The position numbers and the translations under genes were made by a program. Below the pieces are notes generated by a model. The model was not told where the DNA came from and searched no databases. It saw only the letters and a list, made by a program, of their open reading frames with translations. A stretch of DNA of 64,000 nt. Source: an uncultured Flavobacteriaceae bacterium. GTDB lineage: Bacteria > Bacteroidota > Bacteroidia > Flavobacteriales > Flavobacteriaceae. Location: positions 472,178 to 536,177 of the forward strand of contig CALSTP010000001.1 of the NCBI GenBank assembly GCA_943789305.1, given 5' to 3'. How positions within the stretch are numbered: position 1 is the stretch's first letter; each line of letters begins with the position of its first letter. Below, in pieces: positions 1 to 64,000 of the stretch.

Positions 1-230
1 ATCAAATTATTGCAGATATGGAAGCAGGAGTTGCTCCTGAGGATTATAAAAAAACGCTGAAAATTAGTGATCGAAAAGAAGCAATTAAGGCTGCTTGCAT
101 GCTCTTGTCGAACAAAGATATTTTACTCATTGCAGGAAAAGGTCACGAAACTTATCAAGAAATAAAAGGAGTAAAAACACGATTTGACGATTATCAAGTA
201 ACAGAAGAAATATTATTGAAATTATCTTAA
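1..230 (+). CDS. murE: MurE, UDP-N-acetylmuramoyl-tripeptide synthetase (C-terminal end only)
   Basis: The window opens inside this gene; the reading frame is open from base 3 to the stop at 228-230, so only about 75 C-terminal residues are present. The fragment carries the AGKGHE motif and the DRxEAI segment typical of the C-terminal (glutamate ligase) domain of MurE. MurE adds the third amino acid, usually meso-diaminopimelate in Gram-negative bacteria, to UDP-MurNAc-L-Ala-D-Glu in the cytoplasm. The residues that set amino-acid specificity lie upstream of the window edge. mraY starts one base after the stop, the usual order in a dcw cluster, which supports the call. Confidence 0.9.
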
Positions 231-231
231 T

Positions 232-1443
232 ATGTTGTACAATTTATTTGAGTATTTAGAAAACCAGTATCAGTTTCCAGGAGCAAGCTTATTTCAGTTT
301 ATCTCATTCCGAGCAGCTCTCTCTGTTCTTTTTGCATTGATGTTTTCTACCATTTTTGGAAAAAAAATTATTGAATACCTGAAGCGTAAGCAAATTGGAG
401 AATCAGTCCGCGAACTTGGTTTGGAGGGACAATCCGAAAAATCAGGTACTCCAACAATGGGTGGAGTCATAATCATCATGAGTACTTTAATTCCTGTTCT
501 CTTGATCGCTCAACTCCAGAACATATATATTCTGCTTTTAATTTTCACCACTGTTTGGATGGGTGCAATTGGTTTTTTAGACGATTACATTAAAGTTTTT
601 CGAAAAGATAAAACAGGGCTTAAAGGTTTTTTTAAGATTATTGGACAGGTAATATTGGGAATCGTAGTGGGATTAACTTTATACTTTCATTCTGAAGTGG
701 TTGTTAGAATTGAGCAATCAAGCCCTCAATTTGAACACGGTATTGAAGGTTTTACAAAAGACGATAAATCTACCATTACAACAATTCCATTTTTAAAAAA
801 CAATGAATTCGATTACGCCTTATTGATTGATTGGATTCCAAATGCAACTCCATATGCCTGGATTGTGTTTGTTCCTTTTGTTGTTTTCATGGTTACTGCT
901 TTTTCAAATGGAGCAAACTTGACAGACGGAATTGATGGATTAGCGGCTGGTAGTTCTGCTATTATGGTTTTTACATTGGGAATCTTTGCATGGGTCTCGG
1001 GGAATGTCATTTTTTCGGATTATCTCAATGTAATGTATATCCCCAATGCTGGAGAGATAACCATATTCGTAGCATCCTTTTTGGGAGCTTTAATAGGATT
1101 CTTATGGTACAACACTTTTCCGGCACAAGTTTTTATGGGAGATACAGGAAGTTTAACCATTGGAGCAATAATAGCTGTTATTGCACTGATGATTCGCAAA
1201 GAGCTATTGTTGCCTCTTTTGTGTGGGATTTTTGTAATTGAGAATTTATCAGTTGTACTTCAGGTAGCATATTTTAAATATACCAGAAAAAAATACGGAG
1301 AAGGAAAGCGGATTTTTTTAATGGCTCCTTTACACCATCATTATCAAAAGCTGGGGTATCATGAAAGTAAAATAGTATCTCGCTTTTGGATTATTGGAAT
1401 TCTGTTAAGTGTATTAACAATAGTAACACTCAAAATTCGATAA
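232..1443 (+). CDS. mraY: MraY, phospho-N-acetylmuramoyl-pentapeptide transferase
   Basis: Integral membrane enzyme that transfers phospho-MurNAc-pentapeptide from UDP to undecaprenyl phosphate, giving lipid I. The 403-residue protein is strongly hydrophobic with about ten membrane segments. Visible family motifs are TPTMGG (73-78), the metal-site LDDY (116-119), [10 protein letters not shown] (about 230), FMGDTGSL and the HHHYQ histidine cluster near the C-terminus. It is about 40 residues longer than the E. coli enzyme; the extra material is a polar stretch at about 150-205. Its stop overlaps the murD start by one base (TAATG), suggesting translational coupling. Confidence 0.97.
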
Positions 1444-2780
1444 TGGCAGAAAAACTCGTCATATTAGGAGGTGGGGAAAGCGGTGTTGGGACTGCAGTTT
1501 TGGCAGTGAAAGAAGGTTTTGATGTTTTTCTTTCTGATGCAGGAAGTATTTCTAATGAAATCAAAACTGAATTGACCACATTGGGTGTCCCTTTCGAAGA
1601 AGGAGGTCATGATTTAGAAACAATACTTAAAGCATCATTGATCATGAAAAGTCCGGGTATTTCAAATCATATTGATTTGATGCAGCAAGTTCGTTCCTCT
1701 TCTATTAAAGTGGTCTCTGAGATAGAGTTTGCTAGCCAGTTTACTTCTGCTACACTAATTGGAATAACAGGAAGTAATGGCAAAACTACTACAACTTTAT
1801 TGACCCATCATTTGTTGAAGGAATCTGGAATTAATGCAGGTGTAGCTGGAAATATTGGGTACAGCTTTGCACGTCAGGTAGCAGAAACTAAACGAGACGT
1901 TTATGTTTTAGAAATCAGCAGTTTTCAATTGGATGACATTCATAAATTCAAACCTGAAGTTGCTGTGATTACAAATATTACACCTGATCATTTGGATCGT
2001 TATGAAAATGATTTCTCAAAATATATAGCCTCAAAATTACGCATTGTTGAAAATCAAACCTCTAATCAATTTTTAGTGTTTAACTCTGAAGACCCAGTTT
2101 TAATTGAAGCATTGAATCAGCTCAACACACCAGTTTCTAAAATTTCTTTTGGTTTTCAACAACCAACACATGAAGGGACTTTTGTCTCTAATGATCAAAT
2201 AATAATTCAACTAGAAAAAGCAGATATGATGATACAAACAAATCAATTTCAGCTTAAAGGAAGGCATAATTTGCTAAATGCAATGGCAGCTGTTTCTGTA
2301 GCTCGACTTCTTGAAGTTAGTAAAGATTCTATACGAGAAAGTTTAACGAGTTTTATGGGAGTACCTCATCGATTGGAACACTTTCTTAAAATTCATAACG
2401 TAAACTACATCAATGACTCCAAGGCTACTAATGTAAATGCAACCTATTATGCTTTGGATAGTGTGCGATCACAACTTGTATGGATTGCAGGAGGGGTGGA
2501 TAAAGGAAATGATTACAGTGCGCTTTTACCACTGGTTCGAGAAAAAGTAAAGGCTATTGTTTGCTTAGGAGTAGACAATACAAAGCTTCTAGAGGTTTTT
2601 AGTCCTGTTGTTGAAGTTATAATCGAAACACAATCTGTTGATGAGGCTGTGAAAATCGCTCACAAAATCGCTCATAAAAAAGAAACTGTTTTACTTTCTC
2701 CAGCCTGCTCAAGTTTTGATTTATTTAAAAATTATGAAGACCGAGGGGAACAATTTAAACAAGCAGTTAGAAATTTGTAA
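1443..2780 (+). CDS. murD: MurD, UDP-N-acetylmuramoylalanine--D-glutamate ligase
   Basis: Cytoplasmic ATP-dependent ligase adding D-glutamate to UDP-MurNAc-L-alanine. I take ATG 1443 as start (445 residues) because it overlaps the mraY stop as TAATG and gives [14 protein letters not shown], the expected Rossmann-like N-terminus. An in-frame start at 1386 would only add residues encoded inside mraY. The ATP-binding loop GSNGKTTTT lies at 110-118, followed by the Mur ligase central domain (NITPDHLDRY) and the C-terminal domain (NDSKATN, later SPACSSFD). The stop again overlaps the next start (TAATG). Confidence 0.96.
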   Translation: MAEKLVILGGGESGVGTAVLAVKEGFDVFLSDAGSISNEIKTELTTLGVPFEEGGHDLETILKASLIMKSPGISNHIDLMQQVRSSSIKVVSEIEFASQFTSATLIGITGSNGKTTTTLLTHHLLKESGINAGVAGNIGYSFARQVAETKRDVYVLEISSFQLDDIHKFKPEVAVITNITPDHLDRYENDFSKYIASKLRIVENQTSNQFLVFNSEDPVLIEALNQLNTPVSKISFGFQQPTHEGTFVSNDQIIIQLEKADMMIQTNQFQLKGRHNLLNAMAAVSVARLLEVSKDSIRESLTSFMGVPHRLEHFLKIHNVNYINDSKATNVNATYYALDSVRSQLVWIAGGVDKGNDYSALLPLVREKVKAIVCLGVDNTKLLEVFSPVVEVIIETQSVDEAVKIAHKIAHKKETVLLSPACSSFDLFKNYEDRGEQFKQAVRNL

Positions 2781-3988
2781 TGAATAAAAAGTACAATTTA
2801 CTTAGCGGTGATTTGGTGTTATGGGGTATTCTTGCCTTGTTGGCAATATTTTCATTTTTCCCTGTTTTCAGTGCAAGTTCAAACCTTGCCTATGTAGTTG
2901 GGAAAGGCACACCTTGGGAATATCTTTTTAAGCATATGTTAATCTTAATTTTTGGTTTTGGATTTATGATAGGGGTTCATAAAATTCCCTATCAATATTT
3001 TAAAGGAATTTCAATTTTGTTACTTCCTGTAGCTATTTTATTGTTGCTTTACACTGCTACTCAAGGAACTGTCATTGACGGAGCCAATGCCAGTCGTTGG
3101 ATTCGGATTCCTTTTGTTGGACTAAGTTTTCAGACTTCTACATTAGCCTCAGTTGTTTTGATGATTTACGTAGCCTATTATCTTTCTAAAAATCATGAGA
3201 CCCCTCAAACCTTCAAAGCATCAATAATACCTTTGTGGCTTCCAGTATCGTTGGTGATACTACTTATTTTACCTTCAAATTTATCAACTGCCGTATTGAT
3301 TTTCTTGATGGTTATGATGTTGGTTTTCTTAGGCGGTTATCCTTTGCGACATCTTTTGATTGTGCTAGGAGGAGCACTTTTGGTTTTGACCTTTTTTATT
3401 TTGACGGCAAAGGCTTTCCCAAACGCAATCCCTAATCGTGTAGATACTTGGATCAGTCGAATTGAAAACTATAAACAGCCCACAGCAGCAGGGTCAGATA
3501 ATTATCAAGTAGAACGAGCAAAAATTGCAATTGCAACTGGAGGAGTAACAGGCTTGGGTGTGGGGAAAAGTGTAATGAAAAACTTTTTACCCCAAAGTAG
3601 TTCTGATTTCATATATGCAATTATCGTTGAAGAATTTGGACTTGTGGGAGGAATTGGACTAATACTTTCTTATTTGATTATCCTTTTTAGGATTATTGTC
3701 ATTGCACATAGAACTCCAACTATTTTTGGAAAATTAGTGGTTATTGGAGTAGGAATACCAATTATTTTTCAAGCCTTGATTAATATGGGTGTTGCTGTTC
3801 AGATTTTGCCAGTAACAGGACAAACATTACCTATGGTAAGCAGTGGTGGAACTGCAGCATGGATGACCTGTATTGCCTTTGGAGTTATTCTTAGTGTAAG
3901 TGCAGCTCATTATAAAAATGAAAAAGAAAATGAAACAATAAATTCTAGTGAAGATAACCCTTTAGCTATTTTAAGTGAAGCCATATAA
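2780..3988 (+). CDS. ftsW: FtsW, septal peptidoglycan glycosyltransferase (SEDS family)
   Basis: Polytopic SEDS membrane protein (402 residues, about ten transmembrane segments) that polymerises lipid II at the septum with its cognate class B PBP. Visible family features include the ASRWI segment after the first four helices, the long extracytoplasmic loop with NYQVERAKIAIATGGVTG, the SSSDFIYAIIVEEFGLVGG signature and the PMVSSGGT motif near the C-terminus. It lies between murD and murG, as in other dcw clusters. ATG 2780 overlaps the murD stop by one base, and its 3' end overlaps murG by 14 bases. Confidence 0.95.
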   Translation: MNKKYNLLSGDLVLWGILALLAIFSFFPVFSASSNLAYVVGKGTPWEYLFKHMLILIFGFGFMIGVHKIPYQYFKGISILLLPVAILLLLYTATQGTVIDGANASRWIRIPFVGLSFQTSTLASVVLMIYVAYYLSKNHETPQTFKASIIPLWLPVSLVILLILPSNLSTAVLIFLMVMMLVFLGGYPLRHLLIVLGGALLVLTFFILTAKAFPNAIPNRVDTWISRIENYKQPTAAGSDNYQVERAKIAIATGGVTGLGVGKSVMKNFLPQSSSDFIYAIIVEEFGLVGGIGLILSYLIILFRIIVIAHRTPTIFGKLVVIGVGIPIIFQALINMGVAVQILPVTGQTLPMVSSGGTAAWMTCIAFGVILSVSAAHYKNEKENETINSSEDNPLAILSEAI

Positions 3989-5063
3989 ATTCATCATATC
4001 AGGAGGAGGAACGGGTGGTCATATTTACCCATCAATTGCTATTGCAGATGCATTAGGAGACTCTTTTTCTGACGCCAAATTTTTATTTGTTGGGGCAAAA
4101 GGAAAAATGGAGATGAATAAAATACCCGAGGCAGGTTATCCAATCAAAGGGATTTGGATTTCGGGTTTGCAAAGAGGCTCAATATTCAAAAATATAATGT
4201 TTCCTTTTAAATTAATGATTAGCTTTTTTCAATCCGCTTTTATTTTATTAAGGTTTAGACCACACTTCGTAATTGGAACAGGAGGATTTGCGAGTGGACC
4301 AATACTTCTAATAGCTCATTACTTTAAAATTAAAACACTCATCCAAGAACAAAATTCTTTTGCAGGAATTACCAATAAAATTTTAGGCAAACGAGTAGAT
4401 GTGGTTGCAGTTGCTTTTCCTAATATGAGCCGTTTTTTCCCAGAAAATAAAATTATCTTAACAGGAAACCCTGTGCGCAAAGCAATATTAGAAGTAGGTT
4501 TGAAGCGTGATAATGCTCTTCAGTTTTTTAAATTGAATTCATCAAAAAAAACCTTAGTTATTTTGGGTGGTAGCTTAGGGGCAGAGCGGATTAATCAAAC
4601 CATAGAATCTCATTTGTCTTTTTTTTCTGACCAGGGTATTCAATTAATCTGGCAATGTGGAAAATTGTATTTTGATCGATTGAAAAGGCATAATGAATTA
4701 AATTATGTTCAAGTGTATCCATTTATTCAGGATATGGATTTGTTATACGCTGCATCAGATTATTTAATATCAAGAGCAGGAGCAAGTTCAGTTTCGGAAT
4801 TAGCATTGCTGGGAAAACCTGTTTTATTGATTCCTTCTCCCAATGTGGCAGAAAATCATCAATACCACAATGCAAAATTTTTAGCCAATTCTGGAGGCGC
4901 ATTGATCCTATCTGAAAAAGATTTGAAGGATCGATTCAAAGAATCAATAAATCAACTTATGATTATTGATAGAAAAAAAGTAAAAGAAAAGCTTTCAGAG
5001 TTTGCTAAACCCAATGCAACCCAAGAAATAATATTGAAAATAACCCAAGAATTAAAAGTTTAG
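3975..5063 (+). CDS. murG: MurG, lipid II synthase (GlcNAc transferase)
   Basis: Peripheral membrane GT28-family glycosyltransferase that adds GlcNAc from UDP-GlcNAc to lipid I. The start is GTG at 3975, inside the last codons of ftsW (14-base overlap), giving a 362-residue protein of normal size. The N-terminal glycine-rich loop GGGTGGH is at residues 10-16; the C-terminal UDP-GlcNAc site is represented by SRAGASSVSELALLGKP and by GGSLGAERIN in the linker region. The overlap and the weaker start codon suggest translation coupled to ftsW. The stop is shared with the murC start as TAGTG. Confidence 0.95.
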   Translation: MKPYKFIISGGGTGGHIYPSIAIADALGDSFSDAKFLFVGAKGKMEMNKIPEAGYPIKGIWISGLQRGSIFKNIMFPFKLMISFFQSAFILLRFRPHFVIGTGGFASGPILLIAHYFKIKTLIQEQNSFAGITNKILGKRVDVVAVAFPNMSRFFPENKIILTGNPVRKAILEVGLKRDNALQFFKLNSSKKTLVILGGSLGAERINQTIESHLSFFSDQGIQLIWQCGKLYFDRLKRHNELNYVQVYPFIQDMDLLYAASDYLISRAGASSVSELALLGKPVLLIPSPNVAENHQYHNAKFLANSGGALILSEKDLKDRFKESINQLMIIDRKKVKEKLSEFAKPNATQEIILKITQELKV

Positions 5064-6409
5064 TGAATTTCGAAAAGCACACATATTATTTTATTGGAAT
5101 AGGAGGTATAGGTATGTCATCGATAGCTCGTTATCTTGTTTTACAAGGAGCAAAGGTTTATGGTTATGACAAGACACCCTCAACTGTAGTTAGTTCTCTT
5201 CAAGAATTAGGAATTACCGTGATTTTTGATTCATCTGTTGAGGCCCTACCCTCTGCTGTTTTATCAAAACAAACACTAGTTGTTTATACTCCAGCAATTC
5301 CAACAAATCATCCCCAATTTAATTTTTATGTCAACCAAGGAAATAATATGGTAAAACGTGCAGCCCTTCTGGGAGATTTAACCCGTGACACTATTTGTTT
5401 AGCGGTTGCAGGAACACATGGTAAAACCACCACAACAGCAATTTTAACTCATCTGTTTGAACAGTCACAAGTAGCATATACTGCTTTCATAGGAGGAAAT
5501 TTTCAAGATTCCAAAACAAACATGATGTCCCGAGGCAATGATTATACTATAGTAGAGGCTGATGAATTTGATCGTTCATTTTTACATCTTAAACCAACAA
5601 TTGCTTGTATTACTTCAATGGATGCAGATCATTTGGATATTTATGAAGACCCAACGAGTTTGAATGAAGCATATCGAAATTTTTCAACCCAAGTAAAAGA
5701 AACTCTAATTATTGAGAAGGGTTTATCTTTAGAAGGTATAACCTACAGTGTTTCAGAGGAAGCAGATTTTTATATTGATAAAATAAAACCAGTTTCAACA
5801 GGCATTTACTTCGATTTACATACCCCAAATACTGTATTAAAAAATCAGTTTTTCAATCAATTGGGAACACATAATTTGTCCAATGCGCTTGCCGCATTGG
5901 TTATGGCAAATAAAGCTGGACTTAAGATTGGAGAATTATCAAAAAGCTTAGCTACTTTCCCTGGTGTTGAAAGACGTCTTCAGGTTATCATCAATCAAAA
6001 AAATCGAGTTGTAATTGATGATTATGCTCATCATCCCACAGAAATAAAAGCTGTATTTGACACCTTGGAATTAAGTTTTCCACAAGACAAGAAATGTGTG
6101 GTTTTTCAACCTCATTTATTCTCAAGGACTCGAGATTTTATGGAAGATTTTGCTTCAGTACTATCCCTATTCGATCGCGTGATTTTATTGGAAATATATC
6201 CTGCAAGAGAACTTCCAATTCCTGGAATAAATTCAAAAGCTTTAAAGGATAAAATCAAAGGTCCTCCTGTTGAAATCTTGTCAAAAGAAGGGCTGGAAAA
6301 TACATTAACCAAGGTAAATGAACGAGTAATAACTCTTCTTGGTGCAGGTGATATTGGCGCCGAAGTGGAAACTATTAAACATAAACTAATGCTTTATGAA
6401 ACTATATAA
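5063..6409 (+). CDS. murC: MurC, UDP-N-acetylmuramate--L-alanine ligase
   Basis: Cytoplasmic ATP-dependent ligase joining L-alanine to UDP-MurNAc, the first stem-peptide step. The 448-residue protein starts at GTG 5063, overlapping the murG stop. It shows the N-terminal nucleotide-binding loop GIGGIGMS (12-19), the ATP loop AGTHGKTTTT (116-125), the central-domain segment DADHLDIY and the C-terminal DDYAHHPTE motif characteristic of MurC (rather than MurD or MurE). murC placed after murG and before ftsQ is the standard dcw order. The end overlaps ftsQ by 14 bases. Confidence 0.96.
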   Translation: MNFEKHTYYFIGIGGIGMSSIARYLVLQGAKVYGYDKTPSTVVSSLQELGITVIFDSSVEALPSAVLSKQTLVVYTPAIPTNHPQFNFYVNQGNNMVKRAALLGDLTRDTICLAVAGTHGKTTTTAILTHLFEQSQVAYTAFIGGNFQDSKTNMMSRGNDYTIVEADEFDRSFLHLKPTIACITSMDADHLDIYEDPTSLNEAYRNFSTQVKETLIIEKGLSLEGITYSVSEEADFYIDKIKPVSTGIYFDLHTPNTVLKNQFFNQLGTHNLSNALAALVMANKAGLKIGELSKSLATFPGVERRLQVIINQKNRVVIDDYAHHPTEIKAVFDTLELSFPQDKKCVVFQPHLFSRTRDFMEDFASVLSLFDRVILLEIYPARELPIPGINSKALKDKIKGPPVEILSKEGLENTLTKVNERVITLLGAGDIGAEVETIKHKLMLYETI

Positions 6410-7106
6410 ATATTTAGGCTTTTTTGCCGTATTGTCTTTGTTGTTGGGTTTAATTGTGTTTTCACAATGGAAATATGATCAGCGTAAAATAGAAAGACTT
6501 GAAATTACTTTTGCAAATGACAAACACAATTTCCTTAATGTTGAAATGGTTGATAAATTGTTAATACAAAACCAACCATTAGCTCATATTGGAGTAAAAG
6601 ATACTTTAGCTTTGAGTAGTATTGAGGCTGAGTTAGAAGCTTATGACGTTATTTTAAATGCTGAGGTATTTATTTCTCCTGCAAAACAATTGACAGTCAG
6701 AGTTGAAGAACGCACTCCTTTGCTCAGAATTATTGGAGAGGAATCTTTCTATGTCGACATAGATGCGATAAAAATTCCTCTTTCGGACCATTTTAGTGCA
6801 CATGTTCCCCTTTTTTTTGGGAATCCGAGGGATGAAAAAATTGAAGAGCTTATTGTCTTAATACAGAAAGTGAATAAAGATGAATTTTTGAAAGGTCAAA
6901 TTATCGAAATAGAAAATAAAAACAGTAAGTATTTTTTTAAAATGCGTTCCTACGACTTTCTAGTTGAATGGGGGAGCTTAGTTTCTTTTGATCAGAAATT
7001 AGTGAAATTAAAAACATTTTGTAAGTATTTGGATTCAATGGAAGAGCATCCAAATTTTACTAAAATAAATTTAAAGTATAATCAGCAAGTAATTGCATCA
7101 AGTTGA
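6396..7106 (+). CDS. ftsQ: FtsQ/DivIB-like cell division protein
   Basis: Bitopic inner-membrane protein of the divisome. The 236-residue sequence has a short cytoplasmic tail, one membrane segment (about 6-25, hydrophobic up to VFSQWKYDQ) and a periplasmic part that begins with a POTRA-like region (about 33-100, including ITFAND and EVFISPAKQLTVRVEERTP). Sequence similarity within FtsQ is low, so the call rests on topology, the VRVEERxP segment and position between murC and ftsA. It starts at ATG 6396 inside the end of murC. Confidence 0.88.
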   Translation: MKLYKYLGFFAVLSLLLGLIVFSQWKYDQRKIERLEITFANDKHNFLNVEMVDKLLIQNQPLAHIGVKDTLALSSIEAELEAYDVILNAEVFISPAKQLTVRVEERTPLLRIIGEESFYVDIDAIKIPLSDHFSAHVPLFFGNPRDEKIEELIVLIQKVNKDEFLKGQIIEIENKNSKYFFKMRSYDFLVEWGSLVSFDQKLVKLKTFCKYLDSMEEHPNFTKINLKYNQQVIASS

Positions 7107-7112
7107 TTCGTT

Positions 7113-8426
7113 ATGAAAAATAAGAATATATCCGTCGGATTAGACATTGGTACTACAAAAATAGTCGCCATGGTGGGTCAAAAGAATGAATACGATAAAG
7201 TTGAAGTTCTTGGGATCGGTAAATCAAAAAGTTTAGGTGTTCATCGGGGAGTTGTAAACAACATTACCCAAACCATTCAATCGATTCAAACTGCTGTTAC
7301 CGAAGCTGAAGCAAAGGCTACAGTTACTATTGACGAGGTCATTGTCGGCATAGCAGGTCAGCACATAAGAAGCCTTCAGCACAGTGATTACATAACTCGA
7401 GAAAATGCAGACGAAGTTATTAATGAAGACGATATTGAAAAGCTAATCAACCAAGTTCATAAACTAGTGATGCTTCCAGGGGAAGAAATCATTCATGTTC
7501 TTCCACAAGAGTTTAAGGTTGATGGACAAGCAGAAATTAAAGAACCCATAGGGATGTATGGAGGTCGTTTAGAAGCAAATTTTCATGTTGTAGTAGGTCA
7601 AGTATCTTCTATTCGCAATATTGGACGATGCATCAAAAGTGCTGGGCTTACCATGGGTAAAGTAACCTTAGAGCCAATTGCATCTTCTGATGCTGTTTTA
7701 AGTCAAGAAGAGAAAGAAGCTGGCGTTGCATTGATCGATATTGGAGGAGGCACCACAGACTTAGCTATTTTCAAAGATGGAATTATTCGTCATACAGCAG
7801 TAATTCCCTTTGGTGGAAATGTAATAACCGAAGATGTAAAAGAAGGTTGCTCTATAATCCATAAACAAGCTGAACTATTAAAAGTAAAATTCGGATCTGC
7901 ATGGCCTGGAGAAAATAAAGAAACTGAAATAGTTTCCATCCCGGGGTTGAGGGGAAGAGAACCCAAGGAAATTTCTTTAAAAACACTGTCTAAAATAATT
8001 AATGCCCGGGTAATAGAAATTATTGAACAAGCTTTTCTAGAAATCAAAAACTACGGACACGAAGAACAAAAGAAAAAGCTGATTGCAGGAATTGTGCTTA
8101 CAGGAGGTGGAAGTCAACTAAAACACTTAAAACAATTGGTAGAGTATATCACTGGAATGGATACTCGTGTTGGATATCCCAACGAGCACTTAGCAGGTGA
8201 CTCCGATACCATCACCGCTAGTCCAACTTTTTCTACTGCAGTAGGTCTATTAATGAATGCATTGGAAAATAGTTCTGTTGAAATAGATGAGATAAATTCA
8301 GAATTAAATGAAGCTCAAATAAATGAAGGTGCTGATCAGATTGAATCGAGACGAGAGGTCATTCAAAGAAAATCAATTTTTGAAAAATGGACAGACAAGT
8401 TCAAAGAATTTTTGGATAAAGCATAG
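7113..8426 (+). CDS. ftsA: FtsA, actin-like divisome anchor
   Basis: Actin/Hsp70-fold ATPase that tethers FtsZ to the cytoplasmic membrane and recruits later divisome proteins. The phosphate-1 motif GLDIGTTK is at residues 9-16, the 1C (SHS2) domain follows (about 85-160), and phosphate-2 (DIGGGTTDLAIF) and adenosine (VLTGGGSQLK) motifs are visible. The C-terminus ends in a basic/hydrophobic helix (KSIFEKWTDKFKEFL), the expected amphipathic membrane-targeting sequence, after a flexible acidic linker. The length of 437 residues is normal. It lies 6 bases after ftsQ and 18 before ftsZ. Confidence 0.96.
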   Translation: MKNKNISVGLDIGTTKIVAMVGQKNEYDKVEVLGIGKSKSLGVHRGVVNNITQTIQSIQTAVTEAEAKATVTIDEVIVGIAGQHIRSLQHSDYITRENADEVINEDDIEKLINQVHKLVMLPGEEIIHVLPQEFKVDGQAEIKEPIGMYGGRLEANFHVVVGQVSSIRNIGRCIKSAGLTMGKVTLEPIASSDAVLSQEEKEAGVALIDIGGGTTDLAIFKDGIIRHTAVIPFGGNVITEDVKEGCSIIHKQAELLKVKFGSAWPGENKETEIVSIPGLRGREPKEISLKTLSKIINARVIEIIEQAFLEIKNYGHEEQKKKLIAGIVLTGGGSQLKHLKQLVEYITGMDTRVGYPNEHLAGDSDTITASPTFSTAVGLLMNALENSSVEIDEINSELNEAQINEGADQIESRREVIQRKSIFEKWTDKFKEFLDKA

Positions 8427-8444
8427 TAAAAAAAGTTAAAGTAT

Positions 8445-10466
8445 ATGGATACATTTACAACTGACATAAATTTTGATCTCCCCAAAAATAAAAGCAATGT
8501 AATAAAAGTTATTGGCGTTGGCGGAGGAGGAAGTAACGCAATCAATCATATGTTCCAGCAGGGAATCATGGGAGTTGATTTTGTTGTTTGTAATACAGAT
8601 GCTCAAGCCCTTGAAAAGAGTGCTGTGCCCATCAAAATTCAGTTAGGGGCATCCCTCACCGAAGGTCTTGGAGCAGGAGCAAATCCTGACGTTGGAAGAC
8701 AATCAGCTAAAGAGAGTTATGATGATCTTCATACACTTTTATCAACTCAAACTAAAATGGTTTTTATTACTGCAGGAATGGGAGGTGGTACCGGGACAGG
8801 TGCTGCACCTATAATTGCTCGTATGGCCAAAGACCTTAATGTTTTAACTGTTGGAATTGTTACAATGCCTTTTCAGTTTGAAGGAAAAATAAGATTGGAG
8901 CAGGCTCAGAAAGGATTAGAAGAATTAAAGAATAATGTAGATTCTTTAATTGTAATTAATAACAATAAACTCAGAGAAGTATATGGCAACTTGGGTTTCA
9001 AAGCTGGTTTTTCAAAAGCAGATGAAGTTTTAGCCACAGCAGCTCGTGGAATTGCTGAAGTAATTACCCATCATTACACCCAAAATATTGACCTCAAAGA
9101 TGCTAAAACAGTATTGACTAATAGTGGTTCTGCAATTATGGGATCGGCAAGTGCTTCTGGAGCTAATCGAGCACAAGAATCAATTGTTAAAGCGTTAGAT
9201 TCGCCCTTATTGAATGATAATAAAATCACAGGATGTAAAAATGTATTGCTCCTTATAGTTTCTGGATCTGAAGAAATTACAATTGATGAAATTGGAGAAA
9301 TCAATGAATTTATTCAATCAGAGGCAGGAAATAACACCAACATCATAATGGGTGTTGGTGAAGATCAAGAATTAGGAGACAGTATTTCAGTTACCATAAT
9401 TGCAACAGGCTTTAACTCAGACCAGCAGTATGAAATTGTAAATACAGAAGCCAAAAAGGTCATCCACACCCTAGAGGAGGATCAGCCTTTTATTCACGAT
9501 TTAACCGAAAAAACTGAAATAAACGAAGCGTTTTCTTCACCAATTGCTGAAGTTGAAATCGAGCCTGTTGTGAAGTATTCACCAGAGGATGATCTTAATG
9601 AAGAAGAAACTCAATCAGCTATGAATCAAGAGCTGGTTATTGAGGAAGCTCCAGAAGATTCGACAAAAATTTTATTAACAGAGGAATTGATGGATCTTGA
9701 TGTGGTATACGAACATATAAATGGGGATGTTTTTTCTGATCAAGATATTTTGATAGAGGAAAAGCAACCAGAAACAGAGGTTTTCGAAACTTTTGTTGCA
9801 CCCGAAGAATCTCATGATGTATCCCAAGAGGATGAATTTATAATTAATGAAATCCCAACCGACATAAGAGATATCGAAGTTTTTGATCCAGAACAAATAA
9901 CAACTGAACAAGAGAAGCAAATTCAATTTGAGTTTGATATACCTCTCATGTCGGTTGATTCACCTTCTGATGAATCCACTCAAGAGACTGCAGAACCTGA
10001 ATTGAGTGTCGATTTTGAAGGCAGTTTAGCTGAAACAATTTCGGAAGAAGTTTCAACGGTTTTTCAATTAGAGGAAGACGAGTTGGAAGAAATTTCCAAT
10101 CCTGTTAATGAATTAGATTTTGAAGAAATCGATGTAGAGTTCAAAATTTTGAACCAAGAGCAAGAAGAAGTAGAGCCTTTTTCTGAAGTATCGGATACAA
10201 ATCCTTTTGACCTTAAAATCAAAGACAGCATTAGCGTTGAAAATGATAAAAGAAAGGAACAATTGAAAAAATTCAACTACACTTTTAAAAATAATATCAA
10301 TAGAATTGAAGAAATGGAAAAACAACCAGCATACAAGAGAATGGGATTTGACTTGGATTCTGTTCCTGAGAATGACGGAAAATCTCAAACCTCAATTAAT
10401 ACTGACAGTAATGATGATATCCAATTCCGTTCTAATAATTCTTTCTTACACGATAACGTTGATTAA
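8445..10466 (+). CDS. ftsZ: FtsZ, tubulin-like division GTPase with long acidic linker
   Basis: GTPase that forms the Z-ring. The globular part (about 15-325) is canonical: GVGGGGSNAI (24-33), the tubulin signature GGGTGTG (113-119) and the T7-loop residues N214, D216 and D219 in NIDLKD. After about residue 330 comes a roughly 280-residue, Glu/Asp-rich, low-complexity stretch, so the protein reaches 673 residues against 383 in E. coli. The tail then has a basic segment with EKQPAYKRMG and a C-terminal peptide ending NNSFLHDNVD. These are probably the FtsA/membrane-partner contacts of flavobacterial FtsZ (inference). The long linker is expected to be intrinsically disordered. Confidence 0.97.
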   Translation: MDTFTTDINFDLPKNKSNVIKVIGVGGGGSNAINHMFQQGIMGVDFVVCNTDAQALEKSAVPIKIQLGASLTEGLGAGANPDVGRQSAKESYDDLHTLLSTQTKMVFITAGMGGGTGTGAAPIIARMAKDLNVLTVGIVTMPFQFEGKIRLEQAQKGLEELKNNVDSLIVINNNKLREVYGNLGFKAGFSKADEVLATAARGIAEVITHHYTQNIDLKDAKTVLTNSGSAIMGSASASGANRAQESIVKALDSPLLNDNKITGCKNVLLLIVSGSEEITIDEIGEINEFIQSEAGNNTNIIMGVGEDQELGDSISVTIIATGFNSDQQYEIVNTEAKKVIHTLEEDQPFIHDLTEKTEINEAFSSPIAEVEIEPVVKYSPEDDLNEEETQSAMNQELVIEEAPEDSTKILLTEELMDLDVVYEHINGDVFSDQDILIEEKQPETEVFETFVAPEESHDVSQEDEFIINEIPTDIRDIEVFDPEQITTEQEKQIQFEFDIPLMSVDSPSDESTQETAEPELSVDFEGSLAETISEEVSTVFQLEEDELEEISNPVNELDFEEIDVEFKILNQEQEEVEPFSEVSDTNPFDLKIKDSISVENDKRKEQLKKFNYTFKNNINRIEEMEKQPAYKRMGFDLDSVPENDGKSQTSINTDSNDDIQFRSNNSFLHDNVD

Positions 10467-10476
10467 TTAAAAATAT

Positions 10477-10929
10477 ATGTCCGCATTAGATAACTTAACA
10501 AACGAAATAAAAGAGGCGATGAAAGCCAAAAATGGATTAGCGTTGGAAGCTTTACGAGCTATTAAATCTGCTGTTTTAATTCAAAAAAGTGAAGCTGGAG
10601 TAGCTGATGGAATGACAGACGATCAAGAAATCAAATTGCTTCAAAAATTAGTAAAGCAACGTCGGGATAGTGCTGCAATTTTTAGAAAACAAAATCGTCT
10701 TGATCTGGCAGAGCCAGAAGAAGCACAGGCAGAAATTATTGCTCGTTTTTTACCAGAACAACTTTCAGAAGAAGAAGTAGACAAGTTTATCGACTCAATC
10801 ATCACTCAACTGGAAGCTAATGGTATAAAAGATATGGGGAAAGTGATGGGTGTGGCAAGTAAGCAGCTCGCAGGGAAAGCTGATGGCAAAACCATTTCTA
10901 CACTTGTAAAACAAAAACTCTCTTCTTAG
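10477..10929 (+). CDS. GatB/YqeY domain protein
   Basis: A 150-residue cytoplasmic protein of the YqeY family, related to the C-terminal domain of GatB (the amidotransferase that converts Glu-tRNA to Gln-tRNA). The pattern with KSAVLIQKSEAG, QKLVKQRRDSAAIFRKQNR and the C-terminal GxVMGxxxKxxxGKADGKxxxxxVKxxL is diagnostic. The domain binds tRNA in GatB; the function of the stand-alone version is not established. It starts 10 bases after ftsZ and is probably the last gene of the dcw transcript. Confidence 0.9.
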   Translation: MSALDNLTNEIKEAMKAKNGLALEALRAIKSAVLIQKSEAGVADGMTDDQEIKLLQKLVKQRRDSAAIFRKQNRLDLAEPEEAQAEIIARFLPEQLSEEEVDKFIDSIITQLEANGIKDMGKVMGVASKQLAGKADGKTISTLVKQKLSS

Positions 10930-11008
10930 AAACTTGTAAATTATCTCAAAAAAGAATCTCTTCCAACTCAATTGATTACATGAAACTTACTATTTTAGCT
11001 TTTTAAAA

Positions 11009-11082
11009 GGCCCAGTAGTTCAACTGGATAGAATATCAGATTTCGGCTCTGAGGGTTAGGGGTTCGAATCCTCTCTGGGTCA
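11009..11082 (+). tRNA. tRNA-Arg (anticodon TCG)
   Basis: A 74-base cloverleaf can be drawn by hand. Acceptor stem: 11009-11015 pairs with 11075-11081, with one G-U, and the discriminator base is A11082. The anticodon stem TCAGA/TCTGA (11036-11040 / 11048-11052) closes a seven-base loop TTTCGGC with anticodon TCG at 11043-11045, reading CGA-type arginine codons. The T-arm 11058-11062 / 11070-11074 has the loop TTCGAAT. The 3' CCA is not encoded. A bidirectional terminator follows within 15 bases. Confidence 0.93.
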
Positions 11083-11094
11083 CTTTTTAAATTT

Positions 11095-11124
11095 AAAAAA
11101 AACCCTTATTTATAAGGGTTTTTT
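11095..11124. terminator. Bidirectional terminator after tRNA-Arg / end of DUF1338 gene
   Basis: AACCCTTA (11101-11108) pairs with TAAGGGTT (11113-11120) around a TTTA loop, extended by A-run/T-run flanks on both sides. It therefore has a T-tract on either strand (six T on +, eight on -). The right arm lies inside the last codons of the minus-strand gene ending at 11110. It probably ends both the tRNA transcript and that gene. Confidence 0.75.
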
Positions 11125-12021
11125 AGTTTGTTTTATAAAAGTGCTTTCAAAAATTTTATCTGCATTTGCAGTTTCAAAACCATCTCTTCTGTGTTTTGAT
11201 AAGATTTTATTTTGATTGATGTTTTGAAATTCAGGCAGTATTTTACGTTCTGCAAATTCTACGTAACTACCAGTAATTTCTTTTGTTTTATGGTCCGAAA
11301 AGTCAGCTTTTATCATTTCGGCAACCGAACTACTTTGCAATAGAAGACCATCCCTACTGGTTTTTATTATCCCACCAGCATCATTTAGTTTAATACCAAG
11401 ATTAACCAAAAATTCATTGAATTTTTCAAGAGAATCAAATCCTTCTGGAAGTTCATGAACACTTATGGTGTAATGATTTAAATAATACCGATTGTAGATA
11501 ACCCAAGCAGCGTATTCACTTTCATTCAAAAGCGTATCAAAATTTTCTAAAGTTGGGAGCTCCCAAAGGGGTTCATGAAAAAAATCAATTACTTCAGAAA
11601 CTTTGTTCAAGTCCAATTTATCTACAGGGTCCTGACTAATTGAATGGGTGTATTTGTGAACTATTTGTTGTGCAGTTTTACTCAAATCATTTACTCGAAG
11701 TTCACTTATGAAAATTCGCGGTAAATTTGGTTTTGGTGGAGCATACCAGTAAGCATTTAATTTCTTGGTGTCAAATGAATAAAACTCTTTTTTTTGATAC
11801 CCGTATTTTAAAAATATTTTTTCAAATGATCCGATTCCAAGATAGGGAACTCCCAGCGTTCTGAAAGCGATATGATCATTAATAATATCTTCTTGAGAAG
11901 AAACCCAGCCTTTTTTAATCATTGCATTTGTAATTTTTTTGACATCGGGGACTCGCTCAAAATAACTCTTAAAAAGTCCATTTAAAATAGCTTCCAGATT
12001 TGATTTTTTAGAAAAAAGCAT
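11110..12021 (-). CDS. DUF1338 / HglS-like 2-oxoadipate dioxygenase family protein
   Basis: A 303-residue cytoplasmic protein recognisable as DUF1338 from the segment DHIAFRTLG near the N-terminus, a central HYTISVHELP and SYVEFAERK near the end. Together these offer the His/His/Glu set that binds metal in characterised HglS enzymes, which convert 2-oxoadipate to D-2-hydroxyglutarate in lysine breakdown. The Pseudomonas and E. coli proteins are longer (about 450 residues); this is the short form. No lysine-catabolism gene lies beside it, so the substrate here is unknown. It stands alone on the minus strand between the tRNA and the unknown lipoprotein. Confidence 0.78.
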   Translation of the reverse strand: MLFSKKSNLEAILNGLFKSYFERVPDVKKITNAMIKKGWVSSQEDIINDHIAFRTLGVPYLGIGSFEKIFLKYGYQKKEFYSFDTKKLNAYWYAPPKPNLPRIFISELRVNDLSKTAQQIVHKYTHSISQDPVDKLDLNKVSEVIDFFHEPLWELPTLENFDTLLNESEYAAWVIYNRYYLNHYTISVHELPEGFDSLEKFNEFLVNLGIKLNDAGGIIKTSRDGLLLQSSSVAEMIKADFSDHKTKEITGSYVEFAERKILPEFQNINQNKILSKHRRDGFETANADKIFESTFIKQTKKPL

Positions 12022-12137
12022 AATTTGTGAAAGTTCTAAGCTTGAGTTTAAGTTATTTTTTGTTTAGTAAATGTAATACAAACTTTTAAATGGCAAATAA
12101 ACTTTGTAAGTTTAGACATTAAAATCAACTTATAATC

Positions 12138-12728
12138 ATGAAAAATACATCACCTTTTATAATTGTCCTTTTTTTATTGATTACCTCTTGTTCTGGAAGT
12201 GTTAATGGAATAAAAGCAAAGAAAATTGGAGATGGGATATATGAGCAAGGAGGCTGGATTTTTGACCTTAAACAACTTCCTAATGGCGATGATATTGTGC
12301 CTTATTACACAGTTGGGAAATTATCTTCAAACGCAATATCTTCAACTGCACCTGATGGGTCTGTAGTCGAAATGGGAGTCACCTTTAATTTTAAGGTAGG
12401 CAAAGATGGATCTGATCAAGGGAAAATCATAGGAGCTTATTTTGAGTCCACATCTTCCAATGAAGATGAATTTAAATTTCCACGGTGTTTAAGCATTTGT
12501 CCCATAAATATTGAAATTTTAGATTCTCTTGAAATACTTGAAACAAAATCAAAATACGCTAGAAATAATGTTTTTCAAATGCAACTTCAAGATGATGTAA
12601 TTTATAAGCTAGCGTTAGAGAGAAAAGTTATTCGAGTTAGAATTCCCATATCTGCTAGGAAACAGAATACAACCTTTGAATGGTTTAAAATGGACTTGTC
12701 GGACTATACTTCTGAATTGAATCTTTAA
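12138..12728 (+). CDS. Hypothetical lipoprotein
   Basis: A 196-residue protein whose first 20 residues form a lipoprotein signal (hydrophobic run ending in LLITSC, lipidated Cys at 18), so it is probably anchored in the envelope facing the periplasm or cell surface. The mature part has alternating hydrophobic residues suggestive of a beta-rich fold and two cysteines in a CLSIC segment near residue 115. I recognise no family. It is transcribed towards nadC and their stop codons overlap by four bases. No neighbour suggests a role. Confidence 0.7.
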   Translation: MKNTSPFIIVLFLLITSCSGSVNGIKAKKIGDGIYEQGGWIFDLKQLPNGDDIVPYYTVGKLSSNAISSTAPDGSVVEMGVTFNFKVGKDGSDQGKIIGAYFESTSSNEDEFKFPRCLSICPINIEILDSLEILETKSKYARNNVFQMQLQDDVIYKLALERKVIRVRIPISARKQNTTFEWFKMDLSDYTSELNL

Positions 12729-13597
12729 ATAGCTTTTAAACTCAAATCAATGTTTTTAGCAGAGTGAGTAATTGCTCCCAGAGAAACGTAGTTTACTCCT
12801 GTTTCTGCTATCATAACTATGTTGTCTTCCGTTATGTTTCCAGATGCTTCCGTAGCAATTTTACCATCAATCAATTTTAATGCACCCTTTATTTCATTTG
12901 GATTCATATTGTCTAATAAAATTCGGTAAATCCAAGGGAAATTTAGACAAGTTTTTATTTCATCTTCGTTTCTTACCTCAATAATTACAGGAATATTTAT
13001 ATTTTTATTTTGTAAGTATTTTTTTGTTCGGGTTAGTGCTTTATCTATCGAGCCACAAAAATCTACATGATTATCTTTAATCATAATCATATCAAACAAT
13101 CCCATTCGATGGTTTTCTCCACCTCCAATATGTACAGCCCATTTTTCTGGATATCTAAAGTTTGGTGTTGTTTTTCGAGTATCTAGAAGTTTGCATTCGG
13201 TATGATTTATTAATGAAGCCATTTGCTTAGTCAAAGTTGCAATCCCGCTCATTCGTTGAATGCAATTCAAAATTATTCGCTCTGTAGCTAGTAATTCAAG
13301 CTGAGGTCCCTCTACAGTAAAAATGACGTCTCCAGGATTTACTGTCGATCCATCATTGATTTTGGTTTTGAACTTAAAATTATTATTTTTTGATTTAAAA
13401 ATATATTTGGCAAGTTCTACTCCTGCTATTATTCCAGGCTCTTTTACCAGAAGCTGAGCTTGGCTCGTCAAATTATTTGATAAACAAGAAATACTAGTAT
13501 GATCTCCATCCCCAATATCTTCTGCAAAAGCTGATGCTACGAAGAGATCAATTTCTGTTTTGTACTTATTTAGAAAAGATTTTTTAGACATAGTCAT
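12725..13597 (-). CDS. nadC: NadC, nicotinate-nucleotide pyrophosphorylase (carboxylating)
   Basis: Quinolinate phosphoribosyltransferase: quinolinate + PRPP gives nicotinate mononucleotide, CO2 and PPi. The 290-residue sequence has the N-terminal EDIGDGDHTS motif, the central LDTRKTTPNFR active-site segment, HIGGGENHRMGL and DNHVDFCGS, with the (beta/alpha)-barrel end EASGNITEDN and SLGAITHS. It is the last gene of nadA-nadB-nadC and overlaps nadB by 14 bases if ATG 13597 is used; ATG 13591 is an alternative start two codons later. Confidence 0.96.
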   Translation of the reverse strand: MTMSKKSFLNKYKTEIDLFVASAFAEDIGDGDHTSISCLSNNLTSQAQLLVKEPGIIAGVELAKYIFKSKNNNFKFKTKINDGSTVNPGDVIFTVEGPQLELLATERIILNCIQRMSGIATLTKQMASLINHTECKLLDTRKTTPNFRYPEKWAVHIGGGENHRMGLFDMIMIKDNHVDFCGSIDKALTRTKKYLQNKNINIPVIIEVRNEDEIKTCLNFPWIYRILLDNMNPNEIKGALKLIDGKIATEASGNITEDNIVMIAETGVNYVSLGAITHSAKNIDLSLKAI

Positions 13598-15140
13598 TGT
13601 TATAAAAAACTCCTTTATTTTCTTTGATTTCTTGAGCTTGGTTGATTAATAAATAGGCTACACTTACCATGTTTCTTAATTCACAAAGCTTAGGTGTAAG
13701 TTTATTTTGTTGATAGAGTTCCAAAGTTTCCTGATAAAGATTCTTCATTTCTTCAGAAGCTTCAAGTAACCCCATATTAGTTTTAAAGATACCTACCTTT
13801 TTACTCATTACTTTTTGTAATTTTTGACAGAGTTGATTGGTTTTTTCAAGCTTTTGATTTGAAGAATATTCTTGTCCATCCCATTCTGGGATTTGGAGAT
13901 AAAAAGATTCTTCAATCTTAGATTCACTGAGTTCTTGAACAGAAAACAAAGCAGCTCTGTGTGCAAAAACAATAGATTCTAATAATGAATTTGAAGCCAG
14001 TCGATTGGCCCCGTGAAGCCCTGTGTAACTGCACTCACCAATTGCAAACAAGCCTTTCAAGCTCGATTCTCCATTAGAATCGACTGTAATGCCACCACAA
14101 CTGTAGTGCGCAGCAGGTACAACAGGAATCATTTGTTCTAGAGGGTTGATTCCAATTGACATACAAGTATCGTGAATCATAGGGAAGTAGGTTAAAAATT
14201 CTTCAGAATCAATATTTGTAGCATCCAGAAAAACATGATCCTCATTTCGAGAAAGCATTTCTTTTGTGATGGCTCTTGAAACAATATCCCGGGGTGCAAG
14301 TTCTCCTCGTTTATCGTAGTTAAGCATGAAACGCTCACCATTTTGATTTTTCAAATGACCACCAGATCCTCTTAGAGCTTCGGTAATTAAAAAAGTTTCT
14401 CCATTGACTTTGGGTCTAAGTGCAGTTGGGTGAAATTGAATATAAGGTAATCCCTTGATTCTAACTTTTGCTCTGTAAGCGGCACCTAGTCCATCTCCTG
14501 TTGCAACTTTTGGATTGGTTGTAAATTCATATAATTGTCCAACTCCCCCCGTTGAAAGTACAGTTAATTTTGATGTGATGGTAATTATCTCCTGATCGAT
14601 GGTAGAAATAATATAAGCTCCATAACACTTTTGATGATTTGTTTTTGTGTGGTGATCTGTAATAAGGTCAACTAAAATGTGATTCTCAAAATATTGAATT
14701 GAATCAATACTTTTTATATGATTGATTAATGCCCGCTGAATCTCTGACCCTGAATGGTCTTTGTAATGTACTATTCTCTTTTCGGAATGCCCACCTTCTT
14801 TTACTAAGTCAAGTTCATTTCTTTTTTTGGTATCGAAAGCAGTTCCCCACTGAATCAATTCACTTACCCGGTCGTTCCCTTCTTTTACAACAAAATTTAT
14901 AACTTCTAGATTACCTTGACAATCTCCGGCAATATAAGTGTCTTGGATGTGTTTTTTAAAAGAATCTTTTTTAAAATTTGATACCACGGCAATTCCTCCC
15001 TGAGCATATCGAGTATTCCCCTCCATCAAATCTTCTTTGCAGATTAGGGTAATTTTGGTTGATGGTGATTTTTGGGATAATTTAATGGCATAGGAAAGTC
15101 CAGAAATTCCAGTTCCAATAACAAGCACATCTGTATTCAT
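13584..15140 (-). CDS. nadB: NadB, L-aspartate oxidase
   Basis: FAD enzyme that oxidises L-aspartate to iminoaspartate, the first step of de novo NAD synthesis. The 518-residue protein begins with the dinucleotide-binding loop VIGTGISGLSYA, followed by TRYAQGGIAVV, HPTAL, the RGSGGHLKN and ELAPRDIVSRAI segments and the flavin-capping HYSCGGITVDSNGES / GLHGANRLASNSLLE motifs shared with succinate dehydrogenase flavoproteins. The GxHGANRLASNSLLE ending and the neighbouring nadA and nadC decide for NadB over SdhA. Its ATG directly abuts the nadA stop. Confidence 0.96.
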   Translation of the reverse strand: MNTDVLVIGTGISGLSYAIKLSQKSPSTKITLICKEDLMEGNTRYAQGGIAVVSNFKKDSFKKHIQDTYIAGDCQGNLEVINFVVKEGNDRVSELIQWGTAFDTKKRNELDLVKEGGHSEKRIVHYKDHSGSEIQRALINHIKSIDSIQYFENHILVDLITDHHTKTNHQKCYGAYIISTIDQEIITITSKLTVLSTGGVGQLYEFTTNPKVATGDGLGAAYRAKVRIKGLPYIQFHPTALRPKVNGETFLITEALRGSGGHLKNQNGERFMLNYDKRGELAPRDIVSRAITKEMLSRNEDHVFLDATNIDSEEFLTYFPMIHDTCMSIGINPLEQMIPVVPAAHYSCGGITVDSNGESSLKGLFAIGECSYTGLHGANRLASNSLLESIVFAHRAALFSVQELSESKIEESFYLQIPEWDGQEYSSNQKLEKTNQLCQKLQKVMSKKVGIFKTNMGLLEASEEMKNLYQETLELYQQNKLTPKLCELRNMVSVAYLLINQAQEIKENKGVFYNNDYV

Positions 15141-16142
15141 TTAGCTGAGTTCTAACATACGCTCAATAGGTACGCGAGCCTTGCTCATTAGATTTTCTTC
15201 AAGGATAATTTCAGGAAGCTCGTGTTCCAAGCACAAGTAGAGTTTTTCAAGTGTATTGAGTTTCATAAATGCACACTCACTGCAAGCACAAGTTTCATCT
15301 TCAACTGGTGCAGGAATAAAAGTTTTATGGGGTGCTTTTTTTTGCATTTCATGTAAAATACCTGCTTCCGTTGCTACGATAAATTCAGAAGAATTGTCTT
15401 CTTGAATATAACTCAATAATCTAGAAGTACTTCCAATATAGTGAGCTACATCCAATACTTGACTTTCACTTTCTGGATGTGCAATGAATTTTGCATTGGG
15501 ATGTTCTTTAAATAATTTTATGATTTTTTCGAAAGAAAAAGCTTCATGTACAATACACGAACCCTCCCATAAAATCATATTTCTCCCCGTTTCTTTGATT
15601 AAATATCTTCCAAGATTTTTATCAGGAGCAAAAATAATTTCTTGATCCTTAGGGATAGATTCAATCACTTTAACGGCATTGCTTGATGTGCATACAATAT
15701 CACTCAAAGCTTTTATATCCGCCGAACAATTGATGTACGTAACAACTTTAGCATTCGGATGAAGCTCTTTAAATTTTTTAAAATCAGCAGGAGGGCATGA
15801 GTCTGCTAATGAACAACCTGCTTTTAGGTCTGGTAAAATAACTTTTTTGGTTGGGTTAATTATTTTTGCAGTTTCTGCCATAAAGTGGACTCCTGCAAAA
15901 ACAATTGTTGATGATTCAACTTGAGCAGCAGCTTTGGCAAGATACAAACTGTCTCCCAAATAATCAGCAAGCTCTTGAATTTCTTTAGCTTGGTAATAAT
16001 GTGCCAACAAGACAGCATTTCTTTCATTTTTTAGGCGTTTGATATGAGAAATAAGTTCTTCTTTTGGAGGAACGGGTAAATTTAAATAACCTCTGAGAGA
16101 AAGCTTAGAGGTTGCAGTTTCAAAGTCTGTTATGACACCCAT
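15141..16142 (-). CDS. nadA: NadA, quinolinate synthase
   Basis: [4Fe-4S] enzyme condensing iminoaspartate with dihydroxyacetone phosphate to quinolinate. The 333-residue protein shows the family elements [22 protein letters not shown] and three conserved cysteine regions: C110 in KAGCSLAD, C196 in EGSCIVHE, and the CACSEC cluster (285-290), most likely with C290 as third cluster ligand by comparison with E. coli C113/C200/C297. First gene of the nadA-nadB-nadC operon, which encodes the whole aspartate-to-NaMN route. No clear promoter match was found in the 270 bases upstream. Confidence 0.96.
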
Positions 16143-16289
16143 TAATGTGTTTTTAAATTTCAGTAAAAATACTTATTTAAATATAAATTGTTTTTTGTGT
16201 AAGATACTATTTTTATCGATTATTATTTTATCAAGAATTTGTATTCAAGTTGTTACAAAATAACATAATAAAGATATTTGTTTTTGTTT

Positions 16290-16322
16290 TTGAAAGAATT
16301 AAAAAAATATTAACTATTTTTG
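16290..16322 (+). promoter_or_regulatory. Candidate Bacteroidota promoter for the OmpA-family gene
   Basis: TTG at 16290-16292, a 22-base spacer and TATTTTTG at 16315-16322 match the -33/-7 pattern TTG ... TAnnTTTG of Bacteroidota primary sigma promoters. A second TATTTTTG at 16331-16338 lacks a partner TTG at the right distance. The implied leader is about 85 bases. The region is very A+T-rich, so chance matches are possible. Confidence 0.5.
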
Positions 16323-16414
16323 GCTTCGAGTATTTTTGCAGTATTAAAAATTATTTTATAATATTTATTTTTTTTAATATTGCATCAAAATTTAAAAACA
16401 TTAAATTAATATAC

Positions 16415-17767
16415 ATGAAAAATTTTAAACTAGTAGCTGTACTTTTCCTTTTAATTGGGACTGTAAATGCTCAAACATCAGAAAACCCTTGGTTGGTTTC
16501 CGTTGGTTTCAATGCAGTTGGTTTGCAAGGTGATTTAACAGGAAGTACCCCTCTGTTGAAGAATGATTACAAATCAATGAGTTTTGGAGTACCCTCACTA
16601 TCAGTTTTTAGATCAATATACGGCGGTCTTTCTATTGGGGCTCAGTTTTCTTTTAACTCTATCAAAAAGGAATCAAGTGGTGGTTCAGATGCTAAATTCT
16701 CAACTATTGAAGGTGTACTTAAATATGGATTTGCTAGAGACTCCAAGGTTAGCCCATTTTTAAAGGCAGGTTTTGGTAGAACTTCATTTGGGATAGGTAA
16801 TGAAGATGAATTTAACGCTGCAAGAAACGCTACAGACACCTACTTTGGAGGGGCTGGATTAAATTTCAAGTTAGGAGACCGGTTAAGTGCTTTTGTAGAA
16901 ACTAGTTTTAGATCAACTCAAGATGCACCCAAAGGAAATTACTCTCAGCACACTATAGGACTTGCATATGGTTTCGGTGCTGGAGATACTGACAAAGATG
17001 GTGTTTCAGACAAAAAAGATAAGTGTCCAGATGTATTTGGATTAAAAGAATTTGAAGGTTGTCCAGACACAGATGCAGATGGGATTCCAGATAACCAAGA
17101 TGATTGTCCCGAAGAAGCTGGTCCAGAAGAAAACAATGGTTGTCCAGACACTGACGGAGATGGCGTTTTAGACAAAGACGACGCATGTAAAGATGTCGCT
17201 GGTTTAGTTGAGCTGGGAGGATGTCCTGATACAGATAAAGATGGAATCATTGATTCTGAAGACGAATGTCCTAAAGAAGCTGGTTCAGATCAGAATAATG
17301 GATGCCCCTGGCCAGATCAAGATAATGATGGTATTGCTGATAAAGATGATGCATGTCCAGAAGAAGCAGGAACCTCTGAAGGTAATGGTTGTCCTGAAAT
17401 TAAAAATGAAGCACTAAATGAAATGAATAGTGTTGGGTCAAACATATTATTCCCTGCTAACGGAATCAAGTTGATGGGTAAGAAAACACTCAATGCAATT
17501 CAAGAAGTTAAGCGTATTTTAGATGAAAATCCATCAGCAAGTATTTTAATAGAAGGTCATGCCTCTACCGATGGTGATGAAAATAGCAATCTTAACCTTT
17601 CACTTAAACGAGCTGAGTCTGTTAAGTCTAAATTAATAGAATTAGGAATTGATGAAAGTCGAATTGAAGTTAAAGCCTTTGGTGAAACTATGCCAGTTGA
17701 AGGTCAAGATTCAATAGAAACTAGATCAAAAAGTAGAAGAGTGGTCTTCAAATCAACTTCTAACTAA
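16415..17767 (+). CDS. OmpA-family outer membrane protein with thrombospondin type 3 repeats
   Basis: I take ATG 16415 as start: it gives a clean signal peptide (MKNFKLVAVLFLLIGTVNAQ), whereas the open frame back to 16250 encodes improbable leader sequence and would start upstream of the candidate promoter. The 450-residue precursor has a beta-barrel domain (about 20-185), then five Asp-rich, Ca2+-binding-type repeats of the form DxDxDGxxDxxDxCP (about 185-320), and a C-terminal OmpA-like peptidoglycan-binding domain (IEGHASTDG, NLSLKRAESVKSKL, VKAFGE). It probably links outer membrane and cell wall and may be an abundant porin. A strong terminator follows, so it is monocistronic. Confidence 0.93.
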   Translation: MKNFKLVAVLFLLIGTVNAQTSENPWLVSVGFNAVGLQGDLTGSTPLLKNDYKSMSFGVPSLSVFRSIYGGLSIGAQFSFNSIKKESSGGSDAKFSTIEGVLKYGFARDSKVSPFLKAGFGRTSFGIGNEDEFNAARNATDTYFGGAGLNFKLGDRLSAFVETSFRSTQDAPKGNYSQHTIGLAYGFGAGDTDKDGVSDKKDKCPDVFGLKEFEGCPDTDADGIPDNQDDCPEEAGPEENNGCPDTDGDGVLDKDDACKDVAGLVELGGCPDTDKDGIIDSEDECPKEAGSDQNNGCPWPDQDNDGIADKDDACPEEAGTSEGNGCPEIKNEALNEMNSVGSNILFPANGIKLMGKKTLNAIQEVKRILDENPSASILIEGHASTDGDENSNLNLSLKRAESVKSKLIELGIDESRIEVKAFGETMPVEGQDSIETRSKSRRVVFKSTSN

Positions 17768-17788
17768 CTAGGGTTTAAATATAAGAAG

Positions 17789-17818
17789 AAAGGGTTGATC
17801 GTAAGATCAACCCTTTTT
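17789..17818 (+). terminator. Intrinsic terminator of the OmpA-family gene
   Basis: AAAGGGTTGATC (17789-17800) pairs perfectly with GATCAACCCTTT (17805-17816) around a GTAA loop and runs into T residues. Because of the flanking A-run it can also serve rpe on the opposite strand, whose stop is at 17822. Confidence 0.9.
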
Positions 17819-17821
17819 CAT

Positions 17822-18472
17822 TTAAATATTCTTTAATCCAGAAATTGTTTTGACAGGATTTTCATTACCAAATACGTAACTACCGGCTACCAAGACATCA
17901 GCACCAGCATCAATTAAATGTTTTGCGTTTTTGTTAGTTACTCCTCCATCAATTTCGATAAGAGTCGGACAACCTTTTTTTTCAATCATGGCTTTAAGCG
18001 CTTTAACTTTTGAATAGGTTTCTTGAATAAATGATTGACCACCAAAGCCTGGATTTACACTCATAACACAAACAAGATCAATATCTTGAATGATTGATTC
18101 AAGAACATTGATAGGGGAGTGAGGATTCAATGCCACTCCAGCCTTCATATCAGACGATTTGATTTTTTGTATCGTTCTGTGCAAATGATTACATGCTTCA
18201 TAATGAACAGTAAGGATTTCGGAACCCAATTCAGCGAAAGTTGTAATGTATTGATCTGGATTAACAATCATTAAGTGAACATCAAGTGGTTTTTTAGCGT
18301 GTTTAGCAATTGCTTTGAGCACCGGCATACCGAAAGATATATTAGGCACAAAAACTCCATCCATGATGTCAATATGAAACCAGTCGGCTTCACTAGAGTT
18401 TAACATTTCTGAATCTCGTTGAAGATTTGCAAAGTCGGCGGCTAAAATAGAAGGTGCTATTAATTTAGACAT
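17822..18472 (-). CDS. rpe: Rpe, ribulose-phosphate 3-epimerase
   Basis: TIM-barrel metal enzyme of the pentose phosphate pathway interconverting D-ribulose 5-phosphate and D-xylulose 5-phosphate. The 216-residue sequence has all signature segments: SILAADFANL, the metal-binding HIDIMDGVFVPN, LDVHLMI, SVNPGFGGQ and the second catalytic Asp in EIDGGV, then AGSYVF for phosphate binding. Length is normal. It lies downstream of rpoD on the same strand but a terminator stands between, so it is probably transcribed separately or by read-through. Confidence 0.96.
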   Translation of the reverse strand: MSKLIAPSILAADFANLQRDSEMLNSSEADWFHIDIMDGVFVPNISFGMPVLKAIAKHAKKPLDVHLMIVNPDQYITTFAELGSEILTVHYEACNHLHRTIQKIKSSDMKAGVALNPHSPINVLESIIQDIDLVCVMSVNPGFGGQSFIQETYSKVKALKAMIEKKGCPTLIEIDGGVTNKNAKHLIDAGADVLVAGSYVFGNENPVKTISGLKNI

Positions 18473-18492
18473 ATGTAATTAGTTTTTGGTTA

Positions 18493-18520
18493 TAAAAAAA
18501 AGCAACCCATAGGTTGCTTT
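18493..18520 (-). terminator. Intrinsic terminator of rpoD
   Basis: On the minus strand AAAGCAACC pairs with GGTTGCTTT around a four-base loop and is followed by a run of eight T (plus-strand A at 18494-18501). It begins six bases after the rpoD stop. Confidence 0.85.
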
Positions 18521-18525
18521 TCTCG

Positions 18526-19389
18526 TTATCCTAAATATGTTTTTAAGATTTTGCTTCTCGAAGTGTGTTTTAATCTGCGTATAGCTTTTTCTTTAATTTG
18601 ACGGACACGCTCTCGAGTTAAATCAAAAGTTTCTCCAATTTCTTCTAGGGTCATAGCGTGTTGTTCACCAAGTCCAAAATACAAACGAACAACATCAGCT
18701 TCTCGGGGTGTGAGTGTTTCTAGAGCTCGTTCAATTTCTGTTTGTAGAGATTCATGAAGTAAAATTCTGTCTGGATTTGGAGACTCCCCACTATTGAGTA
18801 CATCATACAAATTAGAATCTTCCCCTTCAACAAGAGGAGCATCCATAGAAACGTGTCTCCCGGAGTTTTTAAGAGACTCTTTAACATCATTGATTGTCAT
18901 TTCAAGTTCCTTTGCAATTTCTTCTGCAGAAGGAGCTCTTTCATGTGCTTGCTCTAAGAAAGCATAGGTCTTATTGATCTTGTTGATTGAACCAATTTTG
19001 TTTAATGGTAATCGAACTATTCTTGATTGTTCTGCTAGAGCCTGAAGTATAGATTGTCGAATCCACCAAACTGCATAAGAAATGAATTTAAAACCACGGG
19101 TTTCGTCAAAACGTTTTGCAGCTTTAATTAAACCTAAATTCCCTTCATTAATTAAATCAGGAAGGGTGAGCCCTTGATTTTGGTATTGTTTTGCAACGGA
19201 AACTACAAATCGAAGGTTTGCTTTAGTTAATTTTTCTAAAGCAACTTGATCCCCTGCTTTAATCCTTTGTGCTAATTCTACTTCTTCTTCTGCAGTAATC
19301 AGGTCTACTTTTCCAATCTCTTGTAAATACTTGTCAAGAGATGCTGTTTCACGATTAGTTACCTGTTTGGTTATTTTAAGTTGTCTCAC
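18526..19389 (-). CDS. rpoD: RpoD, primary sigma factor of RNA polymerase
   Basis: The 287-residue protein is the short Bacteroidota type: region 1.2 starts almost at once ([18 protein letters not shown]), with no region 1.1 and no non-conserved insert. Region 2 carries [20 protein letters not shown] and the -10 recognition/melting segment [16 protein letters not shown]; region 3 follows, and region 4.2 has the helix-turn-helix [20 protein letters not shown]. Bacteroidota holoenzyme reads TTG/TAnnTTTG promoters instead of the E. coli consensus, matching promoter candidates elsewhere in this window. Terminated by its own hairpin. Confidence 0.96.
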
Positions 19390-19456
19390 TTTAAATTTTT
19401 TACTTATAGTTTATATATACTTATACGTTCAAAAACAAGAAATGTTACATTTTAAT

Positions 19457-19490
19457 AAAAAAAACCTCTTAATTTAATTAAGAGGTTTTT
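19457..19490 (-). terminator. Intrinsic terminator downstream of pnp
   Basis: A near-perfect inverted repeat with arms AACCTCTTAATT and AATTAAGAGGTT centred at about 19475 is flanked by A and T runs on both sides, so it can work on either strand. It stands 24 bases after the pnp stop, in the gap before rpoD. Confidence 0.8.
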
Positions 19491-19513
19491 AAAAACATGA
19501 TTTTCAACAGTTA

Positions 19514-21727
19514 TTAATTTCTGTTTTTAGGTTTTCTATCATCACGTCGCTTGTTGTCTCGACCTTTACTATCGTCTCTAGGTGGTCGTGAAACATAGCC
19601 TTCAGGTTTTTCTAAAAGCGCTTTTCGTGACACTTTTTCTTTACGAGTTCTAGGATCTAGACCGAAATACTTTACTTTGAAAACATCTCCCATATTTACT
19701 ACATCGGATACGTTTTCTGTTCGTTCCCATGCCAATTCACTTACATGCAGAAGTACTTCGTTTCCAGGAGCTTCCATATATTCAACAACAGCACCAAAAT
19801 CAAGCATCTTAATAACTTTTACCTGGTAGGTATTTCCAACCTTGGGTTTAAACATTAATGCATCAATTTTTGCAATCACTTGATCAATTCCATTTTGATC
19901 AGTCCCGAGAATTTCTACAATTCCCTCTTCCGTTTCAGGATCTTCATTAATTACAATGGTTGTTCCTGTTTCTTTTTGAAGTTCCTGAATTACTTTTCCA
20001 CCAGGTCCAATTAAGGCTCCTATAAATTCATTAGGAATTATACGAGTTACCATTTTGGGTGAGTGTGGTTTTACATCGGCAGCAGGAGCTGCTATGGTAC
20101 CGGTAATTTTTTCAAGAATATGTAAACGTCCTGCTCTGGCCTGTTGTAGTGCATTAACAAGAATTTCGTAGGATAATCCTTTGATCTTTATATCCATTTG
20201 ACAGGCAGTAATTCCTTCGGATGTCCCGGTTACTTTAAAGTCCATATCTCCTAAGTGATCTTCATCCCCTAGGATATCAGACAATACCGCATATCGATCT
20301 CCGTCAGAAATTAGCCCCATTGCAATTCCAGAGACTGGTCTTGTGATTTTTACCCCAGCATCCATCAAAGCCATGGTTCCAGCACAAACAGTTGCCATAG
20401 ACGATGAGCCGTTTGATTCTAATACTTCAGAAACTACACGTACTGTGTACGGACAGTCATCGGGAACCATTCCTTTCAAACCACGTTGCGCTAGGTTTCC
20501 ATGTCCAACTTCACGTCGCGAAGTTCCTCTAAGCGGACGAGCTTCACCTGTACAAAAGGGAGGGAAGTTGTAATGTAAATAGAAACTTTCTTCACCTTCA
20601 TAAGAAGGCATGTCTATTTTATTAGAATCTCTTGATGTTCCGAGAGTAACCGTAGCTAAAGCTTGTGTTTCTCCTCGAGTAAAAATTGAAGAACCGTGGG
20701 TAGACGGTAAATAATCAACTTCACACCAAATCGGTCTAATTTCATCTGTTTTACGTCCATCTAATCGAATCCCTTCAGTAAGAGTTAATTCGCGAATAGC
20801 TTCTTTTTCTGCTTTTCTGTAGTACTCTCCAACCAGATGACCAAATTCATCCATTTCTTCTTCACTAAAAGAAGCTTTAATCTCTTCTTTTACCATAGCA
20901 AATGCATTACCACGTTCAGCTTTAGAAGTTCCCTTTTTAGCGATCGCATAACATTTGTCATAAGCCATTTTATGAATGCGTTTCTCTAAGTCTTCATTTG
21001 CTTCAGCAGTTTCATATTCACGAACTTCTTTTTTCCCAAAAGCTTCGGCTAACCGCAATTGAGCTTCAATTTGAACTTTAATTGCTTCATGAGCAAATTT
21101 GATGGCATCTGCCATTTCTTCCTCAGAAATTTCATCCATTTCTCCTTCAACCATCATCACTGAATCTACAGAAGCCCCAATCATCATATCAATGTCAGAA
21201 TCTTTTAATTGTGAACGACTTGGATTTATTACAAATTCGCCATTTACACGAGCTACTCTAGCTTCAGAAATAGCACATTCGAAAGGAAAATCACTTAGTT
21301 GAATAGCTGTAGAAGCAGCAAGACCAGCTAATGCGTCTGGCATTACATCCTCGTCATTTGACATCAACTGAATCATTACTTGAGTCTCAGAATGATAATC
21401 TTTTGGAAACAATGGTCGGAGAACACGATCTACTAAACGCATGGTTAAAACTTCACCATCACTTGGACGTGCTTCTCTTTTGAAAAAACCACCTGGATAA
21501 CGCCCAGCTGCGGCGAATTTTTCTCGATAATCTACTGTTAATGGTAAGAAGTCTACATCAGATTGTTTGTAATTCGACACTACTGTGCACAGCAGCATGG
21601 AATTACCCATTTGTACAACAACCGAACCATGCGCTTGTTTTGCTAATTTACCTGTTTCAATAGAGATTTCTCTTCCATCGCCAAGGTCTATGACCTCTTT
21701 AAAAACTTTTGGAATCATTTTTTTCAT
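19514..21727 (-). CDS. pnp: Pnp, polyribonucleotide nucleotidyltransferase
   Basis: 3'-5' phosphorolytic exoribonuclease and degradosome component. Two RNase PH domains (first about 5-220; second about 320-550, with [15 protein letters not shown] and the Kxx[12 protein letters not shown] region) flank an alpha-helical domain. KH ([21 protein letters not shown]) and S1 ([21 protein letters not shown]) domains follow, then a basic tail rich in Arg/Lys/Asp. I chose ATG 21727; ATG 21718 (MIPKVFKEV) is equally good and closer to most homologues, while the frame back to 21772 adds non-homologous residues. It lies downstream of rpsO on the same strand, the widely conserved rpsO-pnp pair. Confidence 0.96.
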
Positions 21728-21821
21728 TTTTGTTAAACCTAAACGTTGTGTTGTGTTGTTGTAGGATACCAATGAAAAACTAGAATTCAGCTTTTATATT
21801 CCCTAAGGGATGAAATTTGGT

Positions 21822-22091
21822 TTATTTACGTAAACCTAATTCTTTTACGATTGCACGATAACGTGTAATATCTTTTGTTTTTAAATAGTCCAAAAGACTT
21901 CTTCTTTTACCTACTAGTTTTACAAGAGAACGTTCTGTGTTAAAGTCTTTACGATTATTTTTTAAATGTTCAGACAAATGGTTAATTCTGTGAGAAAACA
22001 AAGCAATTTGTCCTTCAGCAGATCCGGTGTCTGATTTAGATTTCCCGTGTTTTTCGAAAATCTTTTCTTTTACTTCTTTAGATAAATACAT
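21822..22091 (-). CDS. rpsO: Ribosomal protein S15 (uS15)
   Basis: 89-residue primary 16S rRNA-binding protein of the small subunit platform. The family core DTGSAEGQIALFSHRINHLSEHLK and the segment LVKLVGKRRSLLDYLK with terminal YRAIVKELGLRK are intact. Upstream of pnp as in most bacteria; a TATCTTTG promoter box lies about 47 bases before the start. Confidence 0.97.
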   Translation of the reverse strand: MYLSKEVKEKIFEKHGKSKSDTGSAEGQIALFSHRINHLSEHLKNNRKDFNTERSLVKLVGKRRSLLDYLKTKDITRYRAIVKELGLRK

Positions 22092-22137
22092 GCTAATATT
22101 ATTTAATGATTGTTATGTATGCATATTTTAAGCGCCG

Positions 22138-22145
22138 CAAAGATA
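22138..22145 (-). promoter_or_regulatory. -7 promoter box of rpsO
   Basis: On the minus strand the sequence reads TATCTTTG followed by CGGC, a close match to the Bacteroidota -7 element TAnnTTTG. No TTG is seen at 17-23 bases upstream, so only the -7 part is supported. Confidence 0.5.
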
Positions 22146-22165
22146 CACTTTTTTTTGATTAAAGC

Positions 22166-23023
22166 TTAGTTTCTTACGGGTTGATTAAGGATTAAATCAA
22201 TGTATAGATTGATTTTATTTTTTAAATTTTTACGATGAGAGATAAAATCTAAAAAACCTTTCTCCAAAAGAAATTCACTTTTTTGGAAACCTTCTGGGAG
22301 GTCTTTTCCTGTTGTGTCTTTTACAACACGAGGTCCTGCAAAAGCAATTAAGGCTCCTGGTTCTGCAATATTAATGTCTCCAAGCATTGCAAAAGAGGCT
22401 GTTGTTCCTCCAGTGGTTGGATCGGTACACAGCGATATATATGGGAGTTTAGATTCGGATAGTTCGGCTAGTTTAGCACTAGTTTTAGCTAACTGCATTA
22501 AAGAAAATGCACCTTCCATCATTCGAGCACCTCCTGACTTTGAGATGATAATAAAAGGTAAATGTCTTTCAATAGCATAGTCAATTGCTCGAGCAATTTT
22601 TTCTCCTACTACCGAACCCATAGATCCACCAATAAAATTAAAATCCATACTTGCAACGACAATTTCTTTCCCTTTAGATTTACCTACAGCAGTTCGAATT
22701 GCGTCTTTTAGTCCTGATTTCTTTTTTGTTTCCTTTAAACGATCCTTATATTTTTTGGTATCCGAAAAGTTTAAAAAATCTTTAGAAACAATATGGCTGT
22801 TAATTTCCTTATAATGATTTTCATCAAAGAGAATTTCGAAGTATTCTTTACTTCCAATACGAACATGATATTCGTCTTCGGGACTCACATAAAAGTTATC
22901 TGCTAGTTCTTGTGTCTCTACAATTTTACCAGATGGAGTCTTGTACCAGAGTCCTTTAGGGATATCTTTTTTTTCCTCAGTTCGAGTTTGTATTCCCTGT
23001 TCACTACGTTTAAACCAACTCAT
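22166..23023 (-). CDS. accD: AccD, acetyl-CoA carboxylase carboxyltransferase beta subunit
   Basis: Beta subunit of the carboxyltransferase that makes malonyl-CoA with AccA. The 285-residue protein has the crotonase-like core ([59 protein letters not shown]). The usual N-terminal four-cysteine zinc ribbon is present in outline ([12 protein letters not shown] ... [12 protein letters not shown]) but every zinc cysteine is replaced, and the first 60 residues contain no Cys. It lies 14 bases downstream of fbaA on the same strand. Confidence 0.95.
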
Positions 23024-23037
23024 TTATTCCTTTTTGA

Positions 23038-24108
23038 TTAGGCTAATGTATTGATATTATTTAAATCTTCAAATGCTTGCGTTAATCTTTGTTTGAAGGT
23101 TTGTTCTCCAAGGCGCAACCATTTTCTGGGGTCATAGTTCTTTTTGTTTGGTTGATCTTTTCCTTCTGGATTTCCTATTTGAGTCTTCAGATAGTCAATG
23201 TTATTAGTCATATAATCACGAATACCTTCTGTGAAAGCAAATTGTAAATCGGTATCAATATTCATTTTAATTACCCCATACCCAATTGCTTCTCTAATTT
23301 CTTCAATAGTAGAACCAGAACCGCCATGAAAAACAAAATCTACTGTGTTTCCTGGTAAGTTATATTTTTCGCTAATGTATTCCTGAGAGTTTTTTAGAAT
23401 TTTCGGGGTGAGTTTAACATTACCAGGCTTATATACTCCATGAACATTTCCAAAAGCTGCAGCTACGGTAAACTGATCACTAACAATTCTAAGTTCTTCA
23501 AAAGCGTATGCAACTTCTTCGGGTTGTGTATATAATTTTGAAACATCAACATCACTATTGTCAACTCCATCTTCTTCTCCGCCTGTAATCCCAAGTTCAA
23601 TTTCTAAAGTCATCCCCATTTTTGACATTCGTTTGAGGTAGGTTTTACAAATCTCAATATTTTCTTCAAGGGATTCTTCGGAAAGATCAATCATATGAGA
23701 ACTGTAAAGAGATTTTCCAGTTTCAGCATAAAATTTTTCACCTGCATCAAGCAAACCATCAATCCAAGGCAATAACTTTTTGGCACAGTGATCCGTGTTT
23801 AAAATAACAGTTGCTCCATATGCCTCAGCTAATTCATGAATGTGTTTTGCTCCTGCAATAGCACCAGCAATTGCAGCTTTTTGATCGGTATTATCTAAAC
23901 TTTTTCCTGCATTGAAGATTGCTCCACCATTAGAAAACTGAATGATAACAGGGCTATTAAGTTCTGCTGCAGTTTCTAAAACTGTATTTATGGTATTGTT
24001 TCCAATTACATTTACTGCAGGAAGTGCGAATTGTTTTTGTTTAGCTAATGCAAATACCTCTTGAACTTTTTTTCCAGTAATTACACCAGATGGAATTTTT
24101 GAACTCAT
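23038..24108 (-). CDS. fbaA: FbaA, class II fructose-bisphosphate aldolase
   Basis: Zinc-dependent aldolase of glycolysis/gluconeogenesis (fructose 1,6-bisphosphate to DHAP and glyceraldehyde 3-phosphate). The 356-residue protein matches the class IIA form: metal and catalytic segment LNTDHCAKK, SSHMIDLSEE, ELGITGGEEDGVD, VHGVYKPGNV, the phosphate-binding VFHGGSGS and KMNIDTDLQFAF. First of a likely fbaA-accD transcript; a TACATTTG box lies about 40 bases upstream. Confidence 0.96.
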   Translation of the reverse strand: MSSKIPSGVITGKKVQEVFALAKQKQFALPAVNVIGNNTINTVLETAAELNSPVIIQFSNGGAIFNAGKSLDNTDQKAAIAGAIAGAKHIHELAEAYGATVILNTDHCAKKLLPWIDGLLDAGEKFYAETGKSLYSSHMIDLSEESLEENIEICKTYLKRMSKMGMTLEIELGITGGEEDGVDNSDVDVSKLYTQPEEVAYAFEELRIVSDQFTVAAAFGNVHGVYKPGNVKLTPKILKNSQEYISEKYNLPGNTVDFVFHGGSGSTIEEIREAIGYGVIKMNIDTDLQFAFTEGIRDYMTNNIDYLKTQIGNPEGKDQPNKKNYDPRKWLRLGEQTFKQRLTQAFEDLNNINTLA

Positions 24109-24146
24109 AAAATGTTTGTTTTGTTTTTTTTCAAAATTTTAAGCTC

Positions 24147-24154
24147 CAAATGTA
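24147..24154 (-). promoter_or_regulatory. -7 promoter box of fbaA
   Basis: Minus-strand TACATTTG matches TAnnTTTG and lies in the 56-base gap between the Omp85 gene and fbaA, about 38 bases before the fbaA ATG. No -33 TTG at a proper distance is visible. Confidence 0.4.
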
Positions 24155-24164
24155 ACTTTTTTTT

Positions 24165-26744
24165 TTAAAAGGGATAGTTAATTCCAATGTTGAATACAGT
24201 TCTTTTTAAAGAAATCTGTTTTCCCCAACGATCTGCCTTTATTTGTGAAGGATCATAAGTTTTAAACGCAGAATCTAATCGAAATACAAAATAATTGAAA
24301 TCATAACGAAGTCCAAATCCAGTTCCAATAGCAATTTCACTCAGGTCATTAAAACCATCAAAGCTCTGTTTTGGGTCGGTAATGTCATCAAATAAATTCC
24401 AAATATTTCCTGCATCAATAAAAAAAGCACCTTTTAGGGGCCCAAAAATCGAGTATCGATATTCTAAATTAAAAGCTATTTTGAAATTAGCTTCATTAAA
24501 TTCATTTGGATTTTCGCCGACTCCAGGACCTAGCTTATATGCTTTCCAAGCTCTATTATCATTTGCTCCTCCTCCAAAATAAGAGCGTGTAAATGGAATG
24601 TTATCTGAGTTGCCATAAGGGATAGCTATTCCGGAAAACATTCGCATGGCAATAACTTTTTCGTCTCCTACACTCCAGTGCTTGATATAATTAAACTCTG
24701 TTTTGATGAATTGAGAAGGAATTACATCTAAAAACTCTAATTTTCCATCTTCATTTTTTTCTGTATTTGTTAGATTTAAAAGGCTAGTTAATAGATTTCC
24801 ACTGGATACTATTTTAAATTGAAATTGCGAAAAATTCTCGTCAAAAATATTTTCTTGATTGTTTTTGTTAAAACTAAATGATGTTCCTAAAATAAAGTTG
24901 TTTGAAGTAAGTCGCTTTTCTCTTTCTTGAATAACTCTCACATCTTTATAGGATTCATTTTCAGGCTTTAGGCTTGTTTGTTCTTGCAGAACTTGGTTTA
25001 TAAATTCAGAGGTCCCATCTGGAATTATTAAATCATCATTTTCATTTACAAATTCAGAATTGTATCGAATGCTTTGAGCAATTGAATTCAGTCGATCGTA
25101 TGAATTTCTGTAAACATTAAAGTAATTACTTATGGCTTTATTGTTTACAAACTCCAAATCAAAAAGTTTAAGATTAAATTTGTAAGTTTCTTTTTTACTC
25201 CATTGGTATTCTAGGGCACCTACAAAGTTTTGTTTGTCTAATCCGATATTTTTTTGAAATGAACTACCAATAATAATATTCGTTTTGGGTTTTTCGAAAT
25301 AATTCTTGATCGATGCGTTATTGAAAGGAAAAACCATTCTGGGAATTCTCAGCTTTAAGTCTCCACCAATTTCAAAAATATTAAAAAAGCTGTCATCTTT
25401 CTCTGCTAGATCCTTTGAGGCTCCCGAAGTTCCTTTTAACCCAAGTTCTAATATCTCAGTTCCTTTAAAGATATTTCTGCTGATTACAGAGCTTCCTAGG
25501 CTTATTCCAAAAAACTGAATATTTGAATGTGATAAATCTAAATCAAAACCAATTGAAAAAGGCTCCCTTGGGGTAAGATAAATGGACGAAACTAAATTAA
25601 GAGAATCCTGTTTATCAGTATCAAAACTTATGCTTGGATACTTGAATATTTGAAGTTCTGAAAAATATCGATAGGTATCCGACCGGTCTTGATCGCTGTA
25701 GGGTAATCCTTGTTTGATAAAAATTCCACTGGCTAGAGATTTGGGTTTATAGTTTAACTTTCCATCCGAATACAGGGTCAAAGATTTGTATTGAAGTGTA
25801 TCAGTGTAGTTAGAGAACCCCTTATTTGGATTTTCTACATAAATATTTATTTTTTTTACCTTTTGTATAATATAAGGAACTTCTACAATCCTGTTTTGTT
25901 CTCTTTTGGCTTCGTTTTTTATTATAACTTCAATAGGAATTTTGAGGTCTTTTCCTAGGCTATCTAGATAAGCTTTGAATCGTATGGATTTTTGTTGGAA
26001 ATTTTGAATTCCATTATTTCGAAATAATTTTACTAAACGGTCCCGTTCTTTATCAAAATTTTCAACTTCAAAAACTGCACCTTCTTGAATAAAACTATTC
26101 TTTATATTTTGTTCGTAAATTGAATCTAAATCAGAGGAATAAATTGTTTTTGTTTTTTGATCTATGATAAAAGGCTCTCCAGTTTTAATCTTGTAAGTTG
26201 CTTTCATTTTTTGTGGCTTTAAGCTGTCAATTGACACCTTTGTGCTTGTATTAAAAAAGCCTTTGTTTTTGTAATATTGTTCCAGTCTTTTGGAGGTGTT
26301 AATCAAATTATTTTCAGAAAAAATTGAAGGCTGTTCTCCAGACTTTTTCAACCAAGAGTTAAAATTGTTTTTGTGTTTTCTTAATTGATTGATTTGTTTT
26401 TCAGAATAGGTTTTCGATAAACGCTCAATGCGTTTGGGTTTTTTGTTTAGCCAATCATCAAAAACACTATCTGGATTTTTTTCTGCCAAATTGTAAATGT
26501 GTAACTTTAAGGGAATACCAAAAAGAGTTTTGTTTGGTGGAGAAACGCTGAGTTGCTTTGCTAAATCTTGTTTTAGGGAGACTCCGTTTTTGAAAAAATT
26601 CTCTTGAACCAATAGGTTTTGACTGGAATCAATGTTTTTTGTACTACTACATTTGTAGAAGCAAAGGGTTAACAAACCTAGAATGATTATTTTTGTATGC
26701 TTCCTTATCAAAGTAACACCTAATTTAAGGCAAAAATACATCAT
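24165..26744 (-). CDS. Omp85-family outer membrane lipoprotein (BamA/TamA type, TamL-like)
   Basis: A protein of up to 859 residues with a hydrophobic leader (IIILGLLTLCFYKCSS) holding a lipobox cysteine, then POTRA-like repeats (about 130-330) and a C-terminal 16-strand-type barrel (about 420-859) ending in the outer-membrane pattern RTVFNIGINYPF. The loop-6 motif usually written (V/I)RG(F/Y) appears as NRAWKAYKLGPG, as in Bacteroidota TamL-like proteins. Members help insert or export outer membrane proteins; the exact role here is not known, and no tamB lies beside it. ATG 26744 is the longest start, but a promoter-like box overlaps its first codons and TTG 26711 (giving an MIRKHTK leader) may be the true start. 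Confidence 0.88.
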   Translation of the reverse strand: MMYFCLKLGVTLIRKHTKIIILGLLTLCFYKCSSTKNIDSSQNLLVQENFFKNGVSLKQDLAKQLSVSPPNKTLFGIPLKLHIYNLAEKNPDSVFDDWLNKKPKRIERLSKTYSEKQINQLRKHKNNFNSWLKKSGEQPSIFSENNLINTSKRLEQYYKNKGFFNTSTKVSIDSLKPQKMKATYKIKTGEPFIIDQKTKTIYSSDLDSIYEQNIKNSFIQEGAVFEVENFDKERDRLVKLFRNNGIQNFQQKSIRFKAYLDSLGKDLKIPIEVIIKNEAKREQNRIVEVPYIIQKVKKINIYVENPNKGFSNYTDTLQYKSLTLYSDGKLNYKPKSLASGIFIKQGLPYSDQDRSDTYRYFSELQIFKYPSISFDTDKQDSLNLVSSIYLTPREPFSIGFDLDLSHSNIQFFGISLGSSVISRNIFKGTEILELGLKGTSGASKDLAEKDDSFFNIFEIGGDLKLRIPRMVFPFNNASIKNYFEKPKTNIIIGSSFQKNIGLDKQNFVGALEYQWSKKETYKFNLKLFDLEFVNNKAISNYFNVYRNSYDRLNSIAQSIRYNSEFVNENDDLIIPDGTSEFINQVLQEQTSLKPENESYKDVRVIQEREKRLTSNNFILGTSFSFNKNNQENIFDENFSQFQFKIVSSGNLLTSLLNLTNTEKNEDGKLEFLDVIPSQFIKTEFNYIKHWSVGDEKVIAMRMFSGIAIPYGNSDNIPFTRSYFGGGANDNRAWKAYKLGPGVGENPNEFNEANFKIAFNLEYRYSIFGPLKGAFFIDAGNIWNLFDDITDPKQSFDGFNDLSEIAIGTGFGLRYDFNYFVFRLDSAFKTYDPSQIKADRWGKQISLKRTVFNIGINYPF
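26688..26695 (+). promoter_or_regulatory. Candidate -7 box for the 26748 SPOUT methyltransferase gene
   Basis: TATTTTTG matches TAnnTTTG and would give a leader of roughly 45 bases before ATG 26748. It lies inside the 5' end of the opposing Omp85 gene. No -33 TTG at the right distance is seen. Confidence 0.35.
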
Positions 26745-26747
26745 TTT

Positions 26748-27461
26748 ATGATTACAAAGAATGAAATCAAACGAATCAAAAATTTACAACATAAAAAGAA
26801 TCGAAAAGAAGAAGGTCTTTTTATTGCAGAGGGTAAAAAAACGGTCTTAGATTTATTGAAATCAGGATGTAAAGCAGAGATAATTTATGCAGTTGATGAA
26901 ATTCAAAATACCGATTTCATTAGTGTAACTCCAAAAGAGATGGAGCGGATTTCTTTATTGAAATCTCCAAGTAAAGTTTTAGGTGTTTTTCATATTCAAA
27001 ATCAAAAAAAGCATTCTCAGAAAGGTGTAATTATGGTTCTTGACGGAGTTACAGATCCCGGAAATTTAGGAACGATTATTAGACTTTGCGATTGGTTTGG
27101 TATTTCCTCGTTGATATGTTCTCCCAACACGGTTGATTGTTATAATCCTAAAGTTGTTCAAGCAACAATGGGATCTTTGTCAAATGTTATTTGTGTTTAT
27201 ACTGATCTTGTAGCTTTTCTTAAAAAATCAAACAAACCAATTTATGGGGCATTCATGGAAGGGGGTTCAATTTATGAAACTTCACTTGACACAGAAGGGA
27301 TACTAGTAATGGGAAGCGAGTCTCACGGAATATCTAAAGAAGTCACAGAGAGTATTCAACACAAGCTAACAATACCTCGTTTTGGTTCTGCTAGCGGGGC
27401 TGAAAGCCTAAATGTTGCTCTCGCAGCTGCGATAATTTTGGGTCAAGCTTTTAAGCCCTAA
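26748..27461 (+). CDS. TrmH/SpoU-family RNA methyltransferase
   Basis: SPOUT-superfamily 2'-O-ribose methyltransferase of 237 residues, cytoplasmic, using SAM. An N-terminal substrate-binding L30e-like domain (IAEGKKTVLDLLKSG) is followed by the three SPOUT motifs: LDGVTDPGNLGTIIRLCDWFG with the catalytic-type Asn/Arg, VMGSESHGIS, and the knotted IPRFGSASGAESLNVALAAAI. The target RNA (23S rRNA or tRNA) cannot be told from the sequence. It is divergent from the Omp85 gene with three bases between the longest starts, and convergent with porT. Confidence 0.9.
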   Translation: MITKNEIKRIKNLQHKKNRKEEGLFIAEGKKTVLDLLKSGCKAEIIYAVDEIQNTDFISVTPKEMERISLLKSPSKVLGVFHIQNQKKHSQKGVIMVLDGVTDPGNLGTIIRLCDWFGISSLICSPNTVDCYNPKVVQATMGSLSNVICVYTDLVAFLKKSNKPIYGAFMEGGSIYETSLDTEGILVMGSESHGISKEVTESIQHKLTIPRFGSASGAESLNVALAAAIILGQAFKP

Positions 27462-28226
27462 TCATTCAAAAGTAAAGTTGACTATAAGCCCTTGAGTGAA
27501 TAATCTATCAATGTTCGAAGTCCATGGACTTATAGGGTCATTGTCTTGAATGATTTCATTATCTATCGAAAAAACCCCTCGAATTGATGGAGAAAACTTG
27601 AAGTATGGTAAATAAAAGTCAATTCCAAAACCAATTTCATAGTTATAAGTTTGTTTTATTACCCGAAAAATATTGTTGGAATTATCGTCTTTATTTTTAG
27701 CATTACTGGAAAGGTTAAACGATGTTGAAATACCTCCTACAAGAAAAGGTCTGAAGTTATTGACCCTTTCTGAGCTGAATTTCACCAAGAATGGAAGGTG
27801 AATATAGGTAGACTTTATTTCTCTCAGATAATCTTGATCTGTCACAAGCCCGGGTGTAGCTGTTGGATAAATAAAATCTCGTTGAGAATAATAGAGCCCC
27901 GGTTCAAACCGAAGGTTTAAAAATTTATTAATTCGCATATCCCCAATTAAACCTACGTTAAACCCTAAGTTTTTAACTATTTCAATATCGGGTAAACCTC
28001 TCCCTTTTAATATTGGAGATCCAGAATAATCCCTGACGTATTGAATTTTATAACCAAATTCGTTAAGACCAAAGAAGTAACCATAATGTAAAAATTTCTC
28101 ATCAAAATCTTGAAGGTTTTGAATCCGTTCTCGAACGGTTGGATATTGAGCATAAGAAGATTTAATCCCAACAAGTAAAAGGATTATAATGAAGAGTAAT
28201 AATTTTAGATTAAGGTTTTGTGGCAC
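27462..28226 (-). CDS. porT: PorT-family outer membrane protein, type IX secretion system
   Basis: Predicted outer-membrane beta-barrel with a signal peptide (LLLFIIILLLVGIKSSYAQ). The pattern YPTVRERIQNLQ, FDEKFLHYGYFFGLN, and RFEPGLYYSQRDF matches PorT, a protein needed for type IX secretion of proteins with C-terminal targeting domains and for gliding in many Bacteroidota. No ATG is available: TTG 28241 or GTG 28226 (chosen; gives MPQNLNLK before the hydrophobic core), both within the end of ubiE. The ubiE-porT order is common in the phylum. Other T9SS genes are not in this window. Confidence 0.85.
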   Translation of the reverse strand: MPQNLNLKLLLFIIILLLVGIKSSYAQYPTVRERIQNLQDFDEKFLHYGYFFGLNEFGYKIQYVRDYSGSPILKGRGLPDIEIVKNLGFNVGLIGDMRINKFLNLRFEPGLYYSQRDFIYPTATPGLVTDQDYLREIKSTYIHLPFLVKFSSERVNNFRPFLVGGISTSFNLSSNAKNKDDNSNNIFRVIKQTYNYEIGFGIDFYLPYFKFSPSIRGVFSIDNEIIQDNDPISPWTSNIDRLFTQGLIVNFTFE

Positions 28227-28941
28227 AATATATTGAAGCAACCCCTAAGGTTTGTGGGTGATCCTCTACTTCTATAAACCCAATTTTCTTTAAAATATTG
28301 TTGAAATGTTTTCCGTAAGGAAAAACAGCGGCAGAATCGGAAAGATATCTATAGGCAGCTTGGTCGCGAGTAAAGAGTTTACCCATTAGGGGAACTAAGA
28401 ATTTTGTGTAAAGTGAGTAACCTTGTTTAAAGGGAAATTTAGTAGGTACAGCTGTTTCTAAAACCACTATGGTTCCCCCAGGTTTTAAGACTCTTAATAA
28501 TTCAGATAGCCCCAATTCCAGGTTTTCAAAATTACGAACTCCAAAAGCTACTGTTACAGCATCGAATGAATCGTCTTTATACTTTAATGCTTCACTATCT
28601 CCCAGAACCATTTCTATAGTATTTTCTAGTTTTTGAGCATTTACTTTGTCCTTACCCTTGGCAAGCATTCCCGGTGAAATATCAAGACCAACGATTTTTG
28701 AGGCTTCTGTTTTATTTAGTGCTAAAGCCAAGTCTCCTGTTCCAGTTGCAATATCTAGAATACGATCGGGTTTTTTGGGTATTAAAATTTGAACAACTCT
28801 TTTTCTCCATTTAACATCAATTCCTAGTGAGATTAATCGATTCAAAAAGTCGTAATTTGATGAAATTCTATCAAACATTTTTGTAACCTGTTTTTTTTTG
28901 GAGCCTTGTTGGTTAGCATAAGGGGTAATACTTTTTTTCAT
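28210..28941 (-). CDS. ubiE: UbiE/MenG, demethylmenaquinone methyltransferase
   Basis: SAM-dependent class I methyltransferase performing the last step of menaquinone synthesis (ubiquinone is absent from Bacteroidota). Signatures: KMFDRISSNYDFLNRLISLGID, the SAM loop ILDIATGTGDLALAL, VAFGVRNFENLELGLSELLRVLKPGG. ATG 28941 is chosen (243 residues, MKKSITPYANQQ); a longer frame uses an upstream TTG at 28950. A TATCTTTG promoter box ends only six bases before the ATG, suggesting a nearly leaderless mRNA. It overlaps porT downstream. Confidence 0.95.
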   Translation of the reverse strand: MKKSITPYANQQGSKKKQVTKMFDRISSNYDFLNRLISLGIDVKWRKRVVQILIPKKPDRILDIATGTGDLALALNKTEASKIVGLDISPGMLAKGKDKVNAQKLENTIEMVLGDSEALKYKDDSFDAVTVAFGVRNFENLELGLSELLRVLKPGGTIVVLETAVPTKFPFKQGYSLYTKFLVPLMGKLFTRDQAAYRYLSDSAAVFPYGKHFNNILKKIGFIEVEDHPQTLGVASIYCATKP

Positions 28942-28947
28942 ACAATG

Positions 28948-28955
28948 CAAAGATA
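28948..28955 (-). promoter_or_regulatory. -7 promoter box immediately before ubiE
   Basis: Minus-strand TATCTTTG followed by CATTGT and the ATG at 28941. The partner at the -33 position is CTG rather than TTG (plus-strand CAG at 28975-28977, spacer 19). The transcript would start at or within a few bases of the start codon. Confidence 0.45.
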
Positions 28956-29046
28956 TGTAATGGACTGATTTTATCAGCTATTTAGATCTCATTATTCATG
29001 ATAAACTAACGTATGAATATAATTTAAATTTAGGAGAATCACATTT

Positions 29047-29078
29047 TTGAGCAAACTCTAAACTAATTAGTATATTTG
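29047..29078 (+). promoter_or_regulatory. Promoter of trkA-trkH
   Basis: TTG (29047-29049), 21-base spacer, TATATTTG (29071-29078); a full match to the Bacteroidota consensus. The implied leader before ATG 29104 is about 20 bases. Confidence 0.65.
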
Positions 29079-29103
29079 TTCTGAGTTTATCGAATATCAC
29101 TCT

Positions 29104-30453
29104 ATGAAAATAATTATAGCAGGGGCTGGGGAAGTTGGGTTTCATCTTGCTAAACTTCTTTCTTTCGAATCCCAAGATATTACCCTTATTGACACCGATA
29201 AGGAGCGTCTCAATTATGCCGAAAATAATTTAGATATAAAAACCATAAAAGGAGATGCATGCTCTTTGTCTTTAATCAAAGATGCTGATGTTGGAAACTC
29301 AGACCTTTTTATTTCAGTTACTGCAAAAGAAACTACCAACATAACTATTTGTGCTTTGGCCAAGCAATTGGGTTGTAAAAAAACTCTTGCTCGTATCTCT
29401 AGCATTGAATTCATTAATGCTACTGAGGGGGTAAGTTTTTCTGATTTAGGTGTAGATGAGCTTTTTTCACCAGAAGAATTAGCAGCAATCGAAATACAAC
29501 AATTATTAGATCAGTCAGCATTTAGCGATAGTTATGAGTTTGAAAATGGCGAACTTACCCTTATCGGAACTAAATTAGATACTTCAGTTCCTTTTGTAGG
29601 AAAATCGGTAAAAGAAGCAGCAAGCATATTTCCAGATATACATTTTATGCCTATTGCTTTACAACGTAAAGGAACACAGTATACGATAATACCGCGGGGA
29701 GATACAGTTTTTGAAGCCAATGATCAAGTTTATTTTATAACCCTAAAAGAGGGAGTAGAAGAGTTATATAAGTTGACGGGAAAAACCAAAGAATCGATAA
29801 AAAACATCATGATTTTGGGGGGAGGGAAAATAGGTTTGAACACTGCGAGAGAGTTGTGCGAAAAAAAATTCAACGTTACTATTGTAGAACAAAATAAAGC
29901 AAAGGCTTTTGAAATAGCTGACCAGCTTCCTAATGCAATGGTAATTCACGGAGATGGAAGGAGTGTAGAACTTTTGGAAGAAGAGGATATTGATTCAATG
30001 GATGCTTTTATATCGGTTACAGAAAATTCTGAAACCAACATCATGTCTTGTTTAATGGCTAAGTCAAAAAAAGTTAAAAAAGCGATTGCCTTAGTAGAGA
30101 ATATGGATTACTTTCAACTATCCCATTCTATAGGAATAGATACCTTAATCAATAAAAAATTACTCACAGCAAATAACATTTTTAGATACATAAGAAGGGG
30201 AGAGGTAGTTGATATGACAACATTGACAAACATGAATGCTGAAATTTTAGAATTTATTGTAAAACCAGAATCTAAAGTCAACGGTTTAAGTATTCGGGAT
30301 ATTAATTTTCCAAGATCAGCAACAATCGGTGGGGTAATTAAAGATGGTAGAGGTGCTATTGTTCTAGGAGATTATATTATAGAGGCAGGTGATCGAGTTG
30401 TCGTTTGCTGCCTACCTCGAGCGATTCGAAAAGTAGAAAGTTTGTTTCAGTAA
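29104..30453 (+). CDS. trkA: TrkA, K+ transporter regulatory NAD-binding subunit
   Basis: Cytoplasmic gating subunit of the Trk potassium uptake system. The 449-residue protein is a tandem of two RCK units: Rossmann loop IIIAGAGEVGFHLAKLL (residues 3-19) with its TrkA-C domain (about 140-220), and a second loop IMILGGGKIGLNTARELC (about 236-253) with its own TrkA-C domain (about 370-449). Such double proteins match E. coli TrkA. It is followed one base later by trkH and both read from a clear promoter. Confidence 0.95.
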   Translation: MKIIIAGAGEVGFHLAKLLSFESQDITLIDTDKERLNYAENNLDIKTIKGDACSLSLIKDADVGNSDLFISVTAKETTNITICALAKQLGCKKTLARISSIEFINATEGVSFSDLGVDELFSPEELAAIEIQQLLDQSAFSDSYEFENGELTLIGTKLDTSVPFVGKSVKEAASIFPDIHFMPIALQRKGTQYTIIPRGDTVFEANDQVYFITLKEGVEELYKLTGKTKESIKNIMILGGGKIGLNTARELCEKKFNVTIVEQNKAKAFEIADQLPNAMVIHGDGRSVELLEEEDIDSMDAFISVTENSETNIMSCLMAKSKKVKKAIALVENMDYFQLSHSIGIDTLINKKLLTANNIFRYIRRGEVVDMTTLTNMNAEILEFIVKPESKVNGLSIRDINFPRSATIGGVIKDGRGAIVLGDYIIEAGDRVVVCCLPRAIRKVESLFQ

Positions 30454-30454
30454 G

Positions 30455-31951
30455 ATGCACAAAATCAATAAACAAATCATAGCAAACCTCATGGGAGTGC
30501 TACTCCTTTTCAATGGAGGGTTTATGTTATTGTCTTCTCTCGTAAGCTTATTGACTGACGATGGGGTAACTTTTGAACTTACTTTTGCAGCATTCTTAGT
30601 TTTGTTTTTAGGGGTTTTTATAATGCTTTTGTCACGAAATCACAGCAAGCAAATTCAAAAAAGAGAAGGCTATATTGTGGTTAGTTTTGGGTGGATTTTG
30701 ATGTCGTTGTCTGGAATGCTTCCCTATCTTTTTTCAGGGGTTATTCCCGATGTTTCATCTGCATTTTTTGAAACAATGTCTGGCTATACAACTACAGGAT
30801 CCTCTGTATTAAATGATATTGAATCTGTGCCCAAGGGCATTTTGTTTTGGAGAAGTACAACGCATTGGATTGGAGGTATGGGAATCATAGTTTTGGCAAT
30901 AGCAATTTTACCACTATTGGGCATAGGTGGGATGCAATTGTTTGCTGCAGAGGCACCAGGACCTAGCAGTGATAAGTTGCACCCAAGAATTACAGATACT
31001 GCAAAACGGTTGTGGTTTATTTATTTTGGATTTACATTGATCGAGACCCTGCTCTTGTTTTTTGCGGGGATGAGTTTATTTGATGCAATTAATCATGCCA
31101 TGAGCACAATTTCTACAGGAGGATTTTCTACCAAAAACTCAAGTGTTGCTTTTTGGAATGACACCCCTATTATTCAATACATCATTACTTTTTTCATGAT
31201 TATTGCAGGAACTAATTTTGTCTTGAGTTATTTTGCTTTTACAGGAAAAGTCCAAAAAATTCTTCATGATCAAGAATTTAAGTATTTTATTTTTTTTATT
31301 GGTATAGCAACCTTGTTAGTAACTACTGTGTTGTTTGGGCAAGTTGATTTAAAATTAAGTTCTTTTGATCATCCTCAAGTATTGGGAACTCTTGAAAGTT
31401 CATTCCGACACGCTTTTTTCCAAATAGTTGCTGTAATAACCACCACTGGGTTTGTAACTGCTGATTTTACATCATGGACTCCCTTTTTAACTATTTTGTT
31501 TTTTGGTTTTATGTTTATTGGAGGTTCTGCAGGATCTACTTCTGGCGGAATTAAAGGGGTACGCCATTTATTGATGATAAAGAGTGGTTTTTTAGAATTC
31601 AAACGCGCCCTTCACCCCAATGCAATAATTCAGCCAAGGCATAACGGTTCGATCCTAAAAGAAGAAATAATTCATAATATTTATGCCTTCTTTATCCTCT
31701 ATATGTTGTCTTTTATTTTTGGAGCTTTAGTTTTTGCATCTTTAGGATTGGACTTTGAATCAGCCATTGGTGTTGCAGCTTCAAGTTTAGGAAATGTTGG
31801 ACCAGCATTGGGTAATTTTGGCCCCTCATTTTCATACAGCGAATTGCCTTTACTAGGGAAATGGTGGGCTTCTTTTCTGATGCTTTTAGGGAGATTAGAA
31901 CTTTTTACCGTTTTGATTTTGTTCACACCATTTTTTTGGAAAAAGAACTAA
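30455..31951 (+). CDS. trkH: TrkH, potassium uptake channel subunit
   Basis: Polytopic inner-membrane K+ translocating subunit (498 residues) of the SKT superfamily, built from four M1-P-M2 repeats. The selectivity-filter regions can be seen as SGYTTTGSSV, STISTGGFST, ITTTGFVTAD and SSLGNVGPALG. GGSAGSTSGGIKGVRHLLM forms the conserved intramembrane loop region before the last repeat. Co-transcribed with trkA. Its last four bases overlap the 3' end of rarA on the opposite strand. Confidence 0.95.
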   Translation: MHKINKQIIANLMGVLLLFNGGFMLLSSLVSLLTDDGVTFELTFAAFLVLFLGVFIMLLSRNHSKQIQKREGYIVVSFGWILMSLSGMLPYLFSGVIPDVSSAFFETMSGYTTTGSSVLNDIESVPKGILFWRSTTHWIGGMGIIVLAIAILPLLGIGGMQLFAAEAPGPSSDKLHPRITDTAKRLWFIYFGFTLIETLLLFFAGMSLFDAINHAMSTISTGGFSTKNSSVAFWNDTPIIQYIITFFMIIAGTNFVLSYFAFTGKVQKILHDQEFKYFIFFIGIATLLVTTVLFGQVDLKLSSFDHPQVLGTLESSFRHAFFQIVAVITTTGFVTADFTSWTPFLTILFFGFMFIGGSAGSTSGGIKGVRHLLMIKSGFLEFKRALHPNAIIQPRHNGSILKEEIIHNIYAFFILYMLSFIFGALVFASLGLDFESAIGVAASSLGNVGPALGNFGPSFSYSELPLLGKWWASFLMLLGRLELFTVLILFTPFFWKKN

Positions 31952-33225
31952 TAATCATATTTATTTTTCCAACGTTTTTTTAAAAATAGACGAATGGTTT
32001 CTTCTTTAGAATTTTGTCCAGGTTCATAAAATTTAGTTTTACTAATTTCTTGTGGTAAAAATTCTTGTTCAACAAAGTTCATTTCATAATCATGAGCATA
32101 TTGGTATCCCTCACCATAGTTTAAATCTTTCATAAGTGAACTGGTAGCACTTCTAAGCGGTAAGGGAACTTGCAAACTTCCAGTATCATTTAAGAATTCT
32201 TGAGCTTTTCCAATGGCCTTATAACTTGCATTGCTTTTTGGGCTGGTTGCTAAATAAATTACACATTGACTCAAAATAATTCGAGCTTCGGGATATCCAA
32301 TTGCTGCAACTGCTTGGAAGGTATTGTTTGCTAAAACAAGTGCTGTCGGATTCGCATTTCCAATATCTTCGGATGCCAAAATTAGTAATCTACGAGCAAT
32401 AAACTTAACTTCTTCACCCCCTTCAATGAGTCGTGCTAACCAGTAAACTGCTGCATTGGGGTCACTGCCTCGGATGGACTTGATAAAAGCTGATATTATG
32501 TCGTAATGTTGATCACCATTTTTATCAAACAAAACCGTTTTGGTTTGTGCTTTTTCTAGTACAATTTCATCGGTAATATTAATTCTATTTCCTTCCTGAC
32601 TCATCACTACAAGTTCAAGAAGAGATAACATTTTTCGGGCATCACCTCCCGATAATTTCAGGAGCGCCTGATCTTCGGTTAGAGTTATTTTTTTTTCTTT
32701 TAGAATTTCATCTTCTTGAATTGCGCGTTTTAGAAGAAGTTGAAGATCTTCTTTGAGAAGAGGATTAAGTGTGTAAACTTGACAACGGGAAAGTAAGGCT
32801 TTGATTACCTCAAAACTTGGGTTTTCTGTTGTAGCTCCAATCAAGGTTACAAACCCCTTTTCGACTGCGCCTAAAAGAGAATCTTGCTGAGATTTACTAA
32901 ATCGATGGATTTCATCAATGAACAACAAAGGACCTTTTTGAGTAAAAAGCCCCCCACTTTTTTTTGCTTTATCAATAATTTCGCGGACTTCTTTTACACC
33001 AGAATTTATTGCTGAAAGGCTATAAAAGGGGCGATCGTTTGTTTTAGCCATCAATGTAGCTAGAGTCGTTTTTCCAGTCCCAGGAGGACCCCAAAGTATT
33101 AGTGAGGGTAGTTGTCCTGTTTTCAATATAGGAAGCAATGCACCTTTGGGTCCAATCAAGTGTTGTTGACCAGCATATTGGTCAATCGTTTTTGGACGCA
33201 TACGTTCTGCTAAAGGTGCTATCAT
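31948..33225 (-). CDS. rarA: RarA/MgsA, replication-associated recombination AAA+ ATPase
   Basis: Cytoplasmic clamp-loader-like ATPase of the RarA/Mgs1/WRNIP1 family acting at stalled replication forks. The 425-residue protein begins [20 protein letters not shown], then Walker [10 protein letters not shown], Walker [11 protein letters not shown], sensor 1 [11 protein letters not shown], the SRCQVY arginine-finger region and sensor 2 [13 protein letters not shown]. The C-terminal tetramerisation domain includes [20 protein letters not shown] and [16 protein letters not shown]. It lies downstream of rlmB on the same strand with an 18-base gap. Confidence 0.96.
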
Positions 33226-33243
33226 AGCACTAAGATAGTTAAG

Positions 33244-33981
33244 TTAAGAGAATTTACGTTGTCTTCTAATTTCGTAGAGCACACATCCGCAAGCAACAGC
33301 AACATTTAGCGAGGCTATGACTCCTTCCATCGGAAGTTTAGCTTTTTCAGTTACAACATTCAAAATTCCTTTTGAAATTCCTTTTTCTTCAGACCCCATA
33401 ATTAGGGCAATGGGTTTCTTGAGATCTTTTTGATAAATGGTATCTGAAACCTTTTCTGAAATAGCAAGGGATTCAATGTCATAAGCTTTTAACAAATAAA
33501 TGGCATCTTTTAAGTGATCTACTTTGGCAATGGGCACCGAAAATAAGGCTCCTGCTGAGGTTTTAATTGTATCGGAATTGATTCTAGCACTTCCTGTTTG
33601 TGGAAGTATAATTCCAGCAACTCCTGTGGCTGATGCAGATCGAATGATAGCCCCCAAATTCCTGGTGTCTGTAATATTGTCTAGAAGTAAAAATATAGGA
33701 GCTTTTTCCTTTTCTAAAACCTCTTCAATCAAGGGTTCTAAATCCCAATAGGAAATAGGTGAGATGGTAGCAACTGCTCCCTGATGATTTTTATTTGAAA
33801 AGCGATCAAGACGTTCAATAGGGACATAGCTATGTGCTACTTTTTTTTCGCGAAGTAAATATTCAAGTTGCTTAAAAAGAGGGCTTCTTTGGTCTTTTAA
33901 TAAAAATATTTTTTCAATATTTTGATTTGCTTCTATGCATTCTATTATGGCACGAACGCCGAAAATCTCTTGTGTGTCCAT
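33244..33981 (-). CDS. rlmB: RlmB-type 23S rRNA (guanosine-2'-O-)-methyltransferase
   Basis: SPOUT methyltransferase of 245 residues. In E. coli RlmB modifies G2251 in the P-loop of 23S rRNA. An N-terminal L30e-like domain opens with IFGVRAIIECIEANQNIEKI. SPOUT motifs follow: LLLDNITDTRNLGAIIRSA, ALIMGSEEKGIS, and LPMEGVIASLNVAVACG. The FGxxAV/II start and MxGVIxSLNV ending favour RlmB over TrmH. It probably shares a transcript with rarA; a TAGCTTTG box at 33995-34002 (minus strand) is a weak candidate promoter. Confidence 0.9.
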   Translation of the reverse strand: MDTQEIFGVRAIIECIEANQNIEKIFLLKDQRSPLFKQLEYLLREKKVAHSYVPIERLDRFSNKNHQGAVATISPISYWDLEPLIEEVLEKEKAPIFLLLDNITDTRNLGAIIRSASATGVAGIILPQTGSARINSDTIKTSAGALFSVPIAKVDHLKDAIYLLKAYDIESLAISEKVSDTIYQKDLKKPIALIMGSEEKGISKGILNVVTEKAKLPMEGVIASLNVAVACGCVLYEIRRQRKFS

Positions 33982-34045
33982 TTTAAATTTTTATCAAAGC
34001 TAGTTGTTTCTTATCGTACCTAAAAGAATAATTTTTAAAAAATAG

Positions 34046-34079
34046 TCAAAAAAAAAGGCTGCCGTTCGGCAGCCTTTTT
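34046..34079 (-). terminator. Intrinsic terminator of the SusC/SusD operon
   Basis: AAAAAGGCTGCC (34052-34063) pairs with GGCAGCCTTTTT (34068-34079) around GTTC, followed on the minus strand by about nine T. It isolates susCD from rlmB downstream. Confidence 0.92.
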
Positions 34080-34096
34080 AAATAATCTAAATTAGA

Positions 34097-35449
34097 TTAA
34101 AATAATGGAGTTGGTTGAAAAAATGTCGGGAGTGGAGTCGGAACACTTTCGTTAGTATCAACCTCATTTTGTGGATAAAGGAAACGTTGAGGATATGCTG
34201 TAGCCGCAGTACTTCCTGTTTTGTTAGGAACACCTATCAAATTTCCAGTTCTTCTTAAATCATGGTATGAAACTAATTCACCTATTAAGGTGATATATTT
34301 TTCTTCCATAATTTCCGCTAGCAAAGTAGCCCCCGTCGATGTTGATAATGGGAATCCAGTAGCATCAGAACCATAATCAATGGCTAACTGAGCTCTAACA
34401 TTATTTAAGTGCGTTAATGCTGCAGCGTTGTTACCTAATCTTTGTTCTGCCTCTGCAAGAATGAGTTCATTCTCATAATAGGTAGCTATAGGAGCAGGTG
34501 ACGTCTGAGAATATCTACCACCATCATTTGTATTAATCAAAGTACGGTAAGATGGTTCTCCTGGAGTACCATCGGCTAGGAAGTAACTTGCATAGATTAA
34601 GTTATTTCCTGGAGTAGCGAGTCTTCTGGCTGTTGTTCCATCCAACAAATTTGCTAAATGTGAATCTGTAGCAACTAAGTAATCTTGTCTTTGATCAATA
34701 ACAAACTGATACATTAAGTTTCTGTTGTATTGAGCAGTTCCATGTTGAGTTACTAAATCACTAGCTGTAGTTCGAATTCCAGTTGTTGCAAGTGATTTTG
34801 CTTTAGCGTAGTCACCAGATGCTAGAGCAAAACGAGCAGCTAGAGTACGTCCAGCTTCAGCCCATGTTCCTCCAGATAATCTAGATCCTCCGTAACCAGC
34901 AGCTATAGTAGCAGCTCCTACATTAGTTATTCCTGTTTCAATAAGAGCAATTCCTCCAGTTACTACTGAAGCTTGACTGTCGTATGCAGGATCAGGATAT
35001 TCAACAGGGTCTATAGCTTGTGTAAATGGAACATCACCATAAAGTAATGCCATATCTGCATATAAAGTTCCTTGAAGAATTTGTGCAATCCCCTTAACCA
35101 AGTCTGATGAAGCCGGATCGGAAATAATTAGTTGAGCGTTTGTGATACCATCAACATATGCATTATTCCACATATTATTGTAGTTTGCTCGGTTTGGTGA
35201 GTATGTGTTCAATGTCAAATATTGACGGTCACCTCCACTCATCTGATTATTAAAAACAGCTGCGTAACGTGCATTGTTACTTCCCATGTGTTGCATTACT
35301 GCAAGTTGTACCTGACCAATAAGAAGGTCAGCGGAAGCAACTACGAATGCGTTAGGATCACTGTTTATGTCCTCTGTGTAATTTTCGCAACTAACTATTG
35401 TTAGCATGGCAAAAATCGGTAAAATTAATTTGTATATTTTCATGTTCAT
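34097..35449 (-). CDS. SusD/RagB-family nutrient-binding outer membrane lipoprotein
   Basis: Surface lipoprotein that forms the lid of a SusC-type TonB-dependent importer. The signal ends at a lipobox (LTIVSC) followed by ENYTEDINSDPN, typical of the SusD-like subgroup represented by PF12771 rather than classical starch SusD. TPR-like helices follow; NELILAEAEQRLGNNAAALTHLNNVRAQLA and the late EIMEEKYITLIGE segment are family features. 450 residues from ATG 35449; ATG 35443 is an alternative. The gene starts four bases after the SusC stop, so the two are translated together. Ligand unknown; no glycoside hydrolase or peptidase is adjacent. Confidence 0.9.
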   Translation of the reverse strand: MNMKIYKLILPIFAMLTIVSCENYTEDINSDPNAFVVASADLLIGQVQLAVMQHMGSNNARYAAVFNNQMSGGDRQYLTLNTYSPNRANYNNMWNNAYVDGITNAQLIISDPASSDLVKGIAQILQGTLYADMALLYGDVPFTQAIDPVEYPDPAYDSQASVVTGGIALIETGITNVGAATIAAGYGGSRLSGGTWAEAGRTLAARFALASGDYAKAKSLATTGIRTTASDLVTQHGTAQYNRNLMYQFVIDQRQDYLVATDSHLANLLDGTTARRLATPGNNLIYASYFLADGTPGEPSYRTLINTNDGGRYSQTSPAPIATYYENELILAEAEQRLGNNAAALTHLNNVRAQLAIDYGSDATGFPLSTSTGATLLAEIMEEKYITLIGELVSYHDLRRTGNLIGVPNKTGSTAATAYPQRFLYPQNEVDTNESVPTPLPTFFQPTPLF

Positions 35450-35453
35450 TTAT

Positions 35454-38400
35454 TTAAAATCCAATTCTAAGTGTAGTCAAGAAAGATCGTGTACCAGGAT
35501 TACTGAAATACTCTAAACCTCTACCTCTTGATGCTCCAGTTAAGTTATTCTCTGGGTCAAAGCCTTCAATGTCAGTCCATGTAAATAAGTTTCTTCCAGA
35601 TACTGAAAGTACTAATGAATTAACTTTTATGCTCTCAAGAAGAGATTTGTCGAAGCTATAGCTAAGAGTAATTTCTCTTAATTTAACCCAAGAGCCATCC
35701 ATTATAAAAGGCTCTCCAACATCTCCGAATCCACCACCATTGGTAGTCCACCATTCAGAGTCAATTGCAACTGGCCCACCGCCAAAGTCTTCCAAATATC
35801 CACGGAAAGAAGCTCCAGCAGGTATTGGTGTTCCAGCACTGTTTACTATAGTTCCACCAGTATCGTTAACTGTTTTTGCCCCAGTATTTGCATGAACTCC
35901 CATGTAGTGTAAAACACCATAAGTTCCATTCCATACGTCATTTCCTTGAGATGTTTCAAACATAGCACTAAAAGAAAAGTTCTTGTAGCTAGCGTTTAAT
36001 CCAAGACCAGCACGATAGTCTGGGTTAGGGTCTCCAATGCCTACTTCTTTTTCAGAAGCTGCATTTGGGAATCCATTTGAATTAAGTACATATGCTGACG
36101 ATTTATCTCCTTGAACTACTCTTTCATATACACCACTTCTAAGAACACCGTAAGGGAATCCTTCAGCAATTCCTGAAGAGGTAGATGTAAACCCATTAAG
36201 TCCAAAATAAGAACTACCTGCTAAATCTGTCACAACGTTTCTGTTTCTAGTAAAGCTACCGTTAACAGATACATTTAAGTCGTCTGATCTAAGTAGATCA
36301 GCTTTGAAGTCAATTTCAATACCTTTGTTGGTTATTGTAGCAGCATTTTGAAGTGAATTTGTAAATCCAGAAGATGGAGTAATTGGTAATGCTAAAATTA
36401 CATCCTCAGTTTTGTTGTCATACCAAGTAAAGCCTAAAGATACTCGGCTATCAAACATACGAACATCAAAACCTGCTTCTATCTCACTTTTTCTTTCTTC
36501 TTTCAAATTTGGATTACCTGCAGTTGTACCTTGTGCGAATGGATTACCGTAAAGACTTCCAGCCAAATCATCACCCCAACTACTTCCAGTTCCACCAGGA
36601 CCAAATGTTGTTGAAGTAGCATAAGGATTGGCTTCAATTCCAACTTCACCATAAGATACTCTTACCTTACCAAAGTTAAGAAAGTCTGCACCAATTAGAT
36701 CCGTAATTTTGTAACCAATAGATGCACTGGGGTAGAAAATCACTCCCGCTCCTGGTAATGTAGAAACTCGTTCTCCACGTCCAGTAAGTTCTACCAGAAT
36801 GTTGTCATATAGCTCAAGGTTGATAAGACCATAGACACCACTTTTTCTTGTTAACGAGGTAAATCCACTTGGAGTAGAATTTAAACCAGTTGTGTTACCT
36901 GGATTGAAAAATATCTGATCAGGATTTGTAAAGTTAGCTTCAAAAGCACTTAATCTTCTATAGTTATTTTCATATTGTTGATAACCCACAACGTAATTTA
37001 TACTTATATCATCGGTTATTTTGTTGTCACCTGTTACGAATAAGTTTAATTGTTGGTTTTTCTCAGTTATACGATCTTCATCCCAAGTTCCATTATTACC
37101 ACTACCAGCAGATCCTGCAGGTTGATAATCAGTACGGTTATCTTGGTAAAAGTCCATACTATAACGAGCAACAAAGTTTAAGAAACCTAATTTATAGTTC
37201 ACCTCAGGAGCAAAAATAAAACGGTCAACTGTGTTTACGTTTTGTTGTTGATTGATTGTCCATAAAGGGTTGTTATAGGTAGGCGCAGCATAGTTATATG
37301 ATCCAGATGCATTATCAAAAGTTCTGTACGATCCAGTTGGTCTACGGTAACTTCTATGTGAATTGGGAGTTTCAAAAGTTGCTGTTCCAACAGTTCTAAA
37401 GTTTGTCCCTTGCCAATCACGAATATCAAAATCAGGTGATGTTCTAAGGTAACCTAGGTATAAACCATTTAGGTTAGATCCTGTCTGAACTCGATTGGAT
37501 TCGATGTTTGTGTACGAAGATGAAATCTTGAACAACAAATTTTCGTTAGCTTGAGTAGTGTTATTCAATTTCAAAGTCGTTCTCTTATAGTCAGAGTTTC
37601 CTTGAATGATTCCACTTTGATCAAAGTTGGCGAAAGAAAGATATGTTCTAGACTTTTCGTCTGTGTAAGCTAAGTTTACAGAATTTTCGTAAGTGTACCC
37701 GTTTCCGAATACCGCATCTCTGTTTGATTGGTTGTAGATATTTTTGTTATTTTTGGTAACAATATCTCCAATTCTTCTTCCGTCAGGAGTTTCGAATACA
37801 TTGGTGCTAAAATCATAAACATCAGCTCCACCGGAACGTAATGCTATTTCATCTCCGTAAGTAACTGAAGTAGATTGGTTGTAGTATCCAACTCCAGGGT
37901 TACCTGACCAAATACCATCAAATCCCTGTCCCCAAATGTCTTGTTTAGCCCATTCCATGTTAATTTCGTCAACAGAGATAGAAGACTTAACATTTACACT
38001 CCAACCTTTAGAGTCAGATGATCCACGTTTAGTTTCAATAACCAACACCCCATTTGCAGCACCAGTTCCATAAATTGCAGCAGCAGAAGCTCCTTTAATT
38101 ACTGTAACCGAAGCAATGTCTTCGGGGTTAATGTCGTTTAATCGAGACTGTTGAACAACACCACCGGTTGTACCACCAATATTTGCATTAGATATAATTG
38201 CACCATCTAATACAATAAGTGGAGAATTGTCTCCGTTGATTGTGTTTTGTCCACGAAGCTGAATGTATGCTCCAGAGCCTGGATCTCCTGAATTACGGGT
38301 AATGTTAACCCCAGAAGTTTTTCCAGAAATTCCTTGAAGAACGCCTGACTCACCCGAACGTTGTAATTGATCAACTTCAACTTTGGTAGTAGAAGAAAGA

Positions 38401-38744
38401 TCATCATCTTTTTTCTTCTCTAAACCTAATGCTGTAAGTACAACTTCTTCCAGTTCGTTGTCTGCTGCCAGAGAAACGTTCATGGAATCTGAAGATCCAA
38501 CATTTTGTTCCGAAGTTTCATAACCAATAAAACTGAACTCTAGCACAGCTCCTTCAGCTACTTCAATGGAATAATTACCGTCAAAATCAGTACTAACACC
38601 GTTGCTTGTACCTTTTTCTACAACTGATGCTCCAGGAAGTGGAATTCCACTGTCATCTGAAACAACACCAGTTACTGTTTTTTGCGCCAGGGCGGTGAAT
38701 GCTACAAGCATCATTGCCGAGGTCATTAGTAATAGTTTTTTCAT
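35454..38744 (-). CDS. SusC/RagA-family TonB-dependent outer membrane receptor
   Basis: A 1096-residue importer. Start chosen at ATG 38744, which gives the signal peptide MKKLLLMTSAMMLVAFTALAQ; the frame back to 38798 adds non-signal sequence. After the signal comes a carboxypeptidase-regulatory-like domain (TVTGVVSDDSGIPLPGASV, about 22-100), the plug domain (VTVIKGASAAAIYGTGAANG, about 115-260) and a 22-strand barrel ending ...TLRIGF with C-terminal Phe. SusC proteins take up oligosaccharides, peptides or other polymers energised by TonB. Pairing with the SusD-type lipoprotein downstream is certain; the substrate is not deducible. Confidence 0.94.
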   Translation of the reverse strand: MKKLLLMTSAMMLVAFTALAQKTVTGVVSDDSGIPLPGASVVEKGTSNGVSTDFDGNYSIEVAEGAVLEFSFIGYETSEQNVGSSDSMNVSLAADNELEEVVLTALGLEKKKDDDLSSTTKVEVDQLQRSGESGVLQGISGKTSGVNITRNSGDPGSGAYIQLRGQNTINGDNSPLIVLDGAIISNANIGGTTGGVVQQSRLNDINPEDIASVTVIKGASAAAIYGTGAANGVLVIETKRGSSDSKGWSVNVKSSISVDEINMEWAKQDIWGQGFDGIWSGNPGVGYYNQSTSVTYGDEIALRSGGADVYDFSTNVFETPDGRRIGDIVTKNNKNIYNQSNRDAVFGNGYTYENSVNLAYTDEKSRTYLSFANFDQSGIIQGNSDYKRTTLKLNNTTQANENLLFKISSSYTNIESNRVQTGSNLNGLYLGYLRTSPDFDIRDWQGTNFRTVGTATFETPNSHRSYRRPTGSYRTFDNASGSYNYAAPTYNNPLWTINQQQNVNTVDRFIFAPEVNYKLGFLNFVARYSMDFYQDNRTDYQPAGSAGSGNNGTWDEDRITEKNQQLNLFVTGDNKITDDISINYVVGYQQYENNYRRLSAFEANFTNPDQIFFNPGNTTGLNSTPSGFTSLTRKSGVYGLINLELYDNILVELTGRGERVSTLPGAGVIFYPSASIGYKITDLIGADFLNFGKVRVSYGEVGIEANPYATSTTFGPGGTGSSWGDDLAGSLYGNPFAQGTTAGNPNLKEERKSEIEAGFDVRMFDSRVSLGFTWYDNKTEDVILALPITPSSGFTNSLQNAATITNKGIEIDFKADLLRSDDLNVSVNGSFTRNRNVVTDLAGSSYFGLNGFTSTSSGIAEGFPYGVLRSGVYERVVQGDKSSAYVLNSNGFPNAASEKEVGIGDPNPDYRAGLGLNASYKNFSFSAMFETSQGNDVWNGTYGVLHYMGVHANTGAKTVNDTGGTIVNSAGTPIPAGASFRGYLEDFGGGPVAIDSEWWTTNGGGFGDVGEPFIMDGSWVKLREITLSYSFDKSLLESIKVNSLVLSVSGRNLFTWTDIEGFDPENNLTGASRGRGLEYFSNPGTRSFLTTLRIGF

Positions 38745-39070
38745 ATTAATATATATAGTTAAAAATTTGTTAACGAAATTATAATAATAATTTAACATTA
38801 CATGGAAATTTGTTGAATTTTTTTTCGGGGTGCGTACTTATAAAGACACAAACAGGAAAAATAAAAAATTAAAAAATTGATTTACAGATGATTATGTGTT
38901 TCCAAAAAAAAGTAGTTTTAGCTTAAAGTAGGATTATTATTTAATTTACAATAGATTTCCTTGTTTCTAATAGTTAACGTCTCAGTTATCTTAGATTATA
39001 GGAGATGTTTGGCTTCTGGACAACTAAATTTATTTTAGATTTTTAAGAATATTTTTAAAATGTCAAAAAG
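38745..39070. other. A+T-rich gap between susC and the 39071 gene
   Basis: About 326 bases upstream of susC. I find no credible ORF, RNA gene or terminator. It should hold the susC promoter, but no minus-strand TAnnTTTG box is present, so that promoter either diverges from the consensus or uses another sigma factor. Confidence 0.5.
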
Positions 39071-39781
39071 TTATTTTTCAAGAATTTGAAATAATTCAAT
39101 GACTTTTTCTTCAGTTTTAATTTTCTTAAACTCACCTTTTATTTTTTCAATTTTGGAAAGATCTTCCTCAAGAATGTGAGGTATGATATTTTTTAATTTT
39201 AAACTTATTTCATTGATAATTTCGCTATCATTTAATAGATAATAGGAATGGATGTCACTAAAACGAGGTCTTATATCAGATTCCAATGGAGTTTTTGCTT
39301 TTCTTCCTTCGGAAAGTTTCTTTTTGTCTTGTCTAAAAACACTGTAGTGTTGTCCCTCAAAAAGGATAACCAAGTATCCCTCAATTGTCAACCCTTTTTT
39401 TGTAATAAAAGTTTTGTATTGATAGGTTTTATTATCGAAGCTTGCTCGAATATCTTTTCTTTTTAAAAGAGCTTCATCTGAACTAAGCTGTTGCTCATTT
39501 TTTCCAATTTCAATTTCATCATTATAACCGTTGTATCTCAGCCATATTTCATTTTCATCTTCAAAATTTTTTATATTTAAACTCCCTTTTTGAAAAGAAT
39601 CATCGAAATATGGACTTCCTTCGGTTAAAGACAAGTCAAGTGTTGCACTATTCATTTTCTGAGCCATTATTTTTACAGCTTCGAAACTGATAGAATTATT
39701 TAGACTTATTTGATTATTGTTTTGACTTTTAGCGGATGTACTTATCAAAAAAAGTACAAGTAGAGCATTTAAATATTTCAT
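39071..39781 (-). CDS. Hypothetical secreted protein
   Basis: A 236-residue protein with a signal peptide (LNALLVLFLISTSAKSQ, cleavage near residue 20) and no lipobox cysteine, so periplasmic or secreted. The mature part is rich in charged residues: an N-terminal beta-like half (KMNSATLDLSLTEGSPYFD, ENEIWLRYNGY) and a Lys/Glu-rich helical C-terminus ending KVIELFQILEK. I recognise no family. It has its own consensus promoter, back to back with that of the 40042 lipoprotein gene. Confidence 0.65.
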   Translation of the reverse strand: MKYLNALLVLFLISTSAKSQNNNQISLNNSISFEAVKIMAQKMNSATLDLSLTEGSPYFDDSFQKGSLNIKNFEDENEIWLRYNGYNDEIEIGKNEQQLSSDEALLKRKDIRASFDNKTYQYKTFITKKGLTIEGYLVILFEGQHYSVFRQDKKKLSEGRKAKTPLESDIRPRFSDIHSYYLLNDSEIINEISLKLKNIIPHILEEDLSKIEKIKGEFKKIKTEEKVIELFQILEK

Positions 39782-39844
39782 TTTTTAAAGGTATTAAAAA
39801 AATTAATCTGTTTAAATATCAGTTTTTAAAATAAAATATAATTA

Positions 39845-39878
39845 CAAATATACCCCTTTTTTTCTTGATGACTCTCAA
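39845..39878 (-). promoter_or_regulatory. Promoter of the 39071-39781 gene
   Basis: Minus strand TTG (plus-strand CAA 39876-39878), 23-base spacer, TATATTTG (plus-strand CAAATATA 39845-39852). Leader to ATG 39781 about 58 bases. Opposes the plus-strand promoter starting 70 bases away. Confidence 0.55.
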
Positions 39879-39947
39879 ATTTAAATGGGTGTAAGATTCA
39901 TTTAAATTAACCAGATCTAAGAATTATTTTGATTTTTTTTTCAATTA

Positions 39948-39980
39948 TTGTCACAAAATATGGAGACTTTAGTAATTTTG
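39948..39980 (+). promoter_or_regulatory. Promoter of the HExxH lipoprotein gene
   Basis: TTG (39948-39950), 22-base spacer, TAATTTTG (39973-39980). Transcription would start near 39986, which rules out the longest possible start at 39988 and supports ATG 40042. Confidence 0.6.
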
Positions 39981-40041
39981 AAAAATTGTGTATCATTTTT
40001 TTAGAAATGCTAAAAACTATTTTAAATTTTATTTGAACTCC

Positions 40042-40596
40042 ATGAAAAAATGTTATTTGATCTTTTTGTTACTACTATTTGCCTGCTCAGCGGATCCAGT
40101 AGATTCCGAAGTTCCTGTTGATGCTGTTGAGCCTGATCCAGTTGAGGTAGTCGTTCCCGATTATGACAATGACCCCATTTATTCAAAAGGAAGACCAAAC
40201 CTTCTGAATTCTTATTGGGATGTTTTCAAGGAATCTGCTGCTTTATATGACATCGATCTTTCACACATTGAGGATGTCCAATTTATTTCGACAGATTTAC
40301 CCGATAATGTTGCAGGAAGAGCCAACGGATCTTGTGAAGATTATGTAAGGATTTTGATTGACGAAACTACCTTTAGAAATCTTGATACAGGAGAGCAAAT
40401 ATTTTTGATGTATCACGAACTAGGTCATGATGTCTTTAACGCATCTCATGATGGGGGGGGACTCATGGCTCCTAACATTCGTTCGATTGAATACAACCTG
40501 TTTCAAACAGAAGTCAGTGATTTTTTCACTAAGGTCGATTTTATTGAATGGACCGATGAAGAATGTGAAATTATTCGAGGTCTAACAGATGATTAA
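40042..40596 (+). CDS. Lipoprotein with a HExxH metallopeptidase-like motif
   Basis: Start ATG 40042 gives a lipoprotein signal (MKKCYLIFLLLLFAC, Cys15) of 184 residues total; the open frame back to 39988 begins almost at the predicted transcription start. After an acidic, Val/Pro/Asp-rich spacer (about 18-45) comes a compact domain with HELGH at 125-129, a third histidine and Asp at H136-D137, then GGGLMAP. HExxH plus a downstream His resembles zinc metallopeptidases, but the third His is seven residues after HExxH instead of the metzincin six, and only about 140 residues surround it. Peptidase activity is inferred, not shown. Monocistronic, divergent from the 39071 gene. Confidence 0.72.
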   Translation: MKKCYLIFLLLLFACSADPVDSEVPVDAVEPDPVEVVVPDYDNDPIYSKGRPNLLNSYWDVFKESAALYDIDLSHIEDVQFISTDLPDNVAGRANGSCEDYVRILIDETTFRNLDTGEQIFLMYHELGHDVFNASHDGGGLMAPNIRSIEYNLFQTEVSDFFTKVDFIEWTDEECEIIRGLTDD

Positions 40597-40664
40597 AAAT
40601 TAATCGACATAAATTTTCAGTAAACTTTTAAATCACATTAAATTTATAATCTTATCGATATTCC

Positions 40665-41636
40665 ATGTCAATTAACTGTTTTACAGAGCGAGTAAATGAG
40701 TTCGCTCACAAAGCAAAACCATTTTTCTTTGTTATTGACTTTGAGAAAAAAAAACCTTTAGTATATACTCTTGAGCAGGCAGCAAATAAAAATGTTTTTT
40801 TTGATATTGGTGGGCAAAAAAACTTTCAACAATTTTCTCAGACAAATAAAAGGTTTGAGATTATTCCCAAAACCATTATTGAAGATCGCTACAAAAGAGC
40901 TTTTGAACAAGTACAGGAACACATTATTAAAGGGGATAGTTATCTTTTGAATCTTACTTTTCCCTCTGAAGTTTTTTTTAAGGGTACTTTAAAAGAACTT
41001 TTTCTTGCATCTAAATCCCCTTATAAGTTATTTTTTAAAAATCAATTCGTTAGCTACTCTCCAGAATGTTTTGTAAAGATTATGGGAGATGAGATTTTCT
41101 CATATCCCATGAAAGGAACTGTTTCTGCAACACTTCCTAATGCTGAGGAACTTCTTTTAAAAAATCACAAAGAAATTGCAGAACACGCTACTATTGTTGA
41201 TCTTATTAGAAATGACCTTTCTCTTTATGCCAAAAAAGTTCGAGTGAATCGTTTTCGTTACCTCCATCGCATTGTTACCCAACAAGAAGATTTATTCCAA
41301 GTCAGTTCTGAAATTCAAGGCGAGCTCAGAAATGACTGGCGTTCCAATTTAGGAAACATCATATGGGACATGTTACCAGCAGGATCAGTTTCAGGAGCTC
41401 CAAAAACTAAAACTTTAGAAATAATCGAATCAGTAGAAGAAAGTCCCAGGGGATATTACACGGGTGTTTATGGTTTTTTTGACGGACAAAACCTCGACAG
41501 TGCTGTTGCCATACGTTTTCTTGAACAATACAATGGAAACTATTTTTATCGAAGTGGAGGAGGAGTGACTGCTCAGAGCAATTGTGAAGAAGAATATCAA
41601 GAACTTTTAGATAAAATCTATGTACCCACTTTTTGA
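40665..41636 (+). CDS. pabB: PabB-like aminodeoxychorismate synthase component I
   Basis: Chorismate-utilising enzyme making 4-amino-4-deoxychorismate for folate. The 323-residue protein contains the catalytic core only. PMKGT (148-152) carries the lysine nucleophile that marks aminodeoxychorismate synthases, where anthranilate synthases have PIAGT. DLIRNDLS, PAGSVSGAPKTKTLEIIE and GYYTGVYGFFDG are the other signatures. It is shorter than E. coli PabB (453) because most of the N-terminal half is missing. The glutamine amidotransferase PabA is not nearby. Overlaps the next gene by 17 bases. Confidence 0.9.
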   Translation: MSINCFTERVNEFAHKAKPFFFVIDFEKKKPLVYTLEQAANKNVFFDIGGQKNFQQFSQTNKRFEIIPKTIIEDRYKRAFEQVQEHIIKGDSYLLNLTFPSEVFFKGTLKELFLASKSPYKLFFKNQFVSYSPECFVKIMGDEIFSYPMKGTVSATLPNAEELLLKNHKEIAEHATIVDLIRNDLSLYAKKVRVNRFRYLHRIVTQQEDLFQVSSEIQGELRNDWRSNLGNIIWDMLPAGSVSGAPKTKTLEIIESVEESPRGYYTGVYGFFDGQNLDSAVAIRFLEQYNGNYFYRSGGGVTAQSNCEEEYQELLDKIYVPTF

Positions 41637-42231
41637 ATCAATTCGAGTAGAAGGAGGGCAGTTACATTTGCTTCATTACCACCAGGATCGTATGGCACGC
41701 GCATATAATCAACTCTACAAAAAGAAGTGCCCATGGAAGTTAGAGGCCATGCTTCTCAATCTTCCAAGAACGGGATTACATAAACTTCGGTTTCTGTACA
41801 ATGATCAAAACTTTTCTTATGAAATTGCTTCCTATCAAACCCGTACAATCACATCCCTAAAGCTCTTCGAGATTGGTGATTATCGATACGATTTAAAGTT
41901 TACCAATCGCTCGTTCTTGAATGAAGCCTTTTCGCTTCGTGGATCTTGCGATGACGTATTGATGACCAGAAAGGGCTACATTACCGATACTTCATATTGC
42001 AACATTATTTTGTTTGATGGAGTCCAATGGGTAACTCCAGCTCAGCCTCTTTTTGAAGGAGTGCAACGACAATTTTTGTTGGATCAAAAAACGATTGTAT
42101 CTCAACAGATTCATACAAGCGAACTTTATAATTTCCAATCGTTTATGCTCGTAAATGTAATGCGGATATTTGATAAAAGGTTTTTATTATCGACCGAAAG
42201 AATACAAAAAACCACTTCAAAGACTAGTTAA
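41620..42231 (+). CDS. pabC: Aminotransferase class IV, probable aminodeoxychorismate lyase (PabC-like)
   Basis: PLP-dependent fold-type IV protein of 203 residues, small for the family (about 270). The region LKFTNRSFLNEAFSLRGSCDDVLM keeps the expected PLP lysine (DLKFTNR), and GYITDTSYCNIILFDG matches the conserved T-x-x-S/T-N cofactor-binding loop. Overlap with pabB and pathway logic point to 4-amino-4-deoxychorismate to p-aminobenzoate plus pyruvate. The shortened sequence leaves room for another substrate. Confidence 0.8.
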   Translation: MYPLFESIRVEGGQLHLLHYHQDRMARAYNQLYKKKCPWKLEAMLLNLPRTGLHKLRFLYNDQNFSYEIASYQTRTITSLKLFEIGDYRYDLKFTNRSFLNEAFSLRGSCDDVLMTRKGYITDTSYCNIILFDGVQWVTPAQPLFEGVQRQFLLDQKTIVSQQIHTSELYNFQSFMLVNVMRIFDKRFLLSTERIQKTTSKTS

Positions 42232-42397
42232 ATAGAATTTTAATTAAACGCTTAACTATTTTAAAAGGGTGATTGTATTGTTTGAATACTGCAATTATTT
42301 CCTCCCTAAAAATCCTTTTTATTTAAATCAAAAGGTTCAATTCAAAACTTTTGTTAATAAAATTCAAAAGAAGTGATGTATTTTAGGTGAAATCAGT

Positions 42398-42427
42398 TTG
42401 AATCCAAAAAAAAAAGTTTTACATTTG
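42398..42427 (+). promoter_or_regulatory. Promoter of the str/S10/spc/alpha super-cluster
   Basis: TTG (42398-42400), 19-base spacer and TACATTTG (42420-42427) give the best Bacteroidota promoter match in the window. The start site would be near 42433, leaving a leader of about 30 bases that holds a small CCCTTT/AAAGGG hairpin (42431-42444) before rpsL. Confidence 0.75.
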
Positions 42428-42463
42428 CAGCCCTTTAAAAAGGGAAAAAATATAAAATTATAT

Positions 42464-42838
42464 ATGCCAACTATTGCACAATTAGTACGAAAAGGAAGAG
42501 TCACCATTACCAAGAAGAGTAAATCGGCTGCTTTGGATTCGTGTCCACAAAGGAGAGGAGTATGCACACGTGTTTACACGACTACCCCGAAAAAACCGAA
42601 CTCAGCGATGCGTAAAGTAGCGCGTGTTCGATTGACTAACGGAAAGGAAGTCAACGCATACATCCCTGGAGAAGGACATAACCTCCAAGAGCACTCGATA
42701 GTATTGGTTCGTGGCGGAAGAGTTAAAGATTTACCAGGAGTTCGTTATCACATCGTAAGAGGAGCACTTGATACAGCCGGAGTTGAAGGCCGTCTTCAGA
42801 GAAGATCCAAATACGGAGCCAAGCGACCCAAGAAGTAA
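42464..42838 (+). CDS. rpsL: Ribosomal protein S12 (uS12)
   Basis: 124-residue decoding-centre protein. ATG 42464 ([12 protein letters not shown]) is chosen; an in-frame TTG at 42398 lies in the promoter. [13 protein letters not shown] and [11 protein letters not shown] retain the lysines (E. coli K42 and K87) whose mutation gives streptomycin resistance, and the Asp that RimO methylthiolates, so the sequence predicts a streptomycin-sensitive ribosome. First gene of the cluster. Confidence 0.98.
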
Positions 42839-42866
42839 AAAAACACTAACTCTTTAAGCATTTATT

Positions 42867-43343
42867 ATGAGAAAAAGACAAGCCAAAAAACGTCCCCTTT
42901 TACCGGATCCAAAATTCAATGATCAATTGGTAACGCGTTTTGTAAATATGATTATGTGGGACGGAAAAAAGTCAGTTGCTTTCCGAATTTTTTATGACGC
43001 TATGGCGATTGTAGAAGAACGCAACCAAGACGAAGAAAAAACACCATTAGAAATTTGGAAAGAAGCATTGTCCAATGTGATGCCACATGTAGAAGTACGT
43101 AGTCGTCGTGTTGGTGGGGCAACCTTCCAAATTCCAATGCAAATTCGTCCAGACCGAAAAGTATCCCTTGCAATGAAGTGGATGATTTCTTATGCTCGAA
43201 AGCGTAACGAAAAAACCATGGCTTTGCGTTTAGCAAATGAAGTACTTGCAGCTTCTAAAGAAGAAGGTGCTGCTGTCAAAAAGCGTCTAGATACGCACAA
43301 AATGGCAGAAGCAAACAAGGCTTTTTCACACTTTAGATTCTAA
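42867..43343 (+). CDS. rpsG: Ribosomal protein S7 (uS7)
   Basis: 158-residue primary assembly protein of the 30S head, contacting the E-site tRNA. Conserved segments: basic N-terminus RKRQAKKRPLLPDPKFN, FxIFYDAM, NVMPHVEVRSRRVGGATFQIPM and MAEANKAFSHFRF. Second gene of the str group, 28 bases after rpsL. Confidence 0.98.
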   Translation: MRKRQAKKRPLLPDPKFNDQLVTRFVNMIMWDGKKSVAFRIFYDAMAIVEERNQDEEKTPLEIWKEALSNVMPHVEVRSRRVGGATFQIPMQIRPDRKVSLAMKWMISYARKRNEKTMALRLANEVLAASKEEGAAVKKRLDTHKMAEANKAFSHFRF

Positions 43344-43373
43344 ACGTAAACAACAACTATTGATTTATTTATC

Positions 43374-45500
43374 ATGGCAAGAGATTTAAAATTTACTAGA
43401 AACATTGGAATTGCAGCGCATATTGATGCGGGTAAAACCACGACTACAGAACGCGTATTATTTTATACCGGAGTAAGTCATAAGATAGGAGAAGTGCACG
43501 ATGGTGCAGCAACAATGGACTGGATGGAGCAAGAGCAAGAGCGTGGAATTACCATTACCTCTGCTGCTACAACCTGTACTTGGAACTTCCCGACAGAGCA
43601 GGGTAAGCCCATTGATGGATCTAAACCCTATCATTTTAACATTATTGATACTCCCGGTCACGTTGATTTTACCGTTGAAGTTAACCGATCACTTCGTGTA
43701 CTCGATGGGTTGGTTTTCTTGTTTTCAGCAGTTGATGGTGTAGAGCCACAATCTGAAACCAATTGGAGATTAGCTGACAACTACAAAGTACCTCGTATTG
43801 GCTTTGTAAACAAAATGGATCGTCAAGGATCAAATTTCCTCGGCGTTTGTAACCAAGTAAAAGATATGTTGAAGTCTAATGCAGTTCCAATTGTATTGAA
43901 TATTGGAGATGAAGAAGACTTTAAGGGTATCGTTGACTTAGTAAAGAACCGTGCGATTGTATGGCATGATGACAACTTTGGATCTACCTTTGATGTAGTG
44001 GAGATTCCAGACGACATGAAAGAAGAGGCAAAAAAGTACCGAGCACTTCTTATTGAAGAAGTTGCAGGGTATGACGAAAACCTTCTTGAAAAATTTATGG
44101 AAGACGAAGAATCAATTACTGAAGATGAGGTGCACGCAGCATTAAGAGCAGCAGTAATGGACATGTCGATCATTCCTATGGTCTGTGGATCTGCCTTTAA
44201 AAACAAAGGAGTACAATTCTTATTAGACGCTGTATGTCGTTATTTACCTTCTCCAGAAGATAAAGATGCAATTGTAGGTACTGATCCAAGTTCAGGAGAA
44301 GAGATTTCAAGAATACCATCCATCAAGGATCCATTTTCTGCTTTGGCATTTAAAATTGCTACCGATCCTTTTGTTGGTCGTTTAGCATTCTTCCGTGCAT
44401 ATTCTGGTCGCTTAGATGCAGGTTCTTATGTGTTGAACAACCGATCAGGAAAAAAAGAGCGTATTTCTCGTATTTACCAAATGCACTCCAACAAACAAAA
44501 CTCTATCGATTATATCGAAGCAGGAGATATTGGAGCAGCTGTAGGATTTAAATCCATCAAAACAGGAGATACGTTATCCGCTGAGAAGAGTCCGATTATA
44601 TTAGAATCAATGGATTTCCCAGATCCTGTAATTGGTATTGCTGTTGAACCGAAGACCAAAGCCGATGTTGACAAACTCGGGATGGCTCTTGGTAAGCTAG
44701 CAGAAGAAGATCCAACATTCCAAGTAAAAACAGATGAAGCCTCTGGCCAAACCATTATTTCTGGAATGGGAGAACTTCATTTAGATATTATTGTTGATCG
44801 TTTACGCAGAGAATTTAAAGTTGAAGTGAACCAAGGTCAGCCACAAGTTGAGTACAAAGAAGCATTGACTGCTCAAGCAGATCACCGTGAAGTTTACAAA
44901 AAGCAATCTGGAGGTCGTGGTAAATTTGCAGATATTGTATTTACAATTGAGCCAGCAGAAGAAGGTAAATCAGGCCTTGAGTTTGTTAACCTTATAAAAG
45001 GAGGTAACGTACCTAAAGAATACATTCCTGCCGTAGAAAAAGGATTTAAAGATTCCATGAAAAATGGACCTTTGGCTGGTTTCGAAGTTGATGCAATGAA
45101 AATCACACTCAAGGATGGATCATTCCATCCCGTAGATTCCGATTCTCTATCCTTTGAATTGGCAGCAAAAATGGGCTTCAAAGCTTCAGCAAAAGCTGCT
45201 AAAGCAGTAATTATGGAGCCGATCATGAAAGTTGAAGTATTGACTCCCGAAGAAAATATGGGAGATATTGTAGGAGATCTTAACAAACGTCGTGGTCAAG
45301 TAAACGCCATGGATGATCGTGCTGGTTCTAAGGTTGTAAAAGCTTTAGTTCCTTTATCAGAAATGTTCGGATATGTAACCTCATTAAGAACACTTTCATC
45401 TGGTAGAGCAACATCTACCATGGAATTTTCACATTATGAAGCAACACCATCAAACATTTCGCAAGAAGTTATAGCGGAAGTTAAAGGTCAACAATCTTAA
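43374..45500 (+). CDS. fusA: FusA, elongation factor G
   Basis: Translocation GTPase of 708 residues. Motifs: G1 [12 protein letters not shown] (about 16-27), G2 [12 protein letters not shown]3 DTPGHVDF, G4 NKMD and G5 CGSAFKN; domain IV contains the YKEALT strand and the loop with GGRGKFADI. Catalytic His is in the DTPGH motif. All five domains are present. rpsJ follows 12 bases later with no tuf gene between, the Bacteroidota arrangement. Confidence 0.98.
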
Positions 45501-45512
45501 ATCATTAGTACG

Positions 45513-45818
45513 ATGAGTCAAAAAATTAGAATTAAATTAAAATCTTACGATTACAACTTAGTAGACAAGTCTGCTGATAAAATTGTAAAAACAGTAAAAA
45601 CTACTGGTGCTGTGGTAACAGGTCCAATACCATTACCAACACACAAAAAAATCTTTACTGTTTTACGTTCACCACACGTTAATAAAAAATCAAGAGAGCA
45701 ATTCAAATTGTGTTCGTATAAACGTTTGTTGGACATTTACAGTTCTTCATCTAAAACAATTGATGCGCTGATGAAACTTGAGTTACCAAGTGGAGTAGAA
45801 GTAGAAATCAAAGTTTAA
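45513..45818 (+). CDS. rpsJ: Ribosomal protein S10 (uS10)
   Basis: 101-residue 30S head protein, also NusE in transcription antitermination. [48 protein letters not shown] and the C-terminal [11 protein letters not shown] are conserved. First gene of the S10 group, without a visible separate promoter after fusA. Confidence 0.98.
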
Positions 45819-45865
45819 GTTCAAGAACAAAGAAAAAAAGAATAAACATTAATTAAATAATCAAT

Positions 45866-46483
45866 ATGTCTGGGTTAATAGGAAAAAAAATCGGTATGAC
45901 TAGCCTCTTCGACGAGCAAGGGAAGAACATTCCTTGTACGGTGATCGAGTTAGGTCCATGCGTGGTTACCCAAGTCAGAACCGAAGAGGTTGACGGGTAT
46001 AGCGCTCTTCAACTTGGTTTCGATGACAAGGCAGAAAAGAGAGCAACTAACGCTGCTCTTGGGCATTTCAAAAAAGCCAATACTGTACCTAAGAAAAAAG
46101 TCGTTGAGTTCCAAGATTTTGAAGAAGAGTACAAATTAGGAGACACATTAACAGTAGACCTTTTTCAGGAAGGTGAATTTGTTGATGTATCTGGAACATC
46201 AAAAGGAAAAGGGTTTCAAGGGGTTGTAAAACGCCATGGATTTGCCGGAGTAGGTCAAGCTACACACGGCCAGCACAACCGTTTACGTGCGCCTGGATCA
46301 ATTGGAGCGGCTTCTTATCCTGCCCGTGTATTCAAAGGAATGCGTATGGCAGGTCAAATGGGAACTGACAAAATAAAAGTACAGAACTTAAAAGTGTTAA
46401 AAGTAGTTGCTGATAAAAATCTACTTGTTGTTAAAGGAGCAGTTCCTGGCCACAAAAACGCTTATGTAATCGTTGAGAAATAA
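45866..46483 (+). CDS. rplC: Ribosomal protein L3 (uL3)
   Basis: 205-residue early assembly protein near the peptidyl transferase centre. Starts [18 protein letters not shown]; the central loop [16 protein letters not shown]...[15 protein letters not shown] reaches the A-site region and holds the Gln methylated by PrmB in other bacteria. Preceded by a 47-base A-rich gap; the stop overlaps rplD. Confidence 0.98.
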
Positions 46484-47115
46484 TGGAAGTAGCTGTAGTA
46501 GACATTCAAGGAAAAAAAACAGGCAGGAAAGTAAAACTTTCTAAGACTGTTTTCGGTATTGAGCCTAACACACACGCTGTTTATTTAGATGTTAAATCAC
46601 ATTTAGCAAACAAACGTCAAGGAACGCACAAAGCCAAGGAGCGTGGTGAAATCAAAGGAAGTACACGTAAAATCAAAAAACAAAAAGGAACAGGTACGGC
46701 TCGTGCAGGTTCTATAAAAAACCCATTGTTTAGAGGTGGAGGTCGTGTTTTTGGACCACGTGTTCGTAATTATAGTCAAAAAGTAAATAAAAAAGTTAAA
46801 CGATTAGCACGCAAATCTGCCCTCACAATTAAGGCTCAAGAAAACGCTATAATCGTATTAGAAGACTTTCAATTTGATGCTCCAAAAACCACTAACTATC
46901 TCAATGTATTGAAGTCTTTAGGGCTTGAAAACAAAAAGTCAGTAGTAGTGTTGGCTGAGCCAAATAAAAATGTATATTTGTCATCTCGCAATATTAAAAA
47001 TTCTCAAGCCATAACAAGCTCAGAATTAAACACTTACAAGATAGTAAATACCAACAGTTTGGTTTTATTAGAAAGTGCAATTGCAGGAATAGAAACCCTT
47101 TTGAATAAAGCATAG
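46483..47115 (+). CDS. rplD: Ribosomal protein L4 (uL4)
   Basis: 210-residue protein with the long exit-tunnel loop (KQKGTGTARAGSIKNPLFRGGGRVFGPR, about 66-93) that contacts the macrolide region; both tunnel-tip residues look standard. In E. coli L4 represses the S10 operon, but no comparable leader is recognisable here. Starts by one-base overlap with the rplC stop. Confidence 0.97.
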   Translation: MEVAVVDIQGKKTGRKVKLSKTVFGIEPNTHAVYLDVKSHLANKRQGTHKAKERGEIKGSTRKIKKQKGTGTARAGSIKNPLFRGGGRVFGPRVRNYSQKVNKKVKRLARKSALTIKAQENAIIVLEDFQFDAPKTTNYLNVLKSLGLENKKSVVVLAEPNKNVYLSSRNIKNSQAITSSELNTYKIVNTNSLVLLESAIAGIETLLNKA

Positions 47116-47119
47116 CGTT

Positions 47120-47410
47120 ATGAGTATTTTAATCAAGCCTATCATTACCGAGAAAGCAACAGCAGATAGCGAAATGAATAATTGCTACACTTTTCTTGTG
47201 TCTCCGACTTCTAACAAGGTTGAGATCAAGAAAGCAGTAGAAGCAACATACGGAGTTTCTGTAGAAAAAGTAAGAACCCTAAAATATGGCGTAGAACGTA
47301 AAACAAGATACACCAAAACGGGTCTGCAACAAGGAAAAACAAATAGCACCAAAAAAGCAATCATTCAGGTTGCCGAAGGGGATGCTATTGATTTTTATAG
47401 TAATCTTTAA
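47120..47410 (+). CDS. rplW: Ribosomal protein L23 (uL23)
   Basis: 96-residue tunnel-exit protein that docks trigger factor and SRP. SILIKPIITEKATA, YTFLVSPTSNKVEIKKAVEATYGV and the basic loop GVERKTRYTKTGLQQGKTNSTKKAI are typical; the loop is somewhat longer than in E. coli. Between rplD and rplB as expected. Confidence 0.97.
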   Translation: MSILIKPIITEKATADSEMNNCYTFLVSPTSNKVEIKKAVEATYGVSVEKVRTLKYGVERKTRYTKTGLQQGKTNSTKKAIIQVAEGDAIDFYSNL

Positions 47411-47419
47411 CAGCGTCAC

Positions 47420-48244
47420 ATGTCAGTTAGAAAATTAAAACCGATAACACCCGCGCAGCGTTTTAGAGTAGTAAATGGATTTGACGCAATTACTACTGAT
47501 AAGCCGGAGAAGAGTTTGTTGGCTCCGAAAAAGCGTAGTGGTGGAAGAAACAACACAGGTAAAATGACCATGCGTCACGTAGGTGGAGGTCATAAAAAAA
47601 GATATCGTATTATCGATTTCAAGCGTAACAAATTTGATGTTGCCGCAGAAGTATTGTCGATTGAATACGATCCAAACCGTACTTCTTTTATTGCATTGTT
47701 GCAATACAAAGATGGTGAGAAAAGATACATCATTGCTCAAAATGGTCTTCAAGTAGGGCAGGAAGTTATTTCTGGTGCGTCAGTATCTCCAGAAGTAGGT
47801 AACGCCCTTCCTCTTTCGTCTATTCCATTAGGAACAATCATCTCTTGTATTGAACTACATCCAGAAGGAGGAGCTAGTATTGCACGAAGTGCCGGAGCAT
47901 TTGCTCAGCTTATGGCTCGAGATGGTAAATACGCAACAGTTAAATTACCCTCTGGTGAAACCCGTTTGATTCTAGCAACTTGCATGGCTACCATCGGTGC
48001 TGTATCAAACTCAGATCATCAATTACTTGTTTCAGGTAAAGCTGGTCGTTCACGTTGGCTAGGAAGACGACCACGTACGCGTCCTGTAGCTATGAATCCT
48101 GTTGATCACCCAATGGGTGGTGGTGAAGGACGAGCATCTGGAGGACACCCCCGTAACCGTAATGGTGTTCCTGCTAAAGGATACCGTACGCGTTCCAAAA
48201 CTAAAGCGAGTAGTAAATTCATTATAGAACGTAGAAAAAAATAA
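47420..48244 (+). CDS. rplB: Ribosomal protein L2 (uL2)
   Basis: 274-residue core protein of the 50S subunit. [24 protein letters not shown] near the N-terminus and, near the C-terminus, [15 protein letters not shown] with the conserved His implicated in peptidyl transferase integrity. The C-terminal tail [14 protein letters not shown] is basic. Standard length. Confidence 0.98.
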
Positions 48245-48250
48245 ACAACT

Positions 48251-48529
48251 ATGGCACGTTCATTAAAAAAAGGACCTTATGTACACCACAGCCTTGAAAA
48301 AAAGGTAGTGGCCAATGTTGAGTCTAAAAGTAAATCAGTTATAAAAACGTGGTCTCGTGCTTCGTTAATAACACCTGATTTTGTAGGGCAAACAATAGCA
48401 GTACACAACGGAAGACAATTTATTCCTGTATACATTACAGAGAATATGGTAGGACATAAACTAGGCGAATTTTCACCAACACGATCATACCGTGGTCATG
48501 GTGGAGCCAAAAATAAAGGGAAAAAATAA
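48251..48529 (+). CDS. rpsS: Ribosomal protein S19 (uS19)
   Basis: 92-residue 30S head protein. [42 protein letters not shown] and [19 protein letters not shown] match the family throughout. Six bases after rplB and six before rplV. Confidence 0.98.
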
Positions 48530-48535
48530 TAGCTC

Positions 48536-48940
48536 ATGGGAAATCGTAAAAGACAATCAGCAGGAGCTATTAAAGAAGCGAAAAAATCGCTTGCTTTTGC
48601 TAAACTAAACAACTGTCCGACATCACCACGTAAAATGCGCCTTGTTGCAGATTTGGTACGTGGAGAAGAAGTAAACAAAGCATTAGCTATTTTGAAATTT
48701 AACCCAAAAGAAGCTTCCCGAAGAGTAGAGAAGTTACTTCTTTCAGCTTTAGCCAACTGGCAAGCAAAAAATGAAGAAGGTGATATTGAAAAGGCAGCTC
48801 TTTTTGTGAAAGAAATTCGTGTGGACGGCGGAAGCATGCTAAAGAGACTTCGACCAGCACCACAAGGAAGAGCACACCGAATTCGCAAGCGTTCGAATCA
48901 TGTGACTTTAGTTTTAGGATCAAACAATTTAGATAACTAA
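48536..48940 (+). CDS. rplV: Ribosomal protein L22 (uL22)
   Basis: 134-residue tunnel protein. The core [22 protein letters not shown] is followed by [35 protein letters not shown], the beta-hairpin that lines the exit tunnel and carries macrolide-resistance positions in other species. It has an N-terminal extension of about 18 residues relative to E. coli. Confidence 0.97.
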
Positions 48941-48941
48941 T

Positions 48942-49661
48942 ATGGGACAAAAAACAAACCCAATAGGAATACGTTTAGGAATCATCCGTGGATGGGACTC
49001 GAACTGGTATGGTGGAAATAATTACGGTGATAAAATTGCTGAAGATTATAAAATCCGAAAATACATTCATGCACGTTTAGCTAAAGCTAGTGTCTCAAAT
49101 GTATTCATAGAGCGAACCCTCAAATTGATTACGGTAACGATCACTACAGCACGTCCTGGAATTATTATTGGAAAAGCTGGGCAAGAAGTAGATAAATTGA
49201 AAGAAGAGTTGAAGAAAATTACTGCAAAGGAAATTCAAATCAACATTTTTGAAATCAAGCGTCCAGAATTAGATGCGCGATTAGTAGGAGCTAGTATTGC
49301 ACGACAAATTGAAGGACGTATTTCATACCGAAGAGCAATTAAAATGGCCATTGCAGCTGCAATGCGAATGAATTCGGAAGGAATCAAAATTCAAATTTCT
49401 GGTCGTTTAAACGGGGCAGAGATGGCTCGTTCAGAATCCTACAAAGATGGTCGTATTCCATTATCAACTTTTAGAGCAGATATTGACTACGCATTGGTTG
49501 AATCACATACTACTTATGGTAGATTAGGAATAAAAGTATGGATCATGAAAGGTGAAGTATATGGAAAGCGTGAACTGTCCCCACTAGTTGGAATGTCTAA
49601 GAAAACAAACTCACCAGGTGGATCAAAAAATAATAATTCACGTCAACGACGCAGAAAATAA
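48942..49661 (+). CDS. rpsC: Ribosomal protein S3 (uS3)
   Basis: 239-residue protein at the mRNA entry channel. N-terminal [22 protein letters not shown], type II KH domain with [17 protein letters not shown], and [14 protein letters not shown]...STFRADIDY in the C-terminal domain with helicase-associated arginines. The Ser/Asn/Arg-rich tail is short. Starts two bases after rplV. Confidence 0.98.
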
Positions 49662-49687
49662 TAGAATAAGTAATTAAGTAGGCAAAC

Positions 49688-50107
49688 ATGTTACAACCTA
49701 AAAGAACAAAATTCCGTAAAGCGCAGAAAGGCCGAATGAAAGGACTTTCGCAGAGAGGTAATCAACTTTCAAATGGAATGTTTGGTATCAAGTCTCTTGA
49801 TTCGAAATTTATAACTTCTCGACAAATCGAAGCTGCACGTATTGCTGCTACTCGATACATGAAACGTGAAGGACAGCTATGGATTAAAATATTTCCAGAC
49901 AAGCCAATAACCAAGAAACCCCTAGAAGTACGTATGGGTAAAGGTAAAGGGGCACCTGAATATTTTGTTGCAGTTGTGAAACCAGGACGTGTCTTATTTG
50001 AGATATCGGGGGTACCCTATGATGTTGCTAAAGAAGCACTTCGTCTTGCAGCTCAAAAATTGCCTGTAAAAACTAAATTTATCGTTGCTCGAGATTTTCA
50101 AGCTTAA
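49688..50107 (+). CDS. rplP: Ribosomal protein L16 (uL16)
   Basis: 139-residue late-assembly protein contacting A-site t[22 protein letters not shown] at the start and [26 protein letters not shown], where E. coli has the hydroxylated Arg81, are conserved. Normal length. Confidence 0.98.
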
Positions 50108-50122
50108 TACAACGAACGCATT

Positions 50123-50323
50123 ATGAAACAATCTGAAATAAAAAATCTTTCTTTAGAGGACCTAAGAGATAAGCTAGAAGAGAGTCAAAAACAATTGACC
50201 GACATGCGTATGGCGCATGCCATAACTCCGCTAGAAAATCCATTGCAGCTAAGACACGCACGTAAAGTTGTGGCTCGTTTGCTTACTGCTATAACCGAAA
50301 GAGAACAAGAAAGCTTAGTATAA
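50123..50323 (+). CDS. rpmC: Ribosomal protein L29 (uL29)
   Basis: 66-residue two-helix protein at the tunnel exit. [21 protein letters not shown] and [17 protein letters not shown] are typical. Stop shares bases with the rpsQ start (TAATG). Confidence 0.96.
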
Positions 50324-50580
50324 TGGAAAATAGAAATCTAAGAAAAGAACGAATTGGTGTAGTAACCAGCAACAAGATGGAGAAATCTATAGTAGTAGCT
50401 GAGGTTAAACGAGTGAAACACCCCATGTATGGTAAATTCGTTTTGAAAACCAAAAAATATGTTGCACACGACGATACAAACGATTGCAACATCGGTGATA
50501 CCGTTAAAATCATGGAAACTCGACCTTTGAGTAAATCAAAGTGCTGGAGACTTGTAGAAATATTAGAAAGAGCTAAGTAA
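50323..50580 (+). CDS. rpsQ: Ribosomal protein S17 (uS17)
   Basis: 85-residue primary 16S rRNA-binding OB-fold protein. [39 protein letters not shown] and [21 protein letters not shown] match the family. Starts in the rpmC stop. Confidence 0.98.
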
Positions 50581-50581
50581 G

Positions 50582-50950
50582 ATGTTACAACAAGAATCAA
50601 GGTTAAAAGTAGCCGATAATACAGGAGCCAAAGAAGTATTAACAATACGTGTACTTGGTGGAACCAAAAGAAGGTATGCTTCTCTTGGGGATAAAATTGT
50701 AGTAACAGTAAAAGAAGCGTCCCCTTCTGGAACTGTTAAAAAAGGACAAGTTTCTACTGCAGTTGTAGTAAGAACTACCAAAGAAGTTCGTAGAGCTGAT
50801 GGATCTTATATCCGATTTGATGACAACGCATGCGTGCTGTTGAATCCAACTGGAGAAATGATCGGAACACGTGTTTTTGGTCCAGTGGCCAGAGAGTTGC
50901 GTGACAAACAGTTTATGAAAATTGTTTCACTAGCACCTGAGGTGCTCTAA
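50582..50950 (+). CDS. rplN: Ribosomal protein L14 (uL14)
   Basis: 122-residue 50S protein at the subunit interface and the RsfS silencing site. [18 protein letters not shown], the [23 protein letters not shown] segment and [13 protein letters not shown] are conserved. One base after rpsQ. In E. coli this is the first gene of the spc operon; here no promoter is seen in the gap. Confidence 0.98.
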
Positions 50951-50961
50951 GACTCAAGATC

Positions 50962-51273
50962 ATGAATAAAATTAAAATAAGAAAAGGAGATAAAGTTCGA
51001 GTAATTGCCGGATCACATAAAGGTGCTGAAGGTGTTGTAGCAAAAGTGCTCCGCGATTCGAACAAAGCAATTGTTGAAGGTGTAAATCTTGTAAAGAAAC
51101 ACGCTAAACCAAGCGCTGAAAATCCTCAAGGGGGAATCCAAGAAATGGAAGCTCCAATCCAAATTTCAAACCTTACTCTTTTAACTTCAGATGGTCAGGC
51201 TACTCGTGTAGGTTATCGTATGGAAGGAGATCAAAAAGTACGGTTTGCAAAAAAATCTAATGAAGTAATTTAG
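50962..51273 (+). CDS. rplX: Ribosomal protein L24 (uL24)
   Basis: 103-residue assembly-initiator protein with a KOW motif at the N-terminus ([19 protein letters not shown]), then [14 protein letters not shown] and [14 protein letters not shown]. Standard length and position. Confidence 0.98.
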
Positions 51274-51275
51274 TT

Positions 51276-51827
51276 ATGAGCTATCAACCAAGACTAAAGC
51301 AAGAATTTAACGATCGTATCGTTAGTGCCCTAACCGAGGAGTTCGGGTATAAAAATGTAATGCAAGTTCCACAGCTAGAAAAAATAGTGCTTAGTAGAGG
51401 AGTTGGAGCTGCAGTTTCTGATAAGAAATTAATCGATTATGCAGTAGATGAGTTGACAAACATCACAGGACAAAAGGCTGTTTCAACAATTTCAAAGAAG
51501 GATGTAGCTTCTTTTAAATTACGTAAAGGAATGCCTATCGGTGCAAAAGTTACCCTAAGAGGGGAGCGTATGTATGAATTCCTGGATCGTTTAGTAACTG
51601 CTGCTTTACCGCGTGTACGTGATTTTCAAGGAGTAAAAGCAACCGGTTTTGATGGTCGTGGAAACTATAACTTAGGAATTACAGAGCAAATTATTTTTCC
51701 TGAAATTGATATTGACAAAGTAAACAAAATTAACGGTATGGATATTACCTTTGTAACTTCTGCTAATACAGATAAGGAAGCAAAATCATTGTTGAACGAA
51801 TTGGGACTTCCCTTTAAAAAGAACTAG
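51276..51827 (+). CDS. rplE: Ribosomal protein L5 (uL5)
   Basis: 183-residue 5S rRNA-binding protein. [36 protein letters not shown], and [21 protein letters not shown] are conserved, ending in [17 protein letters not shown]. Two bases after rplX. Confidence 0.98.
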
Positions 51828-51828
51828 C

Positions 51829-52098
51829 ATGGCCAAAGAATCAATGAAAGCTCGTGAAGTAAAAAGAGCTAAAACTGTTGCTAAATATGCTGAAAAGCGT
51901 AAAGCCCTTAAAGAAGCTGGGGATTATGAAGCACTCCAAAAACTCCCAAAAAATGCATCGCCTATTCGCATGCACAATCGTTGTAAATTAACCGGAAGAC
52001 CTAAAGGATACATGCGTCAGTTTGGAATCTCAAGGGTAACTTTTAGAGAGATGGCCAATCAAGGCCTTATTCCCGGTGTAACTAAAGCCAGTTGGTAA
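51829..52098 (+). CDS. rpsN: Ribosomal protein S14 (uS14), zinc-free form
   Basis: 89-residue 30S head protein. It is the long form without the CxxC...CxxC zinc module: the C-terminal part reads [34 protein letters not shown] with a single Cys. One base after rplE. Confidence 0.97.
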
Positions 52099-52114
52099 TA
52101 AAATAAAAGAAGCT

Positions 52115-52516
52115 ATGTATACAGATCCGTTAGCAGATTTTTTAACAAGAATTCGTAATGCAAATTCAGCAGGCCATCGAGTGGTGAGCATTCCTGCTTC
52201 AAAAATAAAGAAAGAGATCACAAAGATTCTTTTCGATCAAGGATATATCCTCAGTTATAAGTTTGAAGAAACCGATAACAATCAAGGCAGTATCAAAATC
52301 GCATTGAAATACGATCAAACTACAAAACAGCCGGTTATTCAAAAGATTCAGAGAATTAGTACTCCTGGTTTACGTAAGTATGCTGGAGCAACAGAACTTC
52401 CAAGAATATTAAACGGTTTGGGTATCTCAATAGTTTCAACTTCCAATGGTGTTATGACCGGAAAGCAAGCAACTAAAGATAATGTAGGTGGTGAATTATT
52501 GTGTTACGTTTATTAA
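52115..52516 (+). CDS. rpsH: Ribosomal protein S8 (uS8)
   Basis: 133-residue primary 16S rRNA-binding protein; in E. coli it represses the spc operon. DPLADFLTRIRNANSAGH, SIPASKIKKEITKILFDQGYI and GISIVSTSNGVMTGKQATKDNVGGELLCYVY cover the two domains. Normal size. Confidence 0.98.
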   Translation: MYTDPLADFLTRIRNANSAGHRVVSIPASKIKKEITKILFDQGYILSYKFEETDNNQGSIKIALKYDQTTKQPVIQKIQRISTPGLRKYAGATELPRILNGLGISIVSTSNGVMTGKQATKDNVGGELLCYVY

Positions 52517-52534
52517 ATTATAAAAGAAAAAACA

Positions 52535-53077
52535 ATGTCTAGAATTGGTAATAATCCGATCAATATCCCAGCCGGTGTAACGGTGGATATTCAAGCAGAC
52601 AAAGTTGTCGTTAAAGGTAAATTAGGAGAACTTGAGCAAGAATATGCAGGAGTATCTTTCGAATCATCTAACGACACCATCGTTGTTAAAAGAAATACTG
52701 AATCCAAAGACCACAAGGCTAAACACGGTTTATATCGAGCATTGTTGGCCAACATGATCGAAGGCGTCTCTGCGGGATTTGTGAAAGAATTAGAATTGGT
52801 AGGTGTAGGTTATCGTGCCAGTAATCAAGGTCAAAAATTAGATTTGGCACTTGGTTTTTCTCACAACATTCTTTTGGATGTTGCTCCAGAGGTTAAGGTA
52901 GAGACTATTTCTGAAAAAGGAAAAAATCCCATCATCAAACTAAGTTCACACGATAAGCAATTAGTTGGCTTTGTTGCTGCTAAAATTCGATCTTTTCGTC
53001 CACCAGAGCCTTACAAAGGTAAAGGAGTTAAGTTTGTAGGTGAACAATTAAGAAGAAAAGCAGGTAAATCTGCATAA
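52535..53077 (+). CDS. rplF: Ribosomal protein L6 (uL6)
   Basis: 180-residue 50S stalk-base protein of two duplicated domains. SRIGNNPINIPAGV at the start, GLYRALLANMIEGVSAGF in the middle, and the signature PPEPYKGKGVKF near the end. Confidence 0.98.
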   Translation: MSRIGNNPINIPAGVTVDIQADKVVVKGKLGELEQEYAGVSFESSNDTIVVKRNTESKDHKAKHGLYRALLANMIEGVSAGFVKELELVGVGYRASNQGQKLDLALGFSHNILLDVAPEVKVETISEKGKNPIIKLSSHDKQLVGFVAAKIRSFRPPEPYKGKGVKFVGEQLRRKAGKSA

Positions 53078-53087
53078 GACAAAAGAA

Positions 53088-53441
53088 ATGGCGTTAACTA
53101 AAGAAAAAAGAAGATTAAGAATCCGCAGACGTATTCGCAAAACCATTAGTGGATCTGAAGTGGCTCCACGTTTATCCGTGTTTAGAAGCAATAAAGAAAT
53201 TTATGCTCAGTTGATTGATGACTTAAGTGGTAAAACAATTGTAGCAGCTTCTTCCAGAGATAAAGAAATTGAAAAAAATGATAATAAATCAAACACTGCT
53301 GTAGCCGTTGGTAAACTTATTGCCGAAAAAGCTTTGAAAGCAGGAATTTCGACGATTACTTTTGATCGTGGAGGATACCTGTATCACGGTCGTGTTAAAT
53401 TTCTAGCTGAAGGTGCGCGTGAAGCTGGACTTAAATTCTAA
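53088..53441 (+). CDS. rplR: Ribosomal protein L18 (uL18)
   Basis: 117-residue 5S rRNA-binding protein. KRRLRIRRRIRKTISGSEVAPRLSVFRS and the C-terminal TFDRGGYLYHGRVKFLAEGAREAGLKF match closely. Ten bases after rplF. Confidence 0.98.
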   Translation: MALTKEKRRLRIRRRIRKTISGSEVAPRLSVFRSNKEIYAQLIDDLSGKTIVAASSRDKEIEKNDNKSNTAVAVGKLIAEKALKAGISTITFDRGGYLYHGRVKFLAEGAREAGLKF

Positions 53442-53450
53442 AATAGGAAG

Positions 53451-53975
53451 ATGTTACAAAATTATAAAAACGTAGAGTTAGTAAAACCAGGAGGTCTCGA
53501 ATTAAAAGACCGTTTAGTTGGTGTACAGCGTGTTACTAAAGTTACTAAAGGAGGTCGAGCATTTGGTTTTTCTGCCATCGTAGTTGTTGGAGATGAAAAT
53601 GGAGTAGTAGGACAAGGTCTTGGTAAATCTAAAGAAGTTGCTGAAGCAATTTCTAAGGCAGTTGAAGATGCTAAGAAAAATCTAGTTCGTATTCCAATCA
53701 ACAAAGGTACGGTACCGCATGAACAAAAAGGTAAATACGGTGGAGCCCGTGTGTTTTTGAAGCCAGCTTCAGAAGGTACCGGAGTAATCGCTGGTGGAGC
53801 TGTAAGAGCAGTATTAGAGGCAGTAGGAGTACATAATGTACTTTCAAAGTCTCAGGGGTCATCAAATCCTCATAATGTAGTCAAAGCTACTTTCGATGCA
53901 TTATTACAATTGAGAAGTCCCAATACCATTGCTTTACAACGTGGGATTTCATTAGATAAAGTTTTTAACGGTTAA
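53451..53975 (+). CDS. rpsE: Ribosomal protein S5 (uS5)
   Basis: 174-residue protein of the mRNA entry site and decoding fidelity. [27 protein letters not shown] (the loop mutated in spectinomycin resistance, unaltered here), [13 protein letters not shown] and [30 protein letters not shown] are conserved. Confidence 0.98.
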
Positions 53976-53986
53976 TTTACCTTCAA

Positions 53987-54166
53987 ATGGCTAAAGTAAA
54001 AGTAAAACAAGTAAAAAGTAGTATCAAGCGTCTTCAGAATCAGAAACGTACGCTTGCTGCTTTGGGTCTCCGTGGAATAGGGAAAGAAGTTATTCATGAC
54101 GCAACCCCAAACATCCTTGGAATGATAAAAAAAGTTGAACATTTAGTTTCCGTAACGGAAGCCTAA
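53987..54166 (+). CDS. rpmD: Ribosomal protein L30 (uL30)
   Basis: A 59-residue gene in the gap between rpsE and rplO. The product starts MAKVKVKQVKSSIKRLQNQK, continues with TLAALGLRGIGKEV and ends VEHLVSVTEA: the compact L30 fold with the typical RTLxALGLRxIGK segment. It begins 11 bases after rpsE and ends 12 before rplO, exactly where the spc operon places rpmD. Confidence 0.96.
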   Translation: MAKVKVKQVKSSIKRLQNQKRTLAALGLRGIGKEVIHDATPNILGMIKKVEHLVSVTEA

Positions 54167-54178
54167 ACTCATAAAAAA

Positions 54179-54631
54179 ATGAATTTAAGTAATTTACAAC
54201 CTGCTTCTGGAGCGGTACAAAAAAATGCTAAACGTCTAGGACGTGGACAAGGATCTGGTAAAGGTGGTACTGCTGCACGTGGACACAAAGGAGCCAAATC
54301 CCGTTCAGGTTACTCAAGAAAATTAGGTTTTGAAGGAGGTCAAATGCCTTTACAACGCCGTTTACCTAAGTTTGGTTTTACTAACATCAACCGAACAGAA
54401 TATGCAGGCGTAAATTTAGACACCATACAAGCACTTGTAGATGCAAAAAAAATCAAGGATTCCATATCTTTGGAACAAATCATTGAATTTAGACTTGCAA
54501 CTAAGAATGAGTTTGTTAAGATTCTAGGAAGAGGAACCTTAAAGAGTACTCTCAAAGTAACAGCTCACAAATTTACAGCAACAGCTAAAGCCGCGATAGA
54601 AGCCGCTGGTGGTGAAGCGATAGAATTATAA
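54179..54631 (+). CDS. rplO: Ribosomal protein L15 (uL15)
   Basis: 150-residue 50S assembly protein. The glycine/basic N-terminus (RLGRGQGSGKGGTAARGHKG) and FEGGQMPLQRRLPKFGFTN are diagnostic; the C-terminal half is the globular domain ending AIEAAGGEAIEL. Six bases before secY. Confidence 0.98.
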   Translation: MNLSNLQPASGAVQKNAKRLGRGQGSGKGGTAARGHKGAKSRSGYSRKLGFEGGQMPLQRRLPKFGFTNINRTEYAGVNLDTIQALVDAKKIKDSISLEQIIEFRLATKNEFVKILGRGTLKSTLKVTAHKFTATAKAAIEAAGGEAIEL

Positions 54632-54637
54632 AATAGA

Positions 54638-55987
54638 ATGAAGAAGTTTATAGAAACCCTTGTTAATATTTATAAAATCGAAGAATTGAGAAATCGTATT
54701 GGATTGACTTTGTCTATCCTTTTGATTTATCGTTTGGGAGCACAGATTGTTCTTCCAGGAATCGATTCTATACAATTGGCAAGCCTAGCAAGCAGAACTG
54801 ACGGAGGTGGATTATTAGGAATATTAAATGCTTTTACCGGAGGTGCTTTTGCTAACGCTTCTGTATTCGCATTGGGTATTATGCCCTACATCTCTGCCTC
54901 AATTGTAGTTCAGCTGATGGGAATAGCAATTCCCTATTTGCAAAAACTTCAAAAAGAGGGTGAAAGCGGACGTAAAACAATCAATCAAATAACACGATGG
55001 TTAACCATTGGTATTTGTATTGTCCAGGCACCTGCATACTTATTTGGATTGAGTGCTCTTGGAGTACCTGATTCGGCATTTGTCATTGGAAAAGGACCTT
55101 TATTTATGTTCTCATCAATTTCAATCTTGGTTACCGGTACAATTTTTGCTATGTGGTTGGGTGAAAAAATTACAGACAAAGGAATTGGTAATGGTATATC
55201 TTTACTTATTATGGTCGGTATCATTGCAACACTTCCTTTATCTTTTGCTCAAGAGTTCGTCTCTAGAGTATCCGAAAACAACGGAGGATTGATGATGATT
55301 TTAATAGAAATGATTCTTTGGGTTGTTGTTATTTTACTGTCTGTATTACTGGTAATGGCAGTACGTCAAATTCCAGTTCAATATGCACGTAGATCTGCAG
55401 GAGGTTCAAACAATAATGTTGCAGTTGGATCCCGCCAGTACATTCCTTTAAAATTAAACGCCTCAGGGGTTATGCCAATCATCTTTGCTCAAGCTTTGAT
55501 GTTTGCTCCAACTTATGCAGGAAGTCTCATGGGTGACAATGACCTAGGAGTATGGTTACAAGCTAACTTTTCAGATATTTTTGGCTTATGGTACAATATT
55601 GTTTTTGGCTTATTAATTATCATATTTACTTACTTCTACACAGCAATCACAGTACCGACCAATAAAATGTCTGATGACCTCAAAAGAAGCGGTGGTTTTG
55701 TTCCTGGTATTCGACCGGGTAATGACACGAGTGATTTCTTGGACAACGTAATGTCACACATTACTTTCCCTGGTTCACTTTTCTTAGCTGGTTTGGCAGT
55801 ATTTCCTGCTATCGTAGTTAAAGTTATGGGTATGCAACAAGGTTGGGCATTGTTTTATGGAGGAACTTCTCTACTCATTATGGTAGGAGTAGCTATTGAC
55901 ACGATTCAACAAGTCAATTCATATTTATTAAATCGTCATTATGACGGTTTAATGAAGTCAGGGAATAATAGAAAAAAAGTAGCTTAG
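54638..55987 (+). CDS. secY: SecY, protein translocase channel subunit
   Basis: Ten-helix inner-membrane channel of the Sec translocon (449 residues). ALGIMPYISASIVVQL (TM2 gating region), KLQKEGESGRKTINQITRWLT (first cytoplasmic loop), GNGISLLIMVGII, and SGGFVPGIRPG in the SecA/ribosome-binding loop before the last helices. It lies between rplO and infA as in the spc operon. Confidence 0.98.
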   Translation: MKKFIETLVNIYKIEELRNRIGLTLSILLIYRLGAQIVLPGIDSIQLASLASRTDGGGLLGILNAFTGGAFANASVFALGIMPYISASIVVQLMGIAIPYLQKLQKEGESGRKTINQITRWLTIGICIVQAPAYLFGLSALGVPDSAFVIGKGPLFMFSSISILVTGTIFAMWLGEKITDKGIGNGISLLIMVGIIATLPLSFAQEFVSRVSENNGGLMMILIEMILWVVVILLSVLLVMAVRQIPVQYARRSAGGSNNNVAVGSRQYIPLKLNASGVMPIIFAQALMFAPTYAGSLMGDNDLGVWLQANFSDIFGLWYNIVFGLLIIIFTYFYTAITVPTNKMSDDLKRSGGFVPGIRPGNDTSDFLDNVMSHITFPGSLFLAGLAVFPAIVVKVMGMQQGWALFYGGTSLLIMVGVAIDTIQQVNSYLLNRHYDGLMKSGNNRKKVA

Positions 55988-55993
55988 TTAGAT

Positions 55994-56209
55994 ATGGCAA
56001 AGCAGGCAGCAATAGAGCAAGAAGGAACAATCATTGAAGCACTTTCAAATGCAATGTTCCGAGTTGAATTAGAAAATGGCCACGTGGTGACAGCACATAT
56101 TTCGGGTAAAATGCGTTTGCATTACATCAAGTTACTGCCTGGAGATAAAGTTAAATTAGAAATGAGTCCTTACGATCTTACGAAAGCAAGGATAACATAT
56201 AGATTTTAA
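55994..56209 (+). CDS. infA: Translation initiation factor IF-1
   Basis: 71-residue S1/OB-fold protein that binds the ribosomal A site during initiation. [38 protein letters not shown] and [23 protein letters not shown] are conserved. Six bases after secY. Confidence 0.98.
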
Positions 56210-56221
56210 TACAAACAAAAG

Positions 56222-56338
56222 ATGAAAGTAAGAGCATCAATTAAGAAAAGAAGTTCCGACTGCAAGATTGTTCGCAGAAATGGTAAACTTTATGTTATTA
56301 ATAAAAAGAATCCTAGATTTAAACAAAGACAAGGATAA
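56222..56338 (+). CDS. rpmJ: Ribosomal protein L36 (bL36), zinc-free form
   Basis: A 38-residue gene between infA and rpsM. The product begins [20 protein letters not shown] and ends [10 protein letters not shown]. The classical Cys/Cys/Cys/His zinc site is reduced to one cysteine (C14), with Asn and Arg in later positions, so it is the non-zinc type. Three bases before rpsM. Confidence 0.96.
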
Positions 56339-56341
56339 ATT

Positions 56342-56716
56342 ATGGCAAGAATATCAGGAGTAGACATTCCTAAGCAGAAACGTGGCGTTATCGCTTTGAC
56401 CTATATCTTTGGAATAGGAAAAAGTCGTGCCGAAAAGATTTTAGCAGCAGCTAAAGTAGATGAAAACAAGAAAGTAGCAGATTGGTCTGACGAAGAAACT
56501 GGAGCAATTCGTGAAGCTGTAGCGGCTTTTAAAATTGAAGGTGAATTACGATCAGAAATTCAATTAAATATCAAGCGTTTAATGGATATTGGTTGCTATC
56601 GAGGAATTCGACACAGATCAGGACTTCCTCTGAGAGGTCAACGCACCAAAAATAATTCACGTACACGTAAAGGAAAACGTAAAACGGTTGCTAACAAAAA
56701 GAAAGTAACCAAATAA
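56342..56716 (+). CDS. rpsM: Ribosomal protein S13 (uS13)
   Basis: 124-residue protein forming the B1 bridges and touching P-site t[60 protein letters not shown] and a lysine-rich tail. First gene of the alpha group. Confidence 0.98.
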
Positions 56717-56725
56717 TCTTTGACT

Positions 56726-57109
56726 ATGGCTAAAACAGCAAGCAAAAAAAGAAAAGTAATTGTTGAATCAGTTGGTGAAGCACATATTAATGCTTCCTTT
56801 AACAACATAATCATCTCTTTGACCAACCTAAAAGGGGAAGTAATCTCTTGGTCATCTGCAGGGAAAATGGGATTTCGTGGTTCAAAGAAGAATACTCCAT
56901 ATGCAGCTCAAACTGCTGCTGAAGATTGTGCTAGAGTTGCTCAAGAAGCAGGTTTACGCCGTGTAAAGGTTTTTGTTAAAGGACCTGGAAATGGAAGAGA
57001 ATCAGCCATCAGAACCTTACATAACAATGGTATCGAAGTTACTGAGATTATCGATGTAACTCCATTACCACATAATGGATGTCGCCCTCCAAAAAGAAGA
57101 AGAGTATAA
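56726..57109 (+). CDS. rpsK: Ribosomal protein S11 (uS11)
   Basis: 127-residue 30S platform protein. ATG 56726 is preferred over an in-frame TTG two codons upstream. [39 protein letters not shown], and the C-terminal [23 protein letters not shown]-like sequence are conserved. An 84-base gap with RNA structure follows before rpsD. Confidence 0.97.
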
Positions 57110-57126
57110 TTAATTATAAATCTGCG

Positions 57127-57175
57127 AAGGAGTTCGTGTTATCGGAGGAGTTAGACCTTAATCCATAACACCCTT
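57127..57175 (+). promoter_or_regulatory. Structured RNA leader upstream of rpsD (candidate S4 autoregulatory site)
   Basis: In the largest gap of the alpha group the RNA can fold as AAGG (57127-57130) with CCTT (57172-57175); GTGTTAT (57136-57142) with ATAACAC (57165-57171); GG (57144-57145) with CC (57163-57164); and AGG (57146-57148) with CCT (57156-57158). An asymmetric AGTTC bulge and one bulged C separate the helices. It ends 18 bases before the rpsD start. S4 represses its own operon in E. coli and B. subtilis; assigning that role here is inference. Confidence 0.5.
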
Positions 57176-57193
57176 TGTTTTAAATCTAATGCA

Positions 57194-57799
57194 ATGGCAA
57201 GATATACCGGTCCAAAAACTAAAATAGCTAGAAAATTCGGGGAACCGATTTTTGGTGCTGACAAATCGTTTGAAAAACGTAATTACCCTCCAGGCCAACA
57301 CGGGAACAACCGTCGCCGAGGTAAAAAGTCAGAATATGCTATCCAATTAATGGAAAAGCAAAAAGCAAAATATTCTTACGGGATTTTGGAACGTCAGTTT
57401 CGAATTCTTTTTGAACGTGCTAGTAGAAGTAAAGGTGTAACTGGTGAGGTTCTCCTTCAACTTTGTGAATCTCGTTTAGACAATGTAGTATTTCGTTTAG
57501 GAATTGCTCCTACAAGAAGTGCAGCACGTCAATTGGTCTCTCACAGACATATTACAGTCAATGGCTCTTTAATCAACATTCCTTCTGCACACATAAAAGC
57601 AGGTGATGTTATAGGAGTTCGTGAGAAATCAAAATCACTATCAACAATTACACAATCATTAGATCGTAATTCGTCGGTATACGAATGGCTTACATGGAAC
57701 AGTGCAACCCTAGAAGGTACTTTTGTTTCTACACCACTTCGTCTTCAAATTCCTGAGAACATCAAGGAACAATTAATCGTAGAATTATATTCTAAATAA
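57194..57799 (+). CDS. rpsD: Ribosomal protein S4 (uS4)
   Basis: 201-residue primary 16S rRNA-binding protein. The N-terminal segment [16 protein letters not shown] has no zinc-binding cysteines, so this is the zinc-free type. [22 protein letters not shown], the S4 domain [35 protein letters not shown] and the terminal [10 protein letters not shown] are standard. Preceded by the structured leader at 57127-57175. Confidence 0.98.
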
Positions 57800-57820
57800 T
57801 AACCACTGAAGTTTACACTT

Positions 57821-58813
57821 ATGGCTATACTTAATTTTCAAAAACCTGACAAAGTTATCATGATCGATTCATCTGAATTCGAAGGGAAATTCGAATTCCG
57901 CCCTCTTGAACCAGGATATGGACTGACCGTTGGTAATGCTCTTCGAAGAGTGTTACTTTCATCACTTGAGGGGTTCGCAATCACTTCTGTCAAAATCGAT
58001 AATATTGATCACGAGTTTTCAACAATTCCTGGAATTGTAGAAGATGTAACTGAGATTATTCTCAACCTAAAGCAAGTTCGTTTCAAACGTCAAATTGAAG
58101 ATTTAGACAATGAAAAAGTGACGATCGCTATCGGTGGGCAAGACCAACTGAAAGCTTCTGATTTTCAAAAATTCATCTCAGGTTTTCAAGTTTTAAATCC
58201 TAACCACGTTATCTGTAATTTAGAGAGAAGCGTTCAATTAAATATGGAATTAACCATTGAAAAAGGTCGTGGTTATGTCCCAGCAGAGGAAAACAAGAAA
58301 GCAAATCCTGAGTTGGGAACCATTGCAATTGATTCTATTTATACTCCTGTTAAAAATGTTAAGTTTAGCATTGAAAACTTCAGAGTTGAACAAAAAACCG
58401 ATTACGAAAAATTAGTTTTCGAAATTTTAACTGACGGTTCTATTCATCCTAAAGATGCATTGACCGAGGCTGCTAAAACGTTAATACACCACTTCTTGTT
58501 ATTTTCTGATGAGCGTATTACTCTTGAAGCAGATGAAATAGCTCAATCGGAAACTTATGACGAGGAATCTTTACATATGCGTCAATTGTTGAAAACAAAA
58601 TTAATTGACATGGATCTATCGGTTCGTGCTCTTAATTGTTTAAAGGCAGCTGAGGTTGATACTCTTGGAGATTTGGTGTCATACAACAAAAATGATCTGA
58701 TGAAATTCAGAAACTTTGGTAAAAAATCTCTTACAGAATTAGATGAATTAGTTGCAGTTAAGGGGCTTACCTTTGGTATGAATCTTGCGAAGTATAAATT
58801 AGATAAAGACTAA
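57821..58813 (+). CDS. rpoA: RpoA, RNA polymerase alpha subunit
   Basis: 330-residue subunit that starts core assembly. The N-terminal dimerisation domain has [28 protein letters not shown] and [15 protein letters not shown]; the C-terminal domain (about 255-325) has [22 protein letters not shown] and [16 protein letters not shown] for UP-element and activator contact. Located between rpsD and rplQ. Confidence 0.98.
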
Positions 58814-58836
58814 CCGACATTTTTATATAAAATAAA

Positions 58837-59349
58837 ATGAGACACGGAAAAAAAGTAATGCATTTAGGTAGAAAAACTGCCCATCGTAAGTCTATGCTCG
58901 CCAATATGGCTTGTTCATTAATTGAACATAAAAGAATTAACACAACCGTAACCAAAGCGAAAGCATTGAAACAGTTTATCGAACCTTTGGTTACCAAATC
59001 AAAAGAGGATTCTACCCATAATCGTAGAACCACCTTTAGACACCTAAGAAATAAAGAGGCTGTTTCTACACTATTTCGCGATATAGCAAACAAAGTAGGG
59101 GATCGTCCAGGAGGTTATACTCGTATTATAAAACTAGGAAACCGACTAGGAGATAATGCAGATATGGCAATGATTGAATTGGTTGATTTCAATGAAGTTT
59201 ATTCTAACTCAGAAGAAAAGGCTAAGAAAACTACAAGAAGAAGTAGAGCTAAGAAATCGACAGCTGAGGCCACTGCAGTAGAACCAACAGCACAAACAAC
59301 TGAAACTCCTTCAGTTGAAGAGAAGAATGAAGAAAAGAGTGAAGAGTAA
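58837..59349 (+). CDS. rplQ: Ribosomal protein L17 (bL17) with low-complexity C-terminal tail
   Basis: The first about 125 residues are canonical L17 ([64 protein letters not shown]). A 45-residue tail follows: first Lys/Arg-rich ([15 protein letters not shown]), then Ala/Thr/Glu-rich and strongly acidic at the end. The tail is absent from E. coli L17 (127 residues) and is probably disordered. Last gene of the super-cluster, followed by a strong terminator. Confidence 0.97.
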
Positions 59350-59382
59350 AGAGGAAAAGTGTTAATAATTACTAATAATTTC

Positions 59383-59416
59383 AAAGGATAAGCAGTAACT
59401 GTTTATCCTTTTTTTT
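59383..59416 (+). terminator. Intrinsic terminator of the ribosomal protein super-cluster
   Basis: AAAGGATAAGCAG (59383-59395) pairs with CTGTTTATCCTTT (59399-59411), including one G-U, around a TAA loop and is followed by a long T-run. It stands 33 bases after rplQ. Confidence 0.92.
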
Positions 59417-59447
59417 ATGTTTATTTGTAAAAATTTTTAGACCGTTT

Positions 59448-60557
59448 ATGAAGTATCAAAAAAGAAACAAGGCAATTGTATTGTTAGAAGATGGGACAAT
59501 TTTTTTCGGGAAATCAATTGGAATTGAAGGAAGCGCTTTTGGTGAAATATGTTTCAATACTGGAATGACTGGATATCAAGAGATTTTCACTGATCCTTCT
59601 TATTTTGGTCAACTTATGGTATCTACCAATGCTCACATTGGAAACTATGGAACCGCACCGATAGACAATCAATCTGAGACCATTAAGATAGCAGGTCTGA
59701 TCTGCAAAAACTTTAGTTTTCAGCATACACGGCCTATTGGCACAAAAAATCTTTTGGACTACTTTAAAGAACAAAACGTAGTAGCAATTTCAGATGTAGA
59801 TACACGTGCATTAGTTCGTTACATTCGAGATAATGGAGCGATGAATGCTTTGATTACAACCGAGGTTGATCGTCTTGAAGAATTAAAAGTTCAATTAGCT
59901 GAACAACCCTCAATGGTTGGTAATGAACTGGCTTCAAAGGTTTCTACTCAAGAGCCTTATTTTTACGGAAACCCAGAAGCAACTTATAAAGTAGCAGCAG
60001 TTGACTTAGGTATAAAGAAAAGTATTTTAGACAATCTTACATTACAAGATGTCTACATAAAAGTTTTCCCATATGATGCAACTTTCGAGGAATTGGAAGC
60101 CTGGAATCCAGATGGATATTTTCTTTCTAACGGTCCTGGCGACCCTGAGCCCTTGATTCATGCACAAAATCTCGCCAAAGAGATCATCAAACGAGATTTA
60201 CCTTTATTCGGGATTTGTTTGGGACATCAAGTTATTGCAATTGCTCACGGGATTTCTACCTTCAAAATGTTTAATGGCCATCGTGGAATAAATCACCCAG
60301 TTTTAAACATAGCAACTGGTAAAGGAGAGATAACTTCTCAAAACCATGGATTTGCAGTGAACAAAGATGAAGCAGAGCAACATCCAGAAGTAGAAATTTC
60401 ACATATACACCTAAACGATAAAACGGTTGCCGGTCTTAGAATAAAAAATAAGAAATGCTTTTCGGTACAATATCACCCAGAAGCTTCTCCAGGACCGAAT
60501 GATTCGAAGTATTTATTCAGTAATTTTGTCGAAAATATAAAAACATACACAATTTAA
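59448..60557 (+). CDS. carA: CarA, carbamoyl-phosphate synthase small (glutaminase) subunit
   Basis: Class I glutamine amidotransferase subunit that supplies ammonia to CarB for pyrimidine and arginine synthesis. The 369-residue protein has the CarA N-terminal domain (LLEDGTIFFGKSIG, CFNTGMTGYQEIFTDPSY) and the amidotransferase domain with nucleophile GICLGHQ and the His/Glu of QYHPEASPGP; LSNGPGDPEP precedes. carB is not in the window. It follows the rplQ terminator and is 12 bases before eno, suggesting a carA-eno transcript. Confidence 0.96.
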   Translation: MKYQKRNKAIVLLEDGTIFFGKSIGIEGSAFGEICFNTGMTGYQEIFTDPSYFGQLMVSTNAHIGNYGTAPIDNQSETIKIAGLICKNFSFQHTRPIGTKNLLDYFKEQNVVAISDVDTRALVRYIRDNGAMNALITTEVDRLEELKVQLAEQPSMVGNELASKVSTQEPYFYGNPEATYKVAAVDLGIKKSILDNLTLQDVYIKVFPYDATFEELEAWNPDGYFLSNGPGDPEPLIHAQNLAKEIIKRDLPLFGICLGHQVIAIAHGISTFKMFNGHRGINHPVLNIATGKGEITSQNHGFAVNKDEAEQHPEVEISHIHLNDKTVAGLRIKNKKCFSVQYHPEASPGPNDSKYLFSNFVENIKTYTI

Positions 60558-60569
60558 ATTAATAATTTT

Positions 60570-61856
60570 ATGAGTATCATTATTCGAGTACATGCAAGAC
60601 AAATCCTTGATTCTAGAGGAAACCCAACTGTAGAAGTTGATGTGGTTACAGAGAACGGAATTTTGGGAAGAGCAGCAGTACCATCTGGAGCTTCAACTGG
60701 AGAACACGAAGCGGTTGAGCTGCGTGACGGAGGTGATGCTTTTATGGGGAAAGGAGTTCAGAATGCAGTTAATAATGTAAATGGACCTATCTCCGAGCAT
60801 ATTTTAGGAACTTCTGTTTTTGAACAAAATAAAATCGATCAAATGATGATTGATTTAGACGGAACATCAAATAAATCAAAATTGGGTGCCAATTCAATTT
60901 TAGGAGTTTCACTTGCAGTAGCAAAAGCTGCAGCTAATGAATTGGGTATGCCTTTATATCGATATGTGGGTGGAGTAAGTGCAAATACGCTTCCAGTCCC
61001 CATGATGAATATCATTAATGGCGGATCTCATTCTGATGCGCCCATTGCTTTTCAGGAATTTATGGTCATGCCTGTTATGGCAGAAAGCTTTTCTCAAGCT
61101 ATGCAAATGGGTACCGAAATATTTCATCACCTTAAAAAAGTGTTACACGATCGAGGTTTAAGTACTGCTGTTGGAGACGAAGGAGGATTCGCACCAACTT
61201 TAGACGGAACAGAGGATGCTTTAGAAACAATTATTAAAGCTATTGGAAATGCTGGTTACAAAGCAGGTAAAGATGTAATGATTGCTTTGGATTGTGCCGC
61301 TGCAGAGTTTTATGAAAATGGGGTTTATGATTACACCCTTTTTGAAGGCGATAAAGGAGTGAAAAGAAGCTCAGAGGAACAAGCCGCTTATCTAGCTGAA
61401 TTAAGCGCTCAGTATCCAATTATTTCTATCGAAGATGGAATGGACGAAAATGATTGGGAAGGATGGAAATCACTCACAGAAAAAGTAGGAGATAGAGTTC
61501 AGTTAGTTGGTGATGATCTTTTTGTAACCAATGTTGAACGCCTTTCAAAAGGAATCAAGCAGTCGATTGCAAACTCTATTCTTATCAAGGTAAATCAAAT
61601 TGGAACCTTAACAGAAACCATTGCGGCTGTCAATATGGCTCACAATGCTGGATATACTTCTGTAATGTCTCACCGATCTGGAGAAACAGAGGACAACACC
61701 ATTGCCGACCTTGCCGTAGCATTAAATACAGGCCAAATAAAAACAGGGTCTGCTTCTCGTAGTGATCGTATGGCTAAATACAATCAATTGTTGCGAATTG
61801 AAGAAGAACTTGGAGATGTGGCTTACTTTCCAAAAAGAAATGCATTTAAAATCTGA
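60570..61856 (+). CDS. eno: Eno, enolase
   Basis: Mg2+-dependent glycolytic enzyme (2-phosphoglycerate to phosphoenolpyruvate), 428 residues. [36 protein letters not shown], the [24 protein letters not shown] segment, VGDEGGFAP, catalytic-metal positions in [10 protein letters not shown] and [14 protein letters not shown], and [14 protein letters not shown] / [17 protein letters not shown] are all intact. Followed by a strong terminator. Confidence 0.98.
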
Positions 61857-61876
61857 TTGTAGATAAATTGAATATT

Positions 61877-61901
61877 AAAGGGGCTTTGAGCCCCTTTTTT
61901 T
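61877..61901 (+). terminator. Intrinsic terminator of eno
   Basis: AAAGGGGCT (61877-61885) pairs with AGCCCCTTT (61889-61897) around a TTG loop, followed by T residues. The T-run also supplies the TTG of the gltA promoter. Confidence 0.92.
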
Positions 61902-61931
61902 GTTTAAAACACTTAAAATTCACTAAATTTG
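61900..61931 (+). promoter_or_regulatory. Promoter of gltA
   Basis: TTG (61900-61902), 21-base spacer, TAAATTTG (61924-61931); predicted start about 16 bases before ATG 61954. The -33 element overlaps the end of the eno terminator. Confidence 0.6.
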
Positions 61932-61953
61932 CAATCTTCAAAATAACTTCGCG

Positions 61954-63237
61954 ATGGAAAAATCAGTAAAACTTACTTACAAAAATGAAACCTTTGAATT
62001 CCCATTAGTGGGTGGGACTGAAGATGAATTAGGAATCGATATTAAAAAACTTCGAGCTTTAACTGGGCTAGTTACTTTGGATCCAGGTTTTAAAAATTCT
62101 GGTTCTTGCCAGAGTGGAGTTACTTTTCTAGACGGTGAAAAAGGTGTTTTGAAATACAGAGGATATGCTATTGAAGATTTGGCCAATGGAGCCGATTTTC
62201 TTGAAGTAGCTTATCTGTTGATCTTTGGAGAACTACCTACTTCAGCTCAGTTGGATAAATTTCAGTCGGATATTAACGAAGAATCAATTGTTGATGAGGA
62301 TTTAAAAGTAATTTTGAAAAGCTTTCCCAAAACTGCTCATCCTATGGGTATCCTTGCATCATTAACTTCAGCTTTGACAGCATTTAATCCTTCATCAGTT
62401 GACGTAGATTCAGAGGAAGATATGTATAAGGCAATTGTAACGATCATGGCTAAATTTCCTGTTATTGTGGCTTGGACACAACGAAAGGTTAAGGGTCTTC
62501 CTCTTAATTACAGCGACAGTAAATTGTCTTATGTAGACAATGTTGCTAAAATGATGTTTAAAAAGCCGAACTCCGATTATGATTTAAACCCAACGATAAC
62601 AGCAGCGTTAAATAAGTTGTTGATTCTCCATGCTGATCACGAGCAAAACTGTTCAACTTCAACAGTTCGTATTGTTGGTTCTTCTCATGCAGGATTATTT
62701 GCTTCAATTTCAGCAGGGATTTCTGCACTTTGGGGACCGCTCCATGGAGGAGCAAATCAAGCGGTTATTGAAATGCTGGAAGCTATAAAAGCTGACGGTG
62801 GCGATACCAAAAAGTTTATGGCTAAAGCCAAAGATAAGAACGACTCTTTCCGTTTAATGGGATTTGGTCATCGAGTGTATAAAAATTTCGATCCTAGAGC
62901 TAAGATCATCAAAGTAACTGCTGATGAAGTTCTCAATGAACTTGGAATTGTAGATCCTATTTTGGACATAGCAAAAGGTTTAGAACAAGAAGCACTTTCC
63001 GACACTTATTTTGTAGATCGTAAATTATATCCCAACGTTGATTTTTACTCTGGAATAATATACAGAGCTCTTGGAATACCAACTGAAATGTTTACCGTAA
63101 TGTTTGCTTTGGGTCGTTTACCTGGTTGGATTGCTCAATGGCGTGAAATGAGAATGAACAACGAACCTATTGGACGTCCAAGACAAATATATACTGGAGC
63201 GACCGAAAAAGTCTTTAAAACTCTTAAAAAAAGGTAG
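61954..63237 (+). CDS. gltA: GltA, citrate synthase
   Basis: Entry enzyme of the TCA cycle (oxaloacetate + acetyl-CoA to citrate). The 427-residue protein resembles the type II hexameric enzymes of Gram-negative bacteria. N-terminal domain with LDPGFKNSGSCQSGVTFLDG and LKYRGYAIEDLA; catalytic histidines in ILHADHEQNCSTSTVR and LMGFGHRVYKNFDPRAK, and the catalytic Asp in YPNVDFYSGIIYRALGIP. It has its own promoter. Transcribed towards the truncated gene at the right edge. Confidence 0.97.
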   Translation: MEKSVKLTYKNETFEFPLVGGTEDELGIDIKKLRALTGLVTLDPGFKNSGSCQSGVTFLDGEKGVLKYRGYAIEDLANGADFLEVAYLLIFGELPTSAQLDKFQSDINEESIVDEDLKVILKSFPKTAHPMGILASLTSALTAFNPSSVDVDSEEDMYKAIVTIMAKFPVIVAWTQRKVKGLPLNYSDSKLSYVDNVAKMMFKKPNSDYDLNPTITAALNKLLILHADHEQNCSTSTVRIVGSSHAGLFASISAGISALWGPLHGGANQAVIEMLEAIKADGGDTKKFMAKAKDKNDSFRLMGFGHRVYKNFDPRAKIIKVTADEVLNELGIVDPILDIAKGLEQEALSDTYFVDRKLYPNVDFYSGIIYRALGIPTEMFTVMFALGRLPGWIAQWREMRMNNEPIGRPRQIYTGATEKVFKTLKKR

Positions 63238-63248
63238 AAAACAGGTCT

Positions 63249-64000
63249 CTATCTCTTTTTTGCAATGTTCTTAATCATTCCATTGAATATAAAGAAATGA
63301 AAGGGGACCAAACTATACCAATACAATCTTCCCCATAAACCACGTGGGCGAAAGGTAGCCGTTTGAAATAGTGTATTTTTTACAATCTTAAACTCAAGCC
63401 AAGCTTCACCAGGCAGTTTCATTTCGGCATAAAGCAACAGTCTTTTTTCTTTTTTATCTGCAAGTAAAACTCTCCAAAAGTCCAAGGAATCCCCAGTGAA
63501 AATTTTGTTTGGGTGTGTTCTGCCTCTTTGTAAACCAACTCCCCCGATCAACTGATCTAAATATCCTCTTAATTCCCATAACCAATTTGCATAATACCAA
63601 CCCTGATCTCCTCCAATCTTCCATAAAGATTCTAAGGTTTGTTCAGGGTCAATAGAATTCAATTGTTGGGTGTCTTTAAGAACTCCGAATTTTGGAACCT
63701 GAATGAATTGATTAAAGCCTTTTGGCAGTCTACCACTCACCATACTGTCTTTCCAGCTGCTTACTACAAGGTTTTGTTCGATTTTTTTAAAAGCCATTTG
63801 AATGGCTTCCTTATAAGAGTAAGGATTTATTTTCAGTATGGTTTGTAATCTATTATCTTTAGCGACAACCTCCATTTTCATACTATTTACTAATTGTACA
63901 GCAAGAGGATAAGATGTAGAAGTAACAAAGTGAAGCCAGTAAGATGAGAGCCTAGGAGTCATAACTGGGATGATCCAAATCCAATTTTTAAAGCCTCTAA
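63249..64000 (-). CDS. DUF2867/SDR-type NAD(P)-binding family protein (N-terminus beyond window)
   Basis: The frame is open from the right window edge (codons for RGFKNWIWIIPV precede the first internal Met at 63962), so the true start lies outside. The visible 250 residues begin with TPRLSSYWLHFVTSTSYPLA, the typical link between an N-terminal NAD(P)-binding YbjT/SDR-like domain (missing here) and a C-terminal DUF2867 domain. RGRTHPNKIFTGDSLDFWRVLLAD, GEAWLEFKI and FRPRGLWGRLYWYSLVPFHFFIF are its features. Function is unknown. It converges with gltA, with 11 bases between stops and no obvious terminator. Confidence 0.8.
   Translation of the reverse strand, partial: RGFKNWIWIIPVMTPRLSSYWLHFVTSTSYPLAVQLVNSMKMEVVAKDNRLQTILKINPYSYKEAIQMAFKKIEQNLVVSSWKDSMVSGRLPKGFNQFIQVPKFGVLKDTQQLNSIDPEQTLESLWKIGGDQGWYYANWLWELRGYLDQLIGGVGLQRGRTHPNKIFTGDSLDFWRVLLADKKEKRLLLYAEMKLPGEAWLEFKIVKNTLFQTATFRPRGLWGRLYWYSLVPFHFFIFNGMIKNIAKKR

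Follow-up and report, generated by a model that had tools for sequence, protein, structure and literature searches.

A slightly sub-threshold S4-Flavobacteria leader in the rpsK-rpsD gap of an uncultured Flavobacteriaceae bacterium, with evidence for an outer helix beyond the Rfam model

RESULTS

The rpsK-rpsD gap and its hairpin

The DNA analyzed here is a stretch of 64,000 nucleotides from an uncultured Flavobacteriaceae bacterium (GenBank assembly GCA_943789305.1, contig CALSTP010000001.1, positions 472,178 to 536,177 of the forward strand), which we refer to as the window. Our subject is the gap between rpsK and rpsD, whose leader lies directly 5' of rpsD and is followed in turn by rpoA and rplQ (Table 1). 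An original prediction, made from the sequence alone, held that this gap of 84 bases is the longest in the alpha group and that it folds into stacked helices separated by a 5-base bulge and a single bulged C. The gap is indeed exactly 84 nt long, the others measuring 9 (rpsM-rpsK), 21 (rpsD-rpoA) and 23 nt (rpoA-rplQ), and the helices, the bulge and the bulged C can all be drawn at the positions predicted for them.

Table 1. Features of the rpsK-rpsD leader and its surroundings (window coordinates).
Feature	Position	Strand	Basis or remark
rpsK (uS11)	56726-57109	+	NCBIfam match
rpsK-rpsD intergenic region, holds the leader	57110-57193	+	84 nt
Outer helix P1, 5' strand GCGAAGG, outside the Rfam model	57124-57130	+	Fold, flank-swap test, pair counts
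5-nt 5'-side asymmetric bulge AGUUC, between P1 and P2	57131-57135	+	Drawing and fold
Middle helix P2, 5' strand GUGUUAU	57136-57142	+	Covariation
RF03141 match, model positions 1-33	57137-57170	+	33.7 bits, E 8.6e-5 for 501 bases searched
Bulged C	57143	+	Conservation counts
Inner helix P3, 5' strand GGAGG (family consensus GAAGG)	57144-57148	+	
Apical loop AGUUAGA	57149-57155	+	
Inner helix P3, 3' side CCU-UAAU-CC, 4-nt bulge (family consensus CCUUAAUUC)	57156-57164	+	
Middle helix P2, 3' strand AUAACAC	57165-57171	+	Covariation
Outer helix P1, 3' strand CCUUUGU	57172-57178	+	Fold and flank-swap test
Unpaired A/U-rich linker to the rpsD start codon, 15 nt	57179-57193	+	Quartiles 13, 14, 15 in P1-bearing relatives
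rpsD (uS4), presumed regulated gene and ligand source	57194-57799	+	TIGR01017, 244.6 bits (cut-off 177.2)
rpoA, presumably co-regulated	57821-58813	+	Identified by NCBIfam
rplQ, presumably co-regulated	58837-59349	+	Named by position and sequence

The outermost helix, P1, had been proposed as AAGG/CCTT and extends to seven pairs when G-U pairs are counted (57124-57130 with 57172-57178). Inside it lie the seven base pairs of P2 (57136-57142/57165-57171) and the inner stem P3, drawn as GG/CC (57144-57145/57163-57164) plus AGG/CCU (57146-57148/57156-57158). The minimum free energy (MFE) structure of the single sequence reproduces P1, P2 and the bulges but sets the innermost stem in a different register. 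Its energy of -17.7 kcal/mol compares with -12.29 (sd 2.6) for shuffled sequences, of which 5/200 did equally well or better; as this z of -2.08 is modest, the folding energy would be too little evidence by itself, whereas the comparative evidence for the fold is strong.

Identity of the element

Scanned against Rfam with default settings, the window yields only a tRNA and an S15-Flavobacteria leader. When the gap was compared with the Rfam ribosomal-leader families under a relaxed cut-off, as had been suggested, RF03141 (S4-Flavobacteria) matched at 57137-57170 over its full length, no non-standard pair being flagged (E 8.6e-5 over 501 bases, 0.0034 over 20 kb). The default scan missed it because its 33.7 bits fall 1.5 bits short of the gathering cut-off of 35.2 bits, which is a search threshold and no biological trait; the copy in a genome of the same genus (L257) scores 31.5 bits, 3.7 below the cut-off. 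The window copy has GGAGG/UAAUCC in place of GAAGG/UAAUUC and a 7-nt loop. It shares with RF03141 the bulged C, the GRAGG...CCUUAAUYC core, the P2 stem and the genes rpsD, rpoA and rplQ, and the RF03141 matches of its relatives occupy the same gap. The best named S4 match, a Candidatus Arcticimaribacter MAG whose S4 is 93% identical, carries the consensus core in that gap as well. Because these other family features are present, we place the element in RF03141 despite its score and take it, on sequence comparison, to belong genuinely to this known family, if slightly below the threshold.

A Flavobacteria S4 r-leader was published by Eckert and Weinberg (2020; PMC7247131). The passages of that paper that concern the motif place it upstream of rpsD, rpoA and rplQ, name S4 as the likeliest ligand by precedent ('Prior'), caution that such ligand assignments are uncertain, report no meaningful similarity to other, previously published S4 leaders or to rRNA, and mention that the additional files contain some borderline stems. 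From the matching name and genes we infer that RF03141 derives from this motif. The lineage-specific S4 leader that the original prediction proposed is thus supported and corresponds to one already described. Among other S4 leader families, S4-Clostridia (RF03140) was rejected with 0/149 matches, and S4-Bacteroidia (RF03139) gave no match in the window's own genome at E up to 0.001 under strict filters.

Distribution across genomes

RF03141 was found in 157 of the 199 genomes of the window's family, with one match per genome and 149 of them above the cut-off, versus 0/14 control genomes, so that the expected conservation in related genomes holds. In a sample of the phylum it occurred in 41/395 genomes (40 in the window's family, one elsewhere in the class) and in a sample of the order in 31/196 (30 in the family). 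One genome of the phylum sample (G433) had a weak second match of 31.3 bits. In two genomes from outside the family (G237 and G581; loci L268 and L264) the match also lies in the rpsK-rpsD gap. The label "Bacteroidota-specific" was therefore too wide, since almost all RF03141 matches come from a single family and other Bacteroidota (the control genome Bacteroides ihuae among them) carry RF03139 instead.

Comparisons below rest on two sets of loci in which some genera may occur twice: set A, 151 loci chosen by the RNA model (150 fetched plus the window's own), and set B, 80 loci found independently through the S4 protein (the best 80 of 575). Context was examined for 151 of the 157 RF03141 genomes; G099 was added later as L257, and G010, G069, G157, G188 and G192 were left out. 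All 151 set-A loci and all 80 of set B (best 80 of 575) have the arrangement rpsK-gap-rpsD. The core pattern is present in 230 of these 231 loci (including the best 80 of 575), compared with 20 of 11550 shuffled gaps, the exception being L060, whose gap measures 16 nt.

Among the 42 genomes of the family without a model match, rpsD was found in 34 and no rpsD was obtained in eight. A diverged leader precedes rpsD in 24 of the 34, recognized by pattern in 21 and by eye in three (L234, L242 and L255); with R1, a model made for this study, 23 of the 24 are recovered at E up to 1 and 18 at E up to 0.01, L248 being missed. With a diverged copy in 24/42 model-negative genomes, the flavobacterial S4 leader is more widely spread than the Rfam model reports. 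Neither pattern, eye nor R1 at E up to 1 detected a leader in the other ten of the 34 (L232, L236, L250, L251, L253, L256, L258, L265, L266 and L267), whose rpsK-rpsD gaps measure 14-48 nt. Their small genomes (1.2-2.4 Mb) suggest loss of the leader in reduced genomes; other genomes of 1.2-2.4 Mb, the window's own (2.08 Mb) included, retain it. These ten relatives are natural knock-outs for comparing S4 control.

The S4-Bacteroidia leaders also form a hairpin in the rpsK-rpsD gap (4/4 loci inspected) and share a clan (CL00119) with RF03141, but differ in sequence and stem, and we rejected a relation because R1 finds 0/4 RF03139 loci at E up to 1. Two S4-Bacteroidia leaders (L273:1501-1533, minus strand; L274:1501-1539, plus strand) likewise fold with an outer helix that is absent from RF03139. 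Both contain CGCGGCUGC, which is complementary over 9 nt to the 16S rRNA of the window's genome; since 50 of 1000 random 16-mers match as well, the complementarity may be due to chance.

Covariation and the conserved core

Covariation, on which the original prediction had staked its helices, was assessed in 71 non-redundant sequences, less than 80% identical to one another and each with 25 nt or more of 5' flank, which were aligned without structure. P2 and P3 are paired in 92.8% of cells versus 83.2% in shuffles and 25-47% when the pairing is slid, and 83 cells have double changes versus 22.2 (sd 4.4) in shuffles, although shuffles and permutations ignore relatedness. Even within the genus, UUAU/AUAA in P2 becomes UUGU/ACAA (L257). 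The outermost P2 pair is unformed in 40/71 sequences.

The unpaired positions are conserved as well. The bulged C is found in 151/151 set-A loci, a set selected by a model containing that C, and in 70 of the 79 set-B loci that have the core (set B being the best 80 of 575). Over the 230 core-bearing loci (including the best 80 of 575), the apical loop begins with A in every case, a base that the core finder favored, and ends with GA in 142 and G in 88; CCUUAAUUC is found in 214.

The pairing of model position 9 differs between Rfam and the stem that we draw. Rfam pairs position 9 with U22, yet in nine of 230 loci U22 is replaced by G with A9 retained, which breaks that pair, and the GGAGG form (five of 230) has G9 with C26 in three loci and with U26 in two, these counts including the best 80 of 575. 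A9 with C26 occurs in none of the 230 loci (best 80 of 575 included), and the diverged leader L077 has G9 with U26. Because G22 breaks 9-22 and G9 accompanies C26 or U26, we prefer A9-U26; position 9 appears to pair better with 26 than with 22, few as the cases are. The inner stem of the original prediction thus fits the substitutions better than the Rfam pairing, though RNAalifold, given the same alignment, still chooses 9-22. G9-C26 is common to the window (L001), Psychroflexus halocasei (L096) and L211, and their different loops suggest separate events.

The motif AGGAGTT does occur twice in the gap, at 57128 and 57146, but the significance once attached to the repeat did not survive comparison: across 231 gaps (set A plus set B, the latter the best 80 of 575), two copies occur in the window's own gap only and one copy in seven. 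The same-genus L257 has one copy. The repeat is therefore not a conserved feature, and we reject AGGAGTT as a protein-binding or Shine-Dalgarno-like motif, given its rarity among gaps and its distance of 66 and 48 nt from the start.

An outer helix beyond the Rfam model

The Rfam model has 33 positions and does not include P1. We examined this helix by permuting the 3' flanks among loci. In set A (147 distinct loci) the true flanks pair with -8.07 kcal/mol versus -4.04 (sd 0.15) when permuted, and in set B (70 distinct loci from the best 80 of 575) with -8.23 versus -4.04 (sd 0.23), with 0/2000 permutations reaching the true value in either set. Taken singly, the true flanks match or surpass the best 5% of unlike-flank swaps in 92/147 set-A and 45/70 set-B loci (best 80 of 575). 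In 76 sequences aligned to R1, all seven P1 pairs have double changes and 70% of cells are paired, counts that rest on an alignment fitted to the structure. These observations support P1, on comparative grounds, as an outer helix beyond the catalogued hairpin.

P1 reaches -5 kcal/mol or better in 126/150 set-A and 60/71 set-B loci (best 80 of 575). It is weaker in 35 of 221 (24/150 and 11/71, set B again being the best 80 of 575), the weakest cases having AT-rich flanks, and a further nine loci have a short 5' flank with little room for it. P1 is thus not indispensable.

Spacing, initiation region and upstream signals

The leader is fixed in position relative to the rpsD start and floats relative to rpsK. 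The distance from the end of the core to the rpsD AUG has a median of 27 nt with an sd of 1.7 in set A and 3.3 in set B (best 80 of 575), while that from the rpsK stop to the core has an sd of 41.5 and 45.7, respectively (set B as the best 80 of 575). The base of P1 lies 15 nt before the AUG in the window, the quartiles being 13, 14 and 15 nt in both sets (set B, best 80 of 575).

The last 13 nt before rpsD are 62% A over 230 loci (including the best 80 of 575), with A at -12 in 187, at -13 in 163 and at -3 in 176 of them. Position -6 is an upstream A position in Flavobacterium johnsoniae, but here it is A in only 89/230 loci and mostly T (128/230; best 80 of 575 included). For F. johnsoniae, PMC6847099 describes initiation as modulated by A's upstream of the start and by mRNA structure close to it, and proposes that bS1 contacts -12 to -15. 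For rpsD of F. johnsoniae itself, the portion of PMC9976891 that treats it describes an initiation region without a Shine-Dalgarno sequence and a reporter that hardly changes with bS21 status. The window also has an out-of-frame ATG (57189-57191) that precedes the rpsD ATG by 5 nt; just 3/231 loci (including the best 80 of 575) have any ATG in the 20 nt upstream of the rpsD start. This extra ATG could capture ribosomes as they initiate, or it may have no effect.

In the window, positions 56600-57900 contain no terminator-like site and two sigma-70-like sites, fewer than the shuffled mean of 3.1, one of them in the gap on the minus strand; we therefore rejected a promoter or terminator in the window's gap. 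Long gaps are another matter. The gap is at least 140 nt in 79 of 230 relatives, leaving 151 others (counts including the best 80 of 575), and upstream of the core we found a terminator-like stem in 52/79 (1.9 expected by shuffling) versus 3/151, and a TAnnTTTG box, which we take to be a promoter-like consensus, in 70/79 (7.6 expected) versus 4/151. The leader would then lie in the 5' UTR of such transcripts, and it stays with rpsD where rpsD seems to be self-promoted. In gaps of at least 140 nt the stem and box appear to separate rpsD-rpoA-rplQ from the other alpha-operon genes. Gaps of 100-230 nt occur in L008, L052, L058, L074 and others.

DISCUSSION

The comparisons establish by homology that the element belongs to the S4-Flavobacteria family, and they establish its location, its helices and its fixed spacing to rpsD. 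What does such a leader do? We consider it probable that S4 binds the core, that P1 is thereby locked and 30S loading blocked, and that rpsD-rpoA-rplQ is repressed. When S4 is in excess over 16S rRNA, free S4 would bind the conserved core, its target comprising the bulged C, the GRAGG/CCU stem, the 4-nt UAAU bulge and the A...G(A) loop. Binding would fix the hairpin and P1, with its base about 14 nt before the rpsD AUG, and so keep the 30S subunit off the A-rich segment around -12/-13, which may be the stand-in for a Shine-Dalgarno sequence in these bacteria. Translation of rpsD would fall, that of rpoA and rplQ would follow by translational coupling, and the upstream rpsM and rpsK would escape. 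This picture agrees with the F. johnsoniae results cited above, both on start-region structure and upstream A's and on an rpsD initiation region devoid of a Shine-Dalgarno sequence. We infer S4 as the ligand, repression, translation as the controlled step and the coupling to rpoA and rplQ; in the open-licence literature we found no published test of S4 binding or repression.

More tentatively, and with somewhat less than even confidence, we propose a larger switch in two parts, in which the catalogued 33-nt hairpin does the binding and P1 with the 5'-side bulge is the effector: the S4-bound core would lock P1, whose base is fixed about 14 nt upstream of the start codon, and would thereby shut the A-rich loading site. 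Such a switch, if real, would give bacteria that initiate without Shine-Dalgarno pairing a fitting form of autogenous control. To the published motif our analysis adds a proposed corrected inner stem, an outer stem, a rule for the spacing and a record of relatives whose copy is diverged or absent, and it gives concrete mutants for testing r-protein autoregulation in bacteria that ignore Shine-Dalgarno sequences.

The closest work-alikes are the B. subtilis rpsD leader and the E. coli alpha-operon pseudoknot, in both of which S4 is described as repressing translation of its own mRNA. The E. coli site precedes rpsM. The mechanism there is described as a pseudoknot with ribosome entrapment.

Does the core imitate the S4 site of 16S rRNA, as S4 leaders of Firmicutes and Fusobacteriales do? 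Its longest word match to the 16S rRNA of its own genome is 6-7 nt, and 157 of 500 random 12-mers reach 7; linear word matches of the core and of window segments were thus no better than random, and at this level we found no sign of rRNA mimicry. By eye there is a likeness between the 3-bp AGG/CCU hairpin and a 16S segment that is presumably helix 16, too weak to count. Since the core has no word-level likeness to its own 16S rRNA beyond chance, and the authors of PMC7247131 saw no meaningful one either, S4 is assigned as ligand from gene position. A true cis-regulatory leader of rpsD-rpoA-rplQ answering to another ligand (S11, L17, the alpha subunit or the 30S subunit) therefore deserves consideration: the discoverers assign S4 by precedent and warn of uncertainty (PMC7247131), and the other downstream genes are nearly constant, rpoA following on the same strand in 80/80 named loci and an rplQ match being present in 79/80 (best 80 of 575). 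We nonetheless regard a ligand other than S4 as unlikely, as rpsD is immediately downstream in all 231 loci (including the best 80 of 575) and S4 is described as autoregulating in E. coli and B. subtilis.

Hairpins between cistrons often serve processing or stability, and in the window the hairpin does lie within an operon, so that it might be an intercistronic element separating the rpsK and rpsD transcripts with no regulator bound. We think this improbable, because it is the distance to the rpsD start that is fixed, whereas that to the rpsK stop varies, and because the conserved bases sit in the bulges and loop (A in 230/230 loci, CCUUAAUUC in 214/230, the best 80 of 575 included), a distribution that resembles a protein-binding site. 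Still less probable is transcription attenuation, with the hairpin being or becoming a terminator before rpsD: S4 is also described as a transcription antitermination factor, but the stretch after the leader is A-rich rather than U-rich and, as noted, the region has no terminator-like site. Chance structure in an AT-rich gap, to which the modest z of the fold alone might point, is refuted by covariation, besides the RF03141 match and the conservation across genera.

Two observations elsewhere concern other RNAs of this genome. A second, fragmentary 16S-like match set (G000:C1:1195158-1196370) exists beside the full copy and is possibly a partial or mis-assembled rRNA gene. The S15-Flavobacteria leader of the window (RF03161; 22089-22145, minus strand) scores 54.5 bits, over its cut-off, and overlaps the start of an rpsO-like ORF (21822-22091), making it an ordinary second r-leader in the window.
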